Positions 1 to 64,000 of a stretch of DNA of 64,000 nt are shown here, piece after piece (the first letter of the stretch is position 1; the number at the start of each line of letters is the position of its first letter). The stretch comes from Pseudarthrobacter sp. NamE2 (lineage in GTDB: Bacteria > Actinomycetota > Actinomycetes > Actinomycetales > Micrococcaceae), in contig NZ_VAHN01000005.1 in NCBI RefSeq assembly GCF_005796205.1, positions 124,001 through 188,000 on the forward strand, written 5' to 3'. The position numbers were made by a program, and so were the translations under genes. Below the pieces are notes generated by a model that was not told where the DNA came from, made no database searches, and saw only the letters and a program-made list of their open reading frames with translations.

Positions 1-73
1 GGAAACCATCCTGCTCTCGACGGCGGCGGCGGCGCCGGTGCTGATCCTGATTGTCTGGCTGCTGGCCGGCTGA
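1..73 (+). CDS. C-terminal end of an unidentified membrane protein (partial)
   Basis: An open frame enters from the left edge and ends with TGA at 71-73. Only 23 residues are visible. They are rich in Ala, Leu, Val and Ile and contain one Trp, and end in WLLAG, which looks like a final transmembrane helix. The 5' part lies outside the window, so the family cannot be named. It is followed by a 51-nt gap and then the ligase gene on the same strand. Confidence 0.55.
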   Translation, partial: ETILLSTAAAAPVLILIVWLLAG

Positions 74-124
74 GCAGGCGCGCCGCTCTACCCCCGGAGC
101 CGCCCGCCGGGCAAGAATGGGCAC

Positions 125-1213
125 ATGGAACTTCCCGTGATGCCGCCCGTCCCGCCCATGCTCGCCAAATCCGTCAGCGGCATTGACGGCATCCCGGCAG
201 GAGGCGGCCTCAGCTACGAGCCCAAATGGGACGGCTTCCGCTCCATCATCTTCCGCGACGGTGATGACGTGGAGATCGGCAGCCGCAACGAAAAACCCAT
301 GACGCGCTACTTCCCCGAACTCGTGGCGGCGTTCAAGGAGAACCTGCCGCCGCGGTGCGTGATCGACGGCGAGATCGTCCTGGTGGGTGCCTCCGGCGAC
401 CGGCTGGACTTCGACGCCCTGCAGCAGCGCATCCACCCCGCCGCGAGCCGGGTCAAGCTCCTGGCCCAGCAGACCCCGGCGTCCTTCGTGGCGTTCGATC
501 TCCTGGCGCTGGACGATGACGACTACACCGGCCGGCCCTTCTCGGAACGCCGGGCGGCGCTGGAAAAGGCGCTCGCAGCTTCCAAAGCCCCGATTCATTT
601 GACGGCCGCCACCACGGATAAGGACACCGCCGGGCAGTGGTTCAACCAGTTCGAGGGCGCGGGGCTGGACGGCATCGTAGCCAAGCGCGTGGACGGCCGG
701 TATGAGCCGGACAGGCGGGTGATGTTCAAGGTCAAGCATGAGCGCACCGCGGACTGCGTGGTGGCTGGTTACCGGCTGCACAAGAGCGGGCCGGACAGCA
801 TCGGTTCGCTGCTCCTGGGTTTGTACAAGGACGACGGCGGCCTGGCCAGCGTGGGAGTGATCGGCGCCTTCCCGATGAAGAAGCGCAAGGAATTGTTCGA
901 GCAGCTGCAGCCGCTGGTGACCGACTTTGAGGGGCACCCGTGGGCGTGGGGCAAGCAGGAGGAGGGCGAACGGACGCCGCGGAACGCCGAAGGCAGCCGC
1001 TGGAGCGCCGGAAAGGATCTGTCCTTCGTGCCGCTGCGGCCGGAGCTGGTGGTGGAGGTCCGGTACGACCACATGGAGGGCGACCGGTTCCGGCATACCG
1101 CCCAGTTCAACCGCTGGCGGCCGGACCGGGAACCCGAATCCTGCACCTACGCCCAGCTCGAGGAGCCGGTCAACTTCGACCTGGCCGAGGTGCTGGAGAC
1201 CGGGCGCCGCTAG
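125..1213 (+). CDS. ligC: ATP-dependent DNA ligase, LigC type
   Basis: The protein has 362 aa. The nucleotidyltransferase motif KWDGFR places the adenylated lysine at K34, followed by a DGEIV motif (motif III area), a DGIVAKR motif (motif IV) and KVKHERTADCVV (motif V), then an OB-fold domain in the last ~150 residues. The N-terminal start MELPVMPPVPPMLAKSV fits mycobacterial LigC, which supports the ATG at 125 over the ATG at 140. LigC enzymes seal nicks in backup and base-excision repair. No LigD polymerase or nuclease domain and no Ku gene are present here, so this is a stand-alone ligase. It converges on the ABC ATPase gene with a 13-nt gap. Confidence 0.93.
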   Translation: MELPVMPPVPPMLAKSVSGIDGIPAGGGLSYEPKWDGFRSIIFRDGDDVEIGSRNEKPMTRYFPELVAAFKENLPPRCVIDGEIVLVGASGDRLDFDALQQRIHPAASRVKLLAQQTPASFVAFDLLALDDDDYTGRPFSERRAALEKALAASKAPIHLTAATTDKDTAGQWFNQFEGAGLDGIVAKRVDGRYEPDRRVMFKVKHERTADCVVAGYRLHKSGPDSIGSLLLGLYKDDGGLASVGVIGAFPMKKRKELFEQLQPLVTDFEGHPWAWGKQEEGERTPRNAEGSRWSAGKDLSFVPLRPELVVEVRYDHMEGDRFRHTAQFNRWRPDREPESCTYAQLEEPVNFDLAEVLETGRR

Positions 1214-1226
1214 CTGTTCCCGCGCG

Positions 1227-2843
1227 TCAGTTTCCCCGCAGGGCCGGGTTCCTGGCGTCCAGCAGGGTCCACAGCCCGTCCGCCCGGCAGGGAATGGACG
1301 CATCCACGAGGGCCCGGCTGTGCGGGTGTTGGGGCGCCGCGAAGAAGTCGCGGGTTTCGGCGACTTCCACCACCTTGCCGTGCAGCAGGACCGCCACCCT
1401 GTCGCACATGTACCGCACCACGTCCATGTCGTGGGAAATAACGATCAGGGACAGGTTGTGCTCGCGCTGCAGGCGCAGCAGCAGGTTCAGGATGGTCCGC
1501 TGCGTCAGGGCATCCAGGGCCGAGGTGGCTTCGTCGCAAATCAGGACCTGCGGTTCCAGCAGCAGGGCGCGGGCGATGGTGGCACGCTGGAGCTGGCCGC
1601 CCGAGCACTGGCCCGGCCGCTTGTCCAGCAATAACGGGTCCAGTTCCACCTCCTGCAGGGCGGCCGCGATGCGTTCGTCCCGCTGGTCTGGGCTGAGGTC
1701 CCGGCGCGGGCGGAGGGGTGCTTGCAGGCTGGCGCGCAGCGTCATCCTCGGGTCGAAGGCGTTGTGCGGCTCCTGGAACACGAGCTGCACGGCGGTGGGC
1801 TGCCGTGTCCCGCCGTCGAACTGCCGGTTGATGGTCCCGCTGCTGGCCGCATCCAGGCCCACGATGGCCTTGGCCAGGGTGCTTTTCCCGGAGCCGGACT
1901 GGCCCAGGACACCCAGGATTTCGCCGCGGCGGAGGGACAGCGAGACGTCCTCGAGCACGGTGCCGGTCCGCTTCCGGCCGAAGCGCTTGCCCACCCTGTC
2001 CAGGACAAGGACCTCACGTTCGGCGGGGGACGGACGACGCCGGGTCTCGGGGGCCAGCTGCGCAGCGGCGAGGAGGTCGCGGGCATAGCCGGTTTTGGGC
2101 CGGGTGAGCAGCTCACCGGCGGGTCCTTCTTCCACGATGCGGCCGGCGTTCATGACCAGGACCCGGTCCGCATACGCGGCCACGGACGCCAGGTTGTGCG
2201 TGATGTAGAGGATGCCCAGTCCGCGCTGCCGGCGTTCGCGGTCCAGCAGCTGCAGCACCTGGCGCTCCAGGACCTTGTCCAGGGCGGAGGTGGGCTCATC
2301 AGCGAGGAGCATCTCCGGCTGGCCGGCCAGGGCGAGGGCCGTCATGGCCCGCTGCGCCATGCCGCCGGACAGCTGGTGCGGGTAGGCGCGGATGCCTTTG
2401 GCCGGGTCGGCGAAGCCCACCTCCGCCAGCAGCTCCACGGCCTTGTCCCTGGCCTTCCGTCCGCGCAGGCCGGCGTGCAGGCGCAGCGGCTCCTTCAGGT
2501 GGCTGCCGATGGTCCGGTTCGGGTTGAACATCCGCTTGGGCTGCTGGAACAGCATGGCCAGCCGGCCCCCGCGGACTGTGTTCAATTCGGGTTCCGCGGC
2601 GCGCGTGAGATCCAGGTCGCCGAGCCGGATGGAGCCGCCGGTGATCTGCAGTTGCGGTGGCAGCAGGCGCAGGCAGGACCTGGAGGTCAGGGTCTTTCCG
2701 GATCCCGAAGAGCCCACCAGCGCAACAAACTCGCCCGGATCAACGGCGAGGGAAACTCCGGCGAGGAGCGGCTTTCCGCCGGGACCGCCGTCGTCGTCCT
2801 TCCGCCGTACCTCCAGGTCCTCCAAAACCAGCCGCGCACTCAT
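1227..2843 (-). CDS. Peptide/metallophore-type ABC transporter, two fused ATPase domains (DppD-DppF type)
   Basis: The protein has 538 aa. Two complete ABC ATPase domains lie in tandem: the first with Walker A GSSGSGKT at about residues 44-51 and signature LSGGM, the second with Walker A GQSGSGKS and signature CSGGQ. Fusion of the DppD-like and DppF-like subunits is common in Actinobacteria. A longer frame exists upstream, but the ATG at 2843 overlaps the permease stop as ATGA, which is the expected coupling, so I chose it. This is the last gene of the operon SBP-permease-permease-ATPase. It energises import of a small peptide, nickel-like or metallophore ligand. The iron box upstream of the operon favours a metal-linked substrate, but this is inference. 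Confidence 0.9.
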   Translation of the reverse strand: MSARLVLEDLEVRRKDDDGGPGGKPLLAGVSLAVDPGEFVALVGSSGSGKTLTSRSCLRLLPPQLQITGGSIRLGDLDLTRAAEPELNTVRGGRLAMLFQQPKRMFNPNRTIGSHLKEPLRLHAGLRGRKARDKAVELLAEVGFADPAKGIRAYPHQLSGGMAQRAMTALALAGQPEMLLADEPTSALDKVLERQVLQLLDRERRQRGLGILYITHNLASVAAYADRVLVMNAGRIVEEGPAGELLTRPKTGYARDLLAAAQLAPETRRRPSPAEREVLVLDRVGKRFGRKRTGTVLEDVSLSLRRGEILGVLGQSGSGKSTLAKAIVGLDAASSGTINRQFDGGTRQPTAVQLVFQEPHNAFDPRMTLRASLQAPLRPRRDLSPDQRDERIAAALQEVELDPLLLDKRPGQCSGGQLQRATIARALLLEPQVLICDEATSALDALTQRTILNLLLRLQREHNLSLIVISHDMDVVRYMCDRVAVLLHGKVVEVAETRDFFAAPQHPHSRALVDASIPCRADGLWTLLDARNPALRGN

Positions 2844-3670
2844 GCGTCCGCAGCCTTTGGCAGGAGCAACGGTGCCGCTGCCATGCGTGCTGCGCGCTGG
2901 CCGAGCAGCGTGACGCACAGGGCGACGGTGAAGATGACCAGCCCAGGGGCCAGGATGCCCAGCGGTGCGCGGTCGGCGAAGGGCTGGGCGGCGGCGAGCA
3001 TGGAACCCCAGTCGGACTGCGGCGGCTGGACGCCCAGGCCAAGGTAGGAGAGGGCGCCCACGCTGATCAGCAGGTGCCCGAACCGCAGGGTGGCCTGGCC
3101 CAGGATCGGCGCGGCCAGGTGGGGGAGGACATGCCGGAAGATGATGAAGCGCGGGGTACAGCCCAGTACGCGGGCAGCGTCCACAAAGCCGCGGGCCGAG
3201 ACGTCGTACGCCAGCGTGCGTGCCAGCCGGGCGAAGGGCGTCCAGCCGGTGACGGTGAGTGCCAGCAGGAGCGGGCCGAACCCCGTCCCGAGTGCTGCCA
3301 CGATGAACAGCGCCACCACCATTTCCGGCAGGGCGAGCAGGACGTCGTTGGTGCGGGTGAGGAACTCGTCCACCCAGCCGCGCCGGCGGGCGCTCAGGAT
3401 GCCGATGCCGACGCCCAGCAGGCAGGTGAGCACGGTGGCCAGCGCTGCCACGGACATGGAGAACGCGCCGCCCTCGAGGATCCGGCTCAGGGTGTCGCGG
3501 CCCAGGTTGTCCGTGCCCAGCCAGTGTTCGGCCGACGGCGGCGCGAGGCGCTGCGCCAGGTTCTGTTCCGCGGGCGGATAGGGCGAGATCCAGGGCGCCA
3601 GCAGCACCGCCAGGATGATCAGTGCAAGTACTGCTCCGGCGACGGTGGTGACGGTGATCCGGCTACGCAA
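2840..3670 (-). CDS. ABC transporter permease, DppC/OppC type
   Basis: The protein has 276 aa with about six hydrophobic segments. The N-terminal helix runs at residues 8-30, followed by the usual short periplasmic stretch with HWLGTDNLGRD, a DppC-type signature, and a BPD_transp_1 domain whose EAA-like loop follows the segment GWTPFARLAR. Translation appears to start at TTG 3670, with GGGAGG six bases upstream, and the gene overlaps the preceding permease by 8 nt. The stop overlaps the ATPase start as ATGA. It forms half of the membrane channel of the importer. Confidence 0.88.
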   Translation of the reverse strand: MRSRITVTTVAGAVLALIILAVLLAPWISPYPPAEQNLAQRLAPPSAEHWLGTDNLGRDTLSRILEGGAFSMSVAALATVLTCLLGVGIGILSARRRGWVDEFLTRTNDVLLALPEMVVALFIVAALGTGFGPLLLALTVTGWTPFARLARTLAYDVSARGFVDAARVLGCTPRFIIFRHVLPHLAAPILGQATLRFGHLLISVGALSYLGLGVQPPQSDWGSMLAAAQPFADRAPLGILAPGLVIFTVALCVTLLGQRAARMAAAPLLLPKAADA

Positions 3671-4604
3671 GGGAACCTCCCACGGTGGGGCTCAGGAAGC
3701 GGTGCACGAAGTCGGCCAGCGTGGTGACGCCGACGGCAAGCGCCACGACCAGCACTACGCCGCCCTGGGCGAGCGGAATGTCGCTGTTGACCAGCGAATC
3801 GAAGAGCAGCCTGCCCATGCCCGGAACGGCGAAGATCACCTCTACGATCACCGAGCCGCCCAGCAGTCCCGCGAACCAGACCGCGAAGAGCGTGGACAGC
3901 GGAACCAGTCCGTTGGGGATGACGTGCCGCAGGACGGACTGGGCGGAGCTCAGGCCGCGGGCCCGCGCCGCCGGGACGTGCTCCGCCGCAGCAGCGTCGA
4001 TGATGCCCGCGCGGACCGCCGACGTAAAGAAGCTGATGGGGCGCAGGGCAAGGGTCAGGGCCGGCAGCACCGCGGACGAAAGATCGTTCCACCCTGCTGT
4101 GGGCAGCACGGACAGCTTGAGTGCGAACACCAGGACCAGCACCGGCGCCACCCAGTATTCCGGCATGGCGATGAAAGCCTGGGTGACCGCCGTGATGGCC
4201 TTGTCCGGGAGGCTGCCGGGCCGGAGTCCGGAGATAATCCCCAGCGGAAGCGCGACGGCGGCTGCCAGTCCCAGCGACATGGCCACCAGGCTGAGGGTGA
4301 CGGCAAGCGCGGGCAGGACCTGCTCCGCAACCGGGGTGCGGCTGCTGTAGGACAGCCCCATGTCCCCGGTGAAGAAGTTGCCCAGCCAGCGGAAGTACTG
4401 GACGGCAAGGGGGTCGTCCAGGCCCAGGCTTTGCGCCACGGCGTGGACGGAGGACTCGTCGATGGCGTCCCCGGCCACCCGGGACCGGATGATTTTCCGG
4501 ACCGGGTCGCCGGGGGTGACGTAGGGGATAAGGAACACCGCAAAGGAGGACACGGCGACGGCGGCCAGCAGCGTGGCCGTCCGCTTGGTGATGAACTGCA
4601 GCAT
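3663..4604 (-). CDS. ABC transporter permease, DppB/OppB type
   Basis: The protein has 313 aa. It begins MLQFITKRTATLLAAVAVSS, typical of DppB N-termini, followed by PGDPVRKI (the conserved PGDP motif of this family) and a BPD_transp_1 domain with RARGLSSAQSVLRHVIPN, the EAA loop that docks to the ATPase. Six transmembrane helices are expected. It lies 24 nt downstream of the binding-protein gene and overlaps the next permease, so it sits inside one operon. The substrate cannot be read from the permease. Confidence 0.9.
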   Translation of the reverse strand: MLQFITKRTATLLAAVAVSSFAVFLIPYVTPGDPVRKIIRSRVAGDAIDESSVHAVAQSLGLDDPLAVQYFRWLGNFFTGDMGLSYSSRTPVAEQVLPALAVTLSLVAMSLGLAAAVALPLGIISGLRPGSLPDKAITAVTQAFIAMPEYWVAPVLVLVFALKLSVLPTAGWNDLSSAVLPALTLALRPISFFTSAVRAGIIDAAAAEHVPAARARGLSSAQSVLRHVIPNGLVPLSTLFAVWFAGLLGGSVIVEVIFAVPGMGRLLFDSLVNSDIPLAQGGVVLVVALAVGVTTLADFVHRFLSPTVGGSLA

Positions 4605-4628
4605 GCGGTGTTGTTCCAGTGGCTGGGG

Positions 4629-6185
4629 CTAGGAGGCGGCCTTGGCCGTCTTCGCCGTCAGGACGTAGCGGGACAGCGGATCCTGGACGTAGTTCAGGAC
4701 GTTGGTGCGGATGGCGTCGGTGGCCTGCTCATTGACCAGCCAGGCGTTGACCGCCTTGTCCTGGAGGATCCTGCCTGCCTCGGCGTACAGCTTGTAGCGT
4801 TCCTGGGTGTCCACTGTCCTGGCGGCGTCGGCGACGATCCGGTCATACTCGGGATCGCAGAAGTGGCTCAGGTTGTAGGTGCCCTTGCAGGTGTAGTCCG
4901 CGGTGAGGAAGCCGATGGGATCGGCGATGTCGATCAGGCGGTTCCGCTGGCTGAGCAGCATGTCGTAGTTGCCGGCCAGGACGTCAGGCTCGGCGGATGC
5001 GTATTCCTTGGCCTGGATTGACAGCGGGATGCCGATGTTTTTCAGGTTCTCCTGGATGACCGCGGCCACGTCGGCGAATTCCGCGCGTTCCACGATGGCG
5101 ATGATTTCCAGCGGGCGGTCGGCCGTGTAGCCGGCGCTGGCCAGCAGCTTCTTGGCTTCCTCGACGTCCTGCTTCTGCTCCTCCGGGGTGTCACCGGCCC
5201 AGGGTTCGGACGGGGCAAACGGGCCCGTGGCGGGAAGGGCGGCGCCTTCGTAGACGCTGGCTGCGAGGGCATCCAGGTCCAGTGACTCGCGGATCGCCTT
5301 CCGGACGTCCACATTGTCCAGGGGAGCGCGGCCGTTGTTCATGTACAGGGTGGCGGTGCGGGGTGAATCGGCGCCGAGGACGGAGACGCCTGCAGCGCCC
5401 TTCAGGGTAGCCAGGCTGGCGACGGGGATGGACAGCGATATGTCGGCTTCACCGGTCTGCACCTGGGCTGCACGGGTTGCACCGTTGGTGATGAAGCGGA
5501 TCTCGGCCCCCGCGAGCTGGACGTCGCCGCCCCAGTAGTTCTCGTTGCGGTCCAGGGTGAGGGACTGCTTGGCCTTTTCGGAGACGGGGGTGAACGGGCC
5601 GGTGCAGTGGCCGAACGGGTCCACCTCCGTGTCCTTGTACGCGGCCGGGGCCAGGATGCCGGTGTTGACGCTCGCCAGGCGGTAGGGGACCAGCGGGTTT
5701 TCGGCCGGCGTGCTGACCCGGACGGTGTTGGCGTCCACCGCGGTGACGCTGCTGACCATGGTGCGGTTGAAGGCGCGGGCCGGGACCTTGGCGTCGAGGA
5801 CGTGGTTCAGGGCTGCAACCACGGACTCCGCCGTGAGCTGGTTGCCGTCCTGGAAAACCACGCCCTGCCGGATGGTGAAGTCCCAGTCCAGCGGGGAGGA
5901 CTGCTTCCACTCGCTGGCCAGCATGGGAACCACCTTGCCCTCGGTATGGTCGTACTTCGTGAGGGTCTCCAGGCACCCGGAGAGGGAAAGGATGTACGCG
6001 GCGTCGGATTCCAGGGCCCAGTTGGCCACCGGTGCGCGGAAGTTGTCCACTACGATCCGCTGGCTGGTGTCCGCCGCGGCGGTACTCTGGACGGCCTGGG
6101 TCTGCGTGCCGCTGAAGCCGCAGCCGGTCAGGGTGAGGGTGGCCAGTGCTGCCACGAGGACGCGGGGCCGGAGGAACGAGCGCAC
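4629..6185 (-). CDS. ABC transporter substrate-binding lipoprotein, SBP_bac_5 family
   Basis: About 518 aa from the proposed GTG at 6185. That start gives MRSFLRPRVLVAALATLTLT and then the lipobox LTGC, a lipoprotein signal, and has AAGGCGG seven bases upstream. An upstream TTG at 6227 would add a non-signal-like extension, so I reject it. The mature part is family 5 (dipeptide, oligopeptide, nickel, metallophore binding), with YDHTEGKVVPMLASEW and a WTF-like strand near the start. It is the first gene of the operon and should be anchored outside the membrane to hand substrate to the two permeases. An IdeR-like box lies 55-73 nt upstream of the start. Confidence 0.88.
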   Translation of the reverse strand: MRSFLRPRVLVAALATLTLTGCGFSGTQTQAVQSTAAADTSQRIVVDNFRAPVANWALESDAAYILSLSGCLETLTKYDHTEGKVVPMLASEWKQSSPLDWDFTIRQGVVFQDGNQLTAESVVAALNHVLDAKVPARAFNRTMVSSVTAVDANTVRVSTPAENPLVPYRLASVNTGILAPAAYKDTEVDPFGHCTGPFTPVSEKAKQSLTLDRNENYWGGDVQLAGAEIRFITNGATRAAQVQTGEADISLSIPVASLATLKGAAGVSVLGADSPRTATLYMNNGRAPLDNVDVRKAIRESLDLDALAASVYEGAALPATGPFAPSEPWAGDTPEEQKQDVEEAKKLLASAGYTADRPLEIIAIVERAEFADVAAVIQENLKNIGIPLSIQAKEYASAEPDVLAGNYDMLLSQRNRLIDIADPIGFLTADYTCKGTYNLSHFCDPEYDRIVADAARTVDTQERYKLYAEAGRILQDKAVNAWLVNEQATDAIRTNVLNYVQDPLSRYVLTAKTAKAAS

Positions 6186-6239
6186 AAAAAACCGCCTTGC
6201 AGGGCTGCCATGGGTAGGGCAAATCAAAATGGGGACTAC

Positions 6240-6258
6240 TTAGGGTAGGCTCACCTTC
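6240..6258. promoter_or_regulatory. IdeR/DtxR-like iron box upstream of the family-5 importer
   Basis: The plus-strand sequence TTAGGGTAGGCTCACCTTC matches 15 of 19 positions of the known IdeR/DtxR consensus TTAGGTTAGGCTAACCTAA, including the central TAGGCT core and the ACCT half. It lies in the 5' region of the minus-strand importer operon. By analogy with known iron boxes, the iron-loaded repressor would block transcription here. Confidence 0.6.
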
Positions 6259-6443
6259 CGCAAAAAATGGAATCGGTGCCGCAGGCAACTCGCAGATGAC
6301 GCCCACTACCCTTGGTCCCGGCCGCTGCGCGCCAACTCCCGCCTGTGATGCGCACGGGCAGCCCCTGCACATTCAACCCCGGATTCATTGCGCGGGCCGC
6401 TGGAGCCTTGTCCCGGCATGACCTGCCAGGCAGACTGTGGTTC

Positions 6444-6764
6444 ATGGCCACCGAGCACGACGTCCGCAGGATCTCCCTGGAGCTGCCCGGCGTGACCGAG
6501 CGGCCAAGCTGGGGGCAGCCGGCGTGGTTCGCGAAGACCCTCATGGCCCGGATATGGGAACCTGGCGTCGTGACGGTCAAGACAGAGGAGCGGGAGGCCC
6601 TGGCGGGAACAGATCCGGACACCTTTTACTGGACCCCCCATCATGAGCGCTCTTCCCAGCTCGTCCTGGTCCGGCTGGACCGGATCGACGAGGCACTCCT
6701 CGCTGAATTGCTGCTGGACTCCTACCGCATCGCCGGCGGGGCAGGCTTAAGCGGCAGCAGGTAA
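6444..6764 (+). CDS. MmcQ/YjbR family protein
   Basis: A small protein of 106 aa. The order ATEHDVRRISLELPGVTE, then PSWGQPAWFAKTLMARIWE, then a C-terminal helix DEALLAELLLDSYRIA matches the YjbR/MmcQ fold (CyaY-like double wing), a family proposed to bind DNA but with no established role. The frame is open further upstream from 6312, but the ATG at 6444 gives the family's usual start. It stands alone between the importer promoter and the pnt operon. Confidence 0.8.
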   Translation: MATEHDVRRISLELPGVTERPSWGQPAWFAKTLMARIWEPGVVTVKTEEREALAGTDPDTFYWTPHHERSSQLVLVRLDRIDEALLAELLLDSYRIAGGAGLSGSR

Positions 6765-6925
6765 CGTTTGCCCACCCAAGCCGTCCGCCCTACTCCCGCC
6801 GCGGCGGTACGGGCCATAGACTCTAGCCAGTTACGTGCAGCAGCGCCGCTCCGCGACCTCCGCCCTGATGAGGGCAAGGCAGAGAGCCGTTGCCGCACCC
6901 TTTTGCCAGGAAGGGGAGTCGGCGG

Positions 6926-8095
6926 GTGAAACTGGGCATACCGCGGGAGCGCCGGGAAGGCGAGCGGCGCGTCGCCGCGACGCCGGAGACGGTGAAGCAG
7001 CTCGCCGGCATGGGCCTTGACGTGCTGGTCGAAGCCGGGGCAGGGGAAGCCGCCGGCCACACCGACGAGGATTACCGCAAAGCCGGGGCCGCCGTCGTGG
7101 CCCTGCTGGAGCCGCCCCGCCTCGACATCCTGGCCCACGTCCGGCCGCTGGACCCGCACACCGCCCTGTCCCTGAAACCGGGGGCCGTCACAGTGGGTAT
7201 GGCCTCGCCGTCCTCGGAACTGGATACCGTGCAGGCGCTCGCGGAGGCGGGCGCCACCTGCTTCGCGCTGGAACTGGTGCCCCGCATTTCCCGGGCCCAG
7301 TCCATGGACGCGCTGAGCTCGCAGGCCCTGGTGGCTGGCTACCGCTGCGTCCTGGAAGCCGCGATCCGGCTGCCCCGCTTCTTCCCGCTGTACATGACGG
7401 CGGCGGGAACGGTGCCGCCGGCGAAGGTCCTGGTGTTGGGCGCCGGCGTAGCGGGCCTGCAGGCGATCGGCACGGCCAAACGGCTCGGTGCCCGCGTCTT
7501 CGCCAATGACATCCGTCCCGCCTCGGCCGACGAGGTCGCCTCGATGGGCGGAACATTTATCCGGCTGGACCTGGAAACAGCGGAAGCGGCCGGCGGTTAC
7601 GCCCGCCAGCTGAGCTCCGACGCCGGCACCCGGCAGCGCCAATTGCTGGCACCGCACGTGGCGCAGTCGGATGTATTGATTACGACGGCGGCTGTTCCCG
7701 GCCGGCCCGCACCCCTCCTGGTGACCCGCGAGATGGTGCAGGGCATGCGCCCCGGGTCCGTGGTCGTCGACCTCGCCGCCGAATCCGGCGGCAACGTGGA
7801 AGGGGTGGTTCCCGGCGCGGACATCGCCGTACCCACCGCGGACGGCGCGGGGCATGTCACCCTGGTGGGGCTGAAGGACCCCGCTTCGGCGATGGCCTCC
7901 GACGCGTCCCGGCTGTACGCCAAGAACGTGGCCAACCTGCTGGCGCTGATGGTCCGGGACGGCACAGTCAATGCCGATTTCGACGACGAGGTACTGGCGG
8001 GTGCCTGCCTGACGCATGGCGGCGGGGTGCGGCACCAGCCCACCGCGGAACTGCTGGCCCAAAGGATCCACGCACCGCAGGAAGGGGCGCTCTGA
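6926..8095 (+). CDS. pntAA: NAD(P) transhydrogenase subunit alpha, part 1 (NAD(H)-binding domain I)
   Basis: About 389 aa from GTG 6926, which has AAGGGGAG upstream and gives MKLGIPRERREGERRVAATP, the conserved family start. A Rossmann nucleotide motif [20 protein letters not shown] and the following FANDIRP complete the alanine dehydrogenase/PNT domain. Domain I exchanges hydride with NAD(H). The stop overlaps the next gene as TGATG. The split-alpha arrangement (pntAA, pntAB, pntB) is the three-gene form found in Actinobacteria and alphaproteobacteria. Confidence 0.95.
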   Translation: MKLGIPRERREGERRVAATPETVKQLAGMGLDVLVEAGAGEAAGHTDEDYRKAGAAVVALLEPPRLDILAHVRPLDPHTALSLKPGAVTVGMASPSSELDTVQALAEAGATCFALELVPRISRAQSMDALSSQALVAGYRCVLEAAIRLPRFFPLYMTAAGTVPPAKVLVLGAGVAGLQAIGTAKRLGARVFANDIRPASADEVASMGGTFIRLDLETAEAAGGYARQLSSDAGTRQRQLLAPHVAQSDVLITTAAVPGRPAPLLVTREMVQGMRPGSVVVDLAAESGGNVEGVVPGADIAVPTADGAGHVTLVGLKDPASAMASDASRLYAKNVANLLALMVRDGTVNADFDDEVLAGACLTHGGGVRHQPTAELLAQRIHAPQEGAL

Positions 8096-8412
8096 TGGAC
8101 GGAATGAGCCTGCTCACCATCACGGTCCTGGCCGTTTTTGTCGGGTTCGAAGTGGTCTCCAAAGTTTCCAGCACCCTGCACACGCCCCTGATGTCCGGCG
8201 CCAACGCCATCCACGGCATCATCCTGGTGGGCGCCATCATCGTGGCAGGGCAGGCGGCGGAAACCTGGGTCCTTGCGGTTGCGCTGCTTGCCGTTGTCCT
8301 GGCCACCATAAACCTTGTGGGTGGCTTCGTGGTCACGGACCGGATGCTCCATATGTTCCACGCCAGAAAAGAGGTGGCCCGGGCCGCGGCGCCGAAGGCG
8401 GACGGCAAATGA
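8095..8412 (+). CDS. pntAB: NAD(P) transhydrogenase subunit alpha, part 2 (membrane domain)
   Basis: The protein has 105 aa with three to four hydrophobic helices. The segment SKVSSTLHTPLMSGANAIHGI is the conserved part of domain II that lines the proton path, followed by VGGFVVTDRMLHMFH, also a family signature. It begins at the ATG overlapping the pntAA stop (TGATG) and ends overlapping the pntB start (ATGA), so the three subunits are translationally coupled. Confidence 0.95.
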   Translation: MDGMSLLTITVLAVFVGFEVVSKVSSTLHTPLMSGANAIHGIILVGAIIVAGQAAETWVLAVALLAVVLATINLVGGFVVTDRMLHMFHARKEVARAAAPKADGK

Positions 8413-9782
8413 GCGTCCTGGACCCCGCCTGGACCGCGCTCCTCTACCTCGCCGCCGCGGTCTTCTTCATCCTGGCGCTGCGCGGGCTCAGTTCCCCGCG
8501 GACCGCACGGCGCGGCAACCTGGTGGGGGCGCTCGGCGCGCTGGTCGCCGTCGTTACCGTTTTCCTGTCCGCCCGGCTGGAAAACATCCCGTGGATCCTG
8601 GGCGCGATTGCCGTGGGCAGCGCCATTGCAGCCCCGGTGGCCCGCCGGGTGAAGATGACCCAGATGCCGCAGCTGGTGGCGCTGTTCAACGGGGTGGGCG
8701 GCGGCGCTGCAGCCCTGGTGGCCCTCCTCGAGCTCGGCCATACCGGTGATCCCTGGGTGCGCCTGGCCATCGTTTTCACGCTCCTGGTGGGTGCCGTCTC
8801 GTTCGCCGGCTCCGGCGTGACCTTTGCCAAACTCCAGGAACTGATGACCACGCGCCCCGTTGTGTTCCCCGGGCTCCCCGTGGTGATGGCAGCGGTGCTG
8901 CTCGCAGCGGTGGCCGCCGCCGTCGTCGTCATCCTCACCGGTTCGCCCGTGCCCGCGGTGCTGCTCCTGCTCCTGGGACTGGTAGCGGGCGTCCTGCTGG
9001 TGCTGCCGGTGGGCGGCGCGGACGTGCCGATCGTGATCTCGCTCCTGAACGCGTTCACCGGCCTGGCGGTGGCGGCGTCCGGCGTGGTGCTGGGGAACGT
9101 GCTCCTCGTTGTGGCCGGCACGCTGGTGGGCGCTTCCGGTACCATACTCACCCGGGCCATGGCCGCGGCGATGGGACGCAGCGTTGCCGGCATCTTGTTT
9201 GGCGCCTTCCGGGGAGGTTCGACGGCGGGATCCACCGCCGTGAGCGAACGTCCCGTCCGGTCGTCCAGCCCGGAGGACGTTGCGGTGCTGCTTGGCTACG
9301 CCCAGCGGGTAATCATTGTCCCGGGCTATGGCCTGGCCGTGGCGCAGGGGCAGCACACGGCGGCGGAACTCGCTGACGCCCTGGAAGCCCGCGGCATCGA
9401 CGTGGACTTTGCCATCCATCCGGTGGCCGGCCGAATGCCGGGGCACATGAACGTGCTGCTGGCTGAGGCCAACGTGCCGTACGAATCGCTCAAGGAAATG
9501 GGCGAAATCAACCCGGAGTTCAAAACGGCTGATGTGGCCCTGGTGGTGGGCGCCAACGACGTTGTGAATCCCGCCGCGAAGACCTCCTCCGGCTCGCCGA
9601 TCTACGGCATGCCCATCCTGGAGGTGGCGGAGGCGCGGCAAGTGGTGTTCCTTAAGCGGTCCATGCGCCCGGGCTTCGCGGGAATCGAGAACGACCTGCT
9701 GTACCAGCCGCAGACGTCCCTCTTGTTCGGCGACGCCAAGGATTCGCTTGCCCAGGTGCTGGGGGCTGTCAAGGCCCTGTAG
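8409..9782 (+). CDS. pntB: NAD(P) transhydrogenase subunit beta
   Basis: The protein has 457 aa. The N-terminal half has about eight to nine transmembrane helices (domain II). The C-terminal ~180 residues form domain III, which binds NADP(H): VIIVPGYGLAVAQGQHTAAELA, then HPVAGRMPGHMNVLLAEANVPY and VGANDVVNPAA are all family signatures. The enzyme uses the proton gradient to reduce NADP+ with NADH. ATG 8409 overlaps the pntAB stop. An upstream in-frame extension from 8016 would run through pntAB and is not used. Confidence 0.96.
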   Translation: MSVLDPAWTALLYLAAAVFFILALRGLSSPRTARRGNLVGALGALVAVVTVFLSARLENIPWILGAIAVGSAIAAPVARRVKMTQMPQLVALFNGVGGGAAALVALLELGHTGDPWVRLAIVFTLLVGAVSFAGSGVTFAKLQELMTTRPVVFPGLPVVMAAVLLAAVAAAVVVILTGSPVPAVLLLLLGLVAGVLLVLPVGGADVPIVISLLNAFTGLAVAASGVVLGNVLLVVAGTLVGASGTILTRAMAAAMGRSVAGILFGAFRGGSTAGSTAVSERPVRSSSPEDVAVLLGYAQRVIIVPGYGLAVAQGQHTAAELADALEARGIDVDFAIHPVAGRMPGHMNVLLAEANVPYESLKEMGEINPEFKTADVALVVGANDVVNPAAKTSSGSPIYGMPILEVAEARQVVFLKRSMRPGFAGIENDLLYQPQTSLLFGDAKDSLAQVLGAVKAL

Positions 9783-9863
9783 CCAGGCCGTGCTTCTGAC
9801 GAATCCGCAGGCACGCTAGTCTTCTCTCATCAGTAGCCTTTCCATTTGCCACCGAAGGACGCC

Positions 9864-10784
9864 ATGACTGCCAACAGCTCCGCTGCCACCAAGCGCGCGG
9901 CTATCATCCTGAATCCTGCCAAGACGGTGGAGATCGACGTACGCGGGCTCGTCGCCAAGCACTGCGTCGAAAACGGCTGGGACCAGCCTCTCTGGTTCGA
10001 AACCACACTCGAGGACCCCGGCGTCGGCCAGGCCCAGGAGGCCTTGGCCCAGGGCGCAGACATACTCATCGCCGCGGGCGGCGACGGGACGGTCAGGTGC
10101 GTGGCGGAGGTGCTGGCCGGAAGCGACGTCCCGATGGGCCTGCTGCCGCTCGGGACGGGGAATCTGCTGGCGCGGAACCTCGGCATGGACATCACGGACT
10201 ATGACGGGGCAATGGCCGGAGCCCTGGTGGGAACTGACCGCCGCATTGATGTGGTCCGCGCCCGCCGGATGAATCCGGCCGACGAGCAGCTGTTCCTGGT
10301 GATGGCCGGCGTGGGGTACGACGCCACGATCATGGCCGACACCAATCAGGAGCTGAAGCACAAGGTGGGCTGGCTGGCGTACGTGGACGCTGGCATCCGC
10401 AACCTGCCTGGTAAGCCGGTCAGGGCGACCATCGTGATCGACGGCAAGCGTGCCGTGCGCCGCGGGGTCCGCAGCGTCATGGTGGGCAACTGCGGCAAGG
10501 TGCAGGGCGGGCTGGAGATTTTCCCTGAGGCCAAGATGGACGACGGGTTGCTGGATGTGGCCGTACTGGCACCCCACCACGGGCGGTTGGGCTGGCTCTC
10601 GGTAATTGCCGGGATGATCGGCAAGGGCCGCGGAAAGGATACTGCGGTGGAGTATTTCCAGGGCAAGACGGTGGAAATACTTCTGGAGCACGATGACGAT
10701 TACCAGCTGGACGGCGATCACGAGGGCAAGGGCAAGCACGTTGTGATGACTTTGGTCCCGTCCGCCCTTACCCTCCGGATGTAG
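9864..10784 (+). CDS. Diacylglycerol kinase-like / YegS-family lipid kinase
   Basis: 306 aa from ATG 9864, preceded by GAAGGA. The motif GGDGT at residues 72-76 and the following LGTGNLLARNLGM are the nucleotide-binding signatures of the DAGK catalytic domain, and the C-terminal half has the expected beta-rich fold with GKVQGGLEIFPEAKMDDGLLD. Members phosphorylate diacylglycerol, sphingosine or related lipids at the membrane; the substrate here is not known. It converges on the ACT-domain gene with a 17-nt overlap. Confidence 0.9.
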   Translation: MTANSSAATKRAAIILNPAKTVEIDVRGLVAKHCVENGWDQPLWFETTLEDPGVGQAQEALAQGADILIAAGGDGTVRCVAEVLAGSDVPMGLLPLGTGNLLARNLGMDITDYDGAMAGALVGTDRRIDVVRARRMNPADEQLFLVMAGVGYDATIMADTNQELKHKVGWLAYVDAGIRNLPGKPVRATIVIDGKRAVRRGVRSVMVGNCGKVQGGLEIFPEAKMDDGLLDVAVLAPHHGRLGWLSVIAGMIGKGRGKDTAVEYFQGKTVEILLEHDDDYQLDGDHEGKGKHVVMTLVPSALTLRM

Positions 10785-11625
10785 CCACCCAGTTGGGCCG
10801 GGCCGGGGCGGGGCGGTAAGCCAGGATTTCGGCGAGCTCTGCGAGCCGGTGTGCGCGTGCTGACTCCGCCGGGGTGAACGGCTCCCCGGGCCGGACGAAG
10901 GTGATGGGTCCGTGCCAGGCGGTGGGAATCTTGAGCCGGGTGCCGGCGTCGTACTTTTCCAAGGCCCCCTCCGCCGGAGACAGGATCCGCGCCCGCAGCA
11001 ATTCGGCAACGGCAAGCGGCAGCTCTTCCGGCGCCTGCGCGATCCGTGCCGCCAGGCTCAGCGCCCTGGTCTGGCCGTCGGCCATGGCCAGGCTGGTGGT
11101 GGGCCACACATGCGGGCTGGAACCGCCGGCACTCAGGAGCGCCTCCAGCAGTTCGCGCTCGCCGACGTCCCCCGGCGCCGCCAGGACAAACTCGTCCAGC
11201 ACCCCTCCCGGCACCGGATGCACGTGGATACCGAGGATATTGATTTTCCGCCGAGCCAGCGCCTGGGTGACCCGCTGCAGGGAGCCCGGCTCATCCCGCA
11301 CAACGGTCCGCGCCCGCCACAGGGCCGGCGCGGCGGCCAGCTTCCGCCGTTGCCGCAGCGCCGGGGCATGCAGCCAGCCACGCAGGATCCGCGCGGCGGA
11401 AGGCTCCGCCACCCAGATCACCAGGACCGTCGCGGTGACGGCCAGCACCATGACCTTTGCTACGTACGGAAGCTGCGTGTCCACCACCGCGGCATGGACC
11501 AGTAGTTCAATCGGAAGCATCACGGCCACGTTGGCCAGGGTCAGCCGGGTCTTGGTCGGTTCCGGCATCAGGCCGCAGACCTCGCAGCTTAAGTCGGCGG
11601 CAGGATGGCGCTGGGGTGGCTTCAT
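10768..11625 (-). CDS. ACT-domain protein with N-terminal membrane anchor
   Basis: 285 aa from ATG 11625. A CxxC pair (SCEVCGL) lies near residue 15, followed by two hydrophobic helices at about residues 30-76, then a cytoplasmic part with an ACT domain (VVRDEPGSLQRVTQALARRKINILGIHVHPV). ACT domains bind small ligands, often amino acids. The C-terminal ~100 residues are not recognised. The likely start was taken at the second Met because the upstream extension looks non-coding. No neighbour gives a pathway. A membrane sensor is one possibility, but this is inference. Confidence 0.75.
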   Translation of the reverse strand: MKPPQRHPAADLSCEVCGLMPEPTKTRLTLANVAVMLPIELLVHAAVVDTQLPYVAKVMVLAVTATVLVIWVAEPSAARILRGWLHAPALRQRRKLAAAPALWRARTVVRDEPGSLQRVTQALARRKINILGIHVHPVPGGVLDEFVLAAPGDVGERELLEALLSAGGSSPHVWPTTSLAMADGQTRALSLAARIAQAPEELPLAVAELLRARILSPAEGALEKYDAGTRLKIPTAWHGPITFVRPGEPFTPAESARAHRLAELAEILAYRPAPARPNWVATSGG

Positions 11626-11782
11626 GACATAAGCATCAGGCGAAGCTGTTTCACACGCGTTGCCCGCGGGTTCCATTCATGGGAACGCAGGCGGAGGGTT
11701 TCCCGGCCTGCATCATAGGATTTAGCTTGAACGTCAGCGTGGCCGCCCGAAACATTCCGCCCAGAGGAAGGCGCAGCCCCAC

Positions 11783-12850
11783 GTGAAGATGCTCGCTGAA
11801 ATGTTCAGCATGGCCCTAGCCAACAAGGACCACCATCCCGCCCTCCGGTGCGCCGTGGGGGTCTTCGTCCCGCTGCTTACCCTGGTGCTGCTCGGCCGTC
11901 TGGACCTGGCGATCTTCGCTTCCTTTGGCGCGTTCACCGGCATCTACGGCCGCGGCGAACAGCACGGAACCCGCTTTGCCCTGCAGTTGCGGGCCGGCCT
12001 CCTGATGCTGCTGGTGATCCTGCTGGCATCGCTTGCCGCCAGGATGGAAACTGCGTGGGGACTGGGCAGCGCCGCCGCCACCTGGTTCCAGGTCCTTGCC
12101 ACTACGCTGGTTGCCGGTGCGTGTTCGGTGGCCATCGCCTGGCTGCGGTTGCGCCCCGCAGGCTCCCTCTTCCACATCTTCGCCTTCGCCGCCATCGCCT
12201 CGATCCCCGGACAGCCCCCGCTGTGGCAGGGGATGCTGGTCTCGGTTCTGACCACAGCCTTTTGCCTGCTGATCGGCTTCTCCTCCCGGGTCCTGCCCAG
12301 CCACCGCACCCCCTGGACCCGGCCGCCGCGGATCCGCAGGACCCCGGACGAGAAGCGTGCGGCCTGGCTGGAAGGTTTCGGCTACCTGGTGGCCGCCGGG
12401 CTGGCCGGGTCCCTGGCAACCTGGGCCGGGGAGCGCCTCGGGTTCGGCCACAACTATTGGGCCATGGTGGCCGCCGTGGTTCCCCTGGTGGGCCACACCA
12501 CCCGGCACCGCGTGCGCCGCGGCATCCAAAGGATCATCGGCACCGTGCTGGGGCTGGTGCTTATGGCCGGCGTCGTCCTGTTGGAGCTGCAGCCCTGGCA
12601 GACCGTGCTGGTGATGGCGCTCTGCCAGTTCGGCGCGGAGCTGTTCATCATCAGGCAGTACCTGGTGGCGCAGGTCTTCGTGACGCCCCTCGCGCTGATA
12701 TCCACGCTCCTGGTTGTCCCGTCCTCGCCCGAAATACTGCTTCGCGACCGCATCATCGAGACGTTGATCGGAGCCGCCGTCGGAATTGCCGTGGTGCTTG
12801 CCCCGGACGCATGGCGCCGGCCAGGGCAACGTACGACGGCGGGAACCTAG
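11783..12850 (+). CDS. FUSC-family membrane transporter (aromatic-acid-exporter-like)
   Basis: The protein has 355 aa with two blocks of hydrophobic helices, residues ~20-170 and ~205-345, separated by a basic Pro-rich linker (SHRTPWTRPPRIRRTPDEK). The pattern LDLAIFASFGAFTGIYGRGE and the second-block HNYWAMVAAVVPLVGHTTRHRVRRGIQR-type segment are typical of FUSC/YccS-like proteins, which are proposed exporters of aromatic acids. GTG 11783 has GAGGAAGG upstream; ATG 11789 is an alternative start. Confidence 0.85.
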   Translation: MKMLAEMFSMALANKDHHPALRCAVGVFVPLLTLVLLGRLDLAIFASFGAFTGIYGRGEQHGTRFALQLRAGLLMLLVILLASLAARMETAWGLGSAAATWFQVLATTLVAGACSVAIAWLRLRPAGSLFHIFAFAAIASIPGQPPLWQGMLVSVLTTAFCLLIGFSSRVLPSHRTPWTRPPRIRRTPDEKRAAWLEGFGYLVAAGLAGSLATWAGERLGFGHNYWAMVAAVVPLVGHTTRHRVRRGIQRIIGTVLGLVLMAGVVLLELQPWQTVLVMALCQFGAELFIIRQYLVAQVFVTPLALISTLLVVPSSPEILLRDRIIETLIGAAVGIAVVLAPDAWRRPGQRTTAGT

Positions 12851-13144
12851 GGGGCGAGCAGCCGCCGGACCGCTGCGGCGACGGCAGCAAGGTCCGGCTC
12901 GTCGTCCCGCCTGACGGTCGGCAGGTGGAGCAGGAGTCCGTCGCCGTAGTCGGCCACGTCCCGGGCCGTCGCCGTAGTCGGCCACGTCCGGGGCTGTCAG
13001 CGCATGTTCCAGGTTGCCGACCAGCAGGTGATGGCCGGCGGTCACAGCTTCCTGACGGTCCAGTGAAAAGGCCAGCCTCGCACGACGGCGGAACGCGCGC
13101 GCCGCCGCCGGAAGCGGTTTAGCTGCCTGGCCAGTACGTCCGGG
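12847..13144 (-). pseudogene. C-terminal remnant of an unidentified gene, frameshifted by a 28-bp tandem duplication
   Basis: Directly behind the stop of the ABC permease (same frame) an open stretch reads RTGQAAKPLPAAARAF..LAFSLDRQEAVTAGHHLLV and on to APDVADYGD. The remaining end, DGLLLHLPTVRRDDEPDLAA..VRRLLAP, lies in another frame and stops at 12847, overlapping the FUSC stop. Both pieces carry the same VADYGD because 28 nt at 12940-12967 are repeated at 12968-12995. Removing one copy joins the two into one frame. No start codon or ribosome site is visible, so this is the tail of a deleted gene. I do not recognise the family. Confidence 0.55.
12940..12995. repeat. 28-bp tandem duplication
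   Basis: The 21 bases beginning GTCGCCGTAGTCGGCCACG at 12940-12960 recur at 12968-12988, and most of the following bases also match, giving a direct repeat with a 28-bp period. A 28-bp insertion shifts the reading frame of the gene remnant that spans it. Confidence 0.85.
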
Positions 13145-14971
13145 TCACCGCGCAGGCACAGCGGGAACCTTGCTGTCCTCGCCGAAGACGGAGGTTGCCG
13201 ACGCCGGAGGAACCTCCCCGGCAAGCGTGCCGCCCGTGCCCGGAACCGCCGGCATGCGCTTCCGTCCGCTGCGGCGGCCGGCCCGCCCGTACACGAGGTA
13301 CATGGTGATCCCGGTGATGAGCATCAGGAGCACGGTGTACACAAAGGTATTCGCGATGCCCTCTGTGCCTTCGGCCCCGTCCGTGTTCGCCTTGATCACC
13401 AGGCCCAGCGGCTGGACCAGCGGGTGGGCCAAAAAGATGGCGGTGTCGTAGTCGTCCAGCAGGCTGTTGAAGTTCAAGGCGGTGATGGCGGCCGCCGCGG
13501 GCAGCACCAGCGGCAGGAGGATCCGCCGGAACACGTACAGCGTTTTGGCGCCCATGATGGCGGCGGCTTCCTCAAGCGAGGAGTTCACCGATGCGAAGGA
13601 CGCCTTCAGCATGCGGAGCGTGAACGGGATCTTCACCGTGACGAACGCGATCAACAGGATCACTGTGGTCCCGGTCAGCACCGCCCCGCCCACCAGCGGG
13701 TTGGGATGGTCGTAGCTGATGATCAGGCCCAACGCCAGCAGTGCCGACGGCAGGATCCACGGGATGTGCAGCAGGTACTCGAAAGCGGACGCTACCCAGT
13801 TCCGGTACTTCTGCAGCAGGCGGGCGACAAACAAAAGACCGCCGACGGCGATGAGCGCGGCGAGGGCGCTGTACACCACGCTGACGAGGAACGGCCGCAG
13901 CCCTGACTGTTCGGTCAGAACCCGTACGTAGTTGTCGAAGGTCAGGTTTGCCAGGGACAGCTGGCCGGTCTGGATGGCGGCGCCGTCCGCGAACGAGTAC
14001 AGCACAATGAGCACCACTGGAAGGGTGTACACCGCGAACAGCAGGTAGGCCACCACATGGACGGCAACGTTCGCCACCGGGTTTTGAATGTCCTGCTTCT
14101 GCAGCTCCGAGGAGACTTTGGAGACTGAGAAGTAGGTGCCGCCCTTCTCCAGGCGGGTCATCACGGCGAGCATCAGCACGGTGGCAAGGCCCAGGATCAC
14201 GGCCAGCAGGGCAGCCAGGTCCCGTGACGTGGGGCTGTTCGTGAAGGTCAGGATCATGGGCGTGATGGTCTGGAAATCCCGGCCGCCCAATACCTGTGGG
14301 GCGCTCAGGGCGCCCAGGCCGGTGAGGAAGGACAGGATGGTCACCGCGAACAGTGTGGGCTTGAGCATGGGCAGGACGATGCGGCGCAGGATGGTCCACG
14401 TGGAAGCGCCAAGGTTTTTGGCCGCCTCTATGGTCTGGTAGTCAACGCTTTTCAGAGCATTCGCCACGAACAGCATGTGGTTGGTGGTGGTGGCGAAGGT
14501 CATGACCACCAGCACCGCGAAAAACCCCGAGAACCATGCCGGGTTCATGCCGGGGAACACCTTGAGGAGCAGGGAGGTGGCAATCCCCTTGTCCCCGTAG
14601 ATGAACTTGTAGCCGGCGGCCAGCACGATGCCGCCGTAAATGAACGTGGTGGCGTAGCCCAGAAACAGGATCCTGGAGCCGCGGATCCGGAAGTAGTGGG
14701 TCACCAGGACAATGAAGATGCCCACCGCGTTCACCGTGATGGACAGCGCCACAGCCAGCAGGAAGCTGTTGCCCAGCGCTTTCATGGCGCGTTGCGACGA
14801 GAAGAGCTTCTCCGCCGCCCGCCCCGAAAAGTTGCCGTCCGGGAAGAAGGTGGCAATCAGGACGTTCACATTCGGCCAGACCAGGAATGCCGCAATGAAC
14901 CAGGTGAGCACCACGCCCACCACCAGCACGAATGGGGAACGGGCCATCGCGCGGACCGGTGTGGAGCTCAT
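13145..14971 (-). CDS. Iron(III)/phosphonate/polyamine-type ABC transporter, fused double permease
   Basis: The protein has 608 aa with two BPD_transp_1 domains in one chain. The first EAA-like loop is around IEAAKNLGASTWTILRRIVLPM (about residues 180-200), the second around LEEAAAIMGAKTLYVFRRILLP (about 465-485). About twelve helices are expected, a layout found in FbpB/PhnU-like systems. The C-terminal 50 residues are polar and basic. The ATG at 14971 overlaps the ATPase stop as ATGA. It forms the whole membrane channel of the importer with genes at 14968-17169. Confidence 0.9.
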   Translation of the reverse strand: MSSTPVRAMARSPFVLVVGVVLTWFIAAFLVWPNVNVLIATFFPDGNFSGRAAEKLFSSQRAMKALGNSFLLAVALSITVNAVGIFIVLVTHYFRIRGSRILFLGYATTFIYGGIVLAAGYKFIYGDKGIATSLLLKVFPGMNPAWFSGFFAVLVVMTFATTTNHMLFVANALKSVDYQTIEAAKNLGASTWTILRRIVLPMLKPTLFAVTILSFLTGLGALSAPQVLGGRDFQTITPMILTFTNSPTSRDLAALLAVILGLATVLMLAVMTRLEKGGTYFSVSKVSSELQKQDIQNPVANVAVHVVAYLLFAVYTLPVVLIVLYSFADGAAIQTGQLSLANLTFDNYVRVLTEQSGLRPFLVSVVYSALAALIAVGGLLFVARLLQKYRNWVASAFEYLLHIPWILPSALLALGLIISYDHPNPLVGGAVLTGTTVILLIAFVTVKIPFTLRMLKASFASVNSSLEEAAAIMGAKTLYVFRRILLPLVLPAAAAITALNFNSLLDDYDTAIFLAHPLVQPLGLVIKANTDGAEGTEGIANTFVYTVLLMLITGITMYLVYGRAGRRSGRKRMPAVPGTGGTLAGEVPPASATSVFGEDSKVPAVPAR

Positions 14972-16035
14972 GGCAGGGCTACCGCCGGGTCCTGCTCCCG
15001 CAGGGCAGCACCTGTGCCAGGGTGGTACTGCAGGACGTGTCCCGGCTGGAGGTAGACGGTGGTTTCCGTGCCGGGCTCGGGGTGGTCCCCGCCGTCCTCC
15101 CGCACCAGCAGCCGGATGTCCGCGCCATGGGTGCGGACCACATACCGGCTGTGCAGGCCATGGTACGTGCGGGAAACTACTTTTCCGGAGAGTCCGACGG
15201 CGGCGCCTCCGTCGGCAGGCACGTCCAGGGACGCCTTTTCCACCCGCAGGTAGGATTTGGCGTCCGTGCTGAGCCCCGCCCCGGACTGTTTGTTCACCTC
15301 GGCGACGAATTCCGGTGTGAGGGTGGAGCTGTCACCGATGAAGTTGCAGACAAACTCCGTGGCGGCGTGGTCGTAGATCTCCTGCGGAGTGCCTACCTGC
15401 TCCACCACGCCCTTGTTGAATACGGCCACCCGGTCACTCATGGCCAGGGCCTCGTCCTGGTCATGAGTGACGTAGACGGTGGTGATGCCGAACATGGCCT
15501 GCAGGTCCTTGAGCTGTTGCCGAAGCTGGTGGCGGAGCTTGGCGTCCAGGTTGGACAACGGTTCGTCCAGCAGCAGGATCTTGGGCCGCAGCACAAGGGC
15601 CCGGGCCACCGCCACCCGCTGCTGCTGCCCGCCGGACAGCTCCGCCACGTTCTTGGCCAGCTGCTCGTCGCTGAGTTCCACCCGGCGGGCAATGTCCCGT
15701 ACCAGGCGGTCACTCTCCGCCGGGTTTTCCTTCCGGACCCGCAGGCCGAAGGCGATGTTCTCCCACACACTCATGCTGGGGAACAAGGCGTAGTTCTGGA
15801 ACACCATGCCCACCTGCCGCTTGTCGCTTGGCAGCCGGGTAACGTCCTTGCCGTCCACCCGGACGGTGCCCCTGGCCGGCTGGATGAAGCCGGCCAAGGT
15901 GCGCAACGCCGTCGTTTTCCCGCAGCCCGAAGGCCCCAGGAGGGTAAAGAACTCGCCCGGCCGGACATGGAGGTCCAGGTTCGGGATGGCAGTGAAATCG
16001 CCGAAGGAAACTTCGATGTTGTCCAAGCGGATCAT
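14968..16035 (-). CDS. ABC transporter ATPase, FbpC/PotA type
   Basis: The protein has 355 aa. Walker A GPSGCGKT sits at residues 34-41, the signature LSGGQQQR and Walker B LLLDEP follow, and the switch histidine is in YVTHDQDEAL. A C-terminal TOBE-like region (about residues 275-345) is typical of the ferric-iron, polyamine and phosphonate importer branch. The gene lies between the binding-protein gene and the fused permease and is coupled to the latter by ATGA. Confidence 0.93.
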   Translation of the reverse strand: MIRLDNIEVSFGDFTAIPNLDLHVRPGEFFTLLGPSGCGKTTALRTLAGFIQPARGTVRVDGKDVTRLPSDKRQVGMVFQNYALFPSMSVWENIAFGLRVRKENPAESDRLVRDIARRVELSDEQLAKNVAELSGGQQQRVAVARALVLRPKILLLDEPLSNLDAKLRHQLRQQLKDLQAMFGITTVYVTHDQDEALAMSDRVAVFNKGVVEQVGTPQEIYDHAATEFVCNFIGDSSTLTPEFVAEVNKQSGAGLSTDAKSYLRVEKASLDVPADGGAAVGLSGKVVSRTYHGLHSRYVVRTHGADIRLLVREDGGDHPEPGTETTVYLQPGHVLQYHPGTGAALREQDPAVALP

Positions 16036-16080
16036 GGCAAACCTGTCTGGTGGTGCGGAAGCGGCCGGTGGAACGCCGGA

Positions 16081-17169
16081 TTACGTCATGTATTCCAGCT
16101 CGATCTTTTCCACCCAGGCACCCATGTTTTCCTGTACGAAGTCCCAGTCGATGTCTTGCTGCTTGAGGTCGGCGAAGAAGTCCACCACCTCGGGATTCGC
16201 CTGGGACGCGGCTTCCTTGTTGACCGGCATGGAATTGAACTGCTTGGCGAACTCGCCCTGGACCTCGGCGCTGCCGAACCAGTCGATGAACTTCTGTGCC
16301 TGTTCCTTCTTGTCGGTGCCCTTGACCAGCGCGATCTGCTCCACGGCGAGGGGTACGCCCACGGACGGGATGACGGTCTCGACGTTCACGTTGAAGGACT
16401 TCTCGCGCTCGGCGATGATTGAGGACGGCATCTGCCCCATGTCCACCTCGCCGGACTGGATGCGGGCGAAGAGGTCGGTCTTGGCGACGGCGGGACTGCC
16501 GTTCTGGAAGTACTGCTCCACCTGCTTCCAGCCCTCGTCCGAGATGCCGAGGTCGCCGGAATCGTCGCGGTAGCGGCTGAGGATGCCCGCGAAAACGAGC
16601 TGGGCGGTGGCGGTCCCCAGGCCCGTCACGCGCTCGTACCGGTCCTTGAACTCATCTTTGGTCCACAGGTCCGTCCAGTCCTTCGGGGCGGCATCCTTGG
16701 AGAACTTGTCCGAGTTGTAGCCCAGCAGGATGGCCTGCTTCACCAGCGGCCAGTAGGTTTCCCCGTCAGCGAGTTCCTTGTCCACCTCGCCGGCCCAGGA
16801 GGGCTCGTACGGTTCCAGCACATCCTCGGCCTTGATCTGGGAGAAGTACATGTTGTTGAGGCCGAAAGCCACGTCCGCGATGGGATTGTTTTTCTCGGCA
16901 ATGAGCTTGTTGGTGGCGTCCGCACCCCCCGCACCAACGATCTCAATCTTGAAGCCAGCCTCCGCGGCCTTCGCGGTAAGCCATTCGCCGCGGCCTTCAC
17001 CATTGGAGTTGGTGTACACCACCAGGGTTTCGCCGGATCCACCGGCCGGGGCCGAGGAGGCTTCTCCTGAAGCGGCGGGGGATGTGGTTCCCCCGCCACA
17101 GCCCGCAAGAAGGGTGGCGGCGACGGTGGCGGCAACCAAACTTTGGAATTTACGCACGATCAGACTCAT
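16081..17169 (-). CDS. ABC transporter substrate-binding lipoprotein, ferric/phosphonate type (COG1840-like)
   Basis: 362 aa from ATG 17169, which gives MSLIVRKFQSLVAATVAATL followed by the lipobox LLAGC. An upstream frame start at 17199 would put a non-signal stretch ahead and is less likely. The mature protein opens with LVVYTNSNGEGRGEWL and has FGLNNMYFSQ, a layout seen in iron(III), 2-aminoethylphosphonate and putrescine binding proteins. No tyrosine ligand pair can be assigned with confidence, so the ligand stays open. It is the first gene of a three-gene importer operon with the ATPase 45 nt downstream. Confidence 0.88.
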   Translation of the reverse strand: MSLIVRKFQSLVAATVAATLLAGCGGGTTSPAASGEASSAPAGGSGETLVVYTNSNGEGRGEWLTAKAAEAGFKIEIVGAGGADATNKLIAEKNNPIADVAFGLNNMYFSQIKAEDVLEPYEPSWAGEVDKELADGETYWPLVKQAILLGYNSDKFSKDAAPKDWTDLWTKDEFKDRYERVTGLGTATAQLVFAGILSRYRDDSGDLGISDEGWKQVEQYFQNGSPAVAKTDLFARIQSGEVDMGQMPSSIIAEREKSFNVNVETVIPSVGVPLAVEQIALVKGTDKKEQAQKFIDWFGSAEVQGEFAKQFNSMPVNKEAASQANPEVVDFFADLKQQDIDWDFVQENMGAWVEKIELEYMT

Positions 17170-17228
17170 TTCTGGACTCGAACCGGAGCATGTCCGCACA
17201 GCCTAGCGCCGGGCATGCGGAATCAGGG

Positions 17229-17258
17229 GCTGTTATTGCTATCGATTCGATAAACAGC
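17229..17258. promoter_or_regulatory. Candidate operator upstream of the ferric/phosphonate-type importer
   Basis: An inner perfect repeat TATCGA-T-TCGATA (17240-17252) lies inside an outer pair GCTGTT (17229-17234) and AACAGC (17253-17258). The two dyads are not concentric. The site is about 60-90 nt upstream of the importer start and on the other side faces the end of the GNAT gene, so control of the importer is the natural reading. No binding protein is identified. Confidence 0.4.
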
Positions 17259-17355
17259 CCGGCTGATTAAGATGGTCGAGTGGGAAGAACGGGCGGGGAC
17301 GTCCCGGTGAACGCCCGGTGAAACGTCTGTCTTTGACGGCCTCCGGCGTCCCCGC

Positions 17356-17859
17356 CTAGGCCATGGCCGTATGGGCGGCGCTGCGGGCGTTGATGGTCTT
17401 CGCGTAACAGTAGGAATGCTCCACCCCGATGTAGGGGCCAAAGTTCGGGACCGGCTCGAAGCCGGAGTTCTGGTAGAAGTTGCGCCCGTCCGGCTGGGCG
17501 GAGCCTGCTTCGGCCTTGATCCGCGTAAACCCCTGTTTGAAGGCCTCAGCTTCGAGAGCGGCCAGAATTGAGCTCGCCACCCCGGATCCCCGGGTGTAGG
17601 GAAGGACGTACAGCCGCTTGATTTCGGCCGTTGTGGCATCGAGGAGCCGCAGGCCTCCACAGCCCACAGGCTGGCCCGACCCCTTGTCGTACGCAACGAT
17701 GAACACGGCGCAGTCAGCTTCCGACGGCGGCGGGCCGGGTTCATGGTCGACCGTGCCAAAACGCGCGTCCAGTTCCGCCTGCTGGGCGCGGCGCAGGTCT
17801 GCCCCGACAGGATTCGACCAGGAAACCTGCCGGATGTTCAGCCGCGGATTGGTCTGCAT
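17356..17859 (-). CDS. GNAT-family N-acetyltransferase
   Basis: The protein has 167 aa. The acetyl-CoA binding motif is in LYVLPYTRGSGVASSILAAL (R-G-S-G-V-A), preceded by the beta strand EIKRLYVLP and followed by FYQNSGFEPVPNFGPY, the usual motif B end. Such proteins transfer an acetyl group to an amine; the substrate is unknown. The DGGGPG-like region at residues ~40-50 is common in actinobacterial members. It stands alone, with a dyad of about 10 bp (17292-17301 and 17347-17356) just downstream. Confidence 0.88.
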   Translation of the reverse strand: MQTNPRLNIRQVSWSNPVGADLRRAQQAELDARFGTVDHEPGPPPSEADCAVFIVAYDKGSGQPVGCGGLRLLDATTAEIKRLYVLPYTRGSGVASSILAALEAEAFKQGFTRIKAEAGSAQPDGRNFYQNSGFEPVPNFGPYIGVEHSYCYAKTINARSAAHTAMA

Positions 17860-17962
17860 GTCTGCCTCGATTCGCCGAAGGATCTATGCCAGACAAGGCT
17901 AGGAGCAGGCGGTTACGCGATTGTTTCTTCCGCGTAAGCGTCAGGAGAACCGCGAGGTGCGC

Positions 17963-18008
17963 CTACTTATAAGTAGCTTGGCGGACTAGTAAGCAGTCTG
18001 TCTAAAAT
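17963..18008 (+). promoter_or_regulatory. Palindromic operator and promoter of the MarR-family gene
   Basis: CTACTTATAAGTAG (17963-17976) is a perfect 14-bp palindrome. Downstream, GGACTAGTAA (17983-17992) recurs after the MarR gene as GGACTAGCAA (18545-18554). A -10-like TAAAAT lies at 18003-18008, exactly seven bases ahead of the ATG at 18015, and there is no ribosome site, which fits a leaderless transcript. MarR proteins usually bind palindromes in their own promoter. Confidence 0.6.
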
Positions 18009-18014
18009 AGGTGC

Positions 18015-18542
18015 ATGGCTTCTACTGGCAACGAAAGCTCCGGCTACTGGTATGGGCCGGACGGGCAGCTTGACTACGGTGCTGCTGTACTGAAGGCCCT
18101 GAGGGACTACCGTACTGCAGAAACGGCTGTCCGCCGGTCCACCCGCGACTCCATGGGCATGGGTGAGACGGACATCCTGGCGTTGCGCTACCTCCTGCGC
18201 GTGCAGGCCTCGGGAAAAATGGTGGTTCCAAAGGACCTCAGCCAGTTTCTCGGCATTACCAGCGCTTCCACTACCTCGCTGATAGACCGGCTGGCGGCGA
18301 GCGGCCACGTCCGCCGGGAGGCGCACCCCTCGGACCGCCGGTCCGTGGTGGTCATTCCCACGGTTGAGTCAGACCGCGAGGTCCGCGAGACGCTGGGCGC
18401 AATGCACCGCCGGATGATGTCCGTCGCCGAATCACTGACGGCAGACCAGGCCCGCGCGGTGGTGGATTTCCTGGAGCGGATGACGGAAGCGCTGGCCCTT
18501 ACAGGAGAAGTTCATCCGAAAGTTGCTAGCTCGGCTAGCTAG
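18015..18542 (+). CDS. MarR-family transcriptional regulator
   Basis: The protein has 175 aa. The winged helix-turn-helix lies at about residues 50-115: TDILALRYLLR, then PKDLSQFLGITSASTTSLIDRLAASGHVRR (helix-turn-helix) and EAHPSDRRSVVV (wing). Long helices at both ends form the dimer. The first ~20 residues are unusual in being rich in Gly, Tyr and Trp. It lies upstream of the small-protein/kinase pair, and the repeated GGACTAG motif before that pair suggests it may control both itself and that operon (inference). Confidence 0.92.
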   Translation: MASTGNESSGYWYGPDGQLDYGAAVLKALRDYRTAETAVRRSTRDSMGMGETDILALRYLLRVQASGKMVVPKDLSQFLGITSASTTSLIDRLAASGHVRREAHPSDRRSVVVIPTVESDREVRETLGAMHRRMMSVAESLTADQARAVVDFLERMTEALALTGEVHPKVASSAS

Positions 18543-18554
18543 ATGGACTAGCAA
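18523..18554. promoter_or_regulatory. Inverted repeat between the MarR gene and the small-protein/kinase operon
   Basis: TTGCTAG (18523-18529) and CTAGCAA (18548-18554) form an inverted repeat, with further GCTAGC copies between. The right arm is part of GGACTAGCAA, nearly the same as GGACTAGTAA in front of the MarR gene. The repeat spans the MarR stop codon and sits 46 nt upstream of the next start. A MarR binding site is likely; a weak terminator is the alternative. Confidence 0.45.
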
Positions 18555-18599
18555 TATGTAGGCTTACGATCAGCCCCCAACGCACTACCAGATGGAGTC

Positions 18600-18833
18600 G
18601 TGAACGAGTTGATCCCCTTGAGTGGCTTTTACCAGCAGGAAACTGGCCCATCGCATTGCGCTGCACCCATGGAACTGGTCACTCCTGCAATTGGAGGGCC
18701 CGCCGTCGGCTACAGCTTTGGCACGCAGGCGCACGCGCCGGTCGAGTTGCCCCCGGTGTGGCGTTGCCAGTGCGGTTTCCAGCTTGACGCCTGGTTTCCA
18801 CTTGCTGCCACTTTCCCGGCCGGCGCCGCATGA
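18600..18833 (+). CDS. Small uncharacterised protein coupled to a Ser/Thr kinase
   Basis: The protein has 77 aa from GTG 18600, with TGGAG close upstream. It has a CQCG pair (WRCQCGFQLDAWF) near the end and a single Cys near residue 20, a pattern that could bind metal, but only three Cys are present. No transmembrane helix is clear. Its stop overlaps the kinase start as ATGA, which argues that it is a real coupled gene rather than chance. I do not recognise the family. A role as partner or substrate of the kinase is inference. Confidence 0.6.
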   Translation: MNELIPLSGFYQQETGPSHCAAPMELVTPAIGGPAVGYSFGTQAHAPVELPPVWRCQCGFQLDAWFPLAATFPAGAA

Positions 18834-19690
18834 CCGCCTACGCCATGGCGCCCCCGAAGCGGGGACGCCATGCCACGTTCCATGCCGGGCGCCCCGCCGT
18901 CGCAGGCCGTTTCCAGCTTCGGGAGCGCCTGGGCCGGGGGTCGGTAGCTGAAGTCTTCCGGGCGGTGGACCTTACCGGCGGCCCTGACGTTGCCGTCAAG
19001 GTGGCAGTGGACTGTTCCGCGAAGCAGCAGGAACGGATCCGCAATGAGGCTGCGGTACTCGCCGCGCTTTCGCACCCGTCAATCATCAGGTTCGTCGCCG
19101 AGGGGCCCTTTCATGAAGGCGGACCGCACAGGGGCCGTGCCTTCGTGGCCGAGGAGCTGGCCCTGGGGTACAACCTGTCCGAGGCGTCCCTCCGCAAGAG
19201 CCACAGCGCCGGCGACGTGGCCCTTTGGGCAGGCGGGCTGTTCAGCGCGCTGGCGCACATCCATGGCTGCGGACTTGTCCACCGTGACATCAAGCCCGCC
19301 AACCTGATGCTGAGCGGCCTCCGGAGAAGCCCGGTCCGCATTATCGACTTCGGCATCGCCGCCGAGGCTGGTTCGGCGCCGGAACCGGGCATGTCCTCCG
19401 GCACCGTGCACTACATGAGCCCTGAGCAGGCGTCCGGCGGTGCGGCGCAGCCGTCGTGGGACGTCTACGCCATGGGGCTTGTCCTGCTTGAACTGATGAC
19501 AGGCACCAGGGCGTTTCCGGGAACCGCCATCGAGTCCCTGGTGGCCAGGACGCTCCGGAGCCCGGATGTGCCTGTGTTCCTCGGGCCCCGCTGGCGGCTT
19601 TTCCTCCGCTCCCTTACGGCTATGGATGCGGCCGAACGGCCCACGGCGGCCGAGGCGGCAGAGCTTGCAGCCCGGCTGGTCCCGGCCTAG
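18830..19690 (+). CDS. Soluble Hanks-type serine/threonine protein kinase
   Basis: The protein has 286 aa and consists almost only of a kinase domain. The Gly-rich loop is LGRGSVAEVF (about residues 34-43), the ATP lysine is K57 in VAVKVA, the catalytic loop is HRDIKPANLM with D153, then DFG at 173-175 and SPE in the APE position at 197-199. There is no transmembrane helix or PASTA repeat, so it differs from PknA/PknB and should be cytoplasmic. The start ATGA overlaps the small gene. The gene ends 3 nt inside the convergent phosphatase gene. Confidence 0.93.
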   Translation: MTAYAMAPPKRGRHATFHAGRPAVAGRFQLRERLGRGSVAEVFRAVDLTGGPDVAVKVAVDCSAKQQERIRNEAAVLAALSHPSIIRFVAEGPFHEGGPHRGRAFVAEELALGYNLSEASLRKSHSAGDVALWAGGLFSALAHIHGCGLVHRDIKPANLMLSGLRRSPVRIIDFGIAAEAGSAPEPGMSSGTVHYMSPEQASGGAAQPSWDVYAMGLVLLELMTGTRAFPGTAIESLVARTLRSPDVPVFLGPRWRLFLRSLTAMDAAERPTAAEAAELAARLVPA

Positions 19691-20364
19691 GCTCCCGCTG
19701 TATCCCGCCCCGTAGGGTCTTCTGCGGTAGGGTCTGCGAGGGCGAGCCCGCCCACCGGGCTGCCGTCCCAGTGGATCAGCTTCCAGCCGGAGCCGGGATC
19801 CCCCTCCAAGGCCACAATTCCGGTGTTTGCCAGTACGTGCCTGGCAGCGAATTCATGGTCGGCGTCCTCCGCCCGGCGCCCGGTCCAGGTGCGGATGGCG
19901 GCGCCGTGGCTTACCACGGCTGCTGTCCCGTGCTGCCGCCGCTCCGCCTGCTCCACTACTCTGGCGATGGCTGCATCGAAGCGGCCAAAGAACTCGTGCC
20001 CGTCAGGTCCTGCGGGCATCCGCCGGTCAAGGTCTCCAGCCGCCCACGAAAAGACCGTCCCCATATAGCGTTTATGCGATTCGTGGTCCGTCAGCTTTTC
20101 CAGGGCTCCGGCCTCGATCTCGTGCAGGCCCTCCAGCACCTCTACGTCGAGGCTCTGCAGCTTTCCCAAGGGCGCAGCCGTGATCTGGGTCCTGATCAGC
20201 GTGGAAGCGTAGATTGCACCGATCGGCTCGTTTGCCAGGGACCTGGCCATGGCTTCAGCCTGCCGCTCACCGAGTTCCGTCAGGCCTGGCCCCGGATGGG
20301 CGGTATCCAGCTGGCCAAGGACGTTGCCGGGAGTCTGTCCGTGGCGGATGAGGAGCAGTTTCAT
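19687..20364 (-). CDS. Histidine phosphatase family protein (phosphoglycerate-mutase-like)
   Basis: 225 aa from ATG 20364, preceded by GGAGAG; this gives MKLLLIRHGQTPGN, the family's RHG signature at the N-terminus. The second conserved His is in VVSHGAAIRTW, and the proton donor Glu is in LHEIEAGALE. Such enzymes remove phosphate from small substrates or act as mutases, and the substrate cannot be told. A longer frame from 20421 adds an unlikely N-terminal extension. It ends convergent to the kinase gene. Confidence 0.88.
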   Translation of the reverse strand: MKLLLIRHGQTPGNVLGQLDTAHPGPGLTELGERQAEAMARSLANEPIGAIYASTLIRTQITAAPLGKLQSLDVEVLEGLHEIEAGALEKLTDHESHKRYMGTVFSWAAGDLDRRMPAGPDGHEFFGRFDAAIARVVEQAERRQHGTAAVVSHGAAIRTWTGRRAEDADHEFAARHVLANTGIVALEGDPGSGWKLIHWDGSPVGGLALADPTAEDPTGRDTAGA

Positions 20365-20438
20365 GCTCTCCAGTTTCGCACTCTGCAGACGCAGCAGGTC
20401 AGGCCGGACCCCGCGCATCAAGCGGCTGAAAGCGCGAA

Positions 20439-20465
20439 GGCGCCGGGCTTCCCCTGCCCGGCGCC
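20439..20465 (-). terminator. Terminator-like hairpin downstream of purB
   Basis: GGCGCCGGGC and GCCCGGCGCC form a perfect 10-bp stem around a 7-nt loop. It lies 29 nt downstream of the purB stop. There is no strong T run, as is common in actinobacteria. Confidence 0.7.
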
Positions 20466-20493
20466 GCCGTCGTACTACCTGCCCGCCCGGGAC

Positions 20494-21936
20494 CTACTTG
20501 AGGTGGTCCACCAACTGGTCCGCGATGCCCGTGTACTTGCCCGGCGTCAGCGCCAGCAGGCGTGCCTCGGCCTCCGGCGAGAGCCCCAGGCCCTGCACGA
20601 ACTCCTGCATACGGGCGGCATCCACCCGGTGCCCGCGGGTGAGTTCCTTCAGCCGCTCGTACGGGTTTTCCATGCCCTCGACGCCGGCAATCGCCTCGGC
20701 GCGCATGACCATCTGGATCGCCTCGCCAAGGACTTCCCAGTTGGTGTCCAGGTCTCCCGCGAGGACGTCCTCGGCAACGTCAAGGCGTTCCAGGCCCTTG
20801 GCGACGTTCGAGATGGCAAGCAGCGAGTGCCCGAAGGCCACGCCGATGTTGCGCTGGCTGGAGGAGTCGGTGAGGTCGCGCTGCCAGCGGGAGGTGACGA
20901 GGGTGGCGCCCAGGGTGTCCAGCAGGCCGTTGGAGATCTCCAGGTTGGCCTCGGCGTTCTCGAAGCGGATGGGATTGACCTTGTGCGGCATGGTGGAGGA
21001 ACCCGTGGCGCCGGCCACCGGGATCTGAGCGAAGTAGCCGATGGAGATGTAGCTCCAGATGTCCGTGCAGACGTTGTGCAGGATGCGGTTGAACCGGGCG
21101 ACGTCCGCGTAGAGCTCCGCCTGCCAGTCGTGGCTTTCGATTTGGGTTGTGAGCGGGTTCCAGGTCAGTCCAAGCCCTTCCACGAAGGACCGTGCCACCT
21201 GCTGCCAGTCGGCGCCGGGGACGGAGGCCACGTGGGCGGCGTAGGTGCCGGTGGCGCCGTTGATCTTGCCCAGGTACTCGGTCCTGGCGATGCGGTCCAG
21301 CTGGCGGTTCAGGCGGTGGGCGATGACAGCCAGTTCCTTGCCAAGCGTGGTGGGGGTTGCGGGCTGCCCGTGCGTCCTGGACAGCATGGGGACGGCGCGG
21401 TTGTCCTCGGCCATCCTGCTGATCTGGGCCACCAGGCTGCGGGCGGCCGGCAGCCACACGTCCTCCACAGCGCCCTTGACGCCCAAAGCGTAGGACAGGT
21501 TGTTGATGTCCTCTGAGGTGCACCCGAAGTGCACCATGGCGGTCAGGTTCTCGATCCCGATGGCGGGAAGGCGGCGGCCGATGTAGTACTCCACCGCCTT
21601 TACGTCGTGGACCGTGACAGCCTCGATCTCGGCCAGTTCGGCCACCGACGCTGCGTCGAATTCGGTGACGATGGCACGAAGCCTGTCCTGCTGTTCCTGG
21701 CTGAGTTCACTGGCGCCGGGAAGGACGTTGTTGCTGGTGAGGTGGATGAGCCATTCAACTTCAACAGCCACGCGGTCGCGGTTCAGGGCGGCTTCGGACA
21801 GGTAGTCCACCAGCGGCGCGACGGTCGACTGGTAGCGGCCGTCCAGCGGACCGAGGGCGATCTTTTCCGGTGACGCGGCAAGGGCCAGGCGTCCTGAGGG
21901 CGTACGTGTAGCAGCTGTGGCGGCGGATTCAGGCAT
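20494..21936 (-). CDS. purB: Adenylosuccinate lyase
   Basis: The protein has 480 aa. The signature loop SSTMPHKVNPIRFENAEAN (catalytic Ser in GSS) and SRTHGQPATPTTLGKE (catalytic His) are those of the E. coli-type PurB. The enzyme splits succinylaminoimidazole carboxamide ribotide and adenylosuccinate in purine synthesis. The N-terminal ~20 residues are Ala/Thr-rich and probably dispensable, typical for this genus. It is a single gene here, not part of a purine operon. Confidence 0.97.
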   Translation of the reverse strand: MPESAATAATRTPSGRLALAASPEKIALGPLDGRYQSTVAPLVDYLSEAALNRDRVAVEVEWLIHLTSNNVLPGASELSQEQQDRLRAIVTEFDAASVAELAEIEAVTVHDVKAVEYYIGRRLPAIGIENLTAMVHFGCTSEDINNLSYALGVKGAVEDVWLPAARSLVAQISRMAEDNRAVPMLSRTHGQPATPTTLGKELAVIAHRLNRQLDRIARTEYLGKINGATGTYAAHVASVPGADWQQVARSFVEGLGLTWNPLTTQIESHDWQAELYADVARFNRILHNVCTDIWSYISIGYFAQIPVAGATGSSTMPHKVNPIRFENAEANLEISNGLLDTLGATLVTSRWQRDLTDSSSQRNIGVAFGHSLLAISNVAKGLERLDVAEDVLAGDLDTNWEVLGEAIQMVMRAEAIAGVEGMENPYERLKELTRGHRVDAARMQEFVQGLGLSPEAEARLLALTPGKYTGIADQLVDHLK

Positions 21937-22120
21937 GTGCTGATTGTTTCATGAACTGCAGTTGCCCCTTAAGCGGCCTTGTTCGGGTTACTTGTCCACA
22001 TAGACGACGGCGGCGCTCAGCTTGGTGGGACGCCTTCCTTAGCCTTGACGCATTAGCAGGCGCGGTACCTGGCAGGATCCGGGGCCGGGGCCGGGGCCGG
22101 GTTCGGGCAAGGGAGTGGGC

Positions 22121-22423
22121 ATGGGGATGGTCAGCGGCGCTCTGCCGCCGGGGTCTGGTGAGCACCAGGCTGCCGAAATGTACTCTTTGGTGGCGCGGCT
22201 TGAGTCCTGCGGGGCGAGGGTGGAGGAAGTCCTGGCCGGCTCACGCGGCATCCAGCTGCTTGACTGGCAGTCGCCGGCAGGGCAGGCCTACCGGGAAACC
22301 GTGGCACGGCAGGGTGTTCAACTGGGGCAGGCATTGGACAGCTTTGAAGAAGCCAGGAGAGCCGTGGCAAGGCACGCGCAGCAGCGGGCACAGGCGGCTC
22401 CCACCGATGATAGTTGGCGCTGA
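22121..22423 (+). CDS. WXG100-like small protein
   Basis: 100 aa from ATG 22121 with AAGGGAG upstream; GTG 22115 is also possible. It is mostly helical: residues 17-40 form one helix, then LLDWQSPAGQAYRETVARQG resembles the WXG turn and second helix of ESX secreted proteins, where W-x-x-x-A/G-x-x-Y is usual. The strict WXG is replaced by W-Q-S. It lies 15 nt upstream of the lipase-like gene. Secretion by a type VII system is inference, since no ESX machinery genes are in this window. Confidence 0.55.
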   Translation: MGMVSGALPPGSGEHQAAEMYSLVARLESCGARVEEVLAGSRGIQLLDWQSPAGQAYRETVARQGVQLGQALDSFEEARRAVARHAQQRAQAAPTDDSWR

Positions 22424-22438
22424 TGCGGGGGAACCACG

Positions 22439-23791
22439 GTGGACGGTGACCGCATCCGGCTTTTTGGCCCTTCCCAGGACGGGCACCTGACCATCCGGGG
22501 TGGCGCCACCGGCATCAGCGTGCAGCTTGAGGAGCTGACGGCCGGAGCGGAGAAACTGGAGGCGCTGGCTGGCAACCTCGCATTCGTTGAGCAGGAGGCC
22601 GGACGAATCCTGGATCAGCTTTGCTGGCTTGACCGGCAGCCGCCCTGGTCCGCCGTGCCATATCTGGCCGCCGTGCGGAACAGCCAATGGCGGGTTCAGG
22701 CCGCCCGGGCGGAAATGCAGCGCATCAGCAGCCAGATCAGGGCGTGCATCCGCGATTACCAGGACGCGGAATGGCGGGCGAACGTGGGCAGGTTTCTTGG
22801 CCTCGCCACCGCGGAGGAACTCGGCCGCTCCTGGAATATCAGCATTGCTTCCGGAGTGCCGGACGGCCGGACCACTGAAAGGATCATCGCCCTGATGCAG
22901 CTTACGGCGCCCGAGGTCCGGGCCCGTATTGGACAGGAGCCGTTCGTGCGGGATGCCTTGATGTTTTTGGTGGCCAATTACATCCCCCGCGACATCACCG
23001 TTCGCCGGGAGGAAAGTGTGCAAGTGGAACTCGATTCCTCACCCGCCGGCCTTCTGGAGCGGATCCGGCAGATCGACGCGCGGGGAGCCGGCTACATCGA
23101 GGTTGTCGAGGTCGATAACGGCGGGGAGAAGGTTTTTCTGGTTGTTGTGCCCGGCACCCAGGCTGCAGGTACGGGAGCCGGCCACAACAATCCGTTCGAC
23201 GAGGCCGGCATTATTGAGGGGCTGCTGTACGAATCCGCCGATGTTAATACCGCCGTCCTTGACGCCCTGGCAGCCGCAGGCGCCGAACCCGGCGCGCCCG
23301 TGATTGCAGTGGAGTACAGCCAGGGCGGCATCCACGCCATGAACCTGGCAGCGGACCCCCGCGTTTCGGACCGATACGACATGAAGTACGTTCTGACTGC
23401 CGGTTCCCCCGTTGCAGGAATCGTGCTGGAGGAAGGCGTGAGCGCACTGCACTTGGAGCATGAGGCCGACTGGGTGCCCGGGAGCGATGGTGCAGCCAAC
23501 CCGGAGACCCGCAGCCGGGTCACCGTCACCATGGCTAACCCTTGGGAATCCGGTGGGGACAAAGGCCTGGGCCCTGGCCACCGCCTTGACGGTTACCAGG
23601 AAGGGGCCCGTCTTGTGGCAAGCAGTGATGACCCCGCCCTGCTGCAGTCGTCCGCGGTGCTGGGCACCGTACTTGGTGCCGGTGGTGCTGCTACCGCAAC
23701 CCGGTTCTCGCTCGCGCGGACCAGGGCGGCGTCAAGTGTCCTCACGCCCCAGGACCCGCGCACTCACGAACGTGGGCGTGGCGGGCGGTAG
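22439..23791 (+). CDS. Alpha/beta-hydrolase-like protein with N-terminal helical domain
   Basis: The protein has 450 aa from GTG 22439, with GGGGGAA upstream. Residues ~30-125 are helical and lack a signal peptide. The C-terminal half has VFLVVVPGT, the nucleophile elbow VEYSQGGIHA with Ser294, an acid candidate D344 in EADWVPG, and a His candidate H381 in GPGHRLDGYQ, an order fitting a lipase/esterase triad. The last 30 residues are Arg-rich. Paired with the WXG-like gene, it resembles actinobacterial type VII effector-like hydrolases. Substrate unknown. Confidence 0.7.
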   Translation: MDGDRIRLFGPSQDGHLTIRGGATGISVQLEELTAGAEKLEALAGNLAFVEQEAGRILDQLCWLDRQPPWSAVPYLAAVRNSQWRVQAARAEMQRISSQIRACIRDYQDAEWRANVGRFLGLATAEELGRSWNISIASGVPDGRTTERIIALMQLTAPEVRARIGQEPFVRDALMFLVANYIPRDITVRREESVQVELDSSPAGLLERIRQIDARGAGYIEVVEVDNGGEKVFLVVVPGTQAAGTGAGHNNPFDEAGIIEGLLYESADVNTAVLDALAAAGAEPGAPVIAVEYSQGGIHAMNLAADPRVSDRYDMKYVLTAGSPVAGIVLEEGVSALHLEHEADWVPGSDGAANPETRSRVTVTMANPWESGGDKGLGPGHRLDGYQEGARLVASSDDPALLQSSAVLGTVLGAGGAATATRFSLARTRAASSVLTPQDPRTHERGRGGR

Positions 23792-23814
23792 GTGAACAGC
23801 CGGGCGCCTACCGC
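23785..23814. terminator. Bidirectional terminator hairpin between convergent genes
   Basis: GCGGTAGG and CCTACCGC form a perfect 8-bp stem around a 14-nt loop. The stop codons of both convergent genes lie inside the hairpin, so it can serve both strands. Confidence 0.6.
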
Positions 23815-24245
23815 TTCCGGCCACCGGGCAGGATTCCGGCTGCCAGCGAGACCAAAGAGATGATGATGGCTGCAAGGACCGCCGTCCAGAAGAAGGAATC
23901 GATGGTGAATTCCACCGGCGTGTAACTGCTGATCCAGGAGGTCAGGTAGAGCATTCCGGCATTGATGACGATGGTGAACAGGCCCAGGGTCAGGATGGTG
24001 ATGGGCAGGGCGAGGAAACTGATGACAGGCCGGACAAGCGCGTTGACAAGGCCAAAAATCGCACCGATGAACAGGTAGGCCAGGACAACGCCTATGGTGT
24101 CCGTGCCCTCCGTAACGCCGGTCTTCGCCACCGCCTCTGAGGCTGCGGCCGTGGAGATTTCAAGTCCTGGCAAGACCCAGCTTGCCACCCACAGCGCGGC
24201 GGCATTAATGATGACCCGGAGGATAAGGGAGCCCATGGAAACCAT
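23808..24245 (-). CDS. Phage-holin-4-like small membrane protein
   Basis: The protein has 145 aa with four hydrophobic helices. The N-terminal LILRVIINAAALWVASWVLPGLEI and the block LFIGAIFGLVNALVRPVISFLALPITILTLGLF match the Phage_holin_4_2 family (formerly membrane protein of unknown function), common on actinobacterial chromosomes and not linked to phages. ATG 24245 or ATG 24236 can be the start; no strong ribosome site separates them. Function unknown. Confidence 0.85.
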   Translation of the reverse strand: MVSMGSLILRVIINAAALWVASWVLPGLEISTAAASEAVAKTGVTEGTDTIGVVLAYLFIGAIFGLVNALVRPVISFLALPITILTLGLFTIVINAGMLYLTSWISSYTPVEFTIDSFFWTAVLAAIIISLVSLAAGILPGGRKR

Positions 24246-24333
24246 GCTTGCATAACGGCCTGTGAATCTGCTGGGCGGGGCGTAGGCGCTTCGTGCGTCG
24301 AGGCCTCCTTGCAGTCACGTCCCGTAAATACCC

Positions 24334-24379
24334 TTGACAGGAGGGAAAGCGGTTTCTCACACTGTAGAAAGCGCTTTCT
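24334..24379 (+). promoter_or_regulatory. Promoter with two LacI-type operators for the pectin operon
   Basis: TTGACA at 24334-24339 is a perfect -35 box; a weak -10 such as CACACT (24358-24363) follows at 18 nt. AGAAAGCGCTTTCT at 24366-24379 is a perfect 14-bp palindrome, and GGAAAGCGGTTTCT at 24344-24357 matches it in 12 of 14 positions. Their centres lie 22 bp apart, about two helix turns. AAAGCGCTTT is the core of LacI-family sites. No LacI-family gene lies in the window. Confidence 0.75.
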
Positions 24380-24440
24380 TGCGGTGGTGCAGTCGTCCGC
24401 CGTGTAGGCGCCCGTTCATTCCAATGGAGGAAGAGAGAAC

Positions 24441-25805
24441 ATGCGCATCAAACGTTCCTTAGCGTTCGCCGCCGCAGCAGCTGCCCTGCTTGCCATTCCG
24501 GCACAAGCAAACGCAACGCCCGGGTCATCCCAGTCATCACCAACAGGGCAGACAGCACAACAACCCGTTGAGCGCCAGGTACTTCCCTCCGGGGACGGCT
24601 GGGCGTCTGCCGGCGCGGGCACAACGGGAGGAGCTGCAGCATCGCCGGAAAGGGTCTTCGATGTGCATAACCGGGCAGGGCTCCTGGCCGCCCTCGCAGC
24701 TGCCGGCGCCGAGCCCCGGATCATTCGGGTCCACGGTGACATTTCCGCGAATAGCGGCCCGGAGGGCAAAGCACTGACCTGTGCGGATTACGCGGCTGGA
24801 ACCGGATACTCCCTCCAGCAGTACCTCTACGACTATGACCCTGCCCGCTACGGCACGGACCAGGAGCCCGCAGGGGAGCAGGAATCAGCCCGCCGCCTGG
24901 CTGCCGCCAAGCAGGCAGCGACCATCCGCTGGGACATCCCCAGCAACACCACCATCGTTGGCGCCGGACCGGACAGCAGCATCACTGGGGCAGCCTTGCG
25001 CATCAACCGTGCGGAAAACGTGATCTTCCGGAACCTCACGGTCCGGGACGCGGCCGACTGCTTTCCCGCTTGGGATCCCACGGACGGTGCCACAGGGAAC
25101 TGGAACAGCGAATATGATCTCTTGCAGATCATCAACGGCTCGAAGAATGTCTGGGTGGACCACTCCCACTTCACCGACGCGCCCAACCTGGACAACCTCC
25201 AGCCCACCTACTTCGGCAGGCCCTACCAGGTCCACGACGGCGCGGTGGATGTCACCAACGGTTCGGACCTCGTCACCATGTCCTACAACCGCTTTTCGGA
25301 CCACGACAAACTCCTGCTGATCGGCTCCACGGACTCCACCACCAGGGGAGACGTTGGAAAACTGCGCGTCACCATCCACCACAACTCTTTCGAAAACGTG
25401 GGCCAGCGTGCACCCAGGGTCCGCTTCGGCCAGGTGGACGTCTACAACAACCACTTCGTTACTACCTCCGGGTCGCCGGTGCCCTACGGCTACACCTTCG
25501 GCGCGGGAGTTGACTCGCACATCCATGCTGAAGCCAATGCCTTCACCCTGCCCGGCAATATCCCGGCTTCAGCCATCCTTGGGCACTTCAAGGGCAAGGT
25601 GATCACCACGGCCGGGAACACTGTCAACGGTAAACTCGTGGACCTTCGCGCTGCCTATAACACCGCCGCTGCCGCTGACAAGCAACTGGCCGAGGACACA
25701 TCGTGGACGCCTACGCTGCGGACGCAGGTCCATCCGGCGCAGGCAGTACCGGCGCTGCTCAAGGATCATGTGGGACCGGTCTTCGCGGCGGGAGAAAAAC
25801 ACTGA
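24441..25805 (+). CDS. Secreted pectate lyase, polysaccharide lyase family 1
   Basis: The protein has 454 aa with a Sec signal MRIKRSLAFAAAAAALLAIP ending near AQANA. The mature part shows VWVDHSHFTDAP (vWiDH motif), DGAVDVTNGSDLVTMSYNRF and RAPRVRFGQVDVYNNHF, where the conserved Arg serves as catalytic base in PL1. It cleaves de-esterified polygalacturonate by beta-elimination outside the cell. GGAGGAAGAGAG precedes ATG 24441. Its stop overlaps the next gene as TGATG, forming one pectin operon. Confidence 0.93.
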   Translation: MRIKRSLAFAAAAAALLAIPAQANATPGSSQSSPTGQTAQQPVERQVLPSGDGWASAGAGTTGGAAASPERVFDVHNRAGLLAALAAAGAEPRIIRVHGDISANSGPEGKALTCADYAAGTGYSLQQYLYDYDPARYGTDQEPAGEQESARRLAAAKQAATIRWDIPSNTTIVGAGPDSSITGAALRINRAENVIFRNLTVRDAADCFPAWDPTDGATGNWNSEYDLLQIINGSKNVWVDHSHFTDAPNLDNLQPTYFGRPYQVHDGAVDVTNGSDLVTMSYNRFSDHDKLLLIGSTDSTTRGDVGKLRVTIHHNSFENVGQRAPRVRFGQVDVYNNHFVTTSGSPVPYGYTFGAGVDSHIHAEANAFTLPGNIPASAILGHFKGKVITTAGNTVNGKLVDLRAAYNTAAAADKQLAEDTSWTPTLRTQVHPAQAVPALLKDHVGPVFAAGEKH

Positions 25806-27670
25806 TGCGGGACTTCAGGCCCACCCGCCGGACGGTCCTTACCGCCGTCACCGCAGCAGCTGTCCTTGCCGGACCGGGAGCGCCTGCCCACGCTGTTACC
25901 CGGCCGGCTGCGCCGCGTATGCGAACCAACCCGGTGATTCTCGTTGTTGGTGATTCCACGTCCTCCGTCTGCCAGCACTCAGAGCGGCCCCGTGCAGGCT
26001 GGGGCCAGGCCCTCCCGCTGCTCCTCGGCCCGCAGGCATCCGTCTTCGACTACGCCTGGTCCGGCGCTTCGTCCAGGAGCTATTCCGACGCCGGTTTGCT
26101 GGACGAGGTGGCGTCCGCGCTGCAACCCGGCGACTACCTGCTCATTTCCTTCGGCCACAACGATGAAAAAGTGGAGGACCCCGCCCGGGGCACGGAGCCC
26201 CAGACCACGTTCAAGGAGTACCTGCAGAAGTACATTGATGCTGCAGTCTCGGCCGCAGCCAAACCGGTCCTCGTCACGCCGGTTGAACGCCGGAGGTTCA
26301 GCCCCCTGGGTGTCGCCCAGGACTCTCATGGCGCCTATCCGCAGGCCGTCCGGGAACTGGCAGCAGCCACCGGAACCCCACTGGTGGACCTCACCACGTC
26401 ATCCAAGGAACTGTGGCAGCAGCTCGGCCCGGAGGGAACCAAAACCCATTTCCTCTACGCCACGCCCGGCCAGTACCCCCAGTATCCCAATGGCGTTACG
26501 GACAATACACATTTTCAGGCCGAGGGAGCGCTGGCTGTAGCAAGGCTTGTCGCTGCCGGGCTGCAGGTGCAACAGATAACGCCGCCGGGTTGGTTCCAGC
26601 ACGCCGATGCGCCGCTGGACGCGCTTGCAGGCATCTACTGGCCAAGCGAGCGGCCAGTGGACAAACCGCTGGTCCTGGAAGTCGGGGCGGGACGCCAGTT
26701 CGGGACAGTGCAGGCCGCCGTCGACTCCGTGCCCGCAAACAGCACGCGCCGTACGGAGATCCGTATTGCGCCCGGTACCTACCGCGGGCTTGTCCGGGTT
26801 CCGGCCAACAAGCCACGGATTTCTTTCATTGGGCTTGGGCAGACACCGGAGGAGGTGGTGCTCGTCTACAACAACGCCTCGGGCACCCCCAAACCGGACG
26901 GAACCGGAGCCTATGGAACAGGCGGCAGCGCCAGCGTGCGGATCGACGGGCCGGAATTCCTTGCCCGGAACATCACGTTCAGCAACGACTTCGACGAAGC
27001 CGCCAACCAGGACATGAAGAACCGCCAGGCGGTGGCACTGTTCCTGGCAGGGGACCGCGCGGTCCTTTCCAATGTCCGGTGCCTGGGCAACCAGGACACA
27101 CTCCTTGTTGACTCCCCCGCCCGCGGGGTGCAGGCCAGGTCGTACTTTAGTGACTCGTACATCGAGGGAGACGTTGACTTCATCTTTGGCAGGGGCACAG
27201 CCGTCTTCTCTTCCTGTGAGATCCGCTCCCTGGACCGGCGGTCGGACAGCAACAACGGTTACGTCTCCGCGGGCAGCGCCAATATTGGAATCAAGCACGG
27301 ATACCTGTTCACCCAATGCCGCTTTGTGTCGGACGCAGCGGCAGGAACTGTCCATCTGGGCAGGCCCTGGCATCCGGGTGGAGATCCGGACGCCATCGCC
27401 CAGGTGCTGGTCCGGGATTCCTGGCTGGGCGCGCACATCTCCGACGCGCCGTGGACAGACATGAGCGGCTTTTCCTGGCGGGAGGCCCGCTTCCACGAGT
27501 TCAACAACAACGGGCCCGGATCGCGGATCACTTCCAACAGGCCGCAACTTGAACCGGGCCTGGCCGCAGAGTTCACCGTGCAGGATTATCTTCACGGAGC
27601 GGATGCGTGGGCGCCACAGCTGGCGGGCAGTCGGGCCGACAGCACGGCACTTCAGGTGCCGGCGTCTTAG
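25805..27670 (+). CDS. Fused SGNH esterase (rhamnogalacturonan-acetylesterase-like) and pectin methylesterase
   Basis: 621 aa from ATG 25805, coupled to the lyase. It begins with a twin-arginine-like signal, TRRTVLTAVTAAAVLAGPG. Residues ~43-265 are an SGNH hydrolase of the CE12 kind: GDST with Ser51, SFGHNDEK, and the DNTHFQAEGA block near the end with the catalytic His. Residues ~300-600 are a CE8 pectin methylesterase: GTYRG, NQDTLLV, YIEGDVDFIFGRGTAVF with the catalytic Asp pair, and LGRPWHPGG. The enzyme should remove both acetyl and methyl groups from pectin, preparing it for the lyase. The two-domain order is seen directly; substrate preference is inference. Confidence 0.9.
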   Translation: MRDFRPTRRTVLTAVTAAAVLAGPGAPAHAVTRPAAPRMRTNPVILVVGDSTSSVCQHSERPRAGWGQALPLLLGPQASVFDYAWSGASSRSYSDAGLLDEVASALQPGDYLLISFGHNDEKVEDPARGTEPQTTFKEYLQKYIDAAVSAAAKPVLVTPVERRRFSPLGVAQDSHGAYPQAVRELAAATGTPLVDLTTSSKELWQQLGPEGTKTHFLYATPGQYPQYPNGVTDNTHFQAEGALAVARLVAAGLQVQQITPPGWFQHADAPLDALAGIYWPSERPVDKPLVLEVGAGRQFGTVQAAVDSVPANSTRRTEIRIAPGTYRGLVRVPANKPRISFIGLGQTPEEVVLVYNNASGTPKPDGTGAYGTGGSASVRIDGPEFLARNITFSNDFDEAANQDMKNRQAVALFLAGDRAVLSNVRCLGNQDTLLVDSPARGVQARSYFSDSYIEGDVDFIFGRGTAVFSSCEIRSLDRRSDSNNGYVSAGSANIGIKHGYLFTQCRFVSDAAAGTVHLGRPWHPGGDPDAIAQVLVRDSWLGAHISDAPWTDMSGFSWREARFHEFNNNGPGSRITSNRPQLEPGLAAEFTVQDYLHGADAWAPQLAGSRADSTALQVPAS

Positions 27671-27777
27671 GCCACTCCTGAAGGACAGGAAGCCGGGCGG
27701 GGCGTGCCAACGGCAGGTCCCGCCCGCCGTAAACAGTCACGCTCCCTGTGCGCGGCAGGAGAAGTAGGCTGGTCTGC

Positions 27778-28896
27778 ATGACGTCATCAGAGACCGTGGC
27801 CGACGGAATTGCGCCGCGCCCGGTCGTGGGCCGGTTGCCGCGCTACGCCGCCGGAAAGCCGCCTACGGCCGTCGAGGGACTGGCAAGCTACAAGCTGTCC
27901 TCCAACGAGAATCCGCTCCCGCCAATCCCCGCGGTATTGGAGGCCGTTGCGCGGCAGGCGGATTTCAACCGGTATCCGGACCCACTCAGTACCCGCCTGC
28001 GTGCCGCGCTCGCCGACTTCCTGGATGTTCCCGCGGAGGACATTGTCACGGGGGCGGGCAGCTTGGGTGCGCTGAACCAGATCCTGGCCGCGTTCGCGGG
28101 CCAGAACGATGACGGCAAGCCGGATGAGGTGGTCTATGCCTGGCGTTCCTTCGAGGCCTATCCCATCAGCGTAGGCCTGGCCGGAGCACAGGGCGTACCC
28201 GTCCCCGTGACACCGGACGGCCGGCACGACCTGGAGGCCATGGCCGCCGCGGTTACCGCCCGCACCAGGGTGGTCCTGCTGTGCACACCGAACAATCCCA
28301 CCGGCCCCGCGCTCACTGCAACGGAGACCGAAGCATTCATCCGCTCCGTCCCATCCAACGTGGTGGTGGTGATTGACGAGGCATACCAGGAGTTCGTCAG
28401 GGCGTCCGACGCCGTGGACGGCCTGGCACTTTACCGCAAATACCCAAACGTAGTGGTGCTCCGCACCTTCTCCAAAGCCCATGGCCTGGCCGGGCTTCGG
28501 GTGGGTTACAGCGTCTCCAAGCCAGGGCTGACGCAGTACCTCAGGGTGGCGGCCACACCGTTCGCCGTGTCGCAAATAGCCGAAAAAGCAGCCATCGTGT
28601 CCTTGCAGAACTTTCCGCAAGTTATAGAAAGGGTACAAAGGCTCGTGGATGAACGGGCACGAGTGGCGGCAGGGCTGAAGGATCTGGGCTGGAACCTGCC
28701 GGACGCGCAAGGGAACTTTGTGTGGCTGGCCTTGGGCCATCACAGCTCCCGTTTTGCGGAGCTTGCAGCGGAACATGCATTGTCCGTGAGGGCTTTTCCC
28801 GGCGAAGGCGTGCGGGTGACCATCGGCGAGCCCGAGGCGAACACGAGGTTCCTTCACCTGTGTGCGGACTATACAAAGGCTACGAAGCCTTCCTAG
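27778..28896 (+). CDS. pat: Histidinol-phosphate/aromatic aminotransferase
   Basis: The protein has 372 aa. It is a fold-type I PLP enzyme: KLSSNENPLPP at the N-terminus, CTPNNPTGPA, DEAYQEFV (Asp binding PLP nitrogen) and FSKAHGLAGLRVGY with the Schiff-base Lys. These match actinobacterial HisC2/Pat, which transaminates aromatic amino acids or histidinol phosphate. No other his genes lie nearby, so an aromatic role is more likely than histidine synthesis. It precedes the 2-oxoacid dehydrogenase operon on the same strand with a 150-nt gap, which could link transamination to oxoacid oxidation. Confidence 0.88.
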   Translation: MTSSETVADGIAPRPVVGRLPRYAAGKPPTAVEGLASYKLSSNENPLPPIPAVLEAVARQADFNRYPDPLSTRLRAALADFLDVPAEDIVTGAGSLGALNQILAAFAGQNDDGKPDEVVYAWRSFEAYPISVGLAGAQGVPVPVTPDGRHDLEAMAAAVTARTRVVLLCTPNNPTGPALTATETEAFIRSVPSNVVVVIDEAYQEFVRASDAVDGLALYRKYPNVVVLRTFSKAHGLAGLRVGYSVSKPGLTQYLRVAATPFAVSQIAEKAAIVSLQNFPQVIERVQRLVDERARVAAGLKDLGWNLPDAQGNFVWLALGHHSSRFAELAAEHALSVRAFPGEGVRVTIGEPEANTRFLHLCADYTKATKPS

Positions 28897-28956
28897 CGCT
28901 TAACAAGTGGTTCCGTGGCTACCTACTGAAGATAAAGTTAGGATCAGTAAGCCATC

Positions 28957-28998
28957 ATATATGCCGCACAGGGAATGTATTCCGTGAAAGGCATATAT
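28957..28998. promoter_or_regulatory. 42-bp concentric dyad upstream of the 2-oxoacid dehydrogenase operon
   Basis: Outer arms ATATATGCC (28957-28965) and GGCATATAT (28990-28998) pair perfectly, and the inner GGAATGTATTCC (28972-28983) is a 5-2-5 dyad with the same centre (28977.5); CA/TG at 28969-28970 and 28985-28986 also pair. It sits 49-90 nt upstream of the E1alpha start, in AT-rich DNA unlike its surroundings. An operator for a multimeric regulator (Lrp-type control of such operons is known) or a hairpin in the leader are both possible. Confidence 0.6.
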
Positions 28999-29046
28999 TC
29001 CAGCGATATTGCAGAGCATCCGGATGCGGGCAAGCAAGGAGACGGT

Positions 29047-30282
29047 ATGGGCACACATCTGCCTTCCACCGAATTTGACGGAACAGCGGTTGACGATCAG
29101 CGGGAAGCTGATGCGGAAGCCGTGATGGGCGAGCCGCCGGCCCAGATGGTGCAACTGCTGGGTCCCGACGGTACGTTGGCCGCCGACCCCGTCTACAGCG
29201 AATATGCCAACAGGCTGACCCCGGAGGACCTGAGGGGACTCTACGCCGACATGGCGTCCATCCGCCGGTTCGACATTGAGGCTACTGCCCTGCAGCGGCA
29301 GGGACAGCTGGCGCTCTGGGTGCCGCTCACCGGCCAGGAGGCCGCGCAGATCGGTTCCGGCAGGGCCAGCCAGCCGCAGGACTACATCTTCCCCACCTAC
29401 CGGGAACACGGCGTGGCGCTGACCCGCAACGTGGATCTGGCCGAACTCCTCCGCCAGTTCCGTGGCGTGTCCAACGGCGGCTGGAATCCCAAGGACACCA
29501 ACTTCCACCTCTACACGCTTGTCCTTGCCGCCCAGACACTGCATGCCGTGGGCTACGCGATGGGCATCCAGAGGGACCAGAAGTCCGCCGCCCAGGCGGC
29601 CAAGGAGCCGGACGCCGCTGTCATCGCCTATTTCGGGGACGGTGCCAGCTCGGAAGGCGACGTCCACGAATCGATGGTCTTCGCCTCGTCCTACAACGCG
29701 CCGGTGGTGTTCTTTTGCCAAAACAACCACTGGGCCATCTCTGTTCCCACCAACGTCCAGACCCGCGTCCCGCTGTCCAACCGCGCCAAAGGGTACGGCT
29801 TTCCCGGCATCCGGGTGGACGGGAACGACGTCATCGCCGTGCACGCCGTCACCGAGTGGGCGCTCGAACATGCACGCCAGGGCAAGGGCCCGGTACTGAT
29901 TGAGGCATTCACCTACCGCGTCGGCGCGCATACCACCGCCGATGACCCCACGAAGTACCGGCACTCTGCGGAAGAGGACGCCTGGCGTGCAAAGGATCCG
30001 CTGTTGCGGCTCGAAAAATACCTCCGCGCCGAGGACCTCGCCGATGACGCCTTCTTCGCAAAGGTCAAGGCCGACGGCGATGATCTCGCCGCCTACGTCC
30101 GGCGGACCACCCACGACCTCGAAACCCCGGATATCCGTTCCGCCTTCGCCAACACCTACGCCGAGGCCCACCCCCTGGTGGCAGAAGAGCTCGCATGGTT
30201 CGAGGAGTACAGCTCAGGGTTCGCCGGCGAAGAGGAGTTGGACGCGGAAAACGCCGGACCGGCAGCAAAGGCAGGCCACTGA
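29047..30282 (+). CDS. 2-oxoacid dehydrogenase E1 alpha subunit (branched-chain/pyruvate type)
   Basis: 411 aa from ATG 29047, which has AAGGAG six bases upstream; the frame is open from 28975 but that stretch covers the upstream dyad. The thiamine diphosphate motif GDGASSEGDVHESMVF...QNN and the TYRVGAHTTADDPTKYR loop are those of E1 alpha. With E1 beta and E2 it makes acyl-CoA from pyruvate or branched-chain oxoacids. No E3 gene follows, so lipoamide dehydrogenase must be supplied from elsewhere. The stop overlaps the next start. Confidence 0.93.
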   Translation: MGTHLPSTEFDGTAVDDQREADAEAVMGEPPAQMVQLLGPDGTLAADPVYSEYANRLTPEDLRGLYADMASIRRFDIEATALQRQGQLALWVPLTGQEAAQIGSGRASQPQDYIFPTYREHGVALTRNVDLAELLRQFRGVSNGGWNPKDTNFHLYTLVLAAQTLHAVGYAMGIQRDQKSAAQAAKEPDAAVIAYFGDGASSEGDVHESMVFASSYNAPVVFFCQNNHWAISVPTNVQTRVPLSNRAKGYGFPGIRVDGNDVIAVHAVTEWALEHARQGKGPVLIEAFTYRVGAHTTADDPTKYRHSAEEDAWRAKDPLLRLEKYLRAEDLADDAFFAKVKADGDDLAAYVRRTTHDLETPDIRSAFANTYAEAHPLVAEELAWFEEYSSGFAGEEELDAENAGPAAKAGH

Positions 30283-31262
30283 TGACCACCATGACCATCG
30301 CCAAGGCCATCAATGAGGGCCTGCGCGCCACCCTGGCAGGCAACCCGAAGTCGCTGCTGATGGGTGAAGACATCGGTCCGCTCGGCGGTGTGTACCGGGT
30401 CACTGACGGGCTGATCGGCGAGTTCGGGCCGGACCGCGTGGTGGACACCCCGCTGGCGGAGTCCGGCATCATCGGCACCGCCATCGGCCTCGCCCTCCGC
30501 GGCTACAGCCCGGTCTGCGAGATCCAGTTCGACGGCTTCGTCTTCCCCGGCTTCAACCAGATCACCACCCAGCTGGCCAAGATGCATGCCCGCAGCAACG
30601 GCAACCTCACCGTCCCGGTGGTGGTGCGCATCCCGTACGGCGGCGGCATCGGTTCCGTGGAGCACCACTCCGAATCACCGGAAGCGCTCTTCGCGCACAC
30701 CGCAGGCCTGCGCATTATTACCCCGTCCAACCCGCATGACGCCTACTGGATGATCCAGCAGGCGGTGGAGTGCGCGGATCCGGTCATTATCTTCGAACCC
30801 AAGCGCCGCTACTGGCTCAAGGGCGAGGTGGATGTGGAGTCGCCCGGCCCCTCAGCGGATCCGTTCAAGGCCCACGTCCTCCGGGAAGGCACCGACGCCA
30901 CCATCGTGGCCTACGGGCCCCTGGTCCCCGTGGCCCTGGCGGCGGCAAACGCCGCGGAGGAGGACGGCCGCAGCGTGGAAGTGATCGACCTCCGCAGCAT
31001 CTCCCCGCTGGACTTCGATACGGTCACAGCCTCGGTGCAAAAGACCGGGCGGCTCATCGTGGCGCATGAGGCCCCCACGTTCGGCGGCATCGGCGGCGAA
31101 ATCGCGGCGCGGGTCAGCGAACGCGCCTTCCATTCGCTCGAAGCCCCTGTGATCCGCGTGGGCGGCTTCCATATGCCGTACCCCGTTGCCAAGGTTGAAG
31201 AAGACTACCTTCCGGACATCGACCGCATCCTGGAGGCGCTGGACCGCGCCCTCTCCTACTGA
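30282..31262 (+). CDS. 2-oxoacid dehydrogenase E1 beta subunit
   Basis: 326 aa from ATG 30282 in TGATG. The thiamine-binding half with [19 protein letters not shown], the [16 protein letters not shown] region, and the C-terminal transketolase domain with [15 protein letters not shown] and [13 protein letters not shown] are typical of E1 beta. It pairs with the preceding alpha subunit as a heterotetramer. An 8-nt gap with GGAC follows before E2. Confidence 0.94.
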
Positions 31263-31269
31263 GGACACC

Positions 31270-32733
31270 ATGACTCTCAATAAGTTCAACCTGCCGGACG
31301 TCGGCGAGGGCCTCACCGAGGCGGAAATTGTTTCGTGGAAGGTCAAGCCGGGGGACGCCGTCGCCATCAACGACATCCTCTGCGAGATCGAGACGGCCAA
31401 GTCGATCGTGGAACTGCCTTCCCCCTTCGCCGGGACCGTCAGGGAGTTGCTGGTCCCTGAAGGGGTAACCATCGACGTCGGGACCGCCATCATCAGCGTG
31501 AGTGACGACGTGTCCGGCGACCCCACGCCGCCGGACACGCGCGCCCCGGAAACTCCCGTGCAGCCGCTCTACGGCAAGCTGCCCGAGGGGGAGGGGGCGG
31601 CAGGAACGCCCGACGGCGGCACTCAGGAAAGTGCCCCGGCCGGTGGTCCGCTGGTGGGTTCCGGGCCCAAGGCCGATGCCGTCAAGCGACGGCCCCGCAA
31701 AGCGGCTCCCGCTGCTGCCGTGGCGGCCAACGCGCCGGAAGTGGAGCCGGTCCAGCCGCTGACGCCCGCCGCCGTAACCACCCCGGTTGCTCCCGCCGTC
31801 GATACCCGCCCCACCCTGGGCGGCACCATCACCGGCCTGGTCAACCGTGTCCTGGCCAAGCCCCCGGTCCGCAAGATTGCCCGTGACCTGGGCATCGACC
31901 TCGCCGACGTAGTGGCCACCGGCTCCAGGGGCGAGGTGACCCGCGAGGACCTGGTGAGCTACCAGGCGCAGCGCGACGCCGAACTGGACAAGGCGGACGG
32001 GTTCTGGGGCAAGGCCGGCAGGCCGCAGGATCAGCGGATTGAACGGATCCCGGTCAAGGGCGTCCGGAAGGCAACGGCAAAAGCGATGGTGGAATCCGCC
32101 TTCTCCGCCCCGCACGTCAGCATCTTCGTGGATGTGGATGCCAGCCGCACCATGGAGTTCGTCAAGCGGCTCAAGGCGTCCCGGGACTTCGAGGGCATCA
32201 GAATTTCACCGCTGCTCATCCTGGCCAAGGCGGTGATCTGGGCCGCCGCCCGCAACCCGAGCGTCAATGCGGCGTGGGTGGACAACGGAGACGGCGCCGA
32301 AATCCATGTCAAGCACTACATGAACCTGGGCATCGCGGCCGCAACGCCGCGGGGCCTGATGGTACCGAACATCAAGAACGCCCAGGACCTGTCCCTCAAG
32401 GAGCTGGCGCTGGCCCTGAACAACCTGGCCACGACAGCCCGGGCCGGCAAGACCCAGCCGGCCGAAATGCAGGGCGGCACGCTCACCATCACCAACATCG
32501 GTGCCTTGGGTATCGATACCGGCACTCCCATCATCAACCCCGGCGAGGTGGCCATCGTCGCCTTCGGCACCATCAAGCAGAAGCCCTGGGTCCTTGACGG
32601 CGAGGTAATTCCCCGCTGGATCACCACCCTTGGTGGTTCCTTCGACCACCGCGTGGTGGACGGTGACCTGTCCGCCCGCTTTATGGCCGACGTCGCCGCC
32701 ATCCTGGAAGAGCCCGCGCTGCTGCTGGACTGA
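31270..32733 (+). CDS. Dihydrolipoamide acyltransferase E2 component
   Basis: The protein has 487 aa. Residues 1-80 are one lipoyl domain with the lipoyl Lys K44 in [12 protein letters not shown]. An Ala/Pro-rich linker follows, then the peripheral-subunit-binding domain around [17 protein letters not shown] (about residues 197-235), and the catalytic domain from ~255 ending with [10 protein letters not shown], the catalytic H-x-x-x-D-G. A single lipoyl domain is usual for actinobacterial BkdC. It passes acyl groups from E1 to CoA. Confidence 0.95.
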
Positions 32734-32737
32734 GGAC

Positions 32738-33355
32738 GTGGCCGCAGACAGCAGCACCATCCGGGTAAAGAACAGGACCGCCAGGTGGCTGACCGAGGTG
32801 TTCCAGCCGCCGGCGGTGGTCACCGTCCAGCTGCTGCTCAGTCCACTGGCACAGGAAGGGTTCCCCGAGACGGTGGTCTACGGGGCGCTGGCGGCCTTGT
32901 TCGTTTGCGTGCTGCCGCTACTCCTGCTGTTGCTCCTGGTGCGGCTGGGCAAGGTAACGGACCATCATGTCAGTGACCGGAAGCAGCGGGCACCGGTACT
33001 GCTGATGGCGCTGGGTTCCATCCTGGCCGGGCTGCTGGTCCTGCACGCCGTGGGTGCTCCGGCAAGTGTTGTCGCCATGGTCCTGGCCGTAGTGGGCGGT
33101 GTGGTGGTCCTGGCGGGCGTCAGTCCGTTTTGGAAGATGAGCGGCCACGCGGCCGCAATTTCCTGTTCCGTGGTTATCGCGGTGCTGATGCTGGGGGCCG
33201 CGTGGGCTCCGCTGCTGCTCCTGGTCCCCGCAGTGGGCTGGTCACGGGTGGTACTGCGCGCCCACTCGGTGGCCCAGGTGGTGGCGGGCTCGCTGTTCGG
33301 CGGAGTGGTGATGGCCGGAATCTGGTGGGTACTTCAGGGCTTGATGGTGCCGTAG
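32738..33355 (+). CDS. PAP2-like membrane protein with degenerate catalytic motifs
   Basis: 205 aa from GTG 32738, starting 5 nt after the E2 stop. It has about five transmembrane helices. The motif KMSGHAAA contains the SGH of phosphatidic acid phosphatases and SRVVLRAHSVAQVVAG resembles SRxxxxxHxxxD, but the final Asp is replaced by Gln. The RP of the first motif is not clear. It may be inactive as a phosphatase or act on another substrate. It converges on the next gene with a 22-nt overlap. Confidence 0.7.
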   Translation: MAADSSTIRVKNRTARWLTEVFQPPAVVTVQLLLSPLAQEGFPETVVYGALAALFVCVLPLLLLLLLVRLGKVTDHHVSDRKQRAPVLLMALGSILAGLLVLHAVGAPASVVAMVLAVVGGVVVLAGVSPFWKMSGHAAAISCSVVIAVLMLGAAWAPLLLLVPAVGWSRVVLRAHSVAQVVAGSLFGGVVMAGIWWVLQGLMVP

Positions 33356-33681
33356 GACAGCGTCGTGAACATCTCGAGCGTGGCCGGGTCCGCCGTGGTT
33401 CCCAGGGCAACGGCGGCGGCAGTCATCAGGACGCCCATCGCCGCGGCTATGCCGGCCCAGGCGGACAGCAGTTTCCAGTCCTCACGCAGGACGCTTCCCA
33501 CGGTTTCAGGCAGTCGCAGGTCCGGGGAAATAAGGTTCGGTGCGCTGTCCACGCTGCCGTCATCCAGGAGCGCCACAACTGTGCCATTGCTGCGGTCGAC
33601 CCGCATGGAGCAGATGTGGTTTCCGTGCCGGGCCAGGAGGATGTCATGGCCCACAAGGTGGCGGCGCTGAAGAGTAATCAA
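33334..33681 (-). CDS. Small membrane protein of unknown function
   Basis: 115 aa from TTG 33681, with GAGGGG seven bases upstream. The first 60 residues are soluble with VDRSNGTVVALLDDGSVDSAPNLISPDLRLPET, and one hydrophobic helix lies at about residues 75-95 (AWAGIAAAMGVLMTAAAVAL). The soluble part resembles a small beta-rich module, but I do not recognise the family. The 22-nt overlap at its end with the convergent PAP2-like gene is in coding sequence of both. Confidence 0.55.
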   Translation of the reverse strand: MITLQRRHLVGHDILLARHGNHICSMRVDRSNGTVVALLDDGSVDSAPNLISPDLRLPETVGSVLREDWKLLSAWAGIAAAMGVLMTAAAVALGTTADPATLEMFTTLSYGTIKP

Positions 33682-33827
33682 TGGTGGCCCCTCGGTAGTG
33701 GTGGTTGCTGGGTGTCCGCACCGTTGGGGCCCTGTTCAATTTTATCTTTGCGCCCGGAACAGAAATGGCGTATAAGGCGTGAGAACGGACACCCTCCGCA
33801 GCGATGTCCGCCACGAGGGGGAGTGTC

Positions 33828-34256
33828 CTAGTCGGCGTCGTAGGTGTTGGCGATATAAACGTCGCAGGGCGCGTTGTGCGCCACGCTGTTGGCCACGCTG
33901 CCCAGGACCCGGCCGATTCCCCGCATCCTGCGGTTGCCCACCACGATCATCCGGGCGTCCATGCGGACGGCTTCCTTGATCAGGGCGTCGGCGGGGCGGC
34001 CGCGCGCCGCGGAGTAGGTCACCTTGATGGCCCCGCCGAGGGAATCTGCCACGGTGCGGGCCACGTGCTCGGCGGTGTCGGCGTCAGAGACAATCCACTG
34101 GTCGCTGCCGCTGCCGAAGACCTCGGTCCGGTCGCTGTCAAAGGCGGACACCACGTGGAGCGATGCCTGCAGGGCGGCAGCGAGGTCCCGCGCGGACTCC
34201 GCTGCCTTTTTCGCGGTCCCGCTGCCGTCAACCCCTACAACAATGATTCCACCCAT
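33828..34256 (-). CDS. Universal stress protein, UspA family
   Basis: The protein has 142 aa. It starts IIVVGVDGSGTAKKA and ends with GNRRMRGIGRVLGSVANSVAH, the G-x-x-G-x9-G-S motif that binds ATP in one Usp class. GRPADALIKEA is also conserved. AAAGGAG lies just upstream of ATG 34256. It is a single-domain cytoplasmic stress protein in a single-gene unit. Confidence 0.94.
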   Translation of the reverse strand: MGGIIVVGVDGSGTAKKAAESARDLAAALQASLHVVSAFDSDRTEVFGSGSDQWIVSDADTAEHVARTVADSLGGAIKVTYSAARGRPADALIKEAVRMDARMIVVGNRRMRGIGRVLGSVANSVAHNAPCDVYIANTYDAD

Positions 34257-34301
34257 ATGCGTGCTCCTTTGCTCCGGTTTGCGGCGTTGGTGAGGCCTAC
34301 G

Positions 34302-35591
34302 CTACAACGCCGCGATGGCTTTCCGCAGGACGGGTGCCAGCCGGCGCACGCCTTCGGCAATCGACTCAGGGGGCACCGCGCTGAAGGCAAGGCGCAGTTT
34401 GTTGGACGGCTCGTCCGACGGCGTGAAGGCGGCCCCGGGGATGAACACCACGCCGGCGTCAATCGCCTGATGCAGCAACGGGTAGGTGTCCACCCCGTCC
34501 GGCAGCGTCACCCATACGAAGAAGCCGCCTTCGGGGGTGGTCCAGGTTGTCCCTTCGGGCATATGCTCCCTCAACGCCGTGAGCATGGCCTGGCAGCGCT
34601 CTGCATAGAGGCCGCGGTAGGTTTCGATCTGGCCCTTCCAGTCATAGTCCCGCAGGTACGCTGACACGAGCATCTGGTTGAGGGACGGCGGGCAGAGCGT
34701 GACAGATTCAGCGGCGAGGTAGTAGCGGCGCTGCAAGTGCTCGGGCACCAGCGCCCATCCGATCCGCAGGCCGGGGGCGAAAATCTTGGAGAAGGATCCC
34801 ATGTAGATAACGTCGTCGGGGTTGTCGGCACGCAGGGGAGCCAGGGGCTCTCCGCCGTAGCGCAACAGTCCGTACGGGTTGTCCTCCAGGATCAGAATAT
34901 TCGCTTTGCGGCATATATCAACGATCTGTTGCCGGCGCTCCTTTGCCAGCGTAATTCCGGAGGGGTTGTTGAAGTTGGGGATTGTGTAGAGGAACTTGAT
35001 GCTCTTGCCCGAGAGTTGGAGGGCTGCAATTTTCGCTTCCAGCATCGCGGGTACAAGCCCGTGGCTGTCCATTTCCACGGTTTCCACGGTGACTTGGTAG
35101 GCCTCGAAGGTGTTGAGTGCTCCGACGTAAGTGGGGTCCTCCACCAGGACAACGTCACCCGGGTTGCAGAAGACTTTGGTGGCAATGTCCTGAGCGGACT
35201 GCGAGCCCGCTGTGATGACCACATTCCGAGGATCTGCGTCTAAGATTTCTTCGGCGGCCATGACCTCGCAAATCTGGGTGCGCAGTTCCCCGGTCCCTTG
35301 TCCCGGACCGTACTGCAGGGCAGCAAGGCCGTCGCCGGAGATGATGTCTGCGGCTGTGGTGGCGAGGCGGTCCAGGGGCAGGGATTGCAGGTAGGGGCTA
35401 CCTCCTGCCAGTGACACCAGGCCGGGGCGCATGGATATGTCGAAGACATCGCGTACCGCCGACTGCCTGATATTGGCCGCTCTTTCTGAAAACAGCGCCT
35501 CGTGCCGGTGTGCTGAGGTGGCAGCACGTTCGATCGCATCAACGGCTTCTGCTGGCAGCGTTCCTGCTGCATCCAGTGTTTCGTGGCTCAC
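34302..35591 (-). CDS. PLP-dependent aminotransferase, 2-aminoadipate/MocR-domain type
   Basis: The protein has 429 aa. PLP fold-type I signatures: ITAGSQSAQDIATKVFCNPGD, NFNNPSGITLAKERR, EDNPYGLLRYGGEPL and the Lys in MGSFSKIFAPGLRIGW. This matches LysN-like transaminases, which accept 2-aminoadipate and several amino acids. No HTH domain is attached, so it is an enzyme and not a MocR regulator. GTG 35591 lies six bases after a -10-like TATCCT, so the mRNA is probably leaderless. Confidence 0.9.
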   Translation of the reverse strand: MSHETLDAAGTLPAEAVDAIERAATSAHRHEALFSERAANIRQSAVRDVFDISMRPGLVSLAGGSPYLQSLPLDRLATTAADIISGDGLAALQYGPGQGTGELRTQICEVMAAEEILDADPRNVVITAGSQSAQDIATKVFCNPGDVVLVEDPTYVGALNTFEAYQVTVETVEMDSHGLVPAMLEAKIAALQLSGKSIKFLYTIPNFNNPSGITLAKERRQQIVDICRKANILILEDNPYGLLRYGGEPLAPLRADNPDDVIYMGSFSKIFAPGLRIGWALVPEHLQRRYYLAAESVTLCPPSLNQMLVSAYLRDYDWKGQIETYRGLYAERCQAMLTALREHMPEGTTWTTPEGGFFVWVTLPDGVDTYPLLHQAIDAGVVFIPGAAFTPSDEPSNKLRLAFSAVPPESIAEGVRRLAPVLRKAIAAL

Positions 35592-35597
35592 ACGGAC

Positions 35598-35630
35598 AGG
35601 ATACAGCGCATTGTTGCCCTGAAAGCAACA
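35598..35630 (-). promoter_or_regulatory. Leaderless promoter and operator of the aminotransferase gene
   Basis: On the minus strand TATCCT (35603-35598) lies six bases before the GTG start, and TTGCTT (35628-35623) can act as -35 at 19 nt. A dyad TGTTGC-N7-GCAACA (35612-35630) covers this -35. There is no ribosome site. The dyad is a candidate repressor site; its regulator is unknown. Confidence 0.5.
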
Positions 35631-35657
35631 TCCGTTGCTCCCAGAATCACATCCTCG

Positions 35658-36437
35658 CTACTGGTCCCGACGCAGAACCTCGGTCAGAGGTTCTCCGTTG
35701 ATGTAGATGTCGGCGCGGATGGCACCAACCGCGGCCACTGCAGTCTGGGTGAGTTGCGCCTCAACCCGCGGGACGTCGCAGGTGCCGCCGAGACTAAGTG
35801 CCCCGGCGAGGTATACCGTCACCGTGGTTCCGTCGAAGGTCCCCGAGAGGAACTTCAGCCGGGATCCGGCAAGTGCGTTGTAGACCTCGGAACCGGATGC
35901 TGCGCCAGCAGGCCCGGTGCCCTCTGATCCCGTCAGCAGGGCGTTGAAGGCGGCGGGAAGCTGTTCATCCGCTGCAACGTTTTCCGCGTCCATGCCAACC
36001 AGGCTGTCATTGCAGCCGAACCGCACGCCGTTGCTGCCGCCGTCGTCCAGGAGGACGTAGTAGGCAGTGACGGTGGCCGGGGTTTCGGGAATGCTGGCGG
36101 ACGGCTGCGGCGAGGGCTCCGGCCGGGATGTTGGCGTTTCGGCTTCAGGCTGGGGCGCCGGCAGCTGTTCCGGAGCTGCTGCTCCTGCAGGCGGGGCGGC
36201 CGTGGGGGCGCCCGCGGATGGAAGCGGTCCCGGTTCGGCCTCCGGAAGAATTTGCGGCTGCGGCGTCGGAACGCCGGTCTGTGGTGCGGCCGGCGGAGCG
36301 GCGGCGGGACTGGAAGCGGCAGGTTGGACGGCGGGATCCCCGCCCGTGCAGCCTGCAAGCACGAGTGCAAGTGCCAGCCAAGCCGCTGCCCCGCGCCTGC
36401 CTCTCCATCGCCTCCCGGCGTGCCACCCTGCTCCCAC
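35658..36437 (-). CDS. GerMN-domain lipoprotein
   Basis: About 259 aa from GTG 36437, though the start is uncertain. Signal with lipobox: AAAWLALALVLAGC. A long Pro/Ala-rich linker (residues ~35-120) leads to a C-terminal GerMN-type domain: VTAYYVLLDDGG..VRFGCNDSLV, FNALLTG, YNALAGSRLKFLSGTFDGTTVTVYLAG and GTCDVPRVEAQLTQTAV. In spore formers GerM acts in envelope processes; in Actinobacteria the role is unknown. It should be attached to the outer face of the membrane and reach into the wall. Confidence 0.8.
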   Translation of the reverse strand: MGAGWHAGRRWRGRRGAAAWLALALVLAGCTGGDPAVQPAASSPAAAPPAAPQTGVPTPQPQILPEAEPGPLPSAGAPTAAPPAGAAAPEQLPAPQPEAETPTSRPEPSPQPSASIPETPATVTAYYVLLDDGGSNGVRFGCNDSLVGMDAENVAADEQLPAAFNALLTGSEGTGPAGAASGSEVYNALAGSRLKFLSGTFDGTTVTVYLAGALSLGGTCDVPRVEAQLTQTAVAAVGAIRADIYINGEPLTEVLRRDQ

Positions 36438-36563
36438 GACTGCACCGCGATTCCGTCTGCCACGTACCGTGAATTAACGTTACGGCGGGCCTTCCCGGCG
36501 GCGTATGTCTGGACGGTACCGGTTGGGACAAGACTTGGTCACAGCTGGTGCCTCGATACAGCA

Positions 36564-36596
36564 AGCGCCCGGGACGCGCTGTGCGTACCGGGCGCT
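36564..36596 (-). terminator. Terminator-like hairpin downstream of the FMN reductase gene
   Basis: AGCGCCCGG and CCGGGCGCT form a perfect 9-bp stem with a 15-nt loop, 13 nt downstream of the reductase stop on the minus strand. No clear T run follows. Confidence 0.5.
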
Positions 36597-36608
36597 GCGG
36601 GCTGGCGC

Positions 36609-37166
36609 TTAGGCTGCGGGGGCTGCAGCGGCAAGAGCGTCGAACACGCCCTTGATCTGCTCAACCACCTCAGCGTCATCCTTCGGGTGGATCTCGGCGA
36701 AACGGACCATCGAACCGGGGACTGCGAGCTTGACGTCTTCGAGCACTTTGGCTCCGGCGACGCCGGCGGCCTTGCGGGCCTCGTCCTGCGCCCAGACACC
36801 GCCATACTGGCCGAAGGCGGTTCCGACGACGGCGGTGGGCTTGCCGGCCAGCGCGCCGGCACCGAAGGGGCGGGAGAGCCAGTCGATCGCGTTCTTCAGG
36901 GCCGCGGGGACGGTGCCGTTATGCTCCGGGGTCACCAGCAGGACGGTGTCAGCTTCGCTGGCGGCTTCGCGCAGGGCGGCAGCGGCGGCCGGAACCTTGC
37001 CTTCGACGTCAATGTCCTCGTTGTAGAACGGGATATTGCCCAGGCTTTCGTGGATCACAACGTCCACCTGCTCGGGGGCGTTGAGCTTAATGGCCTCGGC
37101 AAGCTTCTGATTGGTGGATTCGGCTCGCAGGCTGCCGACGAGGGTGAGGACTGTGCTCTTGGTCAT
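36609..37166 (-). CDS. NAD(P)H-dependent FMN reductase
   Basis: The protein has 185 aa. LTLVGSLRAESTNQKLAEA binds the FMN phosphate and LLVTPEHNGTVPAALKNAIDWLSRP is the flavodoxin-like signature of SsuE/azoreductase-type enzymes. It should reduce FMN or quinones with NAD(P)H. AGGAGTT precedes ATG 37166. It is divergent from the TetR gene with a 110-nt gap holding a clear dyad, so it is probably controlled by that regulator. Confidence 0.92.
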   Translation of the reverse strand: MTKSTVLTLVGSLRAESTNQKLAEAIKLNAPEQVDVVIHESLGNIPFYNEDIDVEGKVPAAAAALREAASEADTVLLVTPEHNGTVPAALKNAIDWLSRPFGAGALAGKPTAVVGTAFGQYGGVWAQDEARKAAGVAGAKVLEDVKLAVPGSMVRFAEIHPKDDAEVVEQIKGVFDALAAAAPAA

Positions 37167-37230
37167 GTGAACTCCTAAAGTATGGGCGCCAAGCCTTGGG
37201 GGGCTGGGGCTTGTGGTGCTTCACCAGAGT

Positions 37231-37270
37231 AAACGGACTGCGGTCCGCTTCTATTCCCGGGCGCTAGAAT
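37231..37270. promoter_or_regulatory. Shared operator and TetR promoter between FMN reductase and TetR genes
   Basis: A dyad AA-n-CGGAC-TGCG-GTCCG-n-TT (37231-37250) is of the shape bound by TetR-family proteins. A -10-like TAGAAT at 37265-37270 lies six bases ahead of GTG 37277, so the TetR mRNA is probably leaderless, and the dyad covers its -35 zone. Confidence 0.6.
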
Positions 37271-37276
37271 GACGCT

Positions 37277-37882
37277 GTGAGGTCCATCCCACCGCGGCCG
37301 GGAACGCCGGCATCGGCCGCTGAACGAAGTGATGCTGTCCGCAACCGTGAACGCCTGTTGATCGCCGCCCGGGAGTTGATTCAGGAGTGCGGCGCCGGGG
37401 GCCTCACCATGGATCGGCTGGCCGAGCGGGCAGGCGTAGGCAAGGGCACCGTGTTCCGCCGGTTCGGGAGCCGGGCCGGACTCATGCTGACTTTGCTCGA
37501 TGACGCTGAAGCCGATTTCCAGGCTCGGTTCATGTTTGGGCCCCCGCCCCTTGGGCCTGGAGCGCCCGGGCTCGAGCGGCTGGTCGCTTTCGGATACGCG
37601 CGCATCAGGTACGTGGTGGAATTTGCCGACCTTGTCCTGGCTGCGGAAAGCGCACCTCGGGGCCGGTTCGAAGTTCCGGCGGCGGCCCTCTGGCACCGCC
37701 ATGTCGAGGTGCTGCTGAGGGACGCCGGATTTGAGTCCGACCCTTGGCTGATGGCGGGGTCGCTTAGTGCCACCCTGGATGCCGGCAGGCTGCTGAACCT
37801 GATCGGGTCCTACGGGATAAGTATTGAAAGACTCGAGCACTCCTGGCGCGACCTTGTCACACGCGTGGTGGGAGGCGCATGA
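37277..37882 (+). CDS. TetR-family transcriptional regulator
   Basis: 201 aa from GTG 37277. The N-terminal helix-turn-helix reads RERLLIAARELIQECGAGGLTMDRLAERAGVGKGTVFRRFGSRAGLM. The rest is the ligand-binding, dimer-forming helical domain. It lies divergent from the FMN reductase, which is the likely target, with a dyad in the shared region. The inducer is unknown; reactive quinones or similar electrophiles are one guess. Confidence 0.92.
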   Translation: MRSIPPRPGTPASAAERSDAVRNRERLLIAARELIQECGAGGLTMDRLAERAGVGKGTVFRRFGSRAGLMLTLLDDAEADFQARFMFGPPPLGPGAPGLERLVAFGYARIRYVVEFADLVLAAESAPRGRFEVPAAALWHRHVEVLLRDAGFESDPWLMAGSLSATLDAGRLLNLIGSYGISIERLEHSWRDLVTRVVGGA

Positions 37883-38040
37883 ACTGCGCGTCACGGCGCC
37901 AGTGGGTCCAGTCAAATCAACTTCACAAACTATTCATAACAATCTGGTACGGGCAGTGTGTTTCCGCCTCTTAGCCGTCATTTTGCTGGTGACCTTGTGA
38001 TAGTTTCCTCTGGAATGTGACCCGCGACATAGTCCGAGGA

Positions 38041-38121
38041 CGGCCCGGCAACGGGCCGCGGGGGCCAGCTACCCGCTGGCGACGGACCCGGTGGCGCGGC
38101 ACAACTCCCGCTGATCCGGGT
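38041..38121 (+). ncRNA. Structured leader candidate of the oligopeptide importer operon
   Basis: Three hairpins follow each other: CGGCCCG-GCAA-CGGGCCG (38041-38058), 7 bp with a GNRA tetraloop; GCCAGC-TACCC-GCTGGC (38064-38080), 6 bp; and ACCCGG/CCGGGT (38086-38121) enclosing GCGG/CCGC. The 363-nt gap between the TetR gene and the first permease holds no long gene. I could not match the arrangement to a riboswitch class I know. It may be a cis-acting RNA or simply GC-rich sequence. Confidence 0.35.
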
Positions 38122-38142
38122 GGGAACGGAAGGATCTTGCTT

Positions 38143-38244
38143 GTGAATGTTGATGTGTCCGGCATGACAGACCCGGGGGCGGCACCAAAGCTGCTTGCCA
38201 GGTGCGGTTCCCCACTTCCCGCCGCGGCGGCGAAGCGGAAGTAG
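38143..38244 (+). CDS. Possible short leader ORF before the oligopeptide importer
   Basis: A 33-codon frame from GTG 38143 with GGAAGG nine bases upstream; it encodes NVDVSGMTDPGAAPKLLARC at the start and ends in AAAAKRK. Its stop lies one base before the GTG of the permease gene, close enough for translational coupling. No family is recognised. It could also be chance. Confidence 0.3.
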   Translation: MNVDVSGMTDPGAAPKLLARCGSPLPAAAAKRK

Positions 38245-38245
38245 C

Positions 38246-39229
38246 GTGCTCAGGTACCTCGCGAGGCGCGGACTCACCTATCTGGTCATGATCTTCCTGA
38301 CCACGTCCGCCGGATATCTCCTGGCCGTCAGCACCCTCAAACCGGCACTGCTGGAACAGGAACGCATACCCCGCCCCACTCCCGAACAGGTTGCCACGTC
38401 CATGCGCCTGAAAGGCCTGGACCCGGACCTTAGCCCGTGGGAACGCTACGTTGAATGGCTGACGGCCATCGTCACCCGCTGGGACTGGGGCAGGAGCCCC
38501 AATGGTGCCTACATCAATGCCGAGTTCGGGGACAGGGTGTGGATCTCCACCCGCCTGTTCCTTGCCTCCATCATCCTGACCCTGGTCATCGGCGTGGCTT
38601 TGGGCGTATATTCAGCCGCGCGGCAGTACAAGTTCCAGGACCGGGTGATCACGTCCTACAGCTACCTGGCCTACATCGTGCCTGCACCCATCGCCTACTT
38701 CCTGGTACAGCTGGGCGCGATCAACATCAACGAATCCGTAGGCGAACGCATCTTTTTCGTCACGGGTATCTCCACACCCGGCATCGGGCCCGGCTGGGCC
38801 CAGTTCGTCGATATGCTGGCCCACTATGCAGTGCCCACGGTGGCCATCACGCTGGTGGGGTGGGGCTCCTACCAGATCGCCCAGCGCCAGTACCTGCTGG
38901 ACAACGTCAACGCCGATTTTGTCCGGACCGCAAGGGCCAAGGGGCTCACCCGCAACCAGGCCATCACCCGGCACGCCCTCCGCGTTTCCTTCATCCCGGT
39001 GGCACAAAGCATCGCCTTCACCATCCCGGCCATTTTTGCCGGCGGGTTCTTCGCCGAAAAAATCTTCGCCTGGCCCGGCGTCGGCTCGTGGAGCATCGAC
39101 GCCATTTCGCTGCAGGATGTCAACGCGGCCACCGCCACGCTGGCCTATGGTTCCGTCATCTTCGCCATAGGTGCCATCCTGGCCGACTTCGCCACCACGC
39201 TGGTCGATCCGAGAGTGCGGGTGCAGTAG
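38246..39229 (+). CDS. Oligopeptide-type ABC transporter permease (DppB/OppB)
   Basis: 327 aa from GTG 38246, which has GGAAG upstream and gives MLRYLARRGLTYLVMIFLTT, a typical DppB start. About six helices. The EAA loop is around ADFVRTARAKGLTRNQAITRHALR. A periplasmic loop of ~70 residues after the first helix is longer than in short DppB forms and characteristic of one actinobacterial OppB branch. The gene heads the importer operon. Confidence 0.92.
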   Translation: MLRYLARRGLTYLVMIFLTTSAGYLLAVSTLKPALLEQERIPRPTPEQVATSMRLKGLDPDLSPWERYVEWLTAIVTRWDWGRSPNGAYINAEFGDRVWISTRLFLASIILTLVIGVALGVYSAARQYKFQDRVITSYSYLAYIVPAPIAYFLVQLGAININESVGERIFFVTGISTPGIGPGWAQFVDMLAHYAVPTVAITLVGWGSYQIAQRQYLLDNVNADFVRTARAKGLTRNQAITRHALRVSFIPVAQSIAFTIPAIFAGGFFAEKIFAWPGVGSWSIDAISLQDVNAATATLAYGSVIFAIGAILADFATTLVDPRVRVQ

Positions 39230-39231
39230 CA

Positions 39232-40221
39232 ATGACAAACCTGAACGCCGTCGACCCGGCAGCCGTTGCTCAGGACGCTCACCTTGACAACTCCGACGTC
39301 GTCATTGGAAAGTCCACCATCATCTTCCGCCGCTTCTTGCGGAACAAGACAGCCGTCGCCGGCCTGGTCATCTTCCTTGGGCTGACAGTCTTCTCCTTTG
39401 TGGGCGGGTACTTCACGCCCTGGGACAAGGACACCATCGATCCCTTCAACATCGGGATGCCGCCCTCCGCCGAGCACTACCTGGGGACCTCCCAGGCCGG
39501 CATCGACCTCTACGCGATGACCGTGGAAGGCACGCGGATCTCCATCCTGATCGGCCTGGTCGTGGGTCTGGTCTCGGTCCTCATCGCCGCCATCTACGGA
39601 TGCACCATGGCGTACTTCGGGGGCAAGGTGGACAAGGTCATGCTCTTCTTCCTTGAAGCGCTGATCATGATGCCGGCGCTCCTGGTGGTGGCTGTTGCCA
39701 CCAGTGGGGGAGGGGCAGGACTGAAGCGGGACCTGCCCTCGTGGCTGCTCCTGATCATCGTGCTGCTGGTCTTCAGCTGGATGGGAACGGCCCGGCTGAT
39801 CCGCTCGATGTCCATGTCCCTCATGCAACGCGACTTCGTCAAGGCCGCGCAGTACATGGGGGTCCCACCGCGGCGCATCGTCTGGCGGCACCTGGTGCCG
39901 AACATCGGGTCCCTGCTGGTCCTGGACATCACCCGCGGCGTCACCGGCGCCATCCTCGCCGAGGTCGCCTTTTCGTTCATCGGCATCGGCATCAAGGTAC
40001 CGGACGTGAGCCTGGGCGTGCTGATCGGTGGTGCCACCTCACAGGTGCAGACCTTCCCCTGGATGTTCTGGGTGCCCCTGACGGTCATGTTCCTCCTCAC
40101 CGGTTCCCTGGCGATGATGAATGACGGTCTCCGGGACGCCTTCGATCCCAGCTCCAGTTCCTCGGGCAGGGCCAGAAGGAAGATCGCCAGACTCACCAGC
40201 GGACAGAAGAAGGCGTCATGA
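39232..40221 (+). CDS. Oligopeptide-type ABC transporter permease (DppC/OppC)
   Basis: The protein has 329 aa. After a ~45-residue cytoplasmic N-terminus comes the first helix (VAGLVIFLGLTVFSFVGGYF), then HYLGTSQAGIDLYAM in the place of the DppC signature and the BPD_transp_1 domain with an EAA loop around QRDFVKAAQYMGVPPRRIVWRHLVPN. It starts 2 nt after the previous stop and overlaps the ATPase start as ATGA. The polar C-terminal tail is Ser- and Lys-rich. Confidence 0.92.
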   Translation: MTNLNAVDPAAVAQDAHLDNSDVVIGKSTIIFRRFLRNKTAVAGLVIFLGLTVFSFVGGYFTPWDKDTIDPFNIGMPPSAEHYLGTSQAGIDLYAMTVEGTRISILIGLVVGLVSVLIAAIYGCTMAYFGGKVDKVMLFFLEALIMMPALLVVAVATSGGGAGLKRDLPSWLLLIIVLLVFSWMGTARLIRSMSMSLMQRDFVKAAQYMGVPPRRIVWRHLVPNIGSLLVLDITRGVTGAILAEVAFSFIGIGIKVPDVSLGVLIGGATSQVQTFPWMFWVPLTVMFLLTGSLAMMNDGLRDAFDPSSSSSGRARRKIARLTSGQKKAS

Positions 40222-42455
40222 GCAGTGAAACCACCACTGGACCGGCAGAGCCCACAGGGTCGCCGGTTGAGCGGCTGCACGTGGCCGGACTGCACTCACC
40301 CACCGACGCCGTATTGTCCGTCCGGGACCTCCACGTCCGCTTCAACTCCGAGAACGGCGTAGTGCACGCCGTGCGCGGCGTGGACTTCGACCTGATGCCG
40401 GGAAAGACCCTCGGCATTGTGGGAGAGTCCGGTTCCGGCAAGTCGGTCACTTCCCTGGCCATCATGGGCCTGCTCCCCGGCACCGCGGACATCTCCGGGT
40501 CCGTCCGGCTCAGGGGGCGCGAACTCCTGGGGCTCAGCGACAAGGCCATGTGTGAATACCGCGGCAACGAACTGTCGATGGTCTTCCAGGACCCGCTGTC
40601 CTCCCTGACGCCCGTCTATACCGTGGGCACCCAGATCAGCGAGGCGCTCACAATCCACAACCCCACCATGAGCAGGCATGCGAAAGAAGTCCGCGCCGCC
40701 GAACTCCTCGCCATGGTGGGCATCCCCAGCCCCAATGACAGGCTGAAAGCCTTCCCGCACGAATTTTCCGGCGGCATGCGCCAGCGCGTCATGATCGCCA
40801 TCGCCATCGCCAACAATCCCCGTGTCCTCATTGCCGATGAACCGACGACTGCCCTGGACGTCACCATCCAGGCGCAGGTCCTTGAGGTGCTGCACACCGC
40901 CCAGGAGGAAACCGGCGCCGCTGTCGTCATGATCACCCACGACCTTGGCGTGGTGGCGGGCATGGCGGACGACATCATGGTCATGTACGGCGGCAAACCC
41001 GTGGAAACCGGACCCGTGGACGAGATCTACTACAACCCGCGGATGCCCTACACCATGGGTCTCCTTGGCGCCGTGCCGCGGGTGGACGCGGCGGAGAAGT
41101 CCTCGCTTGTGCCCATCGAAGGGATGCCGCCCAACCTCCTCCACGAACCCACCGCCTGCTCCTTCGCGCCCCGCTGCCCGCTCGCCTCCGAGGCGTGCCT
41201 GGCAGGGGAACCCGCGCTGGCTCCGGTTCCCGGCGTCCCGCGGCACCACGCCGCCTGCATCAAATCGGAGGCCCTGGGCGGCGACGTGGATGTCCTCGAT
41301 ATCTTCGCCGCTCCGCCCGTTCCAGCCTCCCGTTTCGACGCCATTCCCCGGGACGAGCGGGCAACAGTCCTGCAGCTCAAGGACATCCGCAAGCATTTCC
41401 CGCTGACCAAGGGGTCCCTGCTCAAGCGCCGCATTGGCACGGTCAAGGCCGTCGACGGGCTGAGCTTCGACATCCGGGAAGGGGAGTGCTTCTCCATCGT
41501 GGGCGAGTCGGGTTCCGGAAAGACCACCACCCTCCTGGAAATCATGGAGTTCCACAAGGACCAGGACGGGGAGGTGGTGATCGGCGGCATCAGCAACAAG
41601 CAGGCAGCCGACTCCCGGGCCAGGAACGCGATGCGCCGTGAACTGCAGATGGTGTTCCAGGACCCCACCGGCGCACTGGACCCGCGGTTCACGGTGTATG
41701 AGGTCCTGGCCGAACCGCTGCAGAACGCTGGGATGGACAGGCAGGCCATCAGGAAACGCATCATGGAGCTGATGAAGCTCGTGGGCCTGCAGCCGGACCA
41801 TGTCAACCGCTTCCCCAACCAGTTTTCCGGCGGGCAGCGGCAACGGATCGGCATCGCCAGGGCGCTCGCCGTGAATCCCAAACTGGTGGTCCTCGACGAA
41901 CCCGTCTCCGCCCTCGACGTCTCCGTACAGGCCGGCGTCATCAACCTCCTGGACAAGCTCCGGGCGGAACTGGGGCTGAGCTACCTGCTGGTGGCCCACG
42001 ACCTGTCCGTGGTCCGGCACATCTCCAACCGCGTGGCCGTGATGTACCTGGGCAAGATTGTGGAGATCGGCGAGGTGGACCGGGTCTTCGACCAGCCGCG
42101 CCACCCTTACACCCGGGCTCTGCTGTCCGCTATCCCCGTTCCGGATCCACAGGTGGAACGCACCCGCGAACGCATCATCCTCAAGGGCGACCTGCCGTCA
42201 CCGCTGGACGCTCCCAAAGGTTGCAACTTTGCCACCCGGTGCCCGGTTTATGCCGCCCTTCCGCCTGCCAAGCAGGAGAAGTGCCGTACGCTCGAGCCGC
42301 CGCTTGAGGCTGTGGCACCGTCCGCCGCCGCCCGGGCCCTGGAAGCCGGTCCCGTCTCCGTCCCGGACCAGCGTTTTGCCTGCTTCTTCCCGGACGGAGA
42401 ACTGGAGGAAGACATGCTCGTTGTCCAAGACCAGGCGGACCACCATGCACCCTAG
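40218..42455 (+). CDS. Oligopeptide-type ABC transporter, two fused ATPase domains (DppD-DppF)
   Basis: The protein has 745 aa with two ABC domains. Walker A is GESGSGKS at residues 69-76 and GESGSGKT at about 429-436; signatures are FSGGM and FSGGQ. Each half ends with the OppD/F-type C-terminal segment containing Cys clusters: CSFAPRCPLASEAC in the first, CNFATRCPVYAALPPAKQEKC in the second. These Cys motifs are found in OppD/DppD and bind an Fe-S cluster in some members. The stop is 49 nt upstream of the binding-protein start. Confidence 0.93.
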   Translation: MSSETTTGPAEPTGSPVERLHVAGLHSPTDAVLSVRDLHVRFNSENGVVHAVRGVDFDLMPGKTLGIVGESGSGKSVTSLAIMGLLPGTADISGSVRLRGRELLGLSDKAMCEYRGNELSMVFQDPLSSLTPVYTVGTQISEALTIHNPTMSRHAKEVRAAELLAMVGIPSPNDRLKAFPHEFSGGMRQRVMIAIAIANNPRVLIADEPTTALDVTIQAQVLEVLHTAQEETGAAVVMITHDLGVVAGMADDIMVMYGGKPVETGPVDEIYYNPRMPYTMGLLGAVPRVDAAEKSSLVPIEGMPPNLLHEPTACSFAPRCPLASEACLAGEPALAPVPGVPRHHAACIKSEALGGDVDVLDIFAAPPVPASRFDAIPRDERATVLQLKDIRKHFPLTKGSLLKRRIGTVKAVDGLSFDIREGECFSIVGESGSGKTTTLLEIMEFHKDQDGEVVIGGISNKQAADSRARNAMRRELQMVFQDPTGALDPRFTVYEVLAEPLQNAGMDRQAIRKRIMELMKLVGLQPDHVNRFPNQFSGGQRQRIGIARALAVNPKLVVLDEPVSALDVSVQAGVINLLDKLRAELGLSYLLVAHDLSVVRHISNRVAVMYLGKIVEIGEVDRVFDQPRHPYTRALLSAIPVPDPQVERTRERIILKGDLPSPLDAPKGCNFATRCPVYAALPPAKQEKCRTLEPPLEAVAPSAAARALEAGPVSVPDQRFACFFPDGELEEDMLVVQDQADHHAP

Positions 42456-42504
42456 GACTATCCGACCCATCACCAGCACCACCCGCATCAACGAAGGGAA
42501 AACC

Positions 42505-44223
42505 ATGAGGAATCTGAACAGGATCGGCGGAGCGGCGGCCATTGCCGCAGCTCTGGCGCTGACGGCCTGCGGCGGTGGTGGCGGTGCCACCGGGCCGGAA
42601 ACGGCCAAGGGGCAGGAGGCAGGCGACGACCTGTCCAAGCTGATCAGCATCAACGAAAAACCCGCAGCCGATCTTGAACAGGGCGGCAAGGTCACCCTCC
42701 CGCTGGGCAGCATCGGCCCGGACTTCAACGGTTTCTCCAACGGCGGCAACAGCTCGGACACCTCCGCGCTGATGGCCCCGATCAACCCCGTAGGCGTCAG
42801 CGGAGGCGGCATCGGCGGCTGCTGGAAGGTCGACTTCAAGGGCAAGGCGACCCCCAACACCGACTTCTGTGAGTCCGTGGAAAGCGAAATGGTTGACGGC
42901 AAGCAGACCATCACCATCAAGGTCAACGACAAGGCGACCTACAATGACGGCACGCCGATCGACATCAAGGCGTTCCAGAACACCTGGAACATCCTCAAGA
43001 GCCCGGACAACGGCTACGACATCGTCACGTCAGGGTCCTACGCCTTCGTGGAGTCCGTGGAAGCCGGCAGCAGCGACAAGGAAGTCGTCGTGAAGATGAC
43101 CCAGCCGGTGTATCCGCTGGAAGACCTGTTCTTCGGCCTGATCCACCCGGCCGTCAACACGCCGGAGATCTTCAATGAAGGCTTCGTGGGCGAGATGCAC
43201 CCCGAGTGGATGGCGGGCCCGTTCAAGGTGGACCAGTACGATGCCGCGGGCAAGACCCTGTCCCTGGTCCCGAATGAAAAGTGGTGGGGTGCCAAGCCGG
43301 TCCTGGAGAACGTGGTCTTCCGCCAGCTTGAAACCAGCGCCCAGATCGCCGCGTTCAAGAACGGCGAAATCGACGCGATGTCCGCGAACACCATCGCGCT
43401 GTACAAGCAGCTGGAAGGCACCAAGGACTCTGAGGTCCGCCGCGGCCAGCGCCTGTTTGCAGGCGGCCTGAACATCAACGCCCAGCGGATCACCGACGTC
43501 GCCGTCCGCGAGGCCATCTTCGCCGCCGTGGACCGCGAGGCCCTGCGCAAAGTGCGCTTCAACGGTTTGAACTGGGAAGAGCCGAGCTCCGGCTCCATGA
43601 TGCTCCTGCCGTTTTCCGAGTACTACCAGGACAACTACCCGGTGAAGGAAACCGGTCCTGATGCCGCCAAGAAGGTGCTGACGGACGCCGGCTACACCGA
43701 GAACGCCAACGGCATCATGGAGAAGGATGGCAAGCCCGCATCCTTCAAGATCAGCAACTTCGGCGACGATCCTACCACCCTGGCCTTCACCCAGACCCTG
43801 CAGAAGCAGCTCCAGGACGGCGGCATGGAGGTCGGAATCGACCAGCGCGCCTCCGCCGACTTCGGCAAAGTTGTGGGCGGCCGCGAGTTCGACCTGAGCG
43901 TCTCCGGCTACACGGTTGGCGCCGATGCCACCTCCGCAGTCAAGCAGTACTACGACTCCAAGACCAACGAAAACGGCCTGGGGGACGAGGAACTGGACAA
44001 GAAGATTGCAGAACTCGCCTCCATCGAGGACAACGCGGAACGCAACAAGGCGGCCATGGAAGTGGAGAAGGAACACATGGCGAAGTACTTCTCCATGGGC
44101 GTGGTCATGAACGGCCCGCAGATCTCCTTTGTCCGCACCGGGCTGGCCAACTACGGCCCGTCCCTGTTCCAGAGCCTGTCCCAGGTTCCGGACTGGACCA
44201 CCCTGGGCTGGGAAAAGAAGTAA
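42505..44223 (+). CDS. Oligopeptide-type ABC transporter substrate-binding lipoprotein
   Basis: The protein has 572 aa. Signal peptide MRNLNRIGGAAAIAAALALT is followed by lipobox LTAC with Cys22. The mature part belongs to SBP_bac_5, with the IKVNDKATYNDGTPIDIKAF signature at the binding domain. AAGGGAA lies upstream of ATG 42505. It is the last gene of the operon, followed by a strong terminator, an order opposite to the first importer, where the binding protein comes first. Ligand expected to be a peptide; not proven. Confidence 0.93.
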   Translation: MRNLNRIGGAAAIAAALALTACGGGGGATGPETAKGQEAGDDLSKLISINEKPAADLEQGGKVTLPLGSIGPDFNGFSNGGNSSDTSALMAPINPVGVSGGGIGGCWKVDFKGKATPNTDFCESVESEMVDGKQTITIKVNDKATYNDGTPIDIKAFQNTWNILKSPDNGYDIVTSGSYAFVESVEAGSSDKEVVVKMTQPVYPLEDLFFGLIHPAVNTPEIFNEGFVGEMHPEWMAGPFKVDQYDAAGKTLSLVPNEKWWGAKPVLENVVFRQLETSAQIAAFKNGEIDAMSANTIALYKQLEGTKDSEVRRGQRLFAGGLNINAQRITDVAVREAIFAAVDREALRKVRFNGLNWEEPSSGSMMLLPFSEYYQDNYPVKETGPDAAKKVLTDAGYTENANGIMEKDGKPASFKISNFGDDPTTLAFTQTLQKQLQDGGMEVGIDQRASADFGKVVGGREFDLSVSGYTVGADATSAVKQYYDSKTNENGLGDEELDKKIAELASIEDNAERNKAAMEVEKEHMAKYFSMGVVMNGPQISFVRTGLANYGPSLFQSLSQVPDWTTLGWEKK

Positions 44224-44263
44224 CCCCGCGACGCTCTCTCACTTCCTGCACGAAGCGTGCCAG

Positions 44264-44307
44264 CGCTCTCCCACTTTCCGCCGGCAGCGGTGGAAAGTGG
44301 GAGAGCG
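44264..44307 (+). terminator. Strong intrinsic terminator of the oligopeptide operon
   Basis: A perfect 16-bp stem (44264-44279 with 44292-44307, CGCTCTCCCACTTTCC/GGAAAGTGGGAGAGCG) around a 12-nt loop, followed by TTTGGGTT. The arm has a degraded second copy, CGCTCTCTCACTTCC, at 44232-44246, so the element may belong to a dispersed intergenic repeat. Confidence 0.85.
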
Positions 44308-44359
44308 TTTGGGTTGAAGCCGCAGGCTATGTCAGCGCGTCCGGAGTAGCGTAGGTCCC

Positions 44360-45433
44360 ATGACCGGAACTGATGCTGCACCCGCCATCCGTACTGCTGT
44401 CGTCGGGTACGGGCTGTCCGGGAGCGTTTTCCACGCCCCGCTGATCGTCGCGGACGGCAACTACTCCCTGGACGTCATTGCAACGTCCGACGCCGGCCGG
44501 CAGGCAGCTGCCAGCGGCAGCTTCCCGGGGGTCAGGACAGTCCCCGACGGCGATGCGGTATTGAACCGCGCCGACGAGCTGGACCTTGTGGTGCTCGGGA
44601 CGCCGCCGGCCACCCACTACCCCCTGGCCAAAGCGGCGCTTGAGGCCGGGCTGGACGTGGTGGTGGACAAGCCCTTCACCGTCACCAGTGAGCAGGGTGA
44701 GGAACTGATTGCGCTGGCCACCGGGCTCGGCCGCGTCCTCACGGTGTTCCACAACCGGAGGTGGGACGGGGACTTCCTGACCCTGCGCAAGCTGCTGGCG
44801 GTGGAAGCCGTGGGCAAGGTGACCCGGTTCGAGTCCCGGTTCGAGCGCTGGTCCCCCATCATCGCCAAGGCCTGGAAAGCGCGGGCCACGGCAGCGGACG
44901 GCGGGGGCGCCCTCTTTGACCTTGGCAGCCACCTGATCGACCAGGCGCTCCAGCTGTTTGGCCCCGCCACCGTGACACACGCCGAGCTGCGGGCGCGCCG
45001 CTCCGATGAACGGGCCGATGACGACGTCTTCCTTGTGCTGCGGCACCACTCCGGGGTGCTGAGCCACCTGAGCATGAACATGCTCTGCGCGCAGCAGGCC
45101 CCGCGGTTCCGGGTGCTGGGGTCCGTGGGCGGGTTCACCAAACACGGCGTGGACCCCCAGGAGCCGTACATCGTCGCCGGCGGCAGCCCCCTGGACGAGG
45201 AGTACGGCGTCGAGGCACCGGAATGGGCAGGGCTCCTTGGCCGCGACGGCCACCTGGATGCCCTGCCCACGGAGCGGGGTGCTTATCCGGAGTTTTACCG
45301 GCTGCTGGCGGAAAAGCTTCTCGACGGCGGCGCCTCGTCGCCTGCGCCGCTCCCGGTAGACCCGGCAGATGCCGTCGAGGGCCTCAGGCTGATCGAAGAG
45401 GCCCGGCACGTGGCCCGGAAGACTACGCCGTAA
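44360..45433 (+). CDS. Gfo/Idh/MocA-family oxidoreductase
   Basis: The protein has 357 aa. The N-terminal Rossmann fold begins [17 protein letters not shown] (G-x-G-x-x-G), followed by [23 protein letters not shown] and [15 protein letters not shown], where the Lys of DKP is the usual catalytic residue (EKP in the family). The C-terminal domain carries the conserved [17 protein letters not shown]. It should oxidise a sugar or inositol-like substrate with NAD(P). It ends with an 11-nt overlap with the convergent ald gene and stands alone. Confidence 0.92.
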
Positions 45434-46541
45434 CCAGTTCGTGCCAGTCCGCCACCAGGGGCAGGTTGTGCGCCTCTGACACGGAGTGGTGCGCCACGTG
45501 GCCGGCGGCGATGTTGAGCCCGGCGGCGAGGGCCGGGTCGCGGTCGAACGCGGCCTTCACGCCGAAGTTGGCCAGTGCCACAGCGTAGCGCAGGGTGACG
45601 TTGGTCAGCGCGTAGGTGGAGGTGTTGGGCACCGCACCGGGCATGTTGGCCACGCAGTAGAAGATGGTGTTGTGCACCTTGTAGGTGGGTTCCTGATGCG
45701 TGGTGGGGTGGGTGTCCTCGAAGCAGCCGCCCTGGTCCACGGCAATGTCCACCAGGACCGAGCCGGGCTTCATCCGGGCCACGAGGTCGTTGGTGACCAG
45801 CTTCGGAGCCTTGGCGCCGGGGATCAGGACTGAGCCGATTACCAGGTCGGCGTCCACCACGGACTTTTCGATCTCGTAGGAGTTCGATGCCACCGTCTTG
45901 AGCCGGCCCTGGTACTGGGCGTCCAGTTCGCGCAGGCGGTTGATGTTGATGTCCATGATGGTGACGTCGGCGCCGAGGCCCAGGGCCATGGCCGCTGCAT
46001 TGGTGCCTGCAACACCCGCGCCGAGGACAACCACCTTGGCCGGGCGGACGCCGGGTACGCCGCCCAGCAGGATGCCCTTGCCGCCGGCGGGAGCCATGAG
46101 GGAAGAGGCGCCCACCTGGACGGAAAGCCGGCCGGCCACCTCGGACATCGGGGCGAGGAGCGGCAGTGAGCGGCCCTCCTGGACTGTCTCGTAGGCGATG
46201 GCGGTGACGCCGGAGTTGATGAGTTCCCGGGTAAGTTCGGGTTCGGCTGCGAGGTGCAGGTAGGTGAAGAGGATCAGGCCCTTGCGGAAGCGGTGGTATT
46301 CGGCCTTGATGGGTTCCTTGACCTTCATCACCATGTCGGCGCGGGCCCAGACGTCGTCCGCCTCGTTGACGATCTCGGCGCCGGCAATCGAGTATTCCTC
46401 ATCGGTGATGCCGGAACCCAGTCCTGCGCCGCGCTCCACCAGCACAGTGTGGCCGTGGGTGCGGAACTCGTGGACGCCGGCGGCGGTGATGGCCACCCGG
46501 AATTCGTTGTTCTTGATTTCTTTGGGGACACCGATGATCAT
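45423..46541 (-). CDS. ald: Alanine dehydrogenase
   Basis: 372 aa from ATG 46541, preceded by TGGAG, giving [20 protein letters not shown], the family start. [21 protein letters not shown] binds NAD, and the lysine and histidine of the active site lie in [10 protein letters not shown] and TYLHLAAEP. It interconverts alanine with pyruvate and ammonia, so it feeds alanine carbon into central metabolism. The frame is open from 46655, but that extension lacks homology. A PucR regulator is transcribed divergently. Confidence 0.96.
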
Positions 46542-46694
46542 CGTGGGCTCCAGGTTCTCGGCGGTTGTGCACCGGAAAGTCGGGAAGGAATTGCGTGTTT
46601 CCACGATAAGTCCGGTTGTGAGCCAGCTGACACGGAGCAGGCGGAGCCGCCGCACAAGAACCGCATGATTCCGCGGATCTTGCTTGGTCTTTTT

Positions 46695-46706
46695 CGACGT
46701 TTGTCG
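46695..46706. promoter_or_regulatory. Candidate PucR site between ald and its regulator
   Basis: A short dyad CGAC-GTTT-GTCG lies at 46695-46706 in the 235-nt region between ald and the PucR gene, with further GTCG-like repeats downstream. It is short and could be chance. Confidence 0.3.
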
Positions 46707-46776
46707 ACCCTGTAAGCGTCAAGTGTCGCCTGGTGTCCGTTCGGTCCGGGCCATACACAGGCAGTAATGTTGCCCC

Positions 46777-47997
46777 ATGCAGCAGCAGGGTGTGGAACAG
46801 CTCGTCGAGCAGGTGGCGCTGAAGCTTGGCCGCGGGCTTTCGCTGGAGGACCTCGACGGCGTGCTGCTCGCATACAGCTCCAACCAGTCCCACGCGGACC
46901 GGGTACGGGTGAACTTCCTGTTGAGCAAGAAGGTGCCGGCGGACGTCAGCGCGTGGCAGCTTTCGCACGGCATTGCCACAGCCGTGCGCCCTGTGGCGGT
47001 TCCGGCCAACCCGGATTTGGGCATGCTGGGCCGGGTCTGCGTTCCGCTGATGGTGCGTGGTTTCCGTGTGGGGTACCTGTGGGTCCAGCAGGACTCAGCC
47101 GAGGAAAGCCCGACTGCGATCCTCACCCAGCTGCCGGCGGTCAATCACGAGTTGGAGATGCTGTCCGGGCTGCTGCTCGATTCCAACACTGCAGAATCGG
47201 AATTCCGGCGGGGCCGGGAGCGGGAGTTCCTGGCAGCGTGCGCCGGGGAACCGAACGCGGTGGCCGCCGTCGCGGGGTGGAAGGAAGTGCAGGGAAAAGG
47301 GCCCTGGCAGATGGTTACGGTCCTGGACGCGGACGGCTGGTCCAGCGGCCCGGACCCGATCGCGGCCACCCTGATCCACCGCTCCACCGCGCTGCAGGCC
47401 ACGGTGGGAATGGACGCGGCGCTGTTCAGCGCAGGCACAGAGACCCACTCAGTGGTGCTGTTCAAGGAATCGACGGGCCGGGCAAACCACGCGCAGGTCC
47501 TGGTCCACTACCAGCTGGAGCTCGCCAAGCGCTCGGGCCGCCCCGTGCACCGGATCATCCTCGGAATCAGTGAGGGATTCAGCCGCACCCGCCAGCTCTC
47601 CGAGGCGTACCGGCAGTCCCGGATGGCCGCGCAGGCTGCGGCCGTGGACCCACAACTGGGCGAGCTGGTGGACTGCCGGTCCGCGGGCGTCTACCAGCTG
47701 CTTGCCTCGGCCGGCGGAGGGGTGGGCGCGTGGGCGGACTCAGGCTCCGTGTACTTCCGCTTGCTTGAGGACCATGACCGCAACGGTGAGCTCATCCCGG
47801 TCCTGGAACTCCTCTACGACAATGACGGCTCCGTCCAGGATGTGGCCGCCAAGCTCCACCTGCACCGCAGCAGCATCTACAACCGGCTGGCCCGGATCCG
47901 CCAGCTGCTCGGGGTTGACCCCTTGAAGGGCATGCCGAGGCTGGAGCTGCATGCCGCCCTGAAGATGCGGCGGTGGGCGGGAAGACCCCGGATCTAG
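46777..47997 (+). CDS. PucR-family regulator, probable activator of ald
   Basis: The protein has 406 aa. The C-terminal domain is PucR-type HTH_30: YDNDGSVQDVAAKLHLHRSSIYNRLARIRQLLGVDPLKGMPRLELHAALKMRRW. The N-terminal ~250 residues are a sensor region with the layout of GAF-like folds. In Bacillus, the PucR-family AdeR activates ald in response to alanine; the divergent position here supports the same role, as inference. ATG 46777 follows a stretch without a strong ribosome site. Confidence 0.92.
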   Translation: MQQQGVEQLVEQVALKLGRGLSLEDLDGVLLAYSSNQSHADRVRVNFLLSKKVPADVSAWQLSHGIATAVRPVAVPANPDLGMLGRVCVPLMVRGFRVGYLWVQQDSAEESPTAILTQLPAVNHELEMLSGLLLDSNTAESEFRRGREREFLAACAGEPNAVAAVAGWKEVQGKGPWQMVTVLDADGWSSGPDPIAATLIHRSTALQATVGMDAALFSAGTETHSVVLFKESTGRANHAQVLVHYQLELAKRSGRPVHRIILGISEGFSRTRQLSEAYRQSRMAAQAAAVDPQLGELVDCRSAGVYQLLASAGGGVGAWADSGSVYFRLLEDHDRNGELIPVLELLYDNDGSVQDVAAKLHLHRSSIYNRLARIRQLLGVDPLKGMPRLELHAALKMRRWAGRPRI

Positions 47998-48018
47998 CCT
48001 TCCGGGTCCGGGTCTTCC
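47980..48018. terminator. Bidirectional terminator hairpin
   Basis: GGAAGACCC (47980-47988) pairs with GGGTCTTCC (48010-48018), and an inner CGGA/TCCG pair extends the stem. It contains the stop codons of the PucR gene and the convergent HTH gene. Confidence 0.6.
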
Positions 48019-48437
48019 GCGGAGCCGCCCTTCTTTCGGGCTTCCTTTTTCTGCTGCTCCAGCTTCTGCTGTTCGGCCTTCTGTTTTTCCAGCCAGGCCA
48101 TGATCGCGGCCAACGGGATGCGCCGGTGCGTGCCGCGGTATTCCACCGGGATCTCGCCCCGGTCCGTCATGTTGCGCAGGTAGGTGTGGGAAATCCCGGC
48201 CAGTTCCGCCGCCTTGGAGGTGGTGAGCATTTCCTCCACGCTGCTCACGGTCACAGCCTCGCCGCGGCTGAACCGCGCCAGGAGGTCGACGACGGCGTCC
48301 CGGGCCAGGGGAGGCAGCCGGTGGACTGTGCCGTCGACGAAGACGGTGACGTCCTCGCTGCCGGCGAGTGCCCGCTGCAGGCTTGCGGCGTCCTCGGGCG
48401 GGAGCGCGCCCGTCATCCGGGGAGCAATCAGTGCCAT
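47994..48437 (-). CDS. Excisionase-family helix-turn-helix protein
   Basis: The protein has 147 aa. The central part, LTTSKAAELAGISHTYLRNMTDRGEIPVEYRGTHRRIPLAAIMAWL, is a MerR/excisionase-type winged HTH. A basic, Lys/Glu/Gln-rich coiled tail follows. Proteins of this kind are often the antitoxin paired with a PIN-domain toxin in Actinobacteria, but no PIN domain follows here. The function is therefore open: orphan antitoxin or plain DNA-binding protein. Confidence 0.85.
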   Translation of the reverse strand: MALIAPRMTGALPPEDAASLQRALAGSEDVTVFVDGTVHRLPPLARDAVVDLLARFSRGEAVTVSSVEEMLTTSKAAELAGISHTYLRNMTDRGEIPVEYRGTHRRIPLAAIMAWLEKQKAEQQKLEQQKKEARKKGGSAEDPDPEG

Positions 48438-48485
48438 GGCTTCAGCCTACCGGTGCCTGGCAGCACCGGACGGTATGCTCGCCTG

Positions 48486-49271
48486 ATGGCATTGAATGGC
48501 GGACAGGACGTGGAGTACGGCGGTTTGCAGGGGAAACTGTATGCCTCAGCCCTGCCGGCGGAGGGTGCAGCGGGACGGCCGGCCTACGTTCTGCTGCACG
48601 GCATCGGCGTCTCCCACCGCTACCTCGCCAGGCTGCATGAGGAGCTTGCCCGGATCGCAGACGTTTACACCCTGGACCTGCCCGGATTCGGGAAATCCTC
48701 CCGCCCGGGGCGGCAGTTGCAGGTGGCGGATTACGCCTCCTTCGTCAAGGGCGTCCTCGCAGAGGCCGGGGTCCGGAACGTCATCGCGGTGGGCCATTCC
48801 ATGGGTACCCAGTTCGCGGTGGAACTGGCGCTGCAGGAGCCGGAACTGGTGGCGGGCACAGTCCTGATGGGTCCCGTAGTGGACGACGGCAGGAAGTCCG
48901 TGGCACGGCAGGCCCTGGCGCTCACCCGCGACGCCATGTTCAGCGAATCCCTGCCCTGCAACGCCATCGTATTCAGCGACTATTTCCGGGCCGGGCTCCG
49001 CTGGTACCTGACGGAACTGCCTGTGATGATGGAGTACCCCCTGCGGGACAAGGTAGCGGCGGTTCCCCAGCCGGTGCTGGTGCTCCGCGGCACCAAGGAC
49101 CCCATCGCGCAGCGGCCCTGGTGTGAAGCGCTGGCGGACGCAGCCCAGCACGGCACCATGGCGGAAATCCTTGGACAGGGTCACGTCTTCCAGCACACCG
49201 CGCCGGACACCGCCGCGGAAACCATCAGCGGATGGGTCGGTGCGGTCAAAGGCTTCGACATCACCGCCTAA
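48486..49271 (+). CDS. Alpha/beta-fold hydrolase
   Basis: 261 aa from ATG 48486. The oxyanion stretch LLHGIGVSHRYLARL, the DLPGFGKSSRPG loop, the nucleophile elbow GHSMGTQFAVELAL with the catalytic Ser, RGTKDPIAQRPW with the Asp, and GQGHVFQHT with the His complete a canonical triad. The substrate is unknown; esterases, haloalkane or epoxide hydrolases share the pattern. The 48-nt gap to the divergent HTH gene must hold both promoters. Confidence 0.88.
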   Translation: MALNGGQDVEYGGLQGKLYASALPAEGAAGRPAYVLLHGIGVSHRYLARLHEELARIADVYTLDLPGFGKSSRPGRQLQVADYASFVKGVLAEAGVRNVIAVGHSMGTQFAVELALQEPELVAGTVLMGPVVDDGRKSVARQALALTRDAMFSESLPCNAIVFSDYFRAGLRWYLTELPVMMEYPLRDKVAAVPQPVLVLRGTKDPIAQRPWCEALADAAQHGTMAEILGQGHVFQHTAPDTAAETISGWVGAVKGFDITA

Positions 49272-49287
49272 GGCCCGCACCCTAGGG

Positions 49288-50973
49288 TCAGAGCCCTAAT
49301 TCTTCCAGGACCGGAAGCTTTTCCCGCACCCACGCGCGCGCCTCGGTGGCGCTTGGGGCGGACAGGGCCAGCTTGGCCAGCTCCTGCGCCTCGGACAGGG
49401 TGACCGTCTTCAGGACGGCGGCCACCGCGGCGAGCGAACGGGCGGTCATGGACAGGGTGTTCACGCCCAGCCCGGTAAGGACGACGGCGAGGGCCGGGTC
49501 CGCGGCCGCCTCGCCGCAGACGCCCACGGGCTTGTTGTTGCCCTCCGCCCGGGACCCCTCCACCGTGAGCCCCACCAGGCGCAGGACGGCCGGCTGCCAG
49601 GGTGTGTTCAGGTTGGCGAGCGGGCCGAGCTGGCGGTCCGCGGCCATGGCGTACTGGGTGAGGTCATTGGTGCCCAGGCTGGCGAAGCCAACTTCCCGCA
49701 GGATCGCTTCCGCGGTCAGGGCGGCGGAGGGGACCTCCACCATCACGCCCGGGTTCCTGATGCCGGCGTTGGCGCACATTGAAGCGAAGTGCGCTGCTTC
49801 CTCCGCGGTGGAAATCATGGGCGCCATGACCCAGACGTCCGCCTCGGAATCCTTCTCGGCCAGGGCGATGGCCTGCAGCTGGCGTTCCAGCACCCCGGGC
49901 GTTGTGAAGTCGGTGCGGTAACCGCGGACGCCGAGGGCGGGGTTGGGTTCGGTGGCGTCGGTAAGGAACGGCAGCGGCTTGTCCGCGCCGGCATCCAGGG
50001 TGCGCAGGACCACCTTCTTTCCGGGGAAGGCGTCGAACACGCCCTTGTACGCTGCGGCCTGTTCCTCCACGGTGGGTTCGGTATCCCGCTCAAGGAAGCA
50101 GAACTCGGTGCGGAACAGCCCGACGCCCTGGGCGTTCAGGCCCGCGGCCGCGGCGGCGTCCTTGGCGCCGCCCACGTTGGCGAGCAGCGGCACCAGGTGG
50201 CCGTCCGCCGTCGTGCCGTTGCCGTCAAATGTGGCCAGCAGCGAGGCGTTGCTGGCCCAGGCCAGGGCAGCGGCGCGCTGGGACTCGTCGGGATCGATGC
50301 TGATGATGCCCGCGGCGCCGTCCACATACACTTCGGCGCCGTCCGGCAGCTCGTCCACGCCTGCGGCGGCCACGACGGCGGGCAGGCCAAGGGAGCGGGC
50401 GATGATGGCTGTGTGCGACTGGGGTCCGCCGCCCGAGGTGACCAGGGCCAGGACCTTGTCCGGGTCCAGGGTGGCGGTGTCGGCCGGGGCGAGGTCCTCG
50501 GCCACCAGGATGAAGGGGGTGCCGGCGGACGGGATGCCGGGGGCGGGAACACCGCGGAGCTCGGCCACGATGCGGGCGCGGACGTCCAGGACGTCGGTGG
50601 CGCGCTCGGCCATGTAGCCGCCGAGGTTATGCAGCATTTCAGAAACGGACGCCCCGGCCTCCCAGATGGCACGTTGCGGGGACGTGCCGCGGCCGATCAG
50701 TTTGCCGGCGCTTTTGAGGAGCATGGTGTCCTTGGCCATCAGTGCGGTGGCTTCCAGGACGGCCTTGCCGTCGCCGCTTGCCGTCTCGGCACGGGCCTTC
50801 AATTCGTCATGGACAGCGGTTGCTGCTGCCTTCAGTGCGGCGGTGGCTTCCTCTGCGGTGGTGTCCGGCGCCAGCTGTTCGCCGGCGGGAGGTTCGCTGA
50901 TCGGTTTGGGCATCTGGCGGATGGTTCCTATGACGCGGCCTGGACTGACGCCTACTCCTGGGAAGTTCTGCAC
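49288..50973 (-). CDS. ptsI: PTS enzyme I (phosphoenolpyruvate-protein phosphotransferase)
   Basis: The protein has 561 aa from GTG 50973. The phosphohistidine lies in SGGGPQSHTAIIARSLGLPAV (His187). The C-terminal PEP-binding domain has GLFRTEFCFL, VVLRTLDAGADKPLPF and CGEAAADPALAVVLTGLG with the catalytic Cys. Enzyme I passes phosphate from PEP to HPr; no ptsH gene is in this window. Transcription is divergent from the TetR/mtl operon, which fits joint control of mannitol uptake. Confidence 0.96.
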   Translation of the reverse strand: MQNFPGVGVSPGRVIGTIRQMPKPISEPPAGEQLAPDTTAEEATAALKAAATAVHDELKARAETASGDGKAVLEATALMAKDTMLLKSAGKLIGRGTSPQRAIWEAGASVSEMLHNLGGYMAERATDVLDVRARIVAELRGVPAPGIPSAGTPFILVAEDLAPADTATLDPDKVLALVTSGGGPQSHTAIIARSLGLPAVVAAAGVDELPDGAEVYVDGAAGIISIDPDESQRAAALAWASNASLLATFDGNGTTADGHLVPLLANVGGAKDAAAAAGLNAQGVGLFRTEFCFLERDTEPTVEEQAAAYKGVFDAFPGKKVVLRTLDAGADKPLPFLTDATEPNPALGVRGYRTDFTTPGVLERQLQAIALAEKDSEADVWVMAPMISTAEEAAHFASMCANAGIRNPGVMVEVPSAALTAEAILREVGFASLGTNDLTQYAMAADRQLGPLANLNTPWQPAVLRLVGLTVEGSRAEGNNKPVGVCGEAAADPALAVVLTGLGVNTLSMTARSLAAVAAVLKTVTLSEAQELAKLALSAPSATEARAWVREKLPVLEELGL

Positions 50974-51099
50974 TGAAGGTCCTCATTCTCTTCCGGTAGC
51001 CAGGCCCGCCAGGTTCTCCGGCGCCGTGCCGGGCCGCCGGAGGACTGCTACGTCCAGGGCGGGAAACGTGCCTGAAAAAATTGTATGTGATTCAGTTCA

Positions 51100-51114
51100 T
51101 ATAGCATTGCTATA
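51100..51114. promoter_or_regulatory. Perfect palindrome between ptsI and the TetR/mtl operon
   Basis: TATAGCATTGCTATA is a perfect 7-1-7 palindrome 19 nt ahead of the TetR gene and in the shared divergent region. On the minus strand a TACAAT -10 box for ptsI lies nearby (51087-51082), so the site covers its -35 zone. It is the best operator candidate for the TetR protein encoded next to it. Confidence 0.65.
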
Positions 51115-51132
51115 GGTGCTAGGGTAGCGGTT

Positions 51133-51858
51133 ATGAGTTTGGATGGCCAGCTTCCCCCCAAAATGCGGCTGCTGCGTGCAGCGGCGGAATTGCTGGCAAA
51201 CTCAGCGGGAGCTCCCGTCTCCACCCGCCAGATCACGCAGCTGGCCGGGGTTTCGGCTCCCACCCTGTACCACCACTTCGGTGACAAGGAAGGCTTGTTC
51301 GACGCCGTTGTGGCCGCGGGATTTGAGGAATATGTCGCGGGCGAAAGGGATTTCGCCCCCTCCGGGCATCCGCTTGAGGACATCCGGAGAATGTGGGACA
51401 ACCATGTACAGTTCGGGCTCAACCAGCCCGAACTGTACCTGGTGATGTTCGGTAATATCCGTCCGGAAAGCCGCCCGGCCATCGTGGCCGATGCCGAGGC
51501 GCTGATGGAGGAGATGCTGAACAAGGCAGCGGCGGCGGGGCAGCTAAACGTCCACCCCCGGGAAGCAGCCAGGTCCATCCTGGCGGCGAACGTGGGTGTG
51601 ACGCTGATGCTTATTGCGGACCCCGCCTCCGAGCGGAACCTCGAACTGTCCACCATGACCCGGGACGCCATGATCTTTGCGGTGTCAGCCGAGCCCTCCG
51701 GCGGCGCGGCCCCGGGCGGCACCGGAAAGTCCTCGGTGGTGGTGGCAGCGATTGCCCTGAATGCCGCACTTCAGGCCTCGCACTCAGACCAGCTCTCCAG
51801 CTCGGAACTCAAACTCTTCCTCGAATGGCTGCACCGGATCTCCACCAGCCCGGCCTAG
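51133..51858 (+). CDS. TetR-family regulator of the mannitol PTS region (proposed)
   Basis: The protein has 241 aa. The N-terminal helix-turn-helix is MRLLRAAAELLANSAGAPVSTRQITQLAGVSAPTLYHHFGDKEGLF, followed by a helical ligand domain of typical length and a C-terminal Ser/Ala-rich tail longer than average. It lies 92 nt upstream of mtlA on the same strand and next to a perfect palindrome. Known mannitol regulators in other bacteria are mostly MtlR or DeoR/SorC types, so a TetR would be unusual; its role is inferred from position. Confidence 0.88.
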   Translation: MSLDGQLPPKMRLLRAAAELLANSAGAPVSTRQITQLAGVSAPTLYHHFGDKEGLFDAVVAAGFEEYVAGERDFAPSGHPLEDIRRMWDNHVQFGLNQPELYLVMFGNIRPESRPAIVADAEALMEEMLNKAAAAGQLNVHPREAARSILAANVGVTLMLIADPASERNLELSTMTRDAMIFAVSAEPSGGAAPGGTGKSSVVVAAIALNAALQASHSDQLSSSELKLFLEWLHRISTSPA

Positions 51859-51950
51859 GCCACAACGCAGCACCCGTTCCACCAGCAGTACGTCGCTCGT
51901 CATCATCGGACCATCCTGCGGAGCAGCAGGACAGACGGTTAGGAAATCAC

Positions 51951-54071
51951 ATGGCAACAGAAACAGTTGCAAAGCCCCGTACCAGCGCTCGGGTACACGT
52001 CCAGAAGTTCGGGACGTTCCTGTCCGGAATGATCATGCCCAACATCGGTGCCTTCATCGCCTGGGGTCTGATTACGGCACTCTTCATCGAGAAGGGCTGG
52101 CTGCCGGTTCCGCAGCTTGGCGGCTTCGGCGAGACGGATGGTGTGCCGAACACCGGCCTCGTGGGGCCGATGATCACCTACCTGCTGCCACTGCTGATCG
52201 GGTACACCGGCGGCAAGATGGTCTATGACGTCCGTGGCGGCGTTGTGGGTGCCATCGGCACCATGGGCGTGATTGTAGGCGCCGGCATCCCGATGTTCAT
52301 CGGCGCCATGATCATGGGCCCGCTGGGCGGCTGGACCATGAAGAAGATCGACTCCATCTGGGACGGCAAGATCCGCCCCGGCTTCGAGATGCTGGTCAAC
52401 AACTTCTCCGCCGGCATCTGGGGTGCCCTGCTGGCAATCCTCGGTTTCTACGGGATCGCACCGGCGGTCCAGGCCTTCAGCACGGGCGCGGGGAACGTGG
52501 TGCAGTTCCTCGTGGACAACGGCCTGCTGCCGCTGACCAGCATCTTCATTGAGCCGGCAAAGGTCCTGTTCCTGAACAACGCCATCAACCACGGCGTCCT
52601 GACCCCGCTGGGCGTCCAGCAGTCCCTGGAGCAAGGCAAGTCCATCCTGTTCCTGCTTGAGGCCAACCCCGGTCCCGGCCTGGGCATCCTGCTGGCCTAT
52701 ATGTTCTTTGGCCGCGGGGTTGCCAAGGCCTCGGCTCCGGGCGCGGCAATTATCCACTTCCTGGGCGGTATCCACGAGATCTACTTCCCGTACGTGCTGA
52801 TGCGCCCGCTGCTGATCCTGGCTGCCATCGCCGGCGGCATGACCGGTATCGCCACGCTTGCCATCACCAACTCGGGCCTGGTCGCTCCGGCCGCCCCCGG
52901 TTCCATCTTCGCCGTGCTGGCCCAGACGTCCCGCGACAGCTACATCGGCGTGATCCTCGCCGTCCTGCTGGCGGCAACGGTGTCCTTCCTGGTGGCCTCC
53001 GTAATCATGAAGACCACCAAGCACAGCGATGAGGTGGACCTCAACGACGCCACGTCGCGGATGGAGCAGATGAAGGGCAAGAAGAGCTCCGTTGCCTCCA
53101 CCCTGACCGGCGCCGGCGCGGGTGCTGCCGCCGGCGGCGGCGTGGGTGTGCTGACAGGACCGGTCAAGAACGTCGTGTTCGCGTGCGACGCCGGCATGGG
53201 CTCCAGCGCCATGGGCGCTTCCGTGCTGCGGAACAAGATCAAGGCGGCCGGGTTCCCGGACGTGAAGGTCACCAACGCGTCCATCGCCAACCTCAGCGAC
53301 ACCTACGACGTTGTGGTCACCCACCAGGACCTGACCGAGCGCGCCAAGCCGGTCACCTCCAGCGCCGTCCACTACTCCGTAGACAACTTCATGAACAGCC
53401 CGCGCTATGACGAGATCGTGGAGCTGGTCCGCGAAAGCAACACCGGGGGCGGCACCGTTCCCGGCACCGATCCCGGGGAGGGAACCCCGGGCGGGGCTTC
53501 CGGAGCAGGCGCAGGGACCGCAGCAGGCGCCGCCGGTGCCGCAGCGGGAACGGCCACAGCCACCCGCGGCGCCCATGCTGCCGACGCTCCGGTGGATGCA
53601 GCACCGGAGGTTGGAACCACGGGCACCGCAACCGGCGGCACCGAGGTCCTGGCGCGCGAGAGCGTTATCCTGGACGGCTCGGCCACCACGCGCGACGCCG
53701 CCATCGACGAAGCCGGCCGGCTCCTGTTGGCCCGCGGCGCAGTGGATGAGGGCTACATCGCGGCCATGCACGAGCGCGAGGCATCCGTATCCACCTACAT
53801 GGGCAGCTACCTGGCCATCCCGCACGGCACCAATGCCGCCAAGGACCACATCCGGAAGTCGGCGGTCTCCGTGATCCGCTACCCGCAGGGCATCGACTGG
53901 AACGGCAAGCAGGTCAAGTTCGTGGTGGGCGTCGCGGGCGTCAACAACGAGCACCTGCACATCCTGTCCTCCATCGCGAAGGTCTTCACGGACAAGCAGC
54001 AGGTGGCCCGCCTGGAGGCCGCAACATCGGTGGACGAAGTCCTGGAGCTCTTCGGAAAGGTCAACGCATAG
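51951..54071 (+). CDS. mtlA: Mannitol-specific PTS permease, fused IICBA
   Basis: The protein has 706 aa with three domains. Residues ~15-355 are IIC (membrane, with GGIHEIYFPYVLM, the conserved GxHE sugar site). IIB has phosphocysteine C412 in VVFACDAGMGSSAMGAS. IIA has phosphohistidine H625 in YLAIPHGTN. A Gly/Ala/Thr-rich linker of ~65 residues joins IIB to IIA. The protein imports and phosphorylates mannitol using phosphate from ptsI via HPr. ATG 51951 follows GGAAATCAC. The stop overlaps mtlD start as TAGTG. Confidence 0.96.
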   Translation: MATETVAKPRTSARVHVQKFGTFLSGMIMPNIGAFIAWGLITALFIEKGWLPVPQLGGFGETDGVPNTGLVGPMITYLLPLLIGYTGGKMVYDVRGGVVGAIGTMGVIVGAGIPMFIGAMIMGPLGGWTMKKIDSIWDGKIRPGFEMLVNNFSAGIWGALLAILGFYGIAPAVQAFSTGAGNVVQFLVDNGLLPLTSIFIEPAKVLFLNNAINHGVLTPLGVQQSLEQGKSILFLLEANPGPGLGILLAYMFFGRGVAKASAPGAAIIHFLGGIHEIYFPYVLMRPLLILAAIAGGMTGIATLAITNSGLVAPAAPGSIFAVLAQTSRDSYIGVILAVLLAATVSFLVASVIMKTTKHSDEVDLNDATSRMEQMKGKKSSVASTLTGAGAGAAAGGGVGVLTGPVKNVVFACDAGMGSSAMGASVLRNKIKAAGFPDVKVTNASIANLSDTYDVVVTHQDLTERAKPVTSSAVHYSVDNFMNSPRYDEIVELVRESNTGGGTVPGTDPGEGTPGGASGAGAGTAAGAAGAAAGTATATRGAHAADAPVDAAPEVGTTGTATGGTEVLARESVILDGSATTRDAAIDEAGRLLLARGAVDEGYIAAMHEREASVSTYMGSYLAIPHGTNAAKDHIRKSAVSVIRYPQGIDWNGKQVKFVVGVAGVNNEHLHILSSIAKVFTDKQQVARLEAATSVDEVLELFGKVNA

Positions 54072-55234
54072 TGAAGGCAGTACATTTTGGTGCCGGGAAC
54101 ATAGGCCGCGGCTTTGTGGGGCTGCTCCTGCACGACGCCGGCTACGAGGTGGTGTTCGCGGACGTTGCGGATGCGCTGATCGCCCAGCTGGCGGAAGCGG
54201 ACAGCTACCGGGTCCACGAAGTGGGGGAGGAGGCCACGGTGCGGCCGGTCACCAACTTCCGTGCCCTGAACTCCAACACGCAGGAGGCGGAGCTGGTATC
54301 GGAAATCGCGACGGCGGACATTGTCACCACCGCGGTGGGCCCGCATGTCCTGAAGTTCGTGGCTCCGGTCATCGCCCGGGGCATTGCGGCGCGGGAGGAC
54401 GGGATGGCGCCGCTGCAGGTCATGGCCTGCGAGAACGCCATTAACGCCACGGACATCCTGGCCCGGGAGGTGGCCTCCCGTCCGGAGGGCGCCAACGGAG
54501 CCCTGGAGGGGCGGGCGGTTTTCGCGAACACCGCGGTGGACCGGATCGTCCCCAACCAGGAGCCCGGCCAGGGGCTGGACGTCACCGTGGAGACGTTCTA
54601 CGAGTGGGTCATCGACCGGACCGCCTTTGCAGGCTCCGCCCCCGCCATCCCCGGTGCCACCTTCGTGGATGACCTCTCGCCGTACATCGAGCGGAAGCTC
54701 TTCACCGTGAACACCGGACACGCCTCGGCTGCCTACTTCGGGTTCGAAGCGGGCATGGAGAAGATCTCCGAGGCCATGGCGGACCAGGACGTGGCCGAGG
54801 ATGTACGGGCCGTGCTGGAGGAAACCAAGCAGCTCCTGGTGTCCAAGCACGGGTTCAGCAACGACGAGCAGGAGGCCTACGTCCAGAAGATCCTGGCCCG
54901 GTTCTCCAACCCGCACCTGCAGGACACCGTCGCCCGGGTAGGCCGGGCCCCGCTGCGCAAGCTGGGACGGCACGAACGGTTCATCGGGCCGGCCGCTGAA
55001 CTCGCCGAGCGCGGAGTGGTGCCTGAGGCCCTGCTGGGTGCCATCACCGCGGCCCTGCGCTTCAACGATTCCGCGGACGCCGAAGCGACGGAACTGGCAG
55101 GCATCCTCGCTTCCCAGAGCCCTGCGGATGCCACGGCGAGGATCACGGGCCTTGAGCCGGAGCACCCGTTGTTCAACGCCGTCGCCACCCTGGTGGAGGA
55201 GCGGCAGGCGGAGGTGGCGCGCACGCCCGCCTGA
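54071..55234 (+). CDS. mtlD: Mannitol-1-phosphate 5-dehydrogenase
   Basis: 387 aa from GTG 54071, coupled to mtlA. The N-terminal NAD motif is KAVHFGAGNIGRGFVGLLLHDAGYEV, and the catalytic-domain signature KLFTVNTGHASAAYFGFEAGM contains the Lys and His of the long-chain polyol dehydrogenases. It oxidises mannitol 1-phosphate to fructose 6-phosphate. A very strong terminator hairpin follows 38 nt after the stop. Confidence 0.97.
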   Translation: MKAVHFGAGNIGRGFVGLLLHDAGYEVVFADVADALIAQLAEADSYRVHEVGEEATVRPVTNFRALNSNTQEAELVSEIATADIVTTAVGPHVLKFVAPVIARGIAAREDGMAPLQVMACENAINATDILAREVASRPEGANGALEGRAVFANTAVDRIVPNQEPGQGLDVTVETFYEWVIDRTAFAGSAPAIPGATFVDDLSPYIERKLFTVNTGHASAAYFGFEAGMEKISEAMADQDVAEDVRAVLEETKQLLVSKHGFSNDEQEAYVQKILARFSNPHLQDTVARVGRAPLRKLGRHERFIGPAAELAERGVVPEALLGAITAALRFNDSADAEATELAGILASQSPADATARITGLEPEHPLFNAVATLVEERQAEVARTPA

Positions 55235-55272
55235 CCCGGACCATCCGCGACGAACACGACGTACTGCACATA

Positions 55273-55316
55273 ACAGGACGGCGCCGGCACTTCCGCAAGT
55301 GCCGGCGTCGTCCTGT
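55273..55316 (+). terminator. Strong terminator of the mannitol operon
   Basis: Bases 55273-55292 pair with 55297-55316: a 20-bp stem with one G-U wobble, closed by the loop CCGC. The stem includes GCCGGCACTT/AAGTGCCGGC. No T run follows. Confidence 0.85.
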
Positions 55317-55318
55317 GT

Positions 55319-55577
55319 GATCTCTCCCGCTTCGGGCGTCCTGGGCGTACCCACCGCTGCCGACGTCAAGACAGAGGGAAGCCACGGCGAGGCCGTCTCC
55401 TTTGAATACATCAAGCAGGTCAACCACGACATCCTGTACGTCATCAACCGCGACGTTGCGACCGGCGGGGACGCCTCGGCAGCCAACCCGCTGCTGGACA
55501 ACGAGCTGGTGCAGTCCACCAACGCCGCCAAGGACAAACACGTTACGGACGACGTTCCCGAACTGTCCTGCCCCTGA
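55319..55577 (+). pseudogene. C-terminal relic of a siderophore-binding ABC lipoprotein
   Basis: About 85 codons with no start codon, ending in a TGA at 55575-55577. The reading GVPTAADVKTEGSHGEAVSF, then YVINRDVATGGDASAANPLL and DNELVQSTNAAKDKHVTDD resembles the end of catecholate/petrobactin siderophore-binding proteins such as CeuE/YclQ, where VSFE..., ..DRD and LDNELV are characteristic. The N-terminal two thirds are missing and no permease or ATPase follows. It begins directly behind the terminator of mtlD, so it probably is a deletion remnant. Confidence 0.7.
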
Positions 55578-55626
55578 AAAAGGTAATGGGCGTTGCCTCA
55601 AAAGGTGCAGGGGGTGAGAGAAGGTC

Positions 55627-57066
55627 CTAGACCTTGGCGGACCCCTTGGCTACGAACAGTGTCTCGGCCTGCTCCAGGGACATCCCGTTGGTTTCGGGCA
55701 CCTTGTACATCACAAAGAAGAAGGAGGCCGCGGCGAACAGCGCGTACATGGCGTAAGTCAGCGGCAGGGAACTGGCGGCCATTACAGGGAAGCTCAGGGT
55801 GATGGCGAAGTTGGCCACCCACTGCGCCGCCGCGGCAAGGCCAAGGGCCCGGGCGCGGATCCGGGACGGGAAGATCTCACCGAGGAGCACCCACACCAGC
55901 GGGCCCCAGGAGGCGCCGAAGCTGACCACGAACACGTTCGCGGCCACCAGTGCCAGCGGGCCCCAAAAACCCGGAAGGGTGATGTCCTCGCCGCTGCCCG
56001 TCGCCGACGCAAAGGCCAGCGCCATGGCGCCCAGGGACACGGCCATGCCCACGGACCCGGCCAGCAGGATGGGCCGGCGCCCGATCCTGTCCACCAGCGC
56101 GATCGCAACCAGGGTCACCAGGATGTTCGTAACGGACGTTGCCACCGAGATGGTGAGGGAGTCCTTCTCCTGGAAACCCACGGCCTTCCACAGGGTGGTG
56201 GAGTAGTAGAAGATCACGTTGATGCCCACGAACTGCTGGAGCACGGACAGGACGATGCCCACCCAGACCACCGCCTGCAGGCCAAGGGTCTTTCCGCGCA
56301 ACGAGCCCTTCTGGCCGGCCAGCCGGTCCTCCTCGATGGCTTCCCGGATTTCACGGATGTGCCGGTCCGTGTCCTCGGCCGGGGCGATCGAATCAAAGAC
56401 TTTCCGCGCCTCGTCCTCCTTGCCCAGGAACACCAGGAACCGCGGGGATTCGGGCAGCGTGAAGGCCACCCAGCCGTACACTACTGCGGGCACGGCGGCG
56501 GCCAGGAACATCCACCGCCAGGCCTCAATCCCCAGCCAGAAGGCCTGGTCCGCGCCGCCGGCGCTGGTGGCCAGGAGCGCGTCGGACAGGAGCGCAGCGA
56601 AGATGCCGGTGGTGATCGCCAGCTGCTGCAACGAAGCCAGGCGGCCACGGACCTTGCGCGGCGAAATTTCCGAAATGTACGCCGGGGCGATGACGGAGGC
56701 GAGGCCGATACCCAGCCCACCCACGAGTCGCCAGAAGATCAGGTCCCACACGCTGAAGGCGAAACCGGTGCCGAGGGCGCTGACCAGGAACAGCAGCGCG
56801 CCGATTTTCATCGCCGGGATCCGGCCGTAACGGTCGGCCACCTTCCCTGCGAGGTAGGCACCTGCAGCGCAGCCGAGCAGCGCAATGGCCACGGCAAAGC
56901 CTGTCACTGCTTCCGACAGCGCGAATTCGTCCTTCATGGCGTCCACGGCGCCGTTCACCACGGACGAGTCGAAGCCGAAGAGGAATCCGCCCACCGCCCC
57001 CGCGAGGGCGAGCCAGATCACCCGCTGCGGTATCCGGCTTGTCGTCTGCTCCTGTGCGGTGGGCAT
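55627..57066 (-). CDS. Sugar porter family MFS transporter
   Basis: 479 aa from ATG 57066, which has AGGGAGAACC upstream. Twelve helices. Sugar-porter signatures are GGFLFGFDSSVVNGA near the start, DRYGRIPAMKIG, GLGIGLASVIAPAYISEISPRKVRG, QQFVGINVIFYYS and VPETNGMSLEQAE at the end. It resembles bacterial GlcP/XylE type proton symporters for hexoses or pentoses. A longer frame to 57186 adds a non-conserved stretch. The substrate is not deducible. Confidence 0.93.
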   Translation of the reverse strand: MPTAQEQTTSRIPQRVIWLALAGAVGGFLFGFDSSVVNGAVDAMKDEFALSEAVTGFAVAIALLGCAAGAYLAGKVADRYGRIPAMKIGALLFLVSALGTGFAFSVWDLIFWRLVGGLGIGLASVIAPAYISEISPRKVRGRLASLQQLAITTGIFAALLSDALLATSAGGADQAFWLGIEAWRWMFLAAAVPAVVYGWVAFTLPESPRFLVFLGKEDEARKVFDSIAPAEDTDRHIREIREAIEEDRLAGQKGSLRGKTLGLQAVVWVGIVLSVLQQFVGINVIFYYSTTLWKAVGFQEKDSLTISVATSVTNILVTLVAIALVDRIGRRPILLAGSVGMAVSLGAMALAFASATGSGEDITLPGFWGPLALVAANVFVVSFGASWGPLVWVLLGEIFPSRIRARALGLAAAAQWVANFAITLSFPVMAASSLPLTYAMYALFAAASFFFVMYKVPETNGMSLEQAETLFVAKGSAKV

Positions 57067-57249
57067 GGTTCTCCCTGGGTTTGGGGTTTGGTGGAAGCGG
57101 TGCGGACGTCGTCGGCTGCGGTACCGGCCAGAGGGGCCGGCGCACTCGCGCCTAACAGTGTTCCATGCCACGGCGCCGCGATCCACTTGGGCGTGTCCCC
57201 GCCAAAGGAAGGACGACGACGGCGGGCCGCGCCGCCGTCGTCGTGGTGC

Positions 57250-57744
57250 CTACCGCTCCACGAGGATGCCGTCCGGATCGCACCAGACCATCGCCCCGGT
57301 ACGGAAGGTCACGCCGTCGATCACCACGTCCACGTCCGTTTCGCCGGCGCCGGCCTTGGCGCTCTTCTTCGGGTTGCTGCCGAGGGCCTTCACGCCCAGG
57401 TCAAGGAGTGCGAGAGCCTCCCGGTCCCGGATGGCGCCATGGATGACGACGCCGGCCCAGCCGTTCGCCACGGCGCTTTCGGCGATCATGTCCCCCATCA
57501 GGGCGGTGCCGAGTGAGCCGCCGCCGTCCACCACCAGGACGCTGCCGTTGCCCGGCGTGGCCAGGACGGACTTCACGAGGGCGTTGTCCTGGAAGCAGTG
57601 GATGGTCCGCACCTTCCCGGAGAAGTGGGAGCGGCCGCCCAGGGACTGGAACTGCAACGAAACAGAGGCCAGTTCGTCGCCGCGCTCATCGTAGAGGTCG
57701 GCGGTGTTGATGGCGGTCAGGGACTGGTCTTCTGCTGCTGCCAA
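57250..57744 (-). CDS. rraA: RraA-family protein (ribonuclease E activity regulator/oxaloacetate-decarboxylase-like)
   Basis: 164 aa from TTG 57744, with AGGAG seven bases upstream. LVVDGGGSLGTALMGDMIAESAVANGWAGVVIHGAIRDR and the end VTFRTGAMVWCDPDGILV are typical of RraA. In E. coli RraA inhibits RNase E, while many relatives are 4-hydroxy-4-methyl-2-oxoglutarate or oxaloacetate decarboxylases, with D and R residues of the GxxxDR motif present here. Both readings are possible; the enzyme reading may suit an actinobacterium better. Confidence 0.9.
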   Translation of the reverse strand: MAAAEDQSLTAINTADLYDERGDELASVSLQFQSLGGRSHFSGKVRTIHCFQDNALVKSVLATPGNGSVLVVDGGGSLGTALMGDMIAESAVANGWAGVVIHGAIRDREALALLDLGVKALGSNPKKSAKAGAGETDVDVVIDGVTFRTGAMVWCDPDGILVER

Positions 57745-57847
57745 TGGCTTCTCCTGCTCTTTGCGGCCCGGCCTCGGGTGTGAATCCCGGGGTGATGCTG
57801 CCCACGATAGTCTGAATTCCGAATCACGACGTCCAGGGGGAACAGCC

Positions 57848-59122
57848 ATGACTTTGCCGAACACGCCTGTCCCGTCGGACCTTCCGCAGTCGTCGGCGGC
57901 GCTCGCCGAGCCCACGGAAAAGGTCACCGCACGCTGGGTGACCGGGCTGGTCCTGGTCAACGTCGGCATCAACGCTGCGTTCTTCGGCCCCATCAACGTC
58001 TTCATCGGCCAGCAGGCCATCAGCATCGATGCGCCCAGCAAGGAAGCCATCCTTTCGCTCGTCACAGCCTGCGGCGCGGCAGTCTCCCTGGTGGCCAATC
58101 CGTTCTTCGGCGCGCTCTCGGACCGGACCACCTCCCGCTTCGGGCGCCGCGCCCCCTGGGTACTCGCAGGGGCGGTCCTGGCAACCGCCGCCCTGCTGGC
58201 GATGTCCGTGTCGGGAGCCGTTGCGCTGATGGTGCTCTTCTGGTGCCTGGTCCAACTGGGCGCCAACGCCGCCTATGCGGCCATTACTGCGGCTGTGCCG
58301 GACCGTGTCCCGGTTGCCCAGCGCGGCGGAGTAGGCGGACTGGCTGCCATGGGCCAGACCCTGGGGATCCTTACCGGGGCGGTTTTCGGCGCTGTCGTGT
58401 CCGGCAACTTCATGGTGGGCTACTGGCTGTGCGCGGCGGCGCTGCTGCTGTCCGTCCTGCCGTACCTGTTCCACCGGAACGATCCTGCCCTGCCAACGTC
58501 GGAGCTACCGGCGTTTCGGCTGCGGTCCTTTCTCTCCGGCTTCTACATCAGCCCTGTGAAGTATCCGGACTTCGCGTGGGCGTGGTTGACCCGGTTCCTG
58601 GTAAACGTCGGCAACCAGCTGACCATCGTTTATCTGCTGTTTTTCCTGCGCGACATCATCGGCCACGGGGATCCGGCCGCCGGCGTGCTGGTCCTTACCG
58701 GCATCTACGCCGTCATGGTGATGGTCACTGCCGTCCTGGCGGGGCCCTGGAGCGACAGGGTGGGCCGGAGAAAGCCCTTTGTCATCGGGTCCTCCGCCAC
58801 CATAGCCATGGCAGGCCTCATCATGGCGTTCTTCCCTGTCTGGCCGGGAGCGCTGGCCGGGGCCGCCGTCCTGGGCATCGGCTTTGGCGCCTACCTGGCT
58901 GTGGACTTCGCCTTGCTGACCCAGGTTCTGCCGTTCGCCGTCAGCCGGGGCAAGGACATGGGTGTGATCAACGTGGCCAACTCCCTCCCGCAGGTGGTGG
59001 CACCCGGGTTGGCCCTGCTGGCCGTGACCGAATGGGGAGGCTACGATGTCCTGTTCCTCCTCGCCGCTGTCATCGGGATGCTGGGAGCCGTTTTTGTGGT
59101 GATGATCAGGGGCGTGGACTGA
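57848..59122 (+). CDS. MFS transporter
   Basis: 424 aa from ATG 57848, with CAGGGGGAA upstream. About twelve helices. The cytoplasmic loop SDRTTSRFGRRAPWV and its second copy SDRVGRRKPFV are the MFS motif A. The shape resembles the sugar-cation symporter/GPH-like and SLC45-like branch. The start, with a ~30-residue polar leader, is typical for that group. A TetR gene follows on the same strand after 132 nt. Substrate unknown. Confidence 0.9.
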   Translation: MTLPNTPVPSDLPQSSAALAEPTEKVTARWVTGLVLVNVGINAAFFGPINVFIGQQAISIDAPSKEAILSLVTACGAAVSLVANPFFGALSDRTTSRFGRRAPWVLAGAVLATAALLAMSVSGAVALMVLFWCLVQLGANAAYAAITAAVPDRVPVAQRGGVGGLAAMGQTLGILTGAVFGAVVSGNFMVGYWLCAAALLLSVLPYLFHRNDPALPTSELPAFRLRSFLSGFYISPVKYPDFAWAWLTRFLVNVGNQLTIVYLLFFLRDIIGHGDPAAGVLVLTGIYAVMVMVTAVLAGPWSDRVGRRKPFVIGSSATIAMAGLIMAFFPVWPGALAGAAVLGIGFGAYLAVDFALLTQVLPFAVSRGKDMGVINVANSLPQVVAPGLALLAVTEWGGYDVLFLLAAVIGMLGAVFVVMIRGVD

Positions 59123-59150
59123 CCCGCCCTGACAGGAAAAGTAAGGCCGC

Positions 59151-59184
59151 TGACGAATCTCGTCACACTGCCGTGCCGTATAGT
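59151..59184 (+). promoter_or_regulatory. Operator and promoter upstream of the second TetR gene
   Basis: TGACGA-ATC-TCGTCA (59151-59165) is a perfect 6-3-6 inverted repeat. A -10-like TATAGT lies at 59179-59184. The repeat covers the -35 zone and is a good site for autoregulation by the TetR protein downstream. Confidence 0.55.
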
Positions 59185-59254
59185 TGAACCGGACTGCAGG
59201 CGGAGTCGGGATGGGGGCGCTCCCGGCTGCCGACACACAGGATCACAACCCGGA

Positions 59255-59869
59255 ATGCTGATGCCCGAGACCATTTCAGACCATCCGCCCATGGCCGCCA
59301 GGCCGTCCGCTCCACGCCAGCGGCTCCGCTATACCCGCATTTTGGAATCCGCCGCCTCCTTTGCGCGCAACGGGCTGGACTCCGTGGAACTGGCCGAAGT
59401 AGCAGCCAAAGCCGATGTCCCGCTGGGCACGCTCTACCGGTACTTTCCATCGCCCACGCACCTGATGCTTGCCCTCTACCGCCACCAGCTCGACGAGCTG
59501 CAGGCCGGTGCCCGCAACGCCTCCACCCGGTTCCGCGGCCGTGCCCTTGCCGGGTTGGTTATGGAGATCTTCCACATGCGGGTCATGCAGCCGGCCGTGG
59601 AGCAGTGCCTCAGCCGCGGCGTGTACCTGCCAGACCGCGACACCACTGCCCTGCTGCGCGAAATTGACGCCGTCGGCGAGAAGGTGGTGGGGGCAGCCGC
59701 CAATGACGAGGTGGCGGCACGGGTTCTGCTGCTGACAGTCACTGGTCTGGTCCAGTCCGTCCGCAACCGGCGGCTGTCCCTCTTCGAGGCTGAGGAAGAC
59801 CTCAAAAAGGCCTGCGCCAGGCTTTCACCTGGAGCTGAGTCTCGCTTCACACTGCACCAGACTGCGTAA
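59255..59869 (+). CDS. TetR-family transcriptional regulator (KstR-like)
   Basis: About 204 aa from ATG 59255 (ATG 59261 is also possible). The helix-turn-helix is RYTRILESAASFARNGLDSVELAEVAAKADVPLGTLYRYFPSPTHLMLAL. The architecture and the GTLYRYFPSPTHLMLALYRHQL stretch resemble KstR-type lipid/sterol regulators. Its target may be the MFS gene upstream or itself; no metabolic genes adjoin. Confidence 0.9.
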   Translation: MLMPETISDHPPMAARPSAPRQRLRYTRILESAASFARNGLDSVELAEVAAKADVPLGTLYRYFPSPTHLMLALYRHQLDELQAGARNASTRFRGRALAGLVMEIFHMRVMQPAVEQCLSRGVYLPDRDTTALLREIDAVGEKVVGAAANDEVAARVLLLTVTGLVQSVRNRRLSLFEAEEDLKKACARLSPGAESRFTLHQTA

Positions 59870-59908
59870 TTGGCCTAGACCACTAAGCTAATAAATACGC
59901 CTTTATCC

Positions 59909-59924
59909 AGTGGCGTAAGTCACA
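59909..59924. promoter_or_regulatory. CRP/GlxR-like half-match upstream of malic enzyme
   Basis: AGTGG-CGTAAG-TCACA matches 8 of 10 informative positions of the CRP-type TGTGA-N6-TCACA. It lies 232 nt upstream of the malic enzyme start in an AT-richer stretch. The 286-nt gap holds no gene; the rest shows nothing I can name. Confidence 0.35.
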
Positions 59925-60155
59925 AAAGCACGGGCAAAAGCGTTTTAGCGCGAACTTGCCGTGTCAAACCGTGCTTGCGTCCCTTTGCGGGCTGCCTACC
60001 ATGTCAACCGGAGCAGCAGGGTGGAAACATCCCCGACGCTCCTGCGGACCCGCCACCCCTGGGTTTCCTGTTCGCAGCATTTTTTTATCACCCCGGGTCC
60101 GCCGGACCGGGGTCACGGTGCCGTGCGTGCACGGCGAGAACCAGGAGACAACGAC

Positions 60156-61355
60156 GTGTCCATTGACGCAATCACCGCAGTTGACGATTCCGCAGCCACC
60201 GCCCTGACCGAGGAAGAGATCTTCGGCGCGCACCAGGGTGGCAAGCTCTCCGTCACCACCACGGCGCCGCTGTCCAACAAGCGGGACCTGTCCATTGCCT
60301 ACACCCCCGGTGTGGCCGAGGTCAGCCGTGCCATCCACAAGCAGCCCGAACTGGCGCGCACCCTGACCTGGGCCGAGCGCCTGGTGGTCGTGGTCAGCGA
60401 CGGCACCGCCGTCCTGGGCCTGGGGAACATCGGCGCCAGCGCCTCGCTGCCCGTGATGGAAGGCAAGTCCGCCCTCTTCAAGACCTTCGGCGACCTCGAC
60501 TCCATTCCCCTGGTCCTCAACACCAGCGACGTTGACGAGATCGTGGAAACCCTCGTCCGGCTGCGCCCCAGCTTCGGCGCCGTCAACCTCGAGGACATCG
60601 CCGCGCCGCGCTGCTTCGAACTTGAGGAAAAGCTCATTGAGGCCCTGGACTGCCCGGTGATGCACGATGACCAGCACGGCACCGCCGTCGTGGCCCTCGC
60701 CGCCCTCACCAACGCCGCCAAGGTCACTGGACGCGCCTTGGACAGCCTGCGCGTGGTGGTTTCCGGTGCGGGCGCTGCCGGCATCGCCGTCGCCGAAATC
60801 CTGCTTGCCGCAGGCACCAGCGACGTGGTCCTGCTCGACTCGAAGGGCGTCATCAACAGCACCCGCGCCGACCTGGCCGGTGACAGCACCAGCAAGAAGG
60901 CGGATATCGCCGGACGCAGCAACCCCCGCCGCGTGACCGGCGGACCGGCCGAGGCCCTGGCGGGCGCCGACGTCTTCATCGGTGTTTCATCCTCCAAGCT
61001 GGAGGAGGCGCACCTGGCCCTGATGAACCAGGATGCCATCGTGTTCGCCCTCTCCAACCCGGACCCCGAGGTGCTGCCCGAGGTGGCCGTGAAGTACGCT
61101 GCCGTTGTTGCCACCGGCCGCAGCGACTTCCCCAACCAGATCAACAACGTGCTGGCCTTCCCCGGCATCTTCCGCGGTGCACTGGATGCCGGTGCCCGCC
61201 GCATCACCCCCGCCATGAAGCTCGCCGCGGCGCGGGCCATCGCCGAACTCGCGTCCGAGGACCTGTCCGCGGACTACATCGTCCCCAGCCCGCTGGATCC
61301 GCGGGTTGCCCCGGCAGTCACCGCCGCGGTCGCCGCGGCAGCGGAGGCGAAGTAA
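60156..61355 (+). CDS. NAD(P)-dependent malic enzyme
   Basis: 399 aa from GTG 60156, with CCAGGAGAC upstream. The family features are SIAYTPGVAEVSRAI (Tyr), VVSDGTAVLGLGNIGASASLPVMEGK, NLEDIAAPRCFELEEKL and VMHDDQHGTAVV (metal-binding Asp), then VVSGAGAAGIAVAEILLAAG for NAD(P). It decarboxylates malate to pyruvate and yields reduced cofactor. The short ~400-residue form lacks a phosphotransacetylase tail, as in actinobacterial MaeA-type enzymes. A terminator follows. Confidence 0.95.
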   Translation: MSIDAITAVDDSAATALTEEEIFGAHQGGKLSVTTTAPLSNKRDLSIAYTPGVAEVSRAIHKQPELARTLTWAERLVVVVSDGTAVLGLGNIGASASLPVMEGKSALFKTFGDLDSIPLVLNTSDVDEIVETLVRLRPSFGAVNLEDIAAPRCFELEEKLIEALDCPVMHDDQHGTAVVALAALTNAAKVTGRALDSLRVVVSGAGAAGIAVAEILLAAGTSDVVLLDSKGVINSTRADLAGDSTSKKADIAGRSNPRRVTGGPAEALAGADVFIGVSSSKLEEAHLALMNQDAIVFALSNPDPEVLPEVAVKYAAVVATGRSDFPNQINNVLAFPGIFRGALDAGARRITPAMKLAAARAIAELASEDLSADYIVPSPLDPRVAPAVTAAVAAAAEAK

Positions 61356-61380
61356 GTCCCCTTCCGCCCGGGACAACAAG

Positions 61381-61419
61381 GACGGCGGCGCCTCCTTGCG
61401 CAAGGAAAGCGCCGCCGTC
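61381..61419 (+). terminator. Terminator hairpin after malic enzyme
   Basis: GACGGCGGCGC (61381-61391) pairs perfectly with GCGCCGCCGTC (61409-61419), and the inner TCCTTGC/GCAAGGA (61393-61406) adds a 7-bp stem. There is no T run. Confidence 0.75.
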
Positions 61420-61449
61420 GGGGGTTAAGCAGGAAATACACTGGAGTCC

Positions 61450-61953
61450 ATGACTTCCGAGACCGTGGTGACCATCCTGTGCGGCCTGGCGATAGCGGTA
61501 GGGGTGGCCGGCACCGTTATCCCCGTCCTGCCCGGCAGCATCCTGATCGGTGCCAGCCTCCTGGCCTGGGCCATCTGGGGCGGTGCCGGGGCGGCGGGCT
61601 GGGTGGTTTTTGCGGTGGCCATGCTGTTCGTGGCCGCGGGGATGGCCGCCAGCGCGGTCCTGACCGGCAGGAAGCTGAAGCAGCACGCCATTCCCAGCCG
61701 CAGCATTGCGGCCGCCCTCGTGGCCGGCGTGGTGGGCATGTTTCTCATCCCGGTGGTGGGACTCTTCGTCGGGTTCGCGGCCGGCCTGCTGCTCAGCGAG
61801 TTCCTCCGGACCCGCACCATCGGCAGGGCCGCCACCTCCAGCTGGGCGGCGCTCAAGGCCACCGGGCTGGGCATGCTCGCCGAATTCGGGCTCGCCTGCC
61901 TTGCCGCCAGCACCTGGGTCATCGGCGTGTGGATCGCGGCCATCAGCGGCTGA
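61450..61953 (+). CDS. DUF456 membrane protein
   Basis: The protein has 167 aa with about four to five hydrophobic helices. The start VVTILCGLAIAVGVAGTVIPVLPGSILIGASLLAWA and the later FLIPVVGLFVGFAAGLLLSEFLR, with Gly-rich helix repeats, match the DUF456 family. The function is unknown. It starts 30 nt after the malic enzyme terminator and ends 42 nt before the next gene. Confidence 0.88.
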   Translation: MTSETVVTILCGLAIAVGVAGTVIPVLPGSILIGASLLAWAIWGGAGAAGWVVFAVAMLFVAAGMAASAVLTGRKLKQHAIPSRSIAAALVAGVVGMFLIPVVGLFVGFAAGLLLSEFLRTRTIGRAATSSWAALKATGLGMLAEFGLACLAASTWVIGVWIAAISG

Positions 61954-61995
61954 ACCGGTTGCACCACGGCGGAACCCGGGCGTAGAACAAGGGGC

Positions 61996-62370
61996 ATGAC
62001 TGAGCCTGAGACAGCACGGGAACACATTGCGGCCTGGATGGAGAACTACCAGGCCGCGTGGAGCAGCAACCGGCCGGAGGACATCCGGGCCCTCTTCACG
62101 CCCGACGCGCGGTATGAAACACGCCCCGGCGATCCCAACGCCTGGCTGGGCCAGGACGGCATCGTCGAAGGCTGGCTCGCGGCCCGCGACGAACCCGCCG
62201 ACTGGACCTTCAGCTGGAAGCTGCTGGGGGCCGACGGCGATACCGCCTTTGTGCAGGGCCTCACCACCTATGCCAACGACCAGCCCACCTACGACAATCT
62301 GTGGGTGGTGCGCTTCGATTCCTCCGGCCGCGCCAACTCTTTCACCGAATGGTTCATGGAGCGGGAATAA
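61996..62370 (+). CDS. NTF2-like/SnoaL-type protein
   Basis: The protein has 124 aa. The pattern WMENYQAAWSSNRPEDIRALFTPDARYETRPG, then GIVEGWL, WTFSWKLLGADGDTAFVQGLTTY and LWVVRFDSSGRANSFTEWFME is that of a cone-shaped NTF2-like fold (SnoaL, nuclear transport factor 2 family). Catalytic Asp or His residues cannot be assigned without a structure. Role unknown. Confidence 0.82.
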   Translation: MTEPETAREHIAAWMENYQAAWSSNRPEDIRALFTPDARYETRPGDPNAWLGQDGIVEGWLAARDEPADWTFSWKLLGADGDTAFVQGLTTYANDQPTYDNLWVVRFDSSGRANSFTEWFMERE

Positions 62371-62528
62371 CCGCTAAAGGCCAAGACCTCCGAGTTTGTC
62401 GCCAAGGCCGCCGGGAAGTTTACCCAGCAAGTCAGAGCTGAACTACTAAGGGTGCTTACCACTTTTGCTGAAAACAGCTGATCGGACAAGGGGTCAGCCA
62501 GCCCGGGCGTCCCGGTTAGCATGGAAAG

Positions 62529-63506
62529 ATGACCGCCGGGGACACTGCACCGATCTACTGGGACAGCCGGGACCTCACTCCCTTCGGCCACCCGCTGGTC
62601 CGCACGCCGGTTCATGACCTCGCCGGCGGAGTAGGCGGCCTGCTCTACGGCGTCCTGGGCGGACGGAACCCCGCGCTGCTGGCCATCGACGGCGACGTCC
62701 CGCGCCTGAAACTCCTCCTGCCCAAGCCTGCCAGGGCCGTCCACGAAGCTGTCTTCAGCAGCCGGGAACCTGACCGGCTGATCACCCTGGCCCGTGCCCA
62801 CCCCGGCTGGGCGGGGCTCTGCTACCTGATGGCGGGACTGCTCTCATACCAGCATGGCGGCTACCTGCGCGCCTCGGAACTCCTGCAGCGCGGCCTGACC
62901 ACCCGCAACGGGGACGACGCGAACCGCTACTCGTCCACGTACCTCACCAGAGTTGTCACCCGGATCGAAGTCGCCGAACGGGTTGAGGTGCCGGTCCTCT
63001 TCAGCGAGGAATCGGTATTCCTGGCACTGTCCCATGCCCTGCGCGAAACCGGCCGGACAGAAGCTGCGCTGGACGCGCTGACCGGATTGCCGCCGTCGCT
63101 TCCCATGGCGCTGGCACGATGCTCGCTTGCCTTGACGCTGGGCCGCAGCCGGACCGTGATCGATTGGACCGACGGCCTCCTGAACGCGGACGATCTGTCC
63201 GCGGCGCTGCTGCTGGTCAGGGCGCGTGCCCTTCGGCGTGAAGGGCGGTACGAGGCCGCGCACCAGGCCATCGGCGAGGTGTTGCGCCGCCGCAAGACGC
63301 ACCTGGCGCTGCGGAACGATGCCTTGACTGACCGGGCGCTGCTGCTGCTTGAATCCAGCCGGCGGTCACTGAACCCGCGTGACTGGGGAAGGCGCCGGCC
63401 GGATCCCGAGCCCCAGCGCGAGATCGCCGCGCCCATCCCGATCCGCAAGGACGAGGAGATGCGCCGGATCTGGGAACAGGACTGGAAGAAGCTCAGTGAC
63501 GACTAG
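62529..63506 (+). CDS. Uncharacterised helical-repeat-like protein
   Basis: The protein has 325 aa with no signal peptide or membrane helix. It contains a Gly-rich N-terminus, then alternating helices of TPR-like spacing (ASELLQRGLTTRNGDD, ETGRTEAALDALTGLPPSLP, LLLVRARALRREGRYEAAHQAIGEVLRRRKTHLALRNDALTD). The C-terminus is charged and ends EQDWKKLSDD. I do not recognise it with certainty. Its stop overlaps that of the convergent LysE gene by 3 nt. The 158-nt gap before it holds nothing clear. Confidence 0.7.
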   Translation: MTAGDTAPIYWDSRDLTPFGHPLVRTPVHDLAGGVGGLLYGVLGGRNPALLAIDGDVPRLKLLLPKPARAVHEAVFSSREPDRLITLARAHPGWAGLCYLMAGLLSYQHGGYLRASELLQRGLTTRNGDDANRYSSTYLTRVVTRIEVAERVEVPVLFSEESVFLALSHALRETGRTEAALDALTGLPPSLPMALARCSLALTLGRSRTVIDWTDGLLNADDLSAALLLVRARALRREGRYEAAHQAIGEVLRRRKTHLALRNDALTDRALLLLESSRRSLNPRDWGRRRPDPEPQREIAAPIPIRKDEEMRRIWEQDWKKLSDD

Positions 63507-64000
63507 CGGGTTGGTGCCAGCAGCGGCAGCAGCTGTTCGCCGAGCAGCACAACGCCCAGCAGCACCATAACGACGCCGCTCGCCAGCGTGACGGCACGGG
63601 CAGCCCCTGGCCGGCGCTGCAGCAGGGTGCGCGAGAGCAGCGCCACCGCCGTATATACCAGGCCCGCCAGGGCCACGAACGTCAACCCGAGCAGTCCCGA
63701 CTGTACCGGCACGGGCAGGGGCGCATCGGCGCTCACGAACTGAGGGATCAGCGCCACGTAGAACAGGAGTCCCTTGGGGTTGATGCCGCTGGTACCCATG
63801 CCTTGCAGGAAGGTGCGCAGCTGGCTGGCGGAAGGATGTCCGACGGCGGCTGCCGCACTAAAGGAAGCGCCGCTCCACGAGCGGAGGGTGCTGATGCCCA
63901 GCCACATCAGGTAGCCAGCGCCGGCAAGGGTTATCGGGCCCAGGACCCCGGGCATCCCGGCGAGTACGGCAGCGAGCCCGGCTACCAGCAGGGCGGTGTG
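63503..64000 (-). CDS. LysE/RhtB-family amino acid exporter (partial, 5' end outside window)
   Basis: At least 165 residues from the right edge to the TAG at 63503-63505. The stretch LVAGLAAVLAGMPGVLGPITLAGAGYLMWLGISTLRS and the later GMGTSGINPKGLLFYVALIPQFV carry family signatures (the conserved NPK in the central part). Four hydrophobic helices are visible. It exports an amino acid or homoserine lactone; substrate unknown. The 5' end is missing, so no start can be given. Confidence 0.88.
   Translation of the reverse strand, partial: HTALLVAGLAAVLAGMPGVLGPITLAGAGYLMWLGISTLRSWSGASFSAAAAVGHPSASQLRTFLQGMGTSGINPKGLLFYVALIPQFVSADAPLPVPVQSGLLGLTFVALAGLVYTAVALLSRTLLQRRPGAARAVTLASGVVMVLLGVVLLGEQLLPLLAPTR

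Follow-up and report, generated by a model that had tools for sequence, protein, structure and literature searches.

Repression by iron-loaded IdeR, acting at a 19-bp site at 6240–6258, is predicted for the four-gene ABC importer operon of the peptide/nickel type in Pseudarthrobacter sp. NamE2, which likely imports chelator-bound iron when iron is scarce; to this reading we give a probability of roughly 0.6. Chelator-bound iron, rather than food peptides, is the likely cargo because the conserved site matches the box of the iron repressor. The parts of this reading differ in strength: IdeR-type regulation of the operon is very probable, a metal chelate as cargo is a good deal less certain yet still favoured, and the organism's own siderophore as that chelate is a tentative, rather doubtful identification. 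The window analysed is the whole stretch of 64,000 nucleotides, and coordinates without a locus name refer to it.

Architecture of the importer operon

The operon and its upstream site comprise the following features:

6240..6258, no strand assigned: box TTAGGGTAGGCTCACCTTC, IdeR/DtxR-type, 54 bp upstream of the binding-protein start
4629..6185, minus strand: lipoprotein solute-binding protein, SBP_bac_5, with an LTGC lipobox (by eye) and residues R367, R416 and D419
3663..4604, minus strand: permease 1, NikB/OppB-like (PF00528, 115.3 bits; PF19300), 24 bp past the binding-protein gene
2840..3670, minus strand: permease 2, NikC/OppC-like (PF00528, 108 bits; PF12911), with an 8-bp overlap with permease 1
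1227..2843, minus strand: fused double ATPase, NikD-NikE type, likely ATG start at 2843 (the listed ORF reaches a GTG at 2918)

An SBP_bac_5 lipoprotein (start at 6185; PF00496, 264.7 bits), two BPD_transp_1 permeases and two ATPase domains place the system in the class of peptide/nickel-type ABC importers. A start of the fused ATPase at 2843 would give a 4-bp overlap with the stop of permease 2. Scanned as 1230–2918, the ATPase exceeds the cut-offs of both the NikD model TIGR02770 (399.2 bits, cut-off 318.7) and the NikE model TIGR02769 (358.8 bits, cut-off 332.55). The operon is read as four genes (6185 to 1227, minus strand) because plus-strand ORFs flank it on both sides: the upstream neighbour is a YjbR-domain ORF, and the ORF from 125 to 1213 points toward the operon's end. 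A sigma-70 promoter scan of 900–6450 found none. Elsewhere in the window, 55335–55550 (G000:C45:179335–179550) gives a weak partial match to Peripla_BP_2 (23.2 bits, under the family cut-off).

An IdeR-type box upstream of the operon

The site at 6240–6258 agrees with the IdeR/DtxR consensus TTAGGTTAGGCTAACCTAA at 15 of 19 positions; the IdeR consensus TTAGGTTAGSCTAACCTAA and IdeR–DNA structures are described in excerpts of PMC8464063. The earlier note's account of a 19-bp site with this degree of agreement, located 5' of an SBP_bac_5 operon, is confirmed by the letters themselves, by the PF00496 match and by the position of the box 54 bp from the start. With the core TTAGGNTAGNCTNACCT and up to two mismatches, the box is the sole match in the window, where shuffled sequences lead one to expect 0.07. 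Across the 4.04 Mb genome, the looser pattern TWAGGNNAGSCTNNCCTWA with up to two mismatches returns 8 sites, and its reversed control returns 7. In this loose scan, motif score alone does not set the box apart from the genome background, and on score alone the earlier note's check against random genome sites gives no clear separation. The perfect palindrome, searched for with up to 3 mismatches, has no match in the genome.

Four of the 8 genome sites belong to the importer operon and to three genes of iron-uptake type. One of the three lies at the 5' end of a siderophore-interacting protein gene (PF08021, PF04954), another at the 5' end of an SBP_bac_6 binding-protein gene whose product, from its sequence, would be of Fe(III) type, and the third at the 5' end of a FhuD/FecB-type binding-protein gene (PF01497), followed by a FecCD permease.

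The genome encodes two DtxR-family proteins. The product of L002:1309–2001 is an IdeR, with S. erythraea IdeR (7b1v) as its best match (E 7.6e-76), M. tuberculosis IdeR at E 5.7e-71 and an intact SGPTVSQT helix; the second protein is nearer to other metalloregulators. Binding of IdeR to 6240–6258 is predicted. A scan for a Zur-like 15-mer across the upstream 400 bp of 58 loci (L029–L086) gave nothing better than 11/15, and dual Zur control as in C. diphtheriae was rejected for the 58 loci tested.

Conservation of the box among relatives

Within the genus, the importer has a patchy distribution, with an orthologue in 11 of 37 genomes (the window's own, and 10 of the 36 others at 73–91% identity). 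All 11, the own genome counted, carry an upstream box of 14–17/19. A scan of species genomes, run with 13 aligned homologues, yielded 255 confirmed relatives; the best 80 (79 loci) were kept, and the counts that follow cover these. Among them, a 14–17/19 box stands before the gene in 60 of 61 Micrococcaceae loci (59–92% identity), about 37–75 bp from the gene start, as estimated from the aligned start. The exception is a Nesterenkonia locus (L053), whose best site is 12/19. None of the 18 distant homologues (40–50% identity; other actinobacteria, proteobacteria and one Chloroflexota) is boxed, their best sites of 9–10/19 being background. A further family set yielded 21 new orthologues, all boxed, including L135 with a 14/19 site about 77 bp upstream; the same-genus, species-scan and 197-genome family sets may share genomes. 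That the box would be kept in related genomes, as the earlier note had proposed to check, is thereby confirmed in all three sets.

The background at the 61 loci, taken beyond −450 to +60 relative to the gene start, comprises 761,700 19-mers, of which 0 reach 14/19. Mean information over 61 rows (60 loci plus the window; L053, with its best site at 12/19, was excluded) is 1.22 bits in the box vs 0.16 and 0.26 in the flanks. It is this conservation in orthologues, not the motif score, that places the box beyond chance.

The box-bearing group, hereafter clade A, was sampled with 26 rows for a maximum-likelihood tree, in which they form one clade with support 100/100. L053 is among them, and a single gain of the box fits this topology. 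A next relative (G052, 48% identity), with a 13/19 site about 190–225 bp upstream that is perhaps a weak box, speaks against a sharp border of the box-bearing clade.

Some further occurrences were recorded. Paenarthrobacter nitroguajacolicus SM1928 holds two boxed copies of the binding-protein gene on separate contigs (L048, L083). In Occultella, the importer itself has no box, and the same locus contains IdeR-like sites of 15/19 and 14/19 (L101:999–1017 and L101:24–42) near ORFs that resemble SIP and FecB by reading. A plasmid search gave 3228 matching records, one of which, from Arthrobacter sp. StoSoilB13, exceeded 60% identity.

The binding protein and its pocket

By their models, the binding protein is neither a CntA, a NikA nor a DppA. 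It scores 96.4 bits with the CntA model NF047575 (cut-off 800), 131.9 bits with the NikA model TIGR02294 (cut-off 393) and 91.8 bits with the DppA model NF043070 (cut-off 1005); the Opp5A/NikA model NF045468 gives 246.2 bits (cut-off 600). In a fold search, the closest structures are those of S. aureus NikA (4xkr, 3rqt), and the neighbours include DppA, a glutathione-binding protein and SapA with haem; CntA is absent among the 50 fold matches listed. Ranked by sequence, 3t66 comes first and S. aureus NikA third. The PRGD stretch of these two proteins is replaced by IDIADP, which contains Asp419. No histidine in the aligned binding protein is the counterpart of NikA His416 (precursor H438), a residue whose role is given in the title of structure entry 3qim.

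The pocket looks DppA-like in sequence. R367 and D419 align with DppA R383 and D436, the residues changed in entry 8z1z, and D419 is present in 51 of 51 aligned rows. R416 has a different distribution: all 28 clade A rows have it, as against 0 of the 23 others, which are unboxed.

An MFS transporter and siderophore synthesis co-occur with the importer

A gene for a major facilitator (MFS) transporter lies in the operon flanks in 18 of 79 loci, the family having been scanned for two of the 18 by Pfam and for one more by NCBIfam. Of the 197 family genomes, 37 have the binding-protein family in either clade, and 33 of these have the MFS protein, as against 0 of the 160 others (kinship ignored); the searches scored 7–8 candidates per genome, and misses are possible. 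Its gene is within 6 kb of the importer in 28 of the 33 MFS-positive genomes, and 4 of the 37 have no MFS match. In a first set, 8 of 39 genomes have the MFS protein, and all 8 have the binding-protein family. In the own genome, the MFS gene is unlinked to the operon (G000:C62) and that locus has no IdeR box before the gene (best site 11/19). Some MFS partners (L111, L206, L209, L222) show an in-frame stop, which may point to decay of the partner in a small number of genomes.

Synthesis genes follow a similar distribution. Of 23 boxed-importer genomes (clade A being defined in the family set as identity of at least 59%), 22 have IucA/IucC synthetases, vs 58 of 174 others (Fisher p 5e-9, kinship ignored); within the genus, the counts are 10 of 11 genomes with the importer vs 9 of 26 (p 0.003, kinship ignored). 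For genomes with the sister clade only, the count is 8 of 14. G010 and G087 have the importer and no IucA/IucC. The own cluster combines IucA/IucC having an FhuF domain with a lysine/ornithine monooxygenase, a PLP decarboxylase and a GNAT acyltransferase, which we take to be the gene set of desferrioxamine-type pathways. Siderophores of that type can be linear, with an amine and a carboxylate at their ends. This cluster is preceded, at a distance of 36 bp, by two overlapping IdeR-like sites of 12/19 (L125:10777–10805), with nothing better there; an IdeR site has been reported in front of the homologous siderophore cluster of Arthrobacter arilaitensis (PMC2991359, in part).

That the importer carries a metal chelate is inferred from regulation, co-occurrence and pocket. 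The co-occurrence with IucA/IucC points to the hydroxamate siderophore of the cell itself as the best candidate ligand, whether whole or as a linear form or fragment. The siderophore may not need this importer, since the genome already has a siderophore importer of the FhuD/FecB type.

A sister clade under a Fur/Zur-like motif

The sister group, clade B, comprises 25 loci (L158–L182) with binding proteins of 32–36% identity. The operon consists of two ATPases and the binding protein, plus a permease where the fetched stretch reaches. Of the 25 loci, 13 have the MFS gene within the operon and 2 have it alongside; in the other 10 the fetched stretch does not contain it. The 12 clade B loci tested have no IdeR box ahead of the binding-protein gene (best 9–11/19). 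For a Fur/Zur-like motif (e.g. TGATAATGATTCTCATTATGA), the top-scoring place in the locus lies no more than about 220 bp ahead of the first ATPase gene in 18 of 25 loci; L158, L159 and L161 match by construction, the motif having been built from them. In 5 loci (L160, L164, L165, L171, L175) another place scores equally well, and in 2 (L169, L173) a better match lies elsewhere.

Searched in 9 clade B genomes, the pattern TGAKAATGATTMTCATTA gave 9 matches, in 5 of the 9 genomes, and the control gave 0. Four matches belong to clade B operons, four stand before Peripla_BP_2-type genes and one before a CobW-domain gene. COG0523/CobW genes are marks of Zur control. After the Peripla_BP_2 genes behind the pattern comes a staphylopine-dehydrogenase cluster in G214 and G152 (genus g44; L194:8364–15603 and L195:7006–11085), which in G214, the genome scanned for them, also includes CntK-like and CntL-like genes; G132 has a dehydrogenase match in the same region as the pattern and the Peripla_BP_2 gene, and G169 has none. 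From the genes found behind TGAKAATGATTMTCATTA, the clade B box is likely a Zur box, as read from sequence. The wider binding-protein family is tied to metals twice over, in clade A and in clade B. Actinobacterial zincophore clusters can mix peptide-type and FecCD-type importers, as stated in part of PMC7438024.

In four distant unboxed homologues (L087, L089, L092, L096; stretches of 7.4–12.2 kb), the operon includes genes for a HAD hydrolase and a DAO-type (FAD) oxidoreductase and, in 3 of the 4, GntR/FCD-type genes. These neighbours suggest catabolism of amino compounds.

A model for regulation and transport

In the proposed mechanism, iron-bound IdeR would sit on the box and hold the operon off; when iron falls, IdeR would leave the box and the operon would be transcribed. 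The lipoprotein would then take a metal chelate with an amino-acid- or peptide-like end: D419 may hold the amine, R367 the carboxylate and R416, which is specific to clade A, an additional negative charge. Import of the chelate would fall to the permease pair and the fused ATPase, and the MFS protein may export the emptied chelator. A linear siderophore piece would resemble a peptide. A more specific version is somewhat speculative, and we consider it a little less probable than the siderophore assignment itself: a dipeptide-type importer would have been converted once, at the base of a Micrococcaceae clade, by acquiring IdeR control, Arg416, the own linear hydroxamate siderophore as a peptide mimic (amine and carboxylate ends) and a dedicated MFS protein to recycle the chelator, the sister clade having done likewise for zinc under a Zur-type box.

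Alternative explanations

A chance match deserves almost no credence: the loose genome scan (8 sites vs 7 reversed) could not by itself exclude it, and it was rejected on the conservation of the box in 60 of 61, 11 of 11 and 21 of 21 orthologous loci, with no background 19-mer reaching 14/19. Import of nickel or cobalt by a NikABCDE- or Opp5A-type system under IdeR would account for the NikD and NikE scores above their cut-offs and for the S. aureus NikA structures as closest folds; the NikA and Opp5A models fall far below theirs, His416 has no counterpart and PRGD has given way to IDIADP. The nickel importer was rejected on the model cut-offs and His416, and we regard it as very improbable. 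A peptide, amino-acid or haem importer, tied to iron for metabolic reasons and carrying no chelate, is less improbable, albeit still unlikely. It would fit the retained equivalents of DppA R383 and D436, the fold neighbours DppA, glutathione-binding protein and haem-bound SapA, and the DAO-type oxidoreductase genes adjoining some unboxed relatives; against it stand the co-occurrence with the MFS protein and siderophore synthesis, the confinement of R416 to clade A and the Fur/Zur-like motif that often precedes the sister operon.

The strongest competitor, though an improbable one, keeps a metal chelate as cargo and changes its nature: the importer would carry a metallophore of the opine type or akin to nicotianamine (staphylopine class, produced by other organisms or by plants) with Fe, Zn, Ni or Co, as does CntABCDF. 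A peptide-type importer paired with an MFS protein is the architecture of staphylopine-type clusters, according to part of PMC7438024. The staphylopine-dehydrogenase clusters of G214 and G152 follow the Fur/Zur-like pattern that also precedes the sister importer, and 7 of the 8 genomes with Staph_opine_DH have the binding-protein family. Set against this, the CntA score is about an eighth of its cut-off, Staph_opine_DH (PF10100) is absent from the own genome (G000) and present in 8 of 197 family genomes, and the box is of IdeR type, with no Zur-like 15-mer above 11/15 in the 58 loci. A classical staphylopine system was rejected, the own genome being without PF10100. The earlier note had pointed to CntA-type members of the family, which take up metallophore–metal complexes; a metal chelate remains the favoured cargo, tempered by the low CntA model score and by the DppA-like look of the pocket. 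Its broader and hedged proposal, of an iron or metal response instead of peptide nutrition, gains support from the footprinting, from the IdeR gene, from the iron-type genes at 3 of the 7 other motif sites, from the co-occurrence of the MFS protein and siderophore synthesis, and from the Fur/Zur-like box of the sister clade, the ligand being deduced.

Comparison with known importers

An iron-repressed importer of the peptide/nickel type is not new as an idea, the precedent being dip2162–2165 of C. diphtheriae (ddpABCD, nikA2), likewise an actinobacterial ABC operon of the SBP_bac_5 class (NikA/OppA-like) with a DtxR-type box, as far as the sources describe it. Its promoter holds a DtxR box and a fusion is repressed by iron (sections of PMC524172 and PMC6711530), the promoter being repressed by iron and zinc (PMC6711530, in part); the operon is also listed among DtxR- and iron-repressed genes in a portion of PMC13001254. 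The likeness drawn here is one of class and regulation. The dip2162–2165 operon is, in the same partial accounts, divergent from the sidAB synthesis genes and also has Zur sites, whereas the operon described here lies away from its synthesis genes, showed no clear Zur site at the loci tested, encodes its two ATPases as one fused protein and co-occurs with an MFS protein.

S. aureus CntABCDF/CntE shares the ABC class, the MFS partner and metal control, and differs in the staphylopine dehydrogenase that the own genome lacks, in a CntA model that scores far under its cut-off here and in the IdeR-type box. S. aureus NikA/Opp5A (4xkr, 3rqt) is closest by fold and the Ni-binding protein of B. halodurans (3t66) by sequence, but the Opp5A model stays under its cut-off and IDIADP with Asp419 replaces their PRGD. 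E. coli DppA has the same Arg and Asp (R383/D436 = R367/D419), yet identity is 23%, the DppA model is far under its cut-off and R416 is clade-specific.

Significance

In the literature searched, no report of the Micrococcaceae importer as IdeR-controlled was found. By the same measure, what is new is the boxed clade across Micrococcaceae, together with its MFS partner, its tendency to occur alongside siderophore synthesis, the arginine peculiar to it and the differing Fur/Zur-like motif of its sister clade. A survey of iron genes in A. arilaitensis counts 30 genes for Fe/siderophore transport, belonging to the FecCD type and to fused siderophore-uptake kinds, and in the main-text portion of that source the words dipeptide, oligopeptide and nickel are absent (PMC2991359). 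If the proposed reading is true, an importer annotated for peptides in many soil and cheese actinobacteria would be part of their iron economy, and sister clades with differing metal-type boxes and a single distinguishing arginine would offer a direct test of how a peptide pocket changes into a metallophore pocket.
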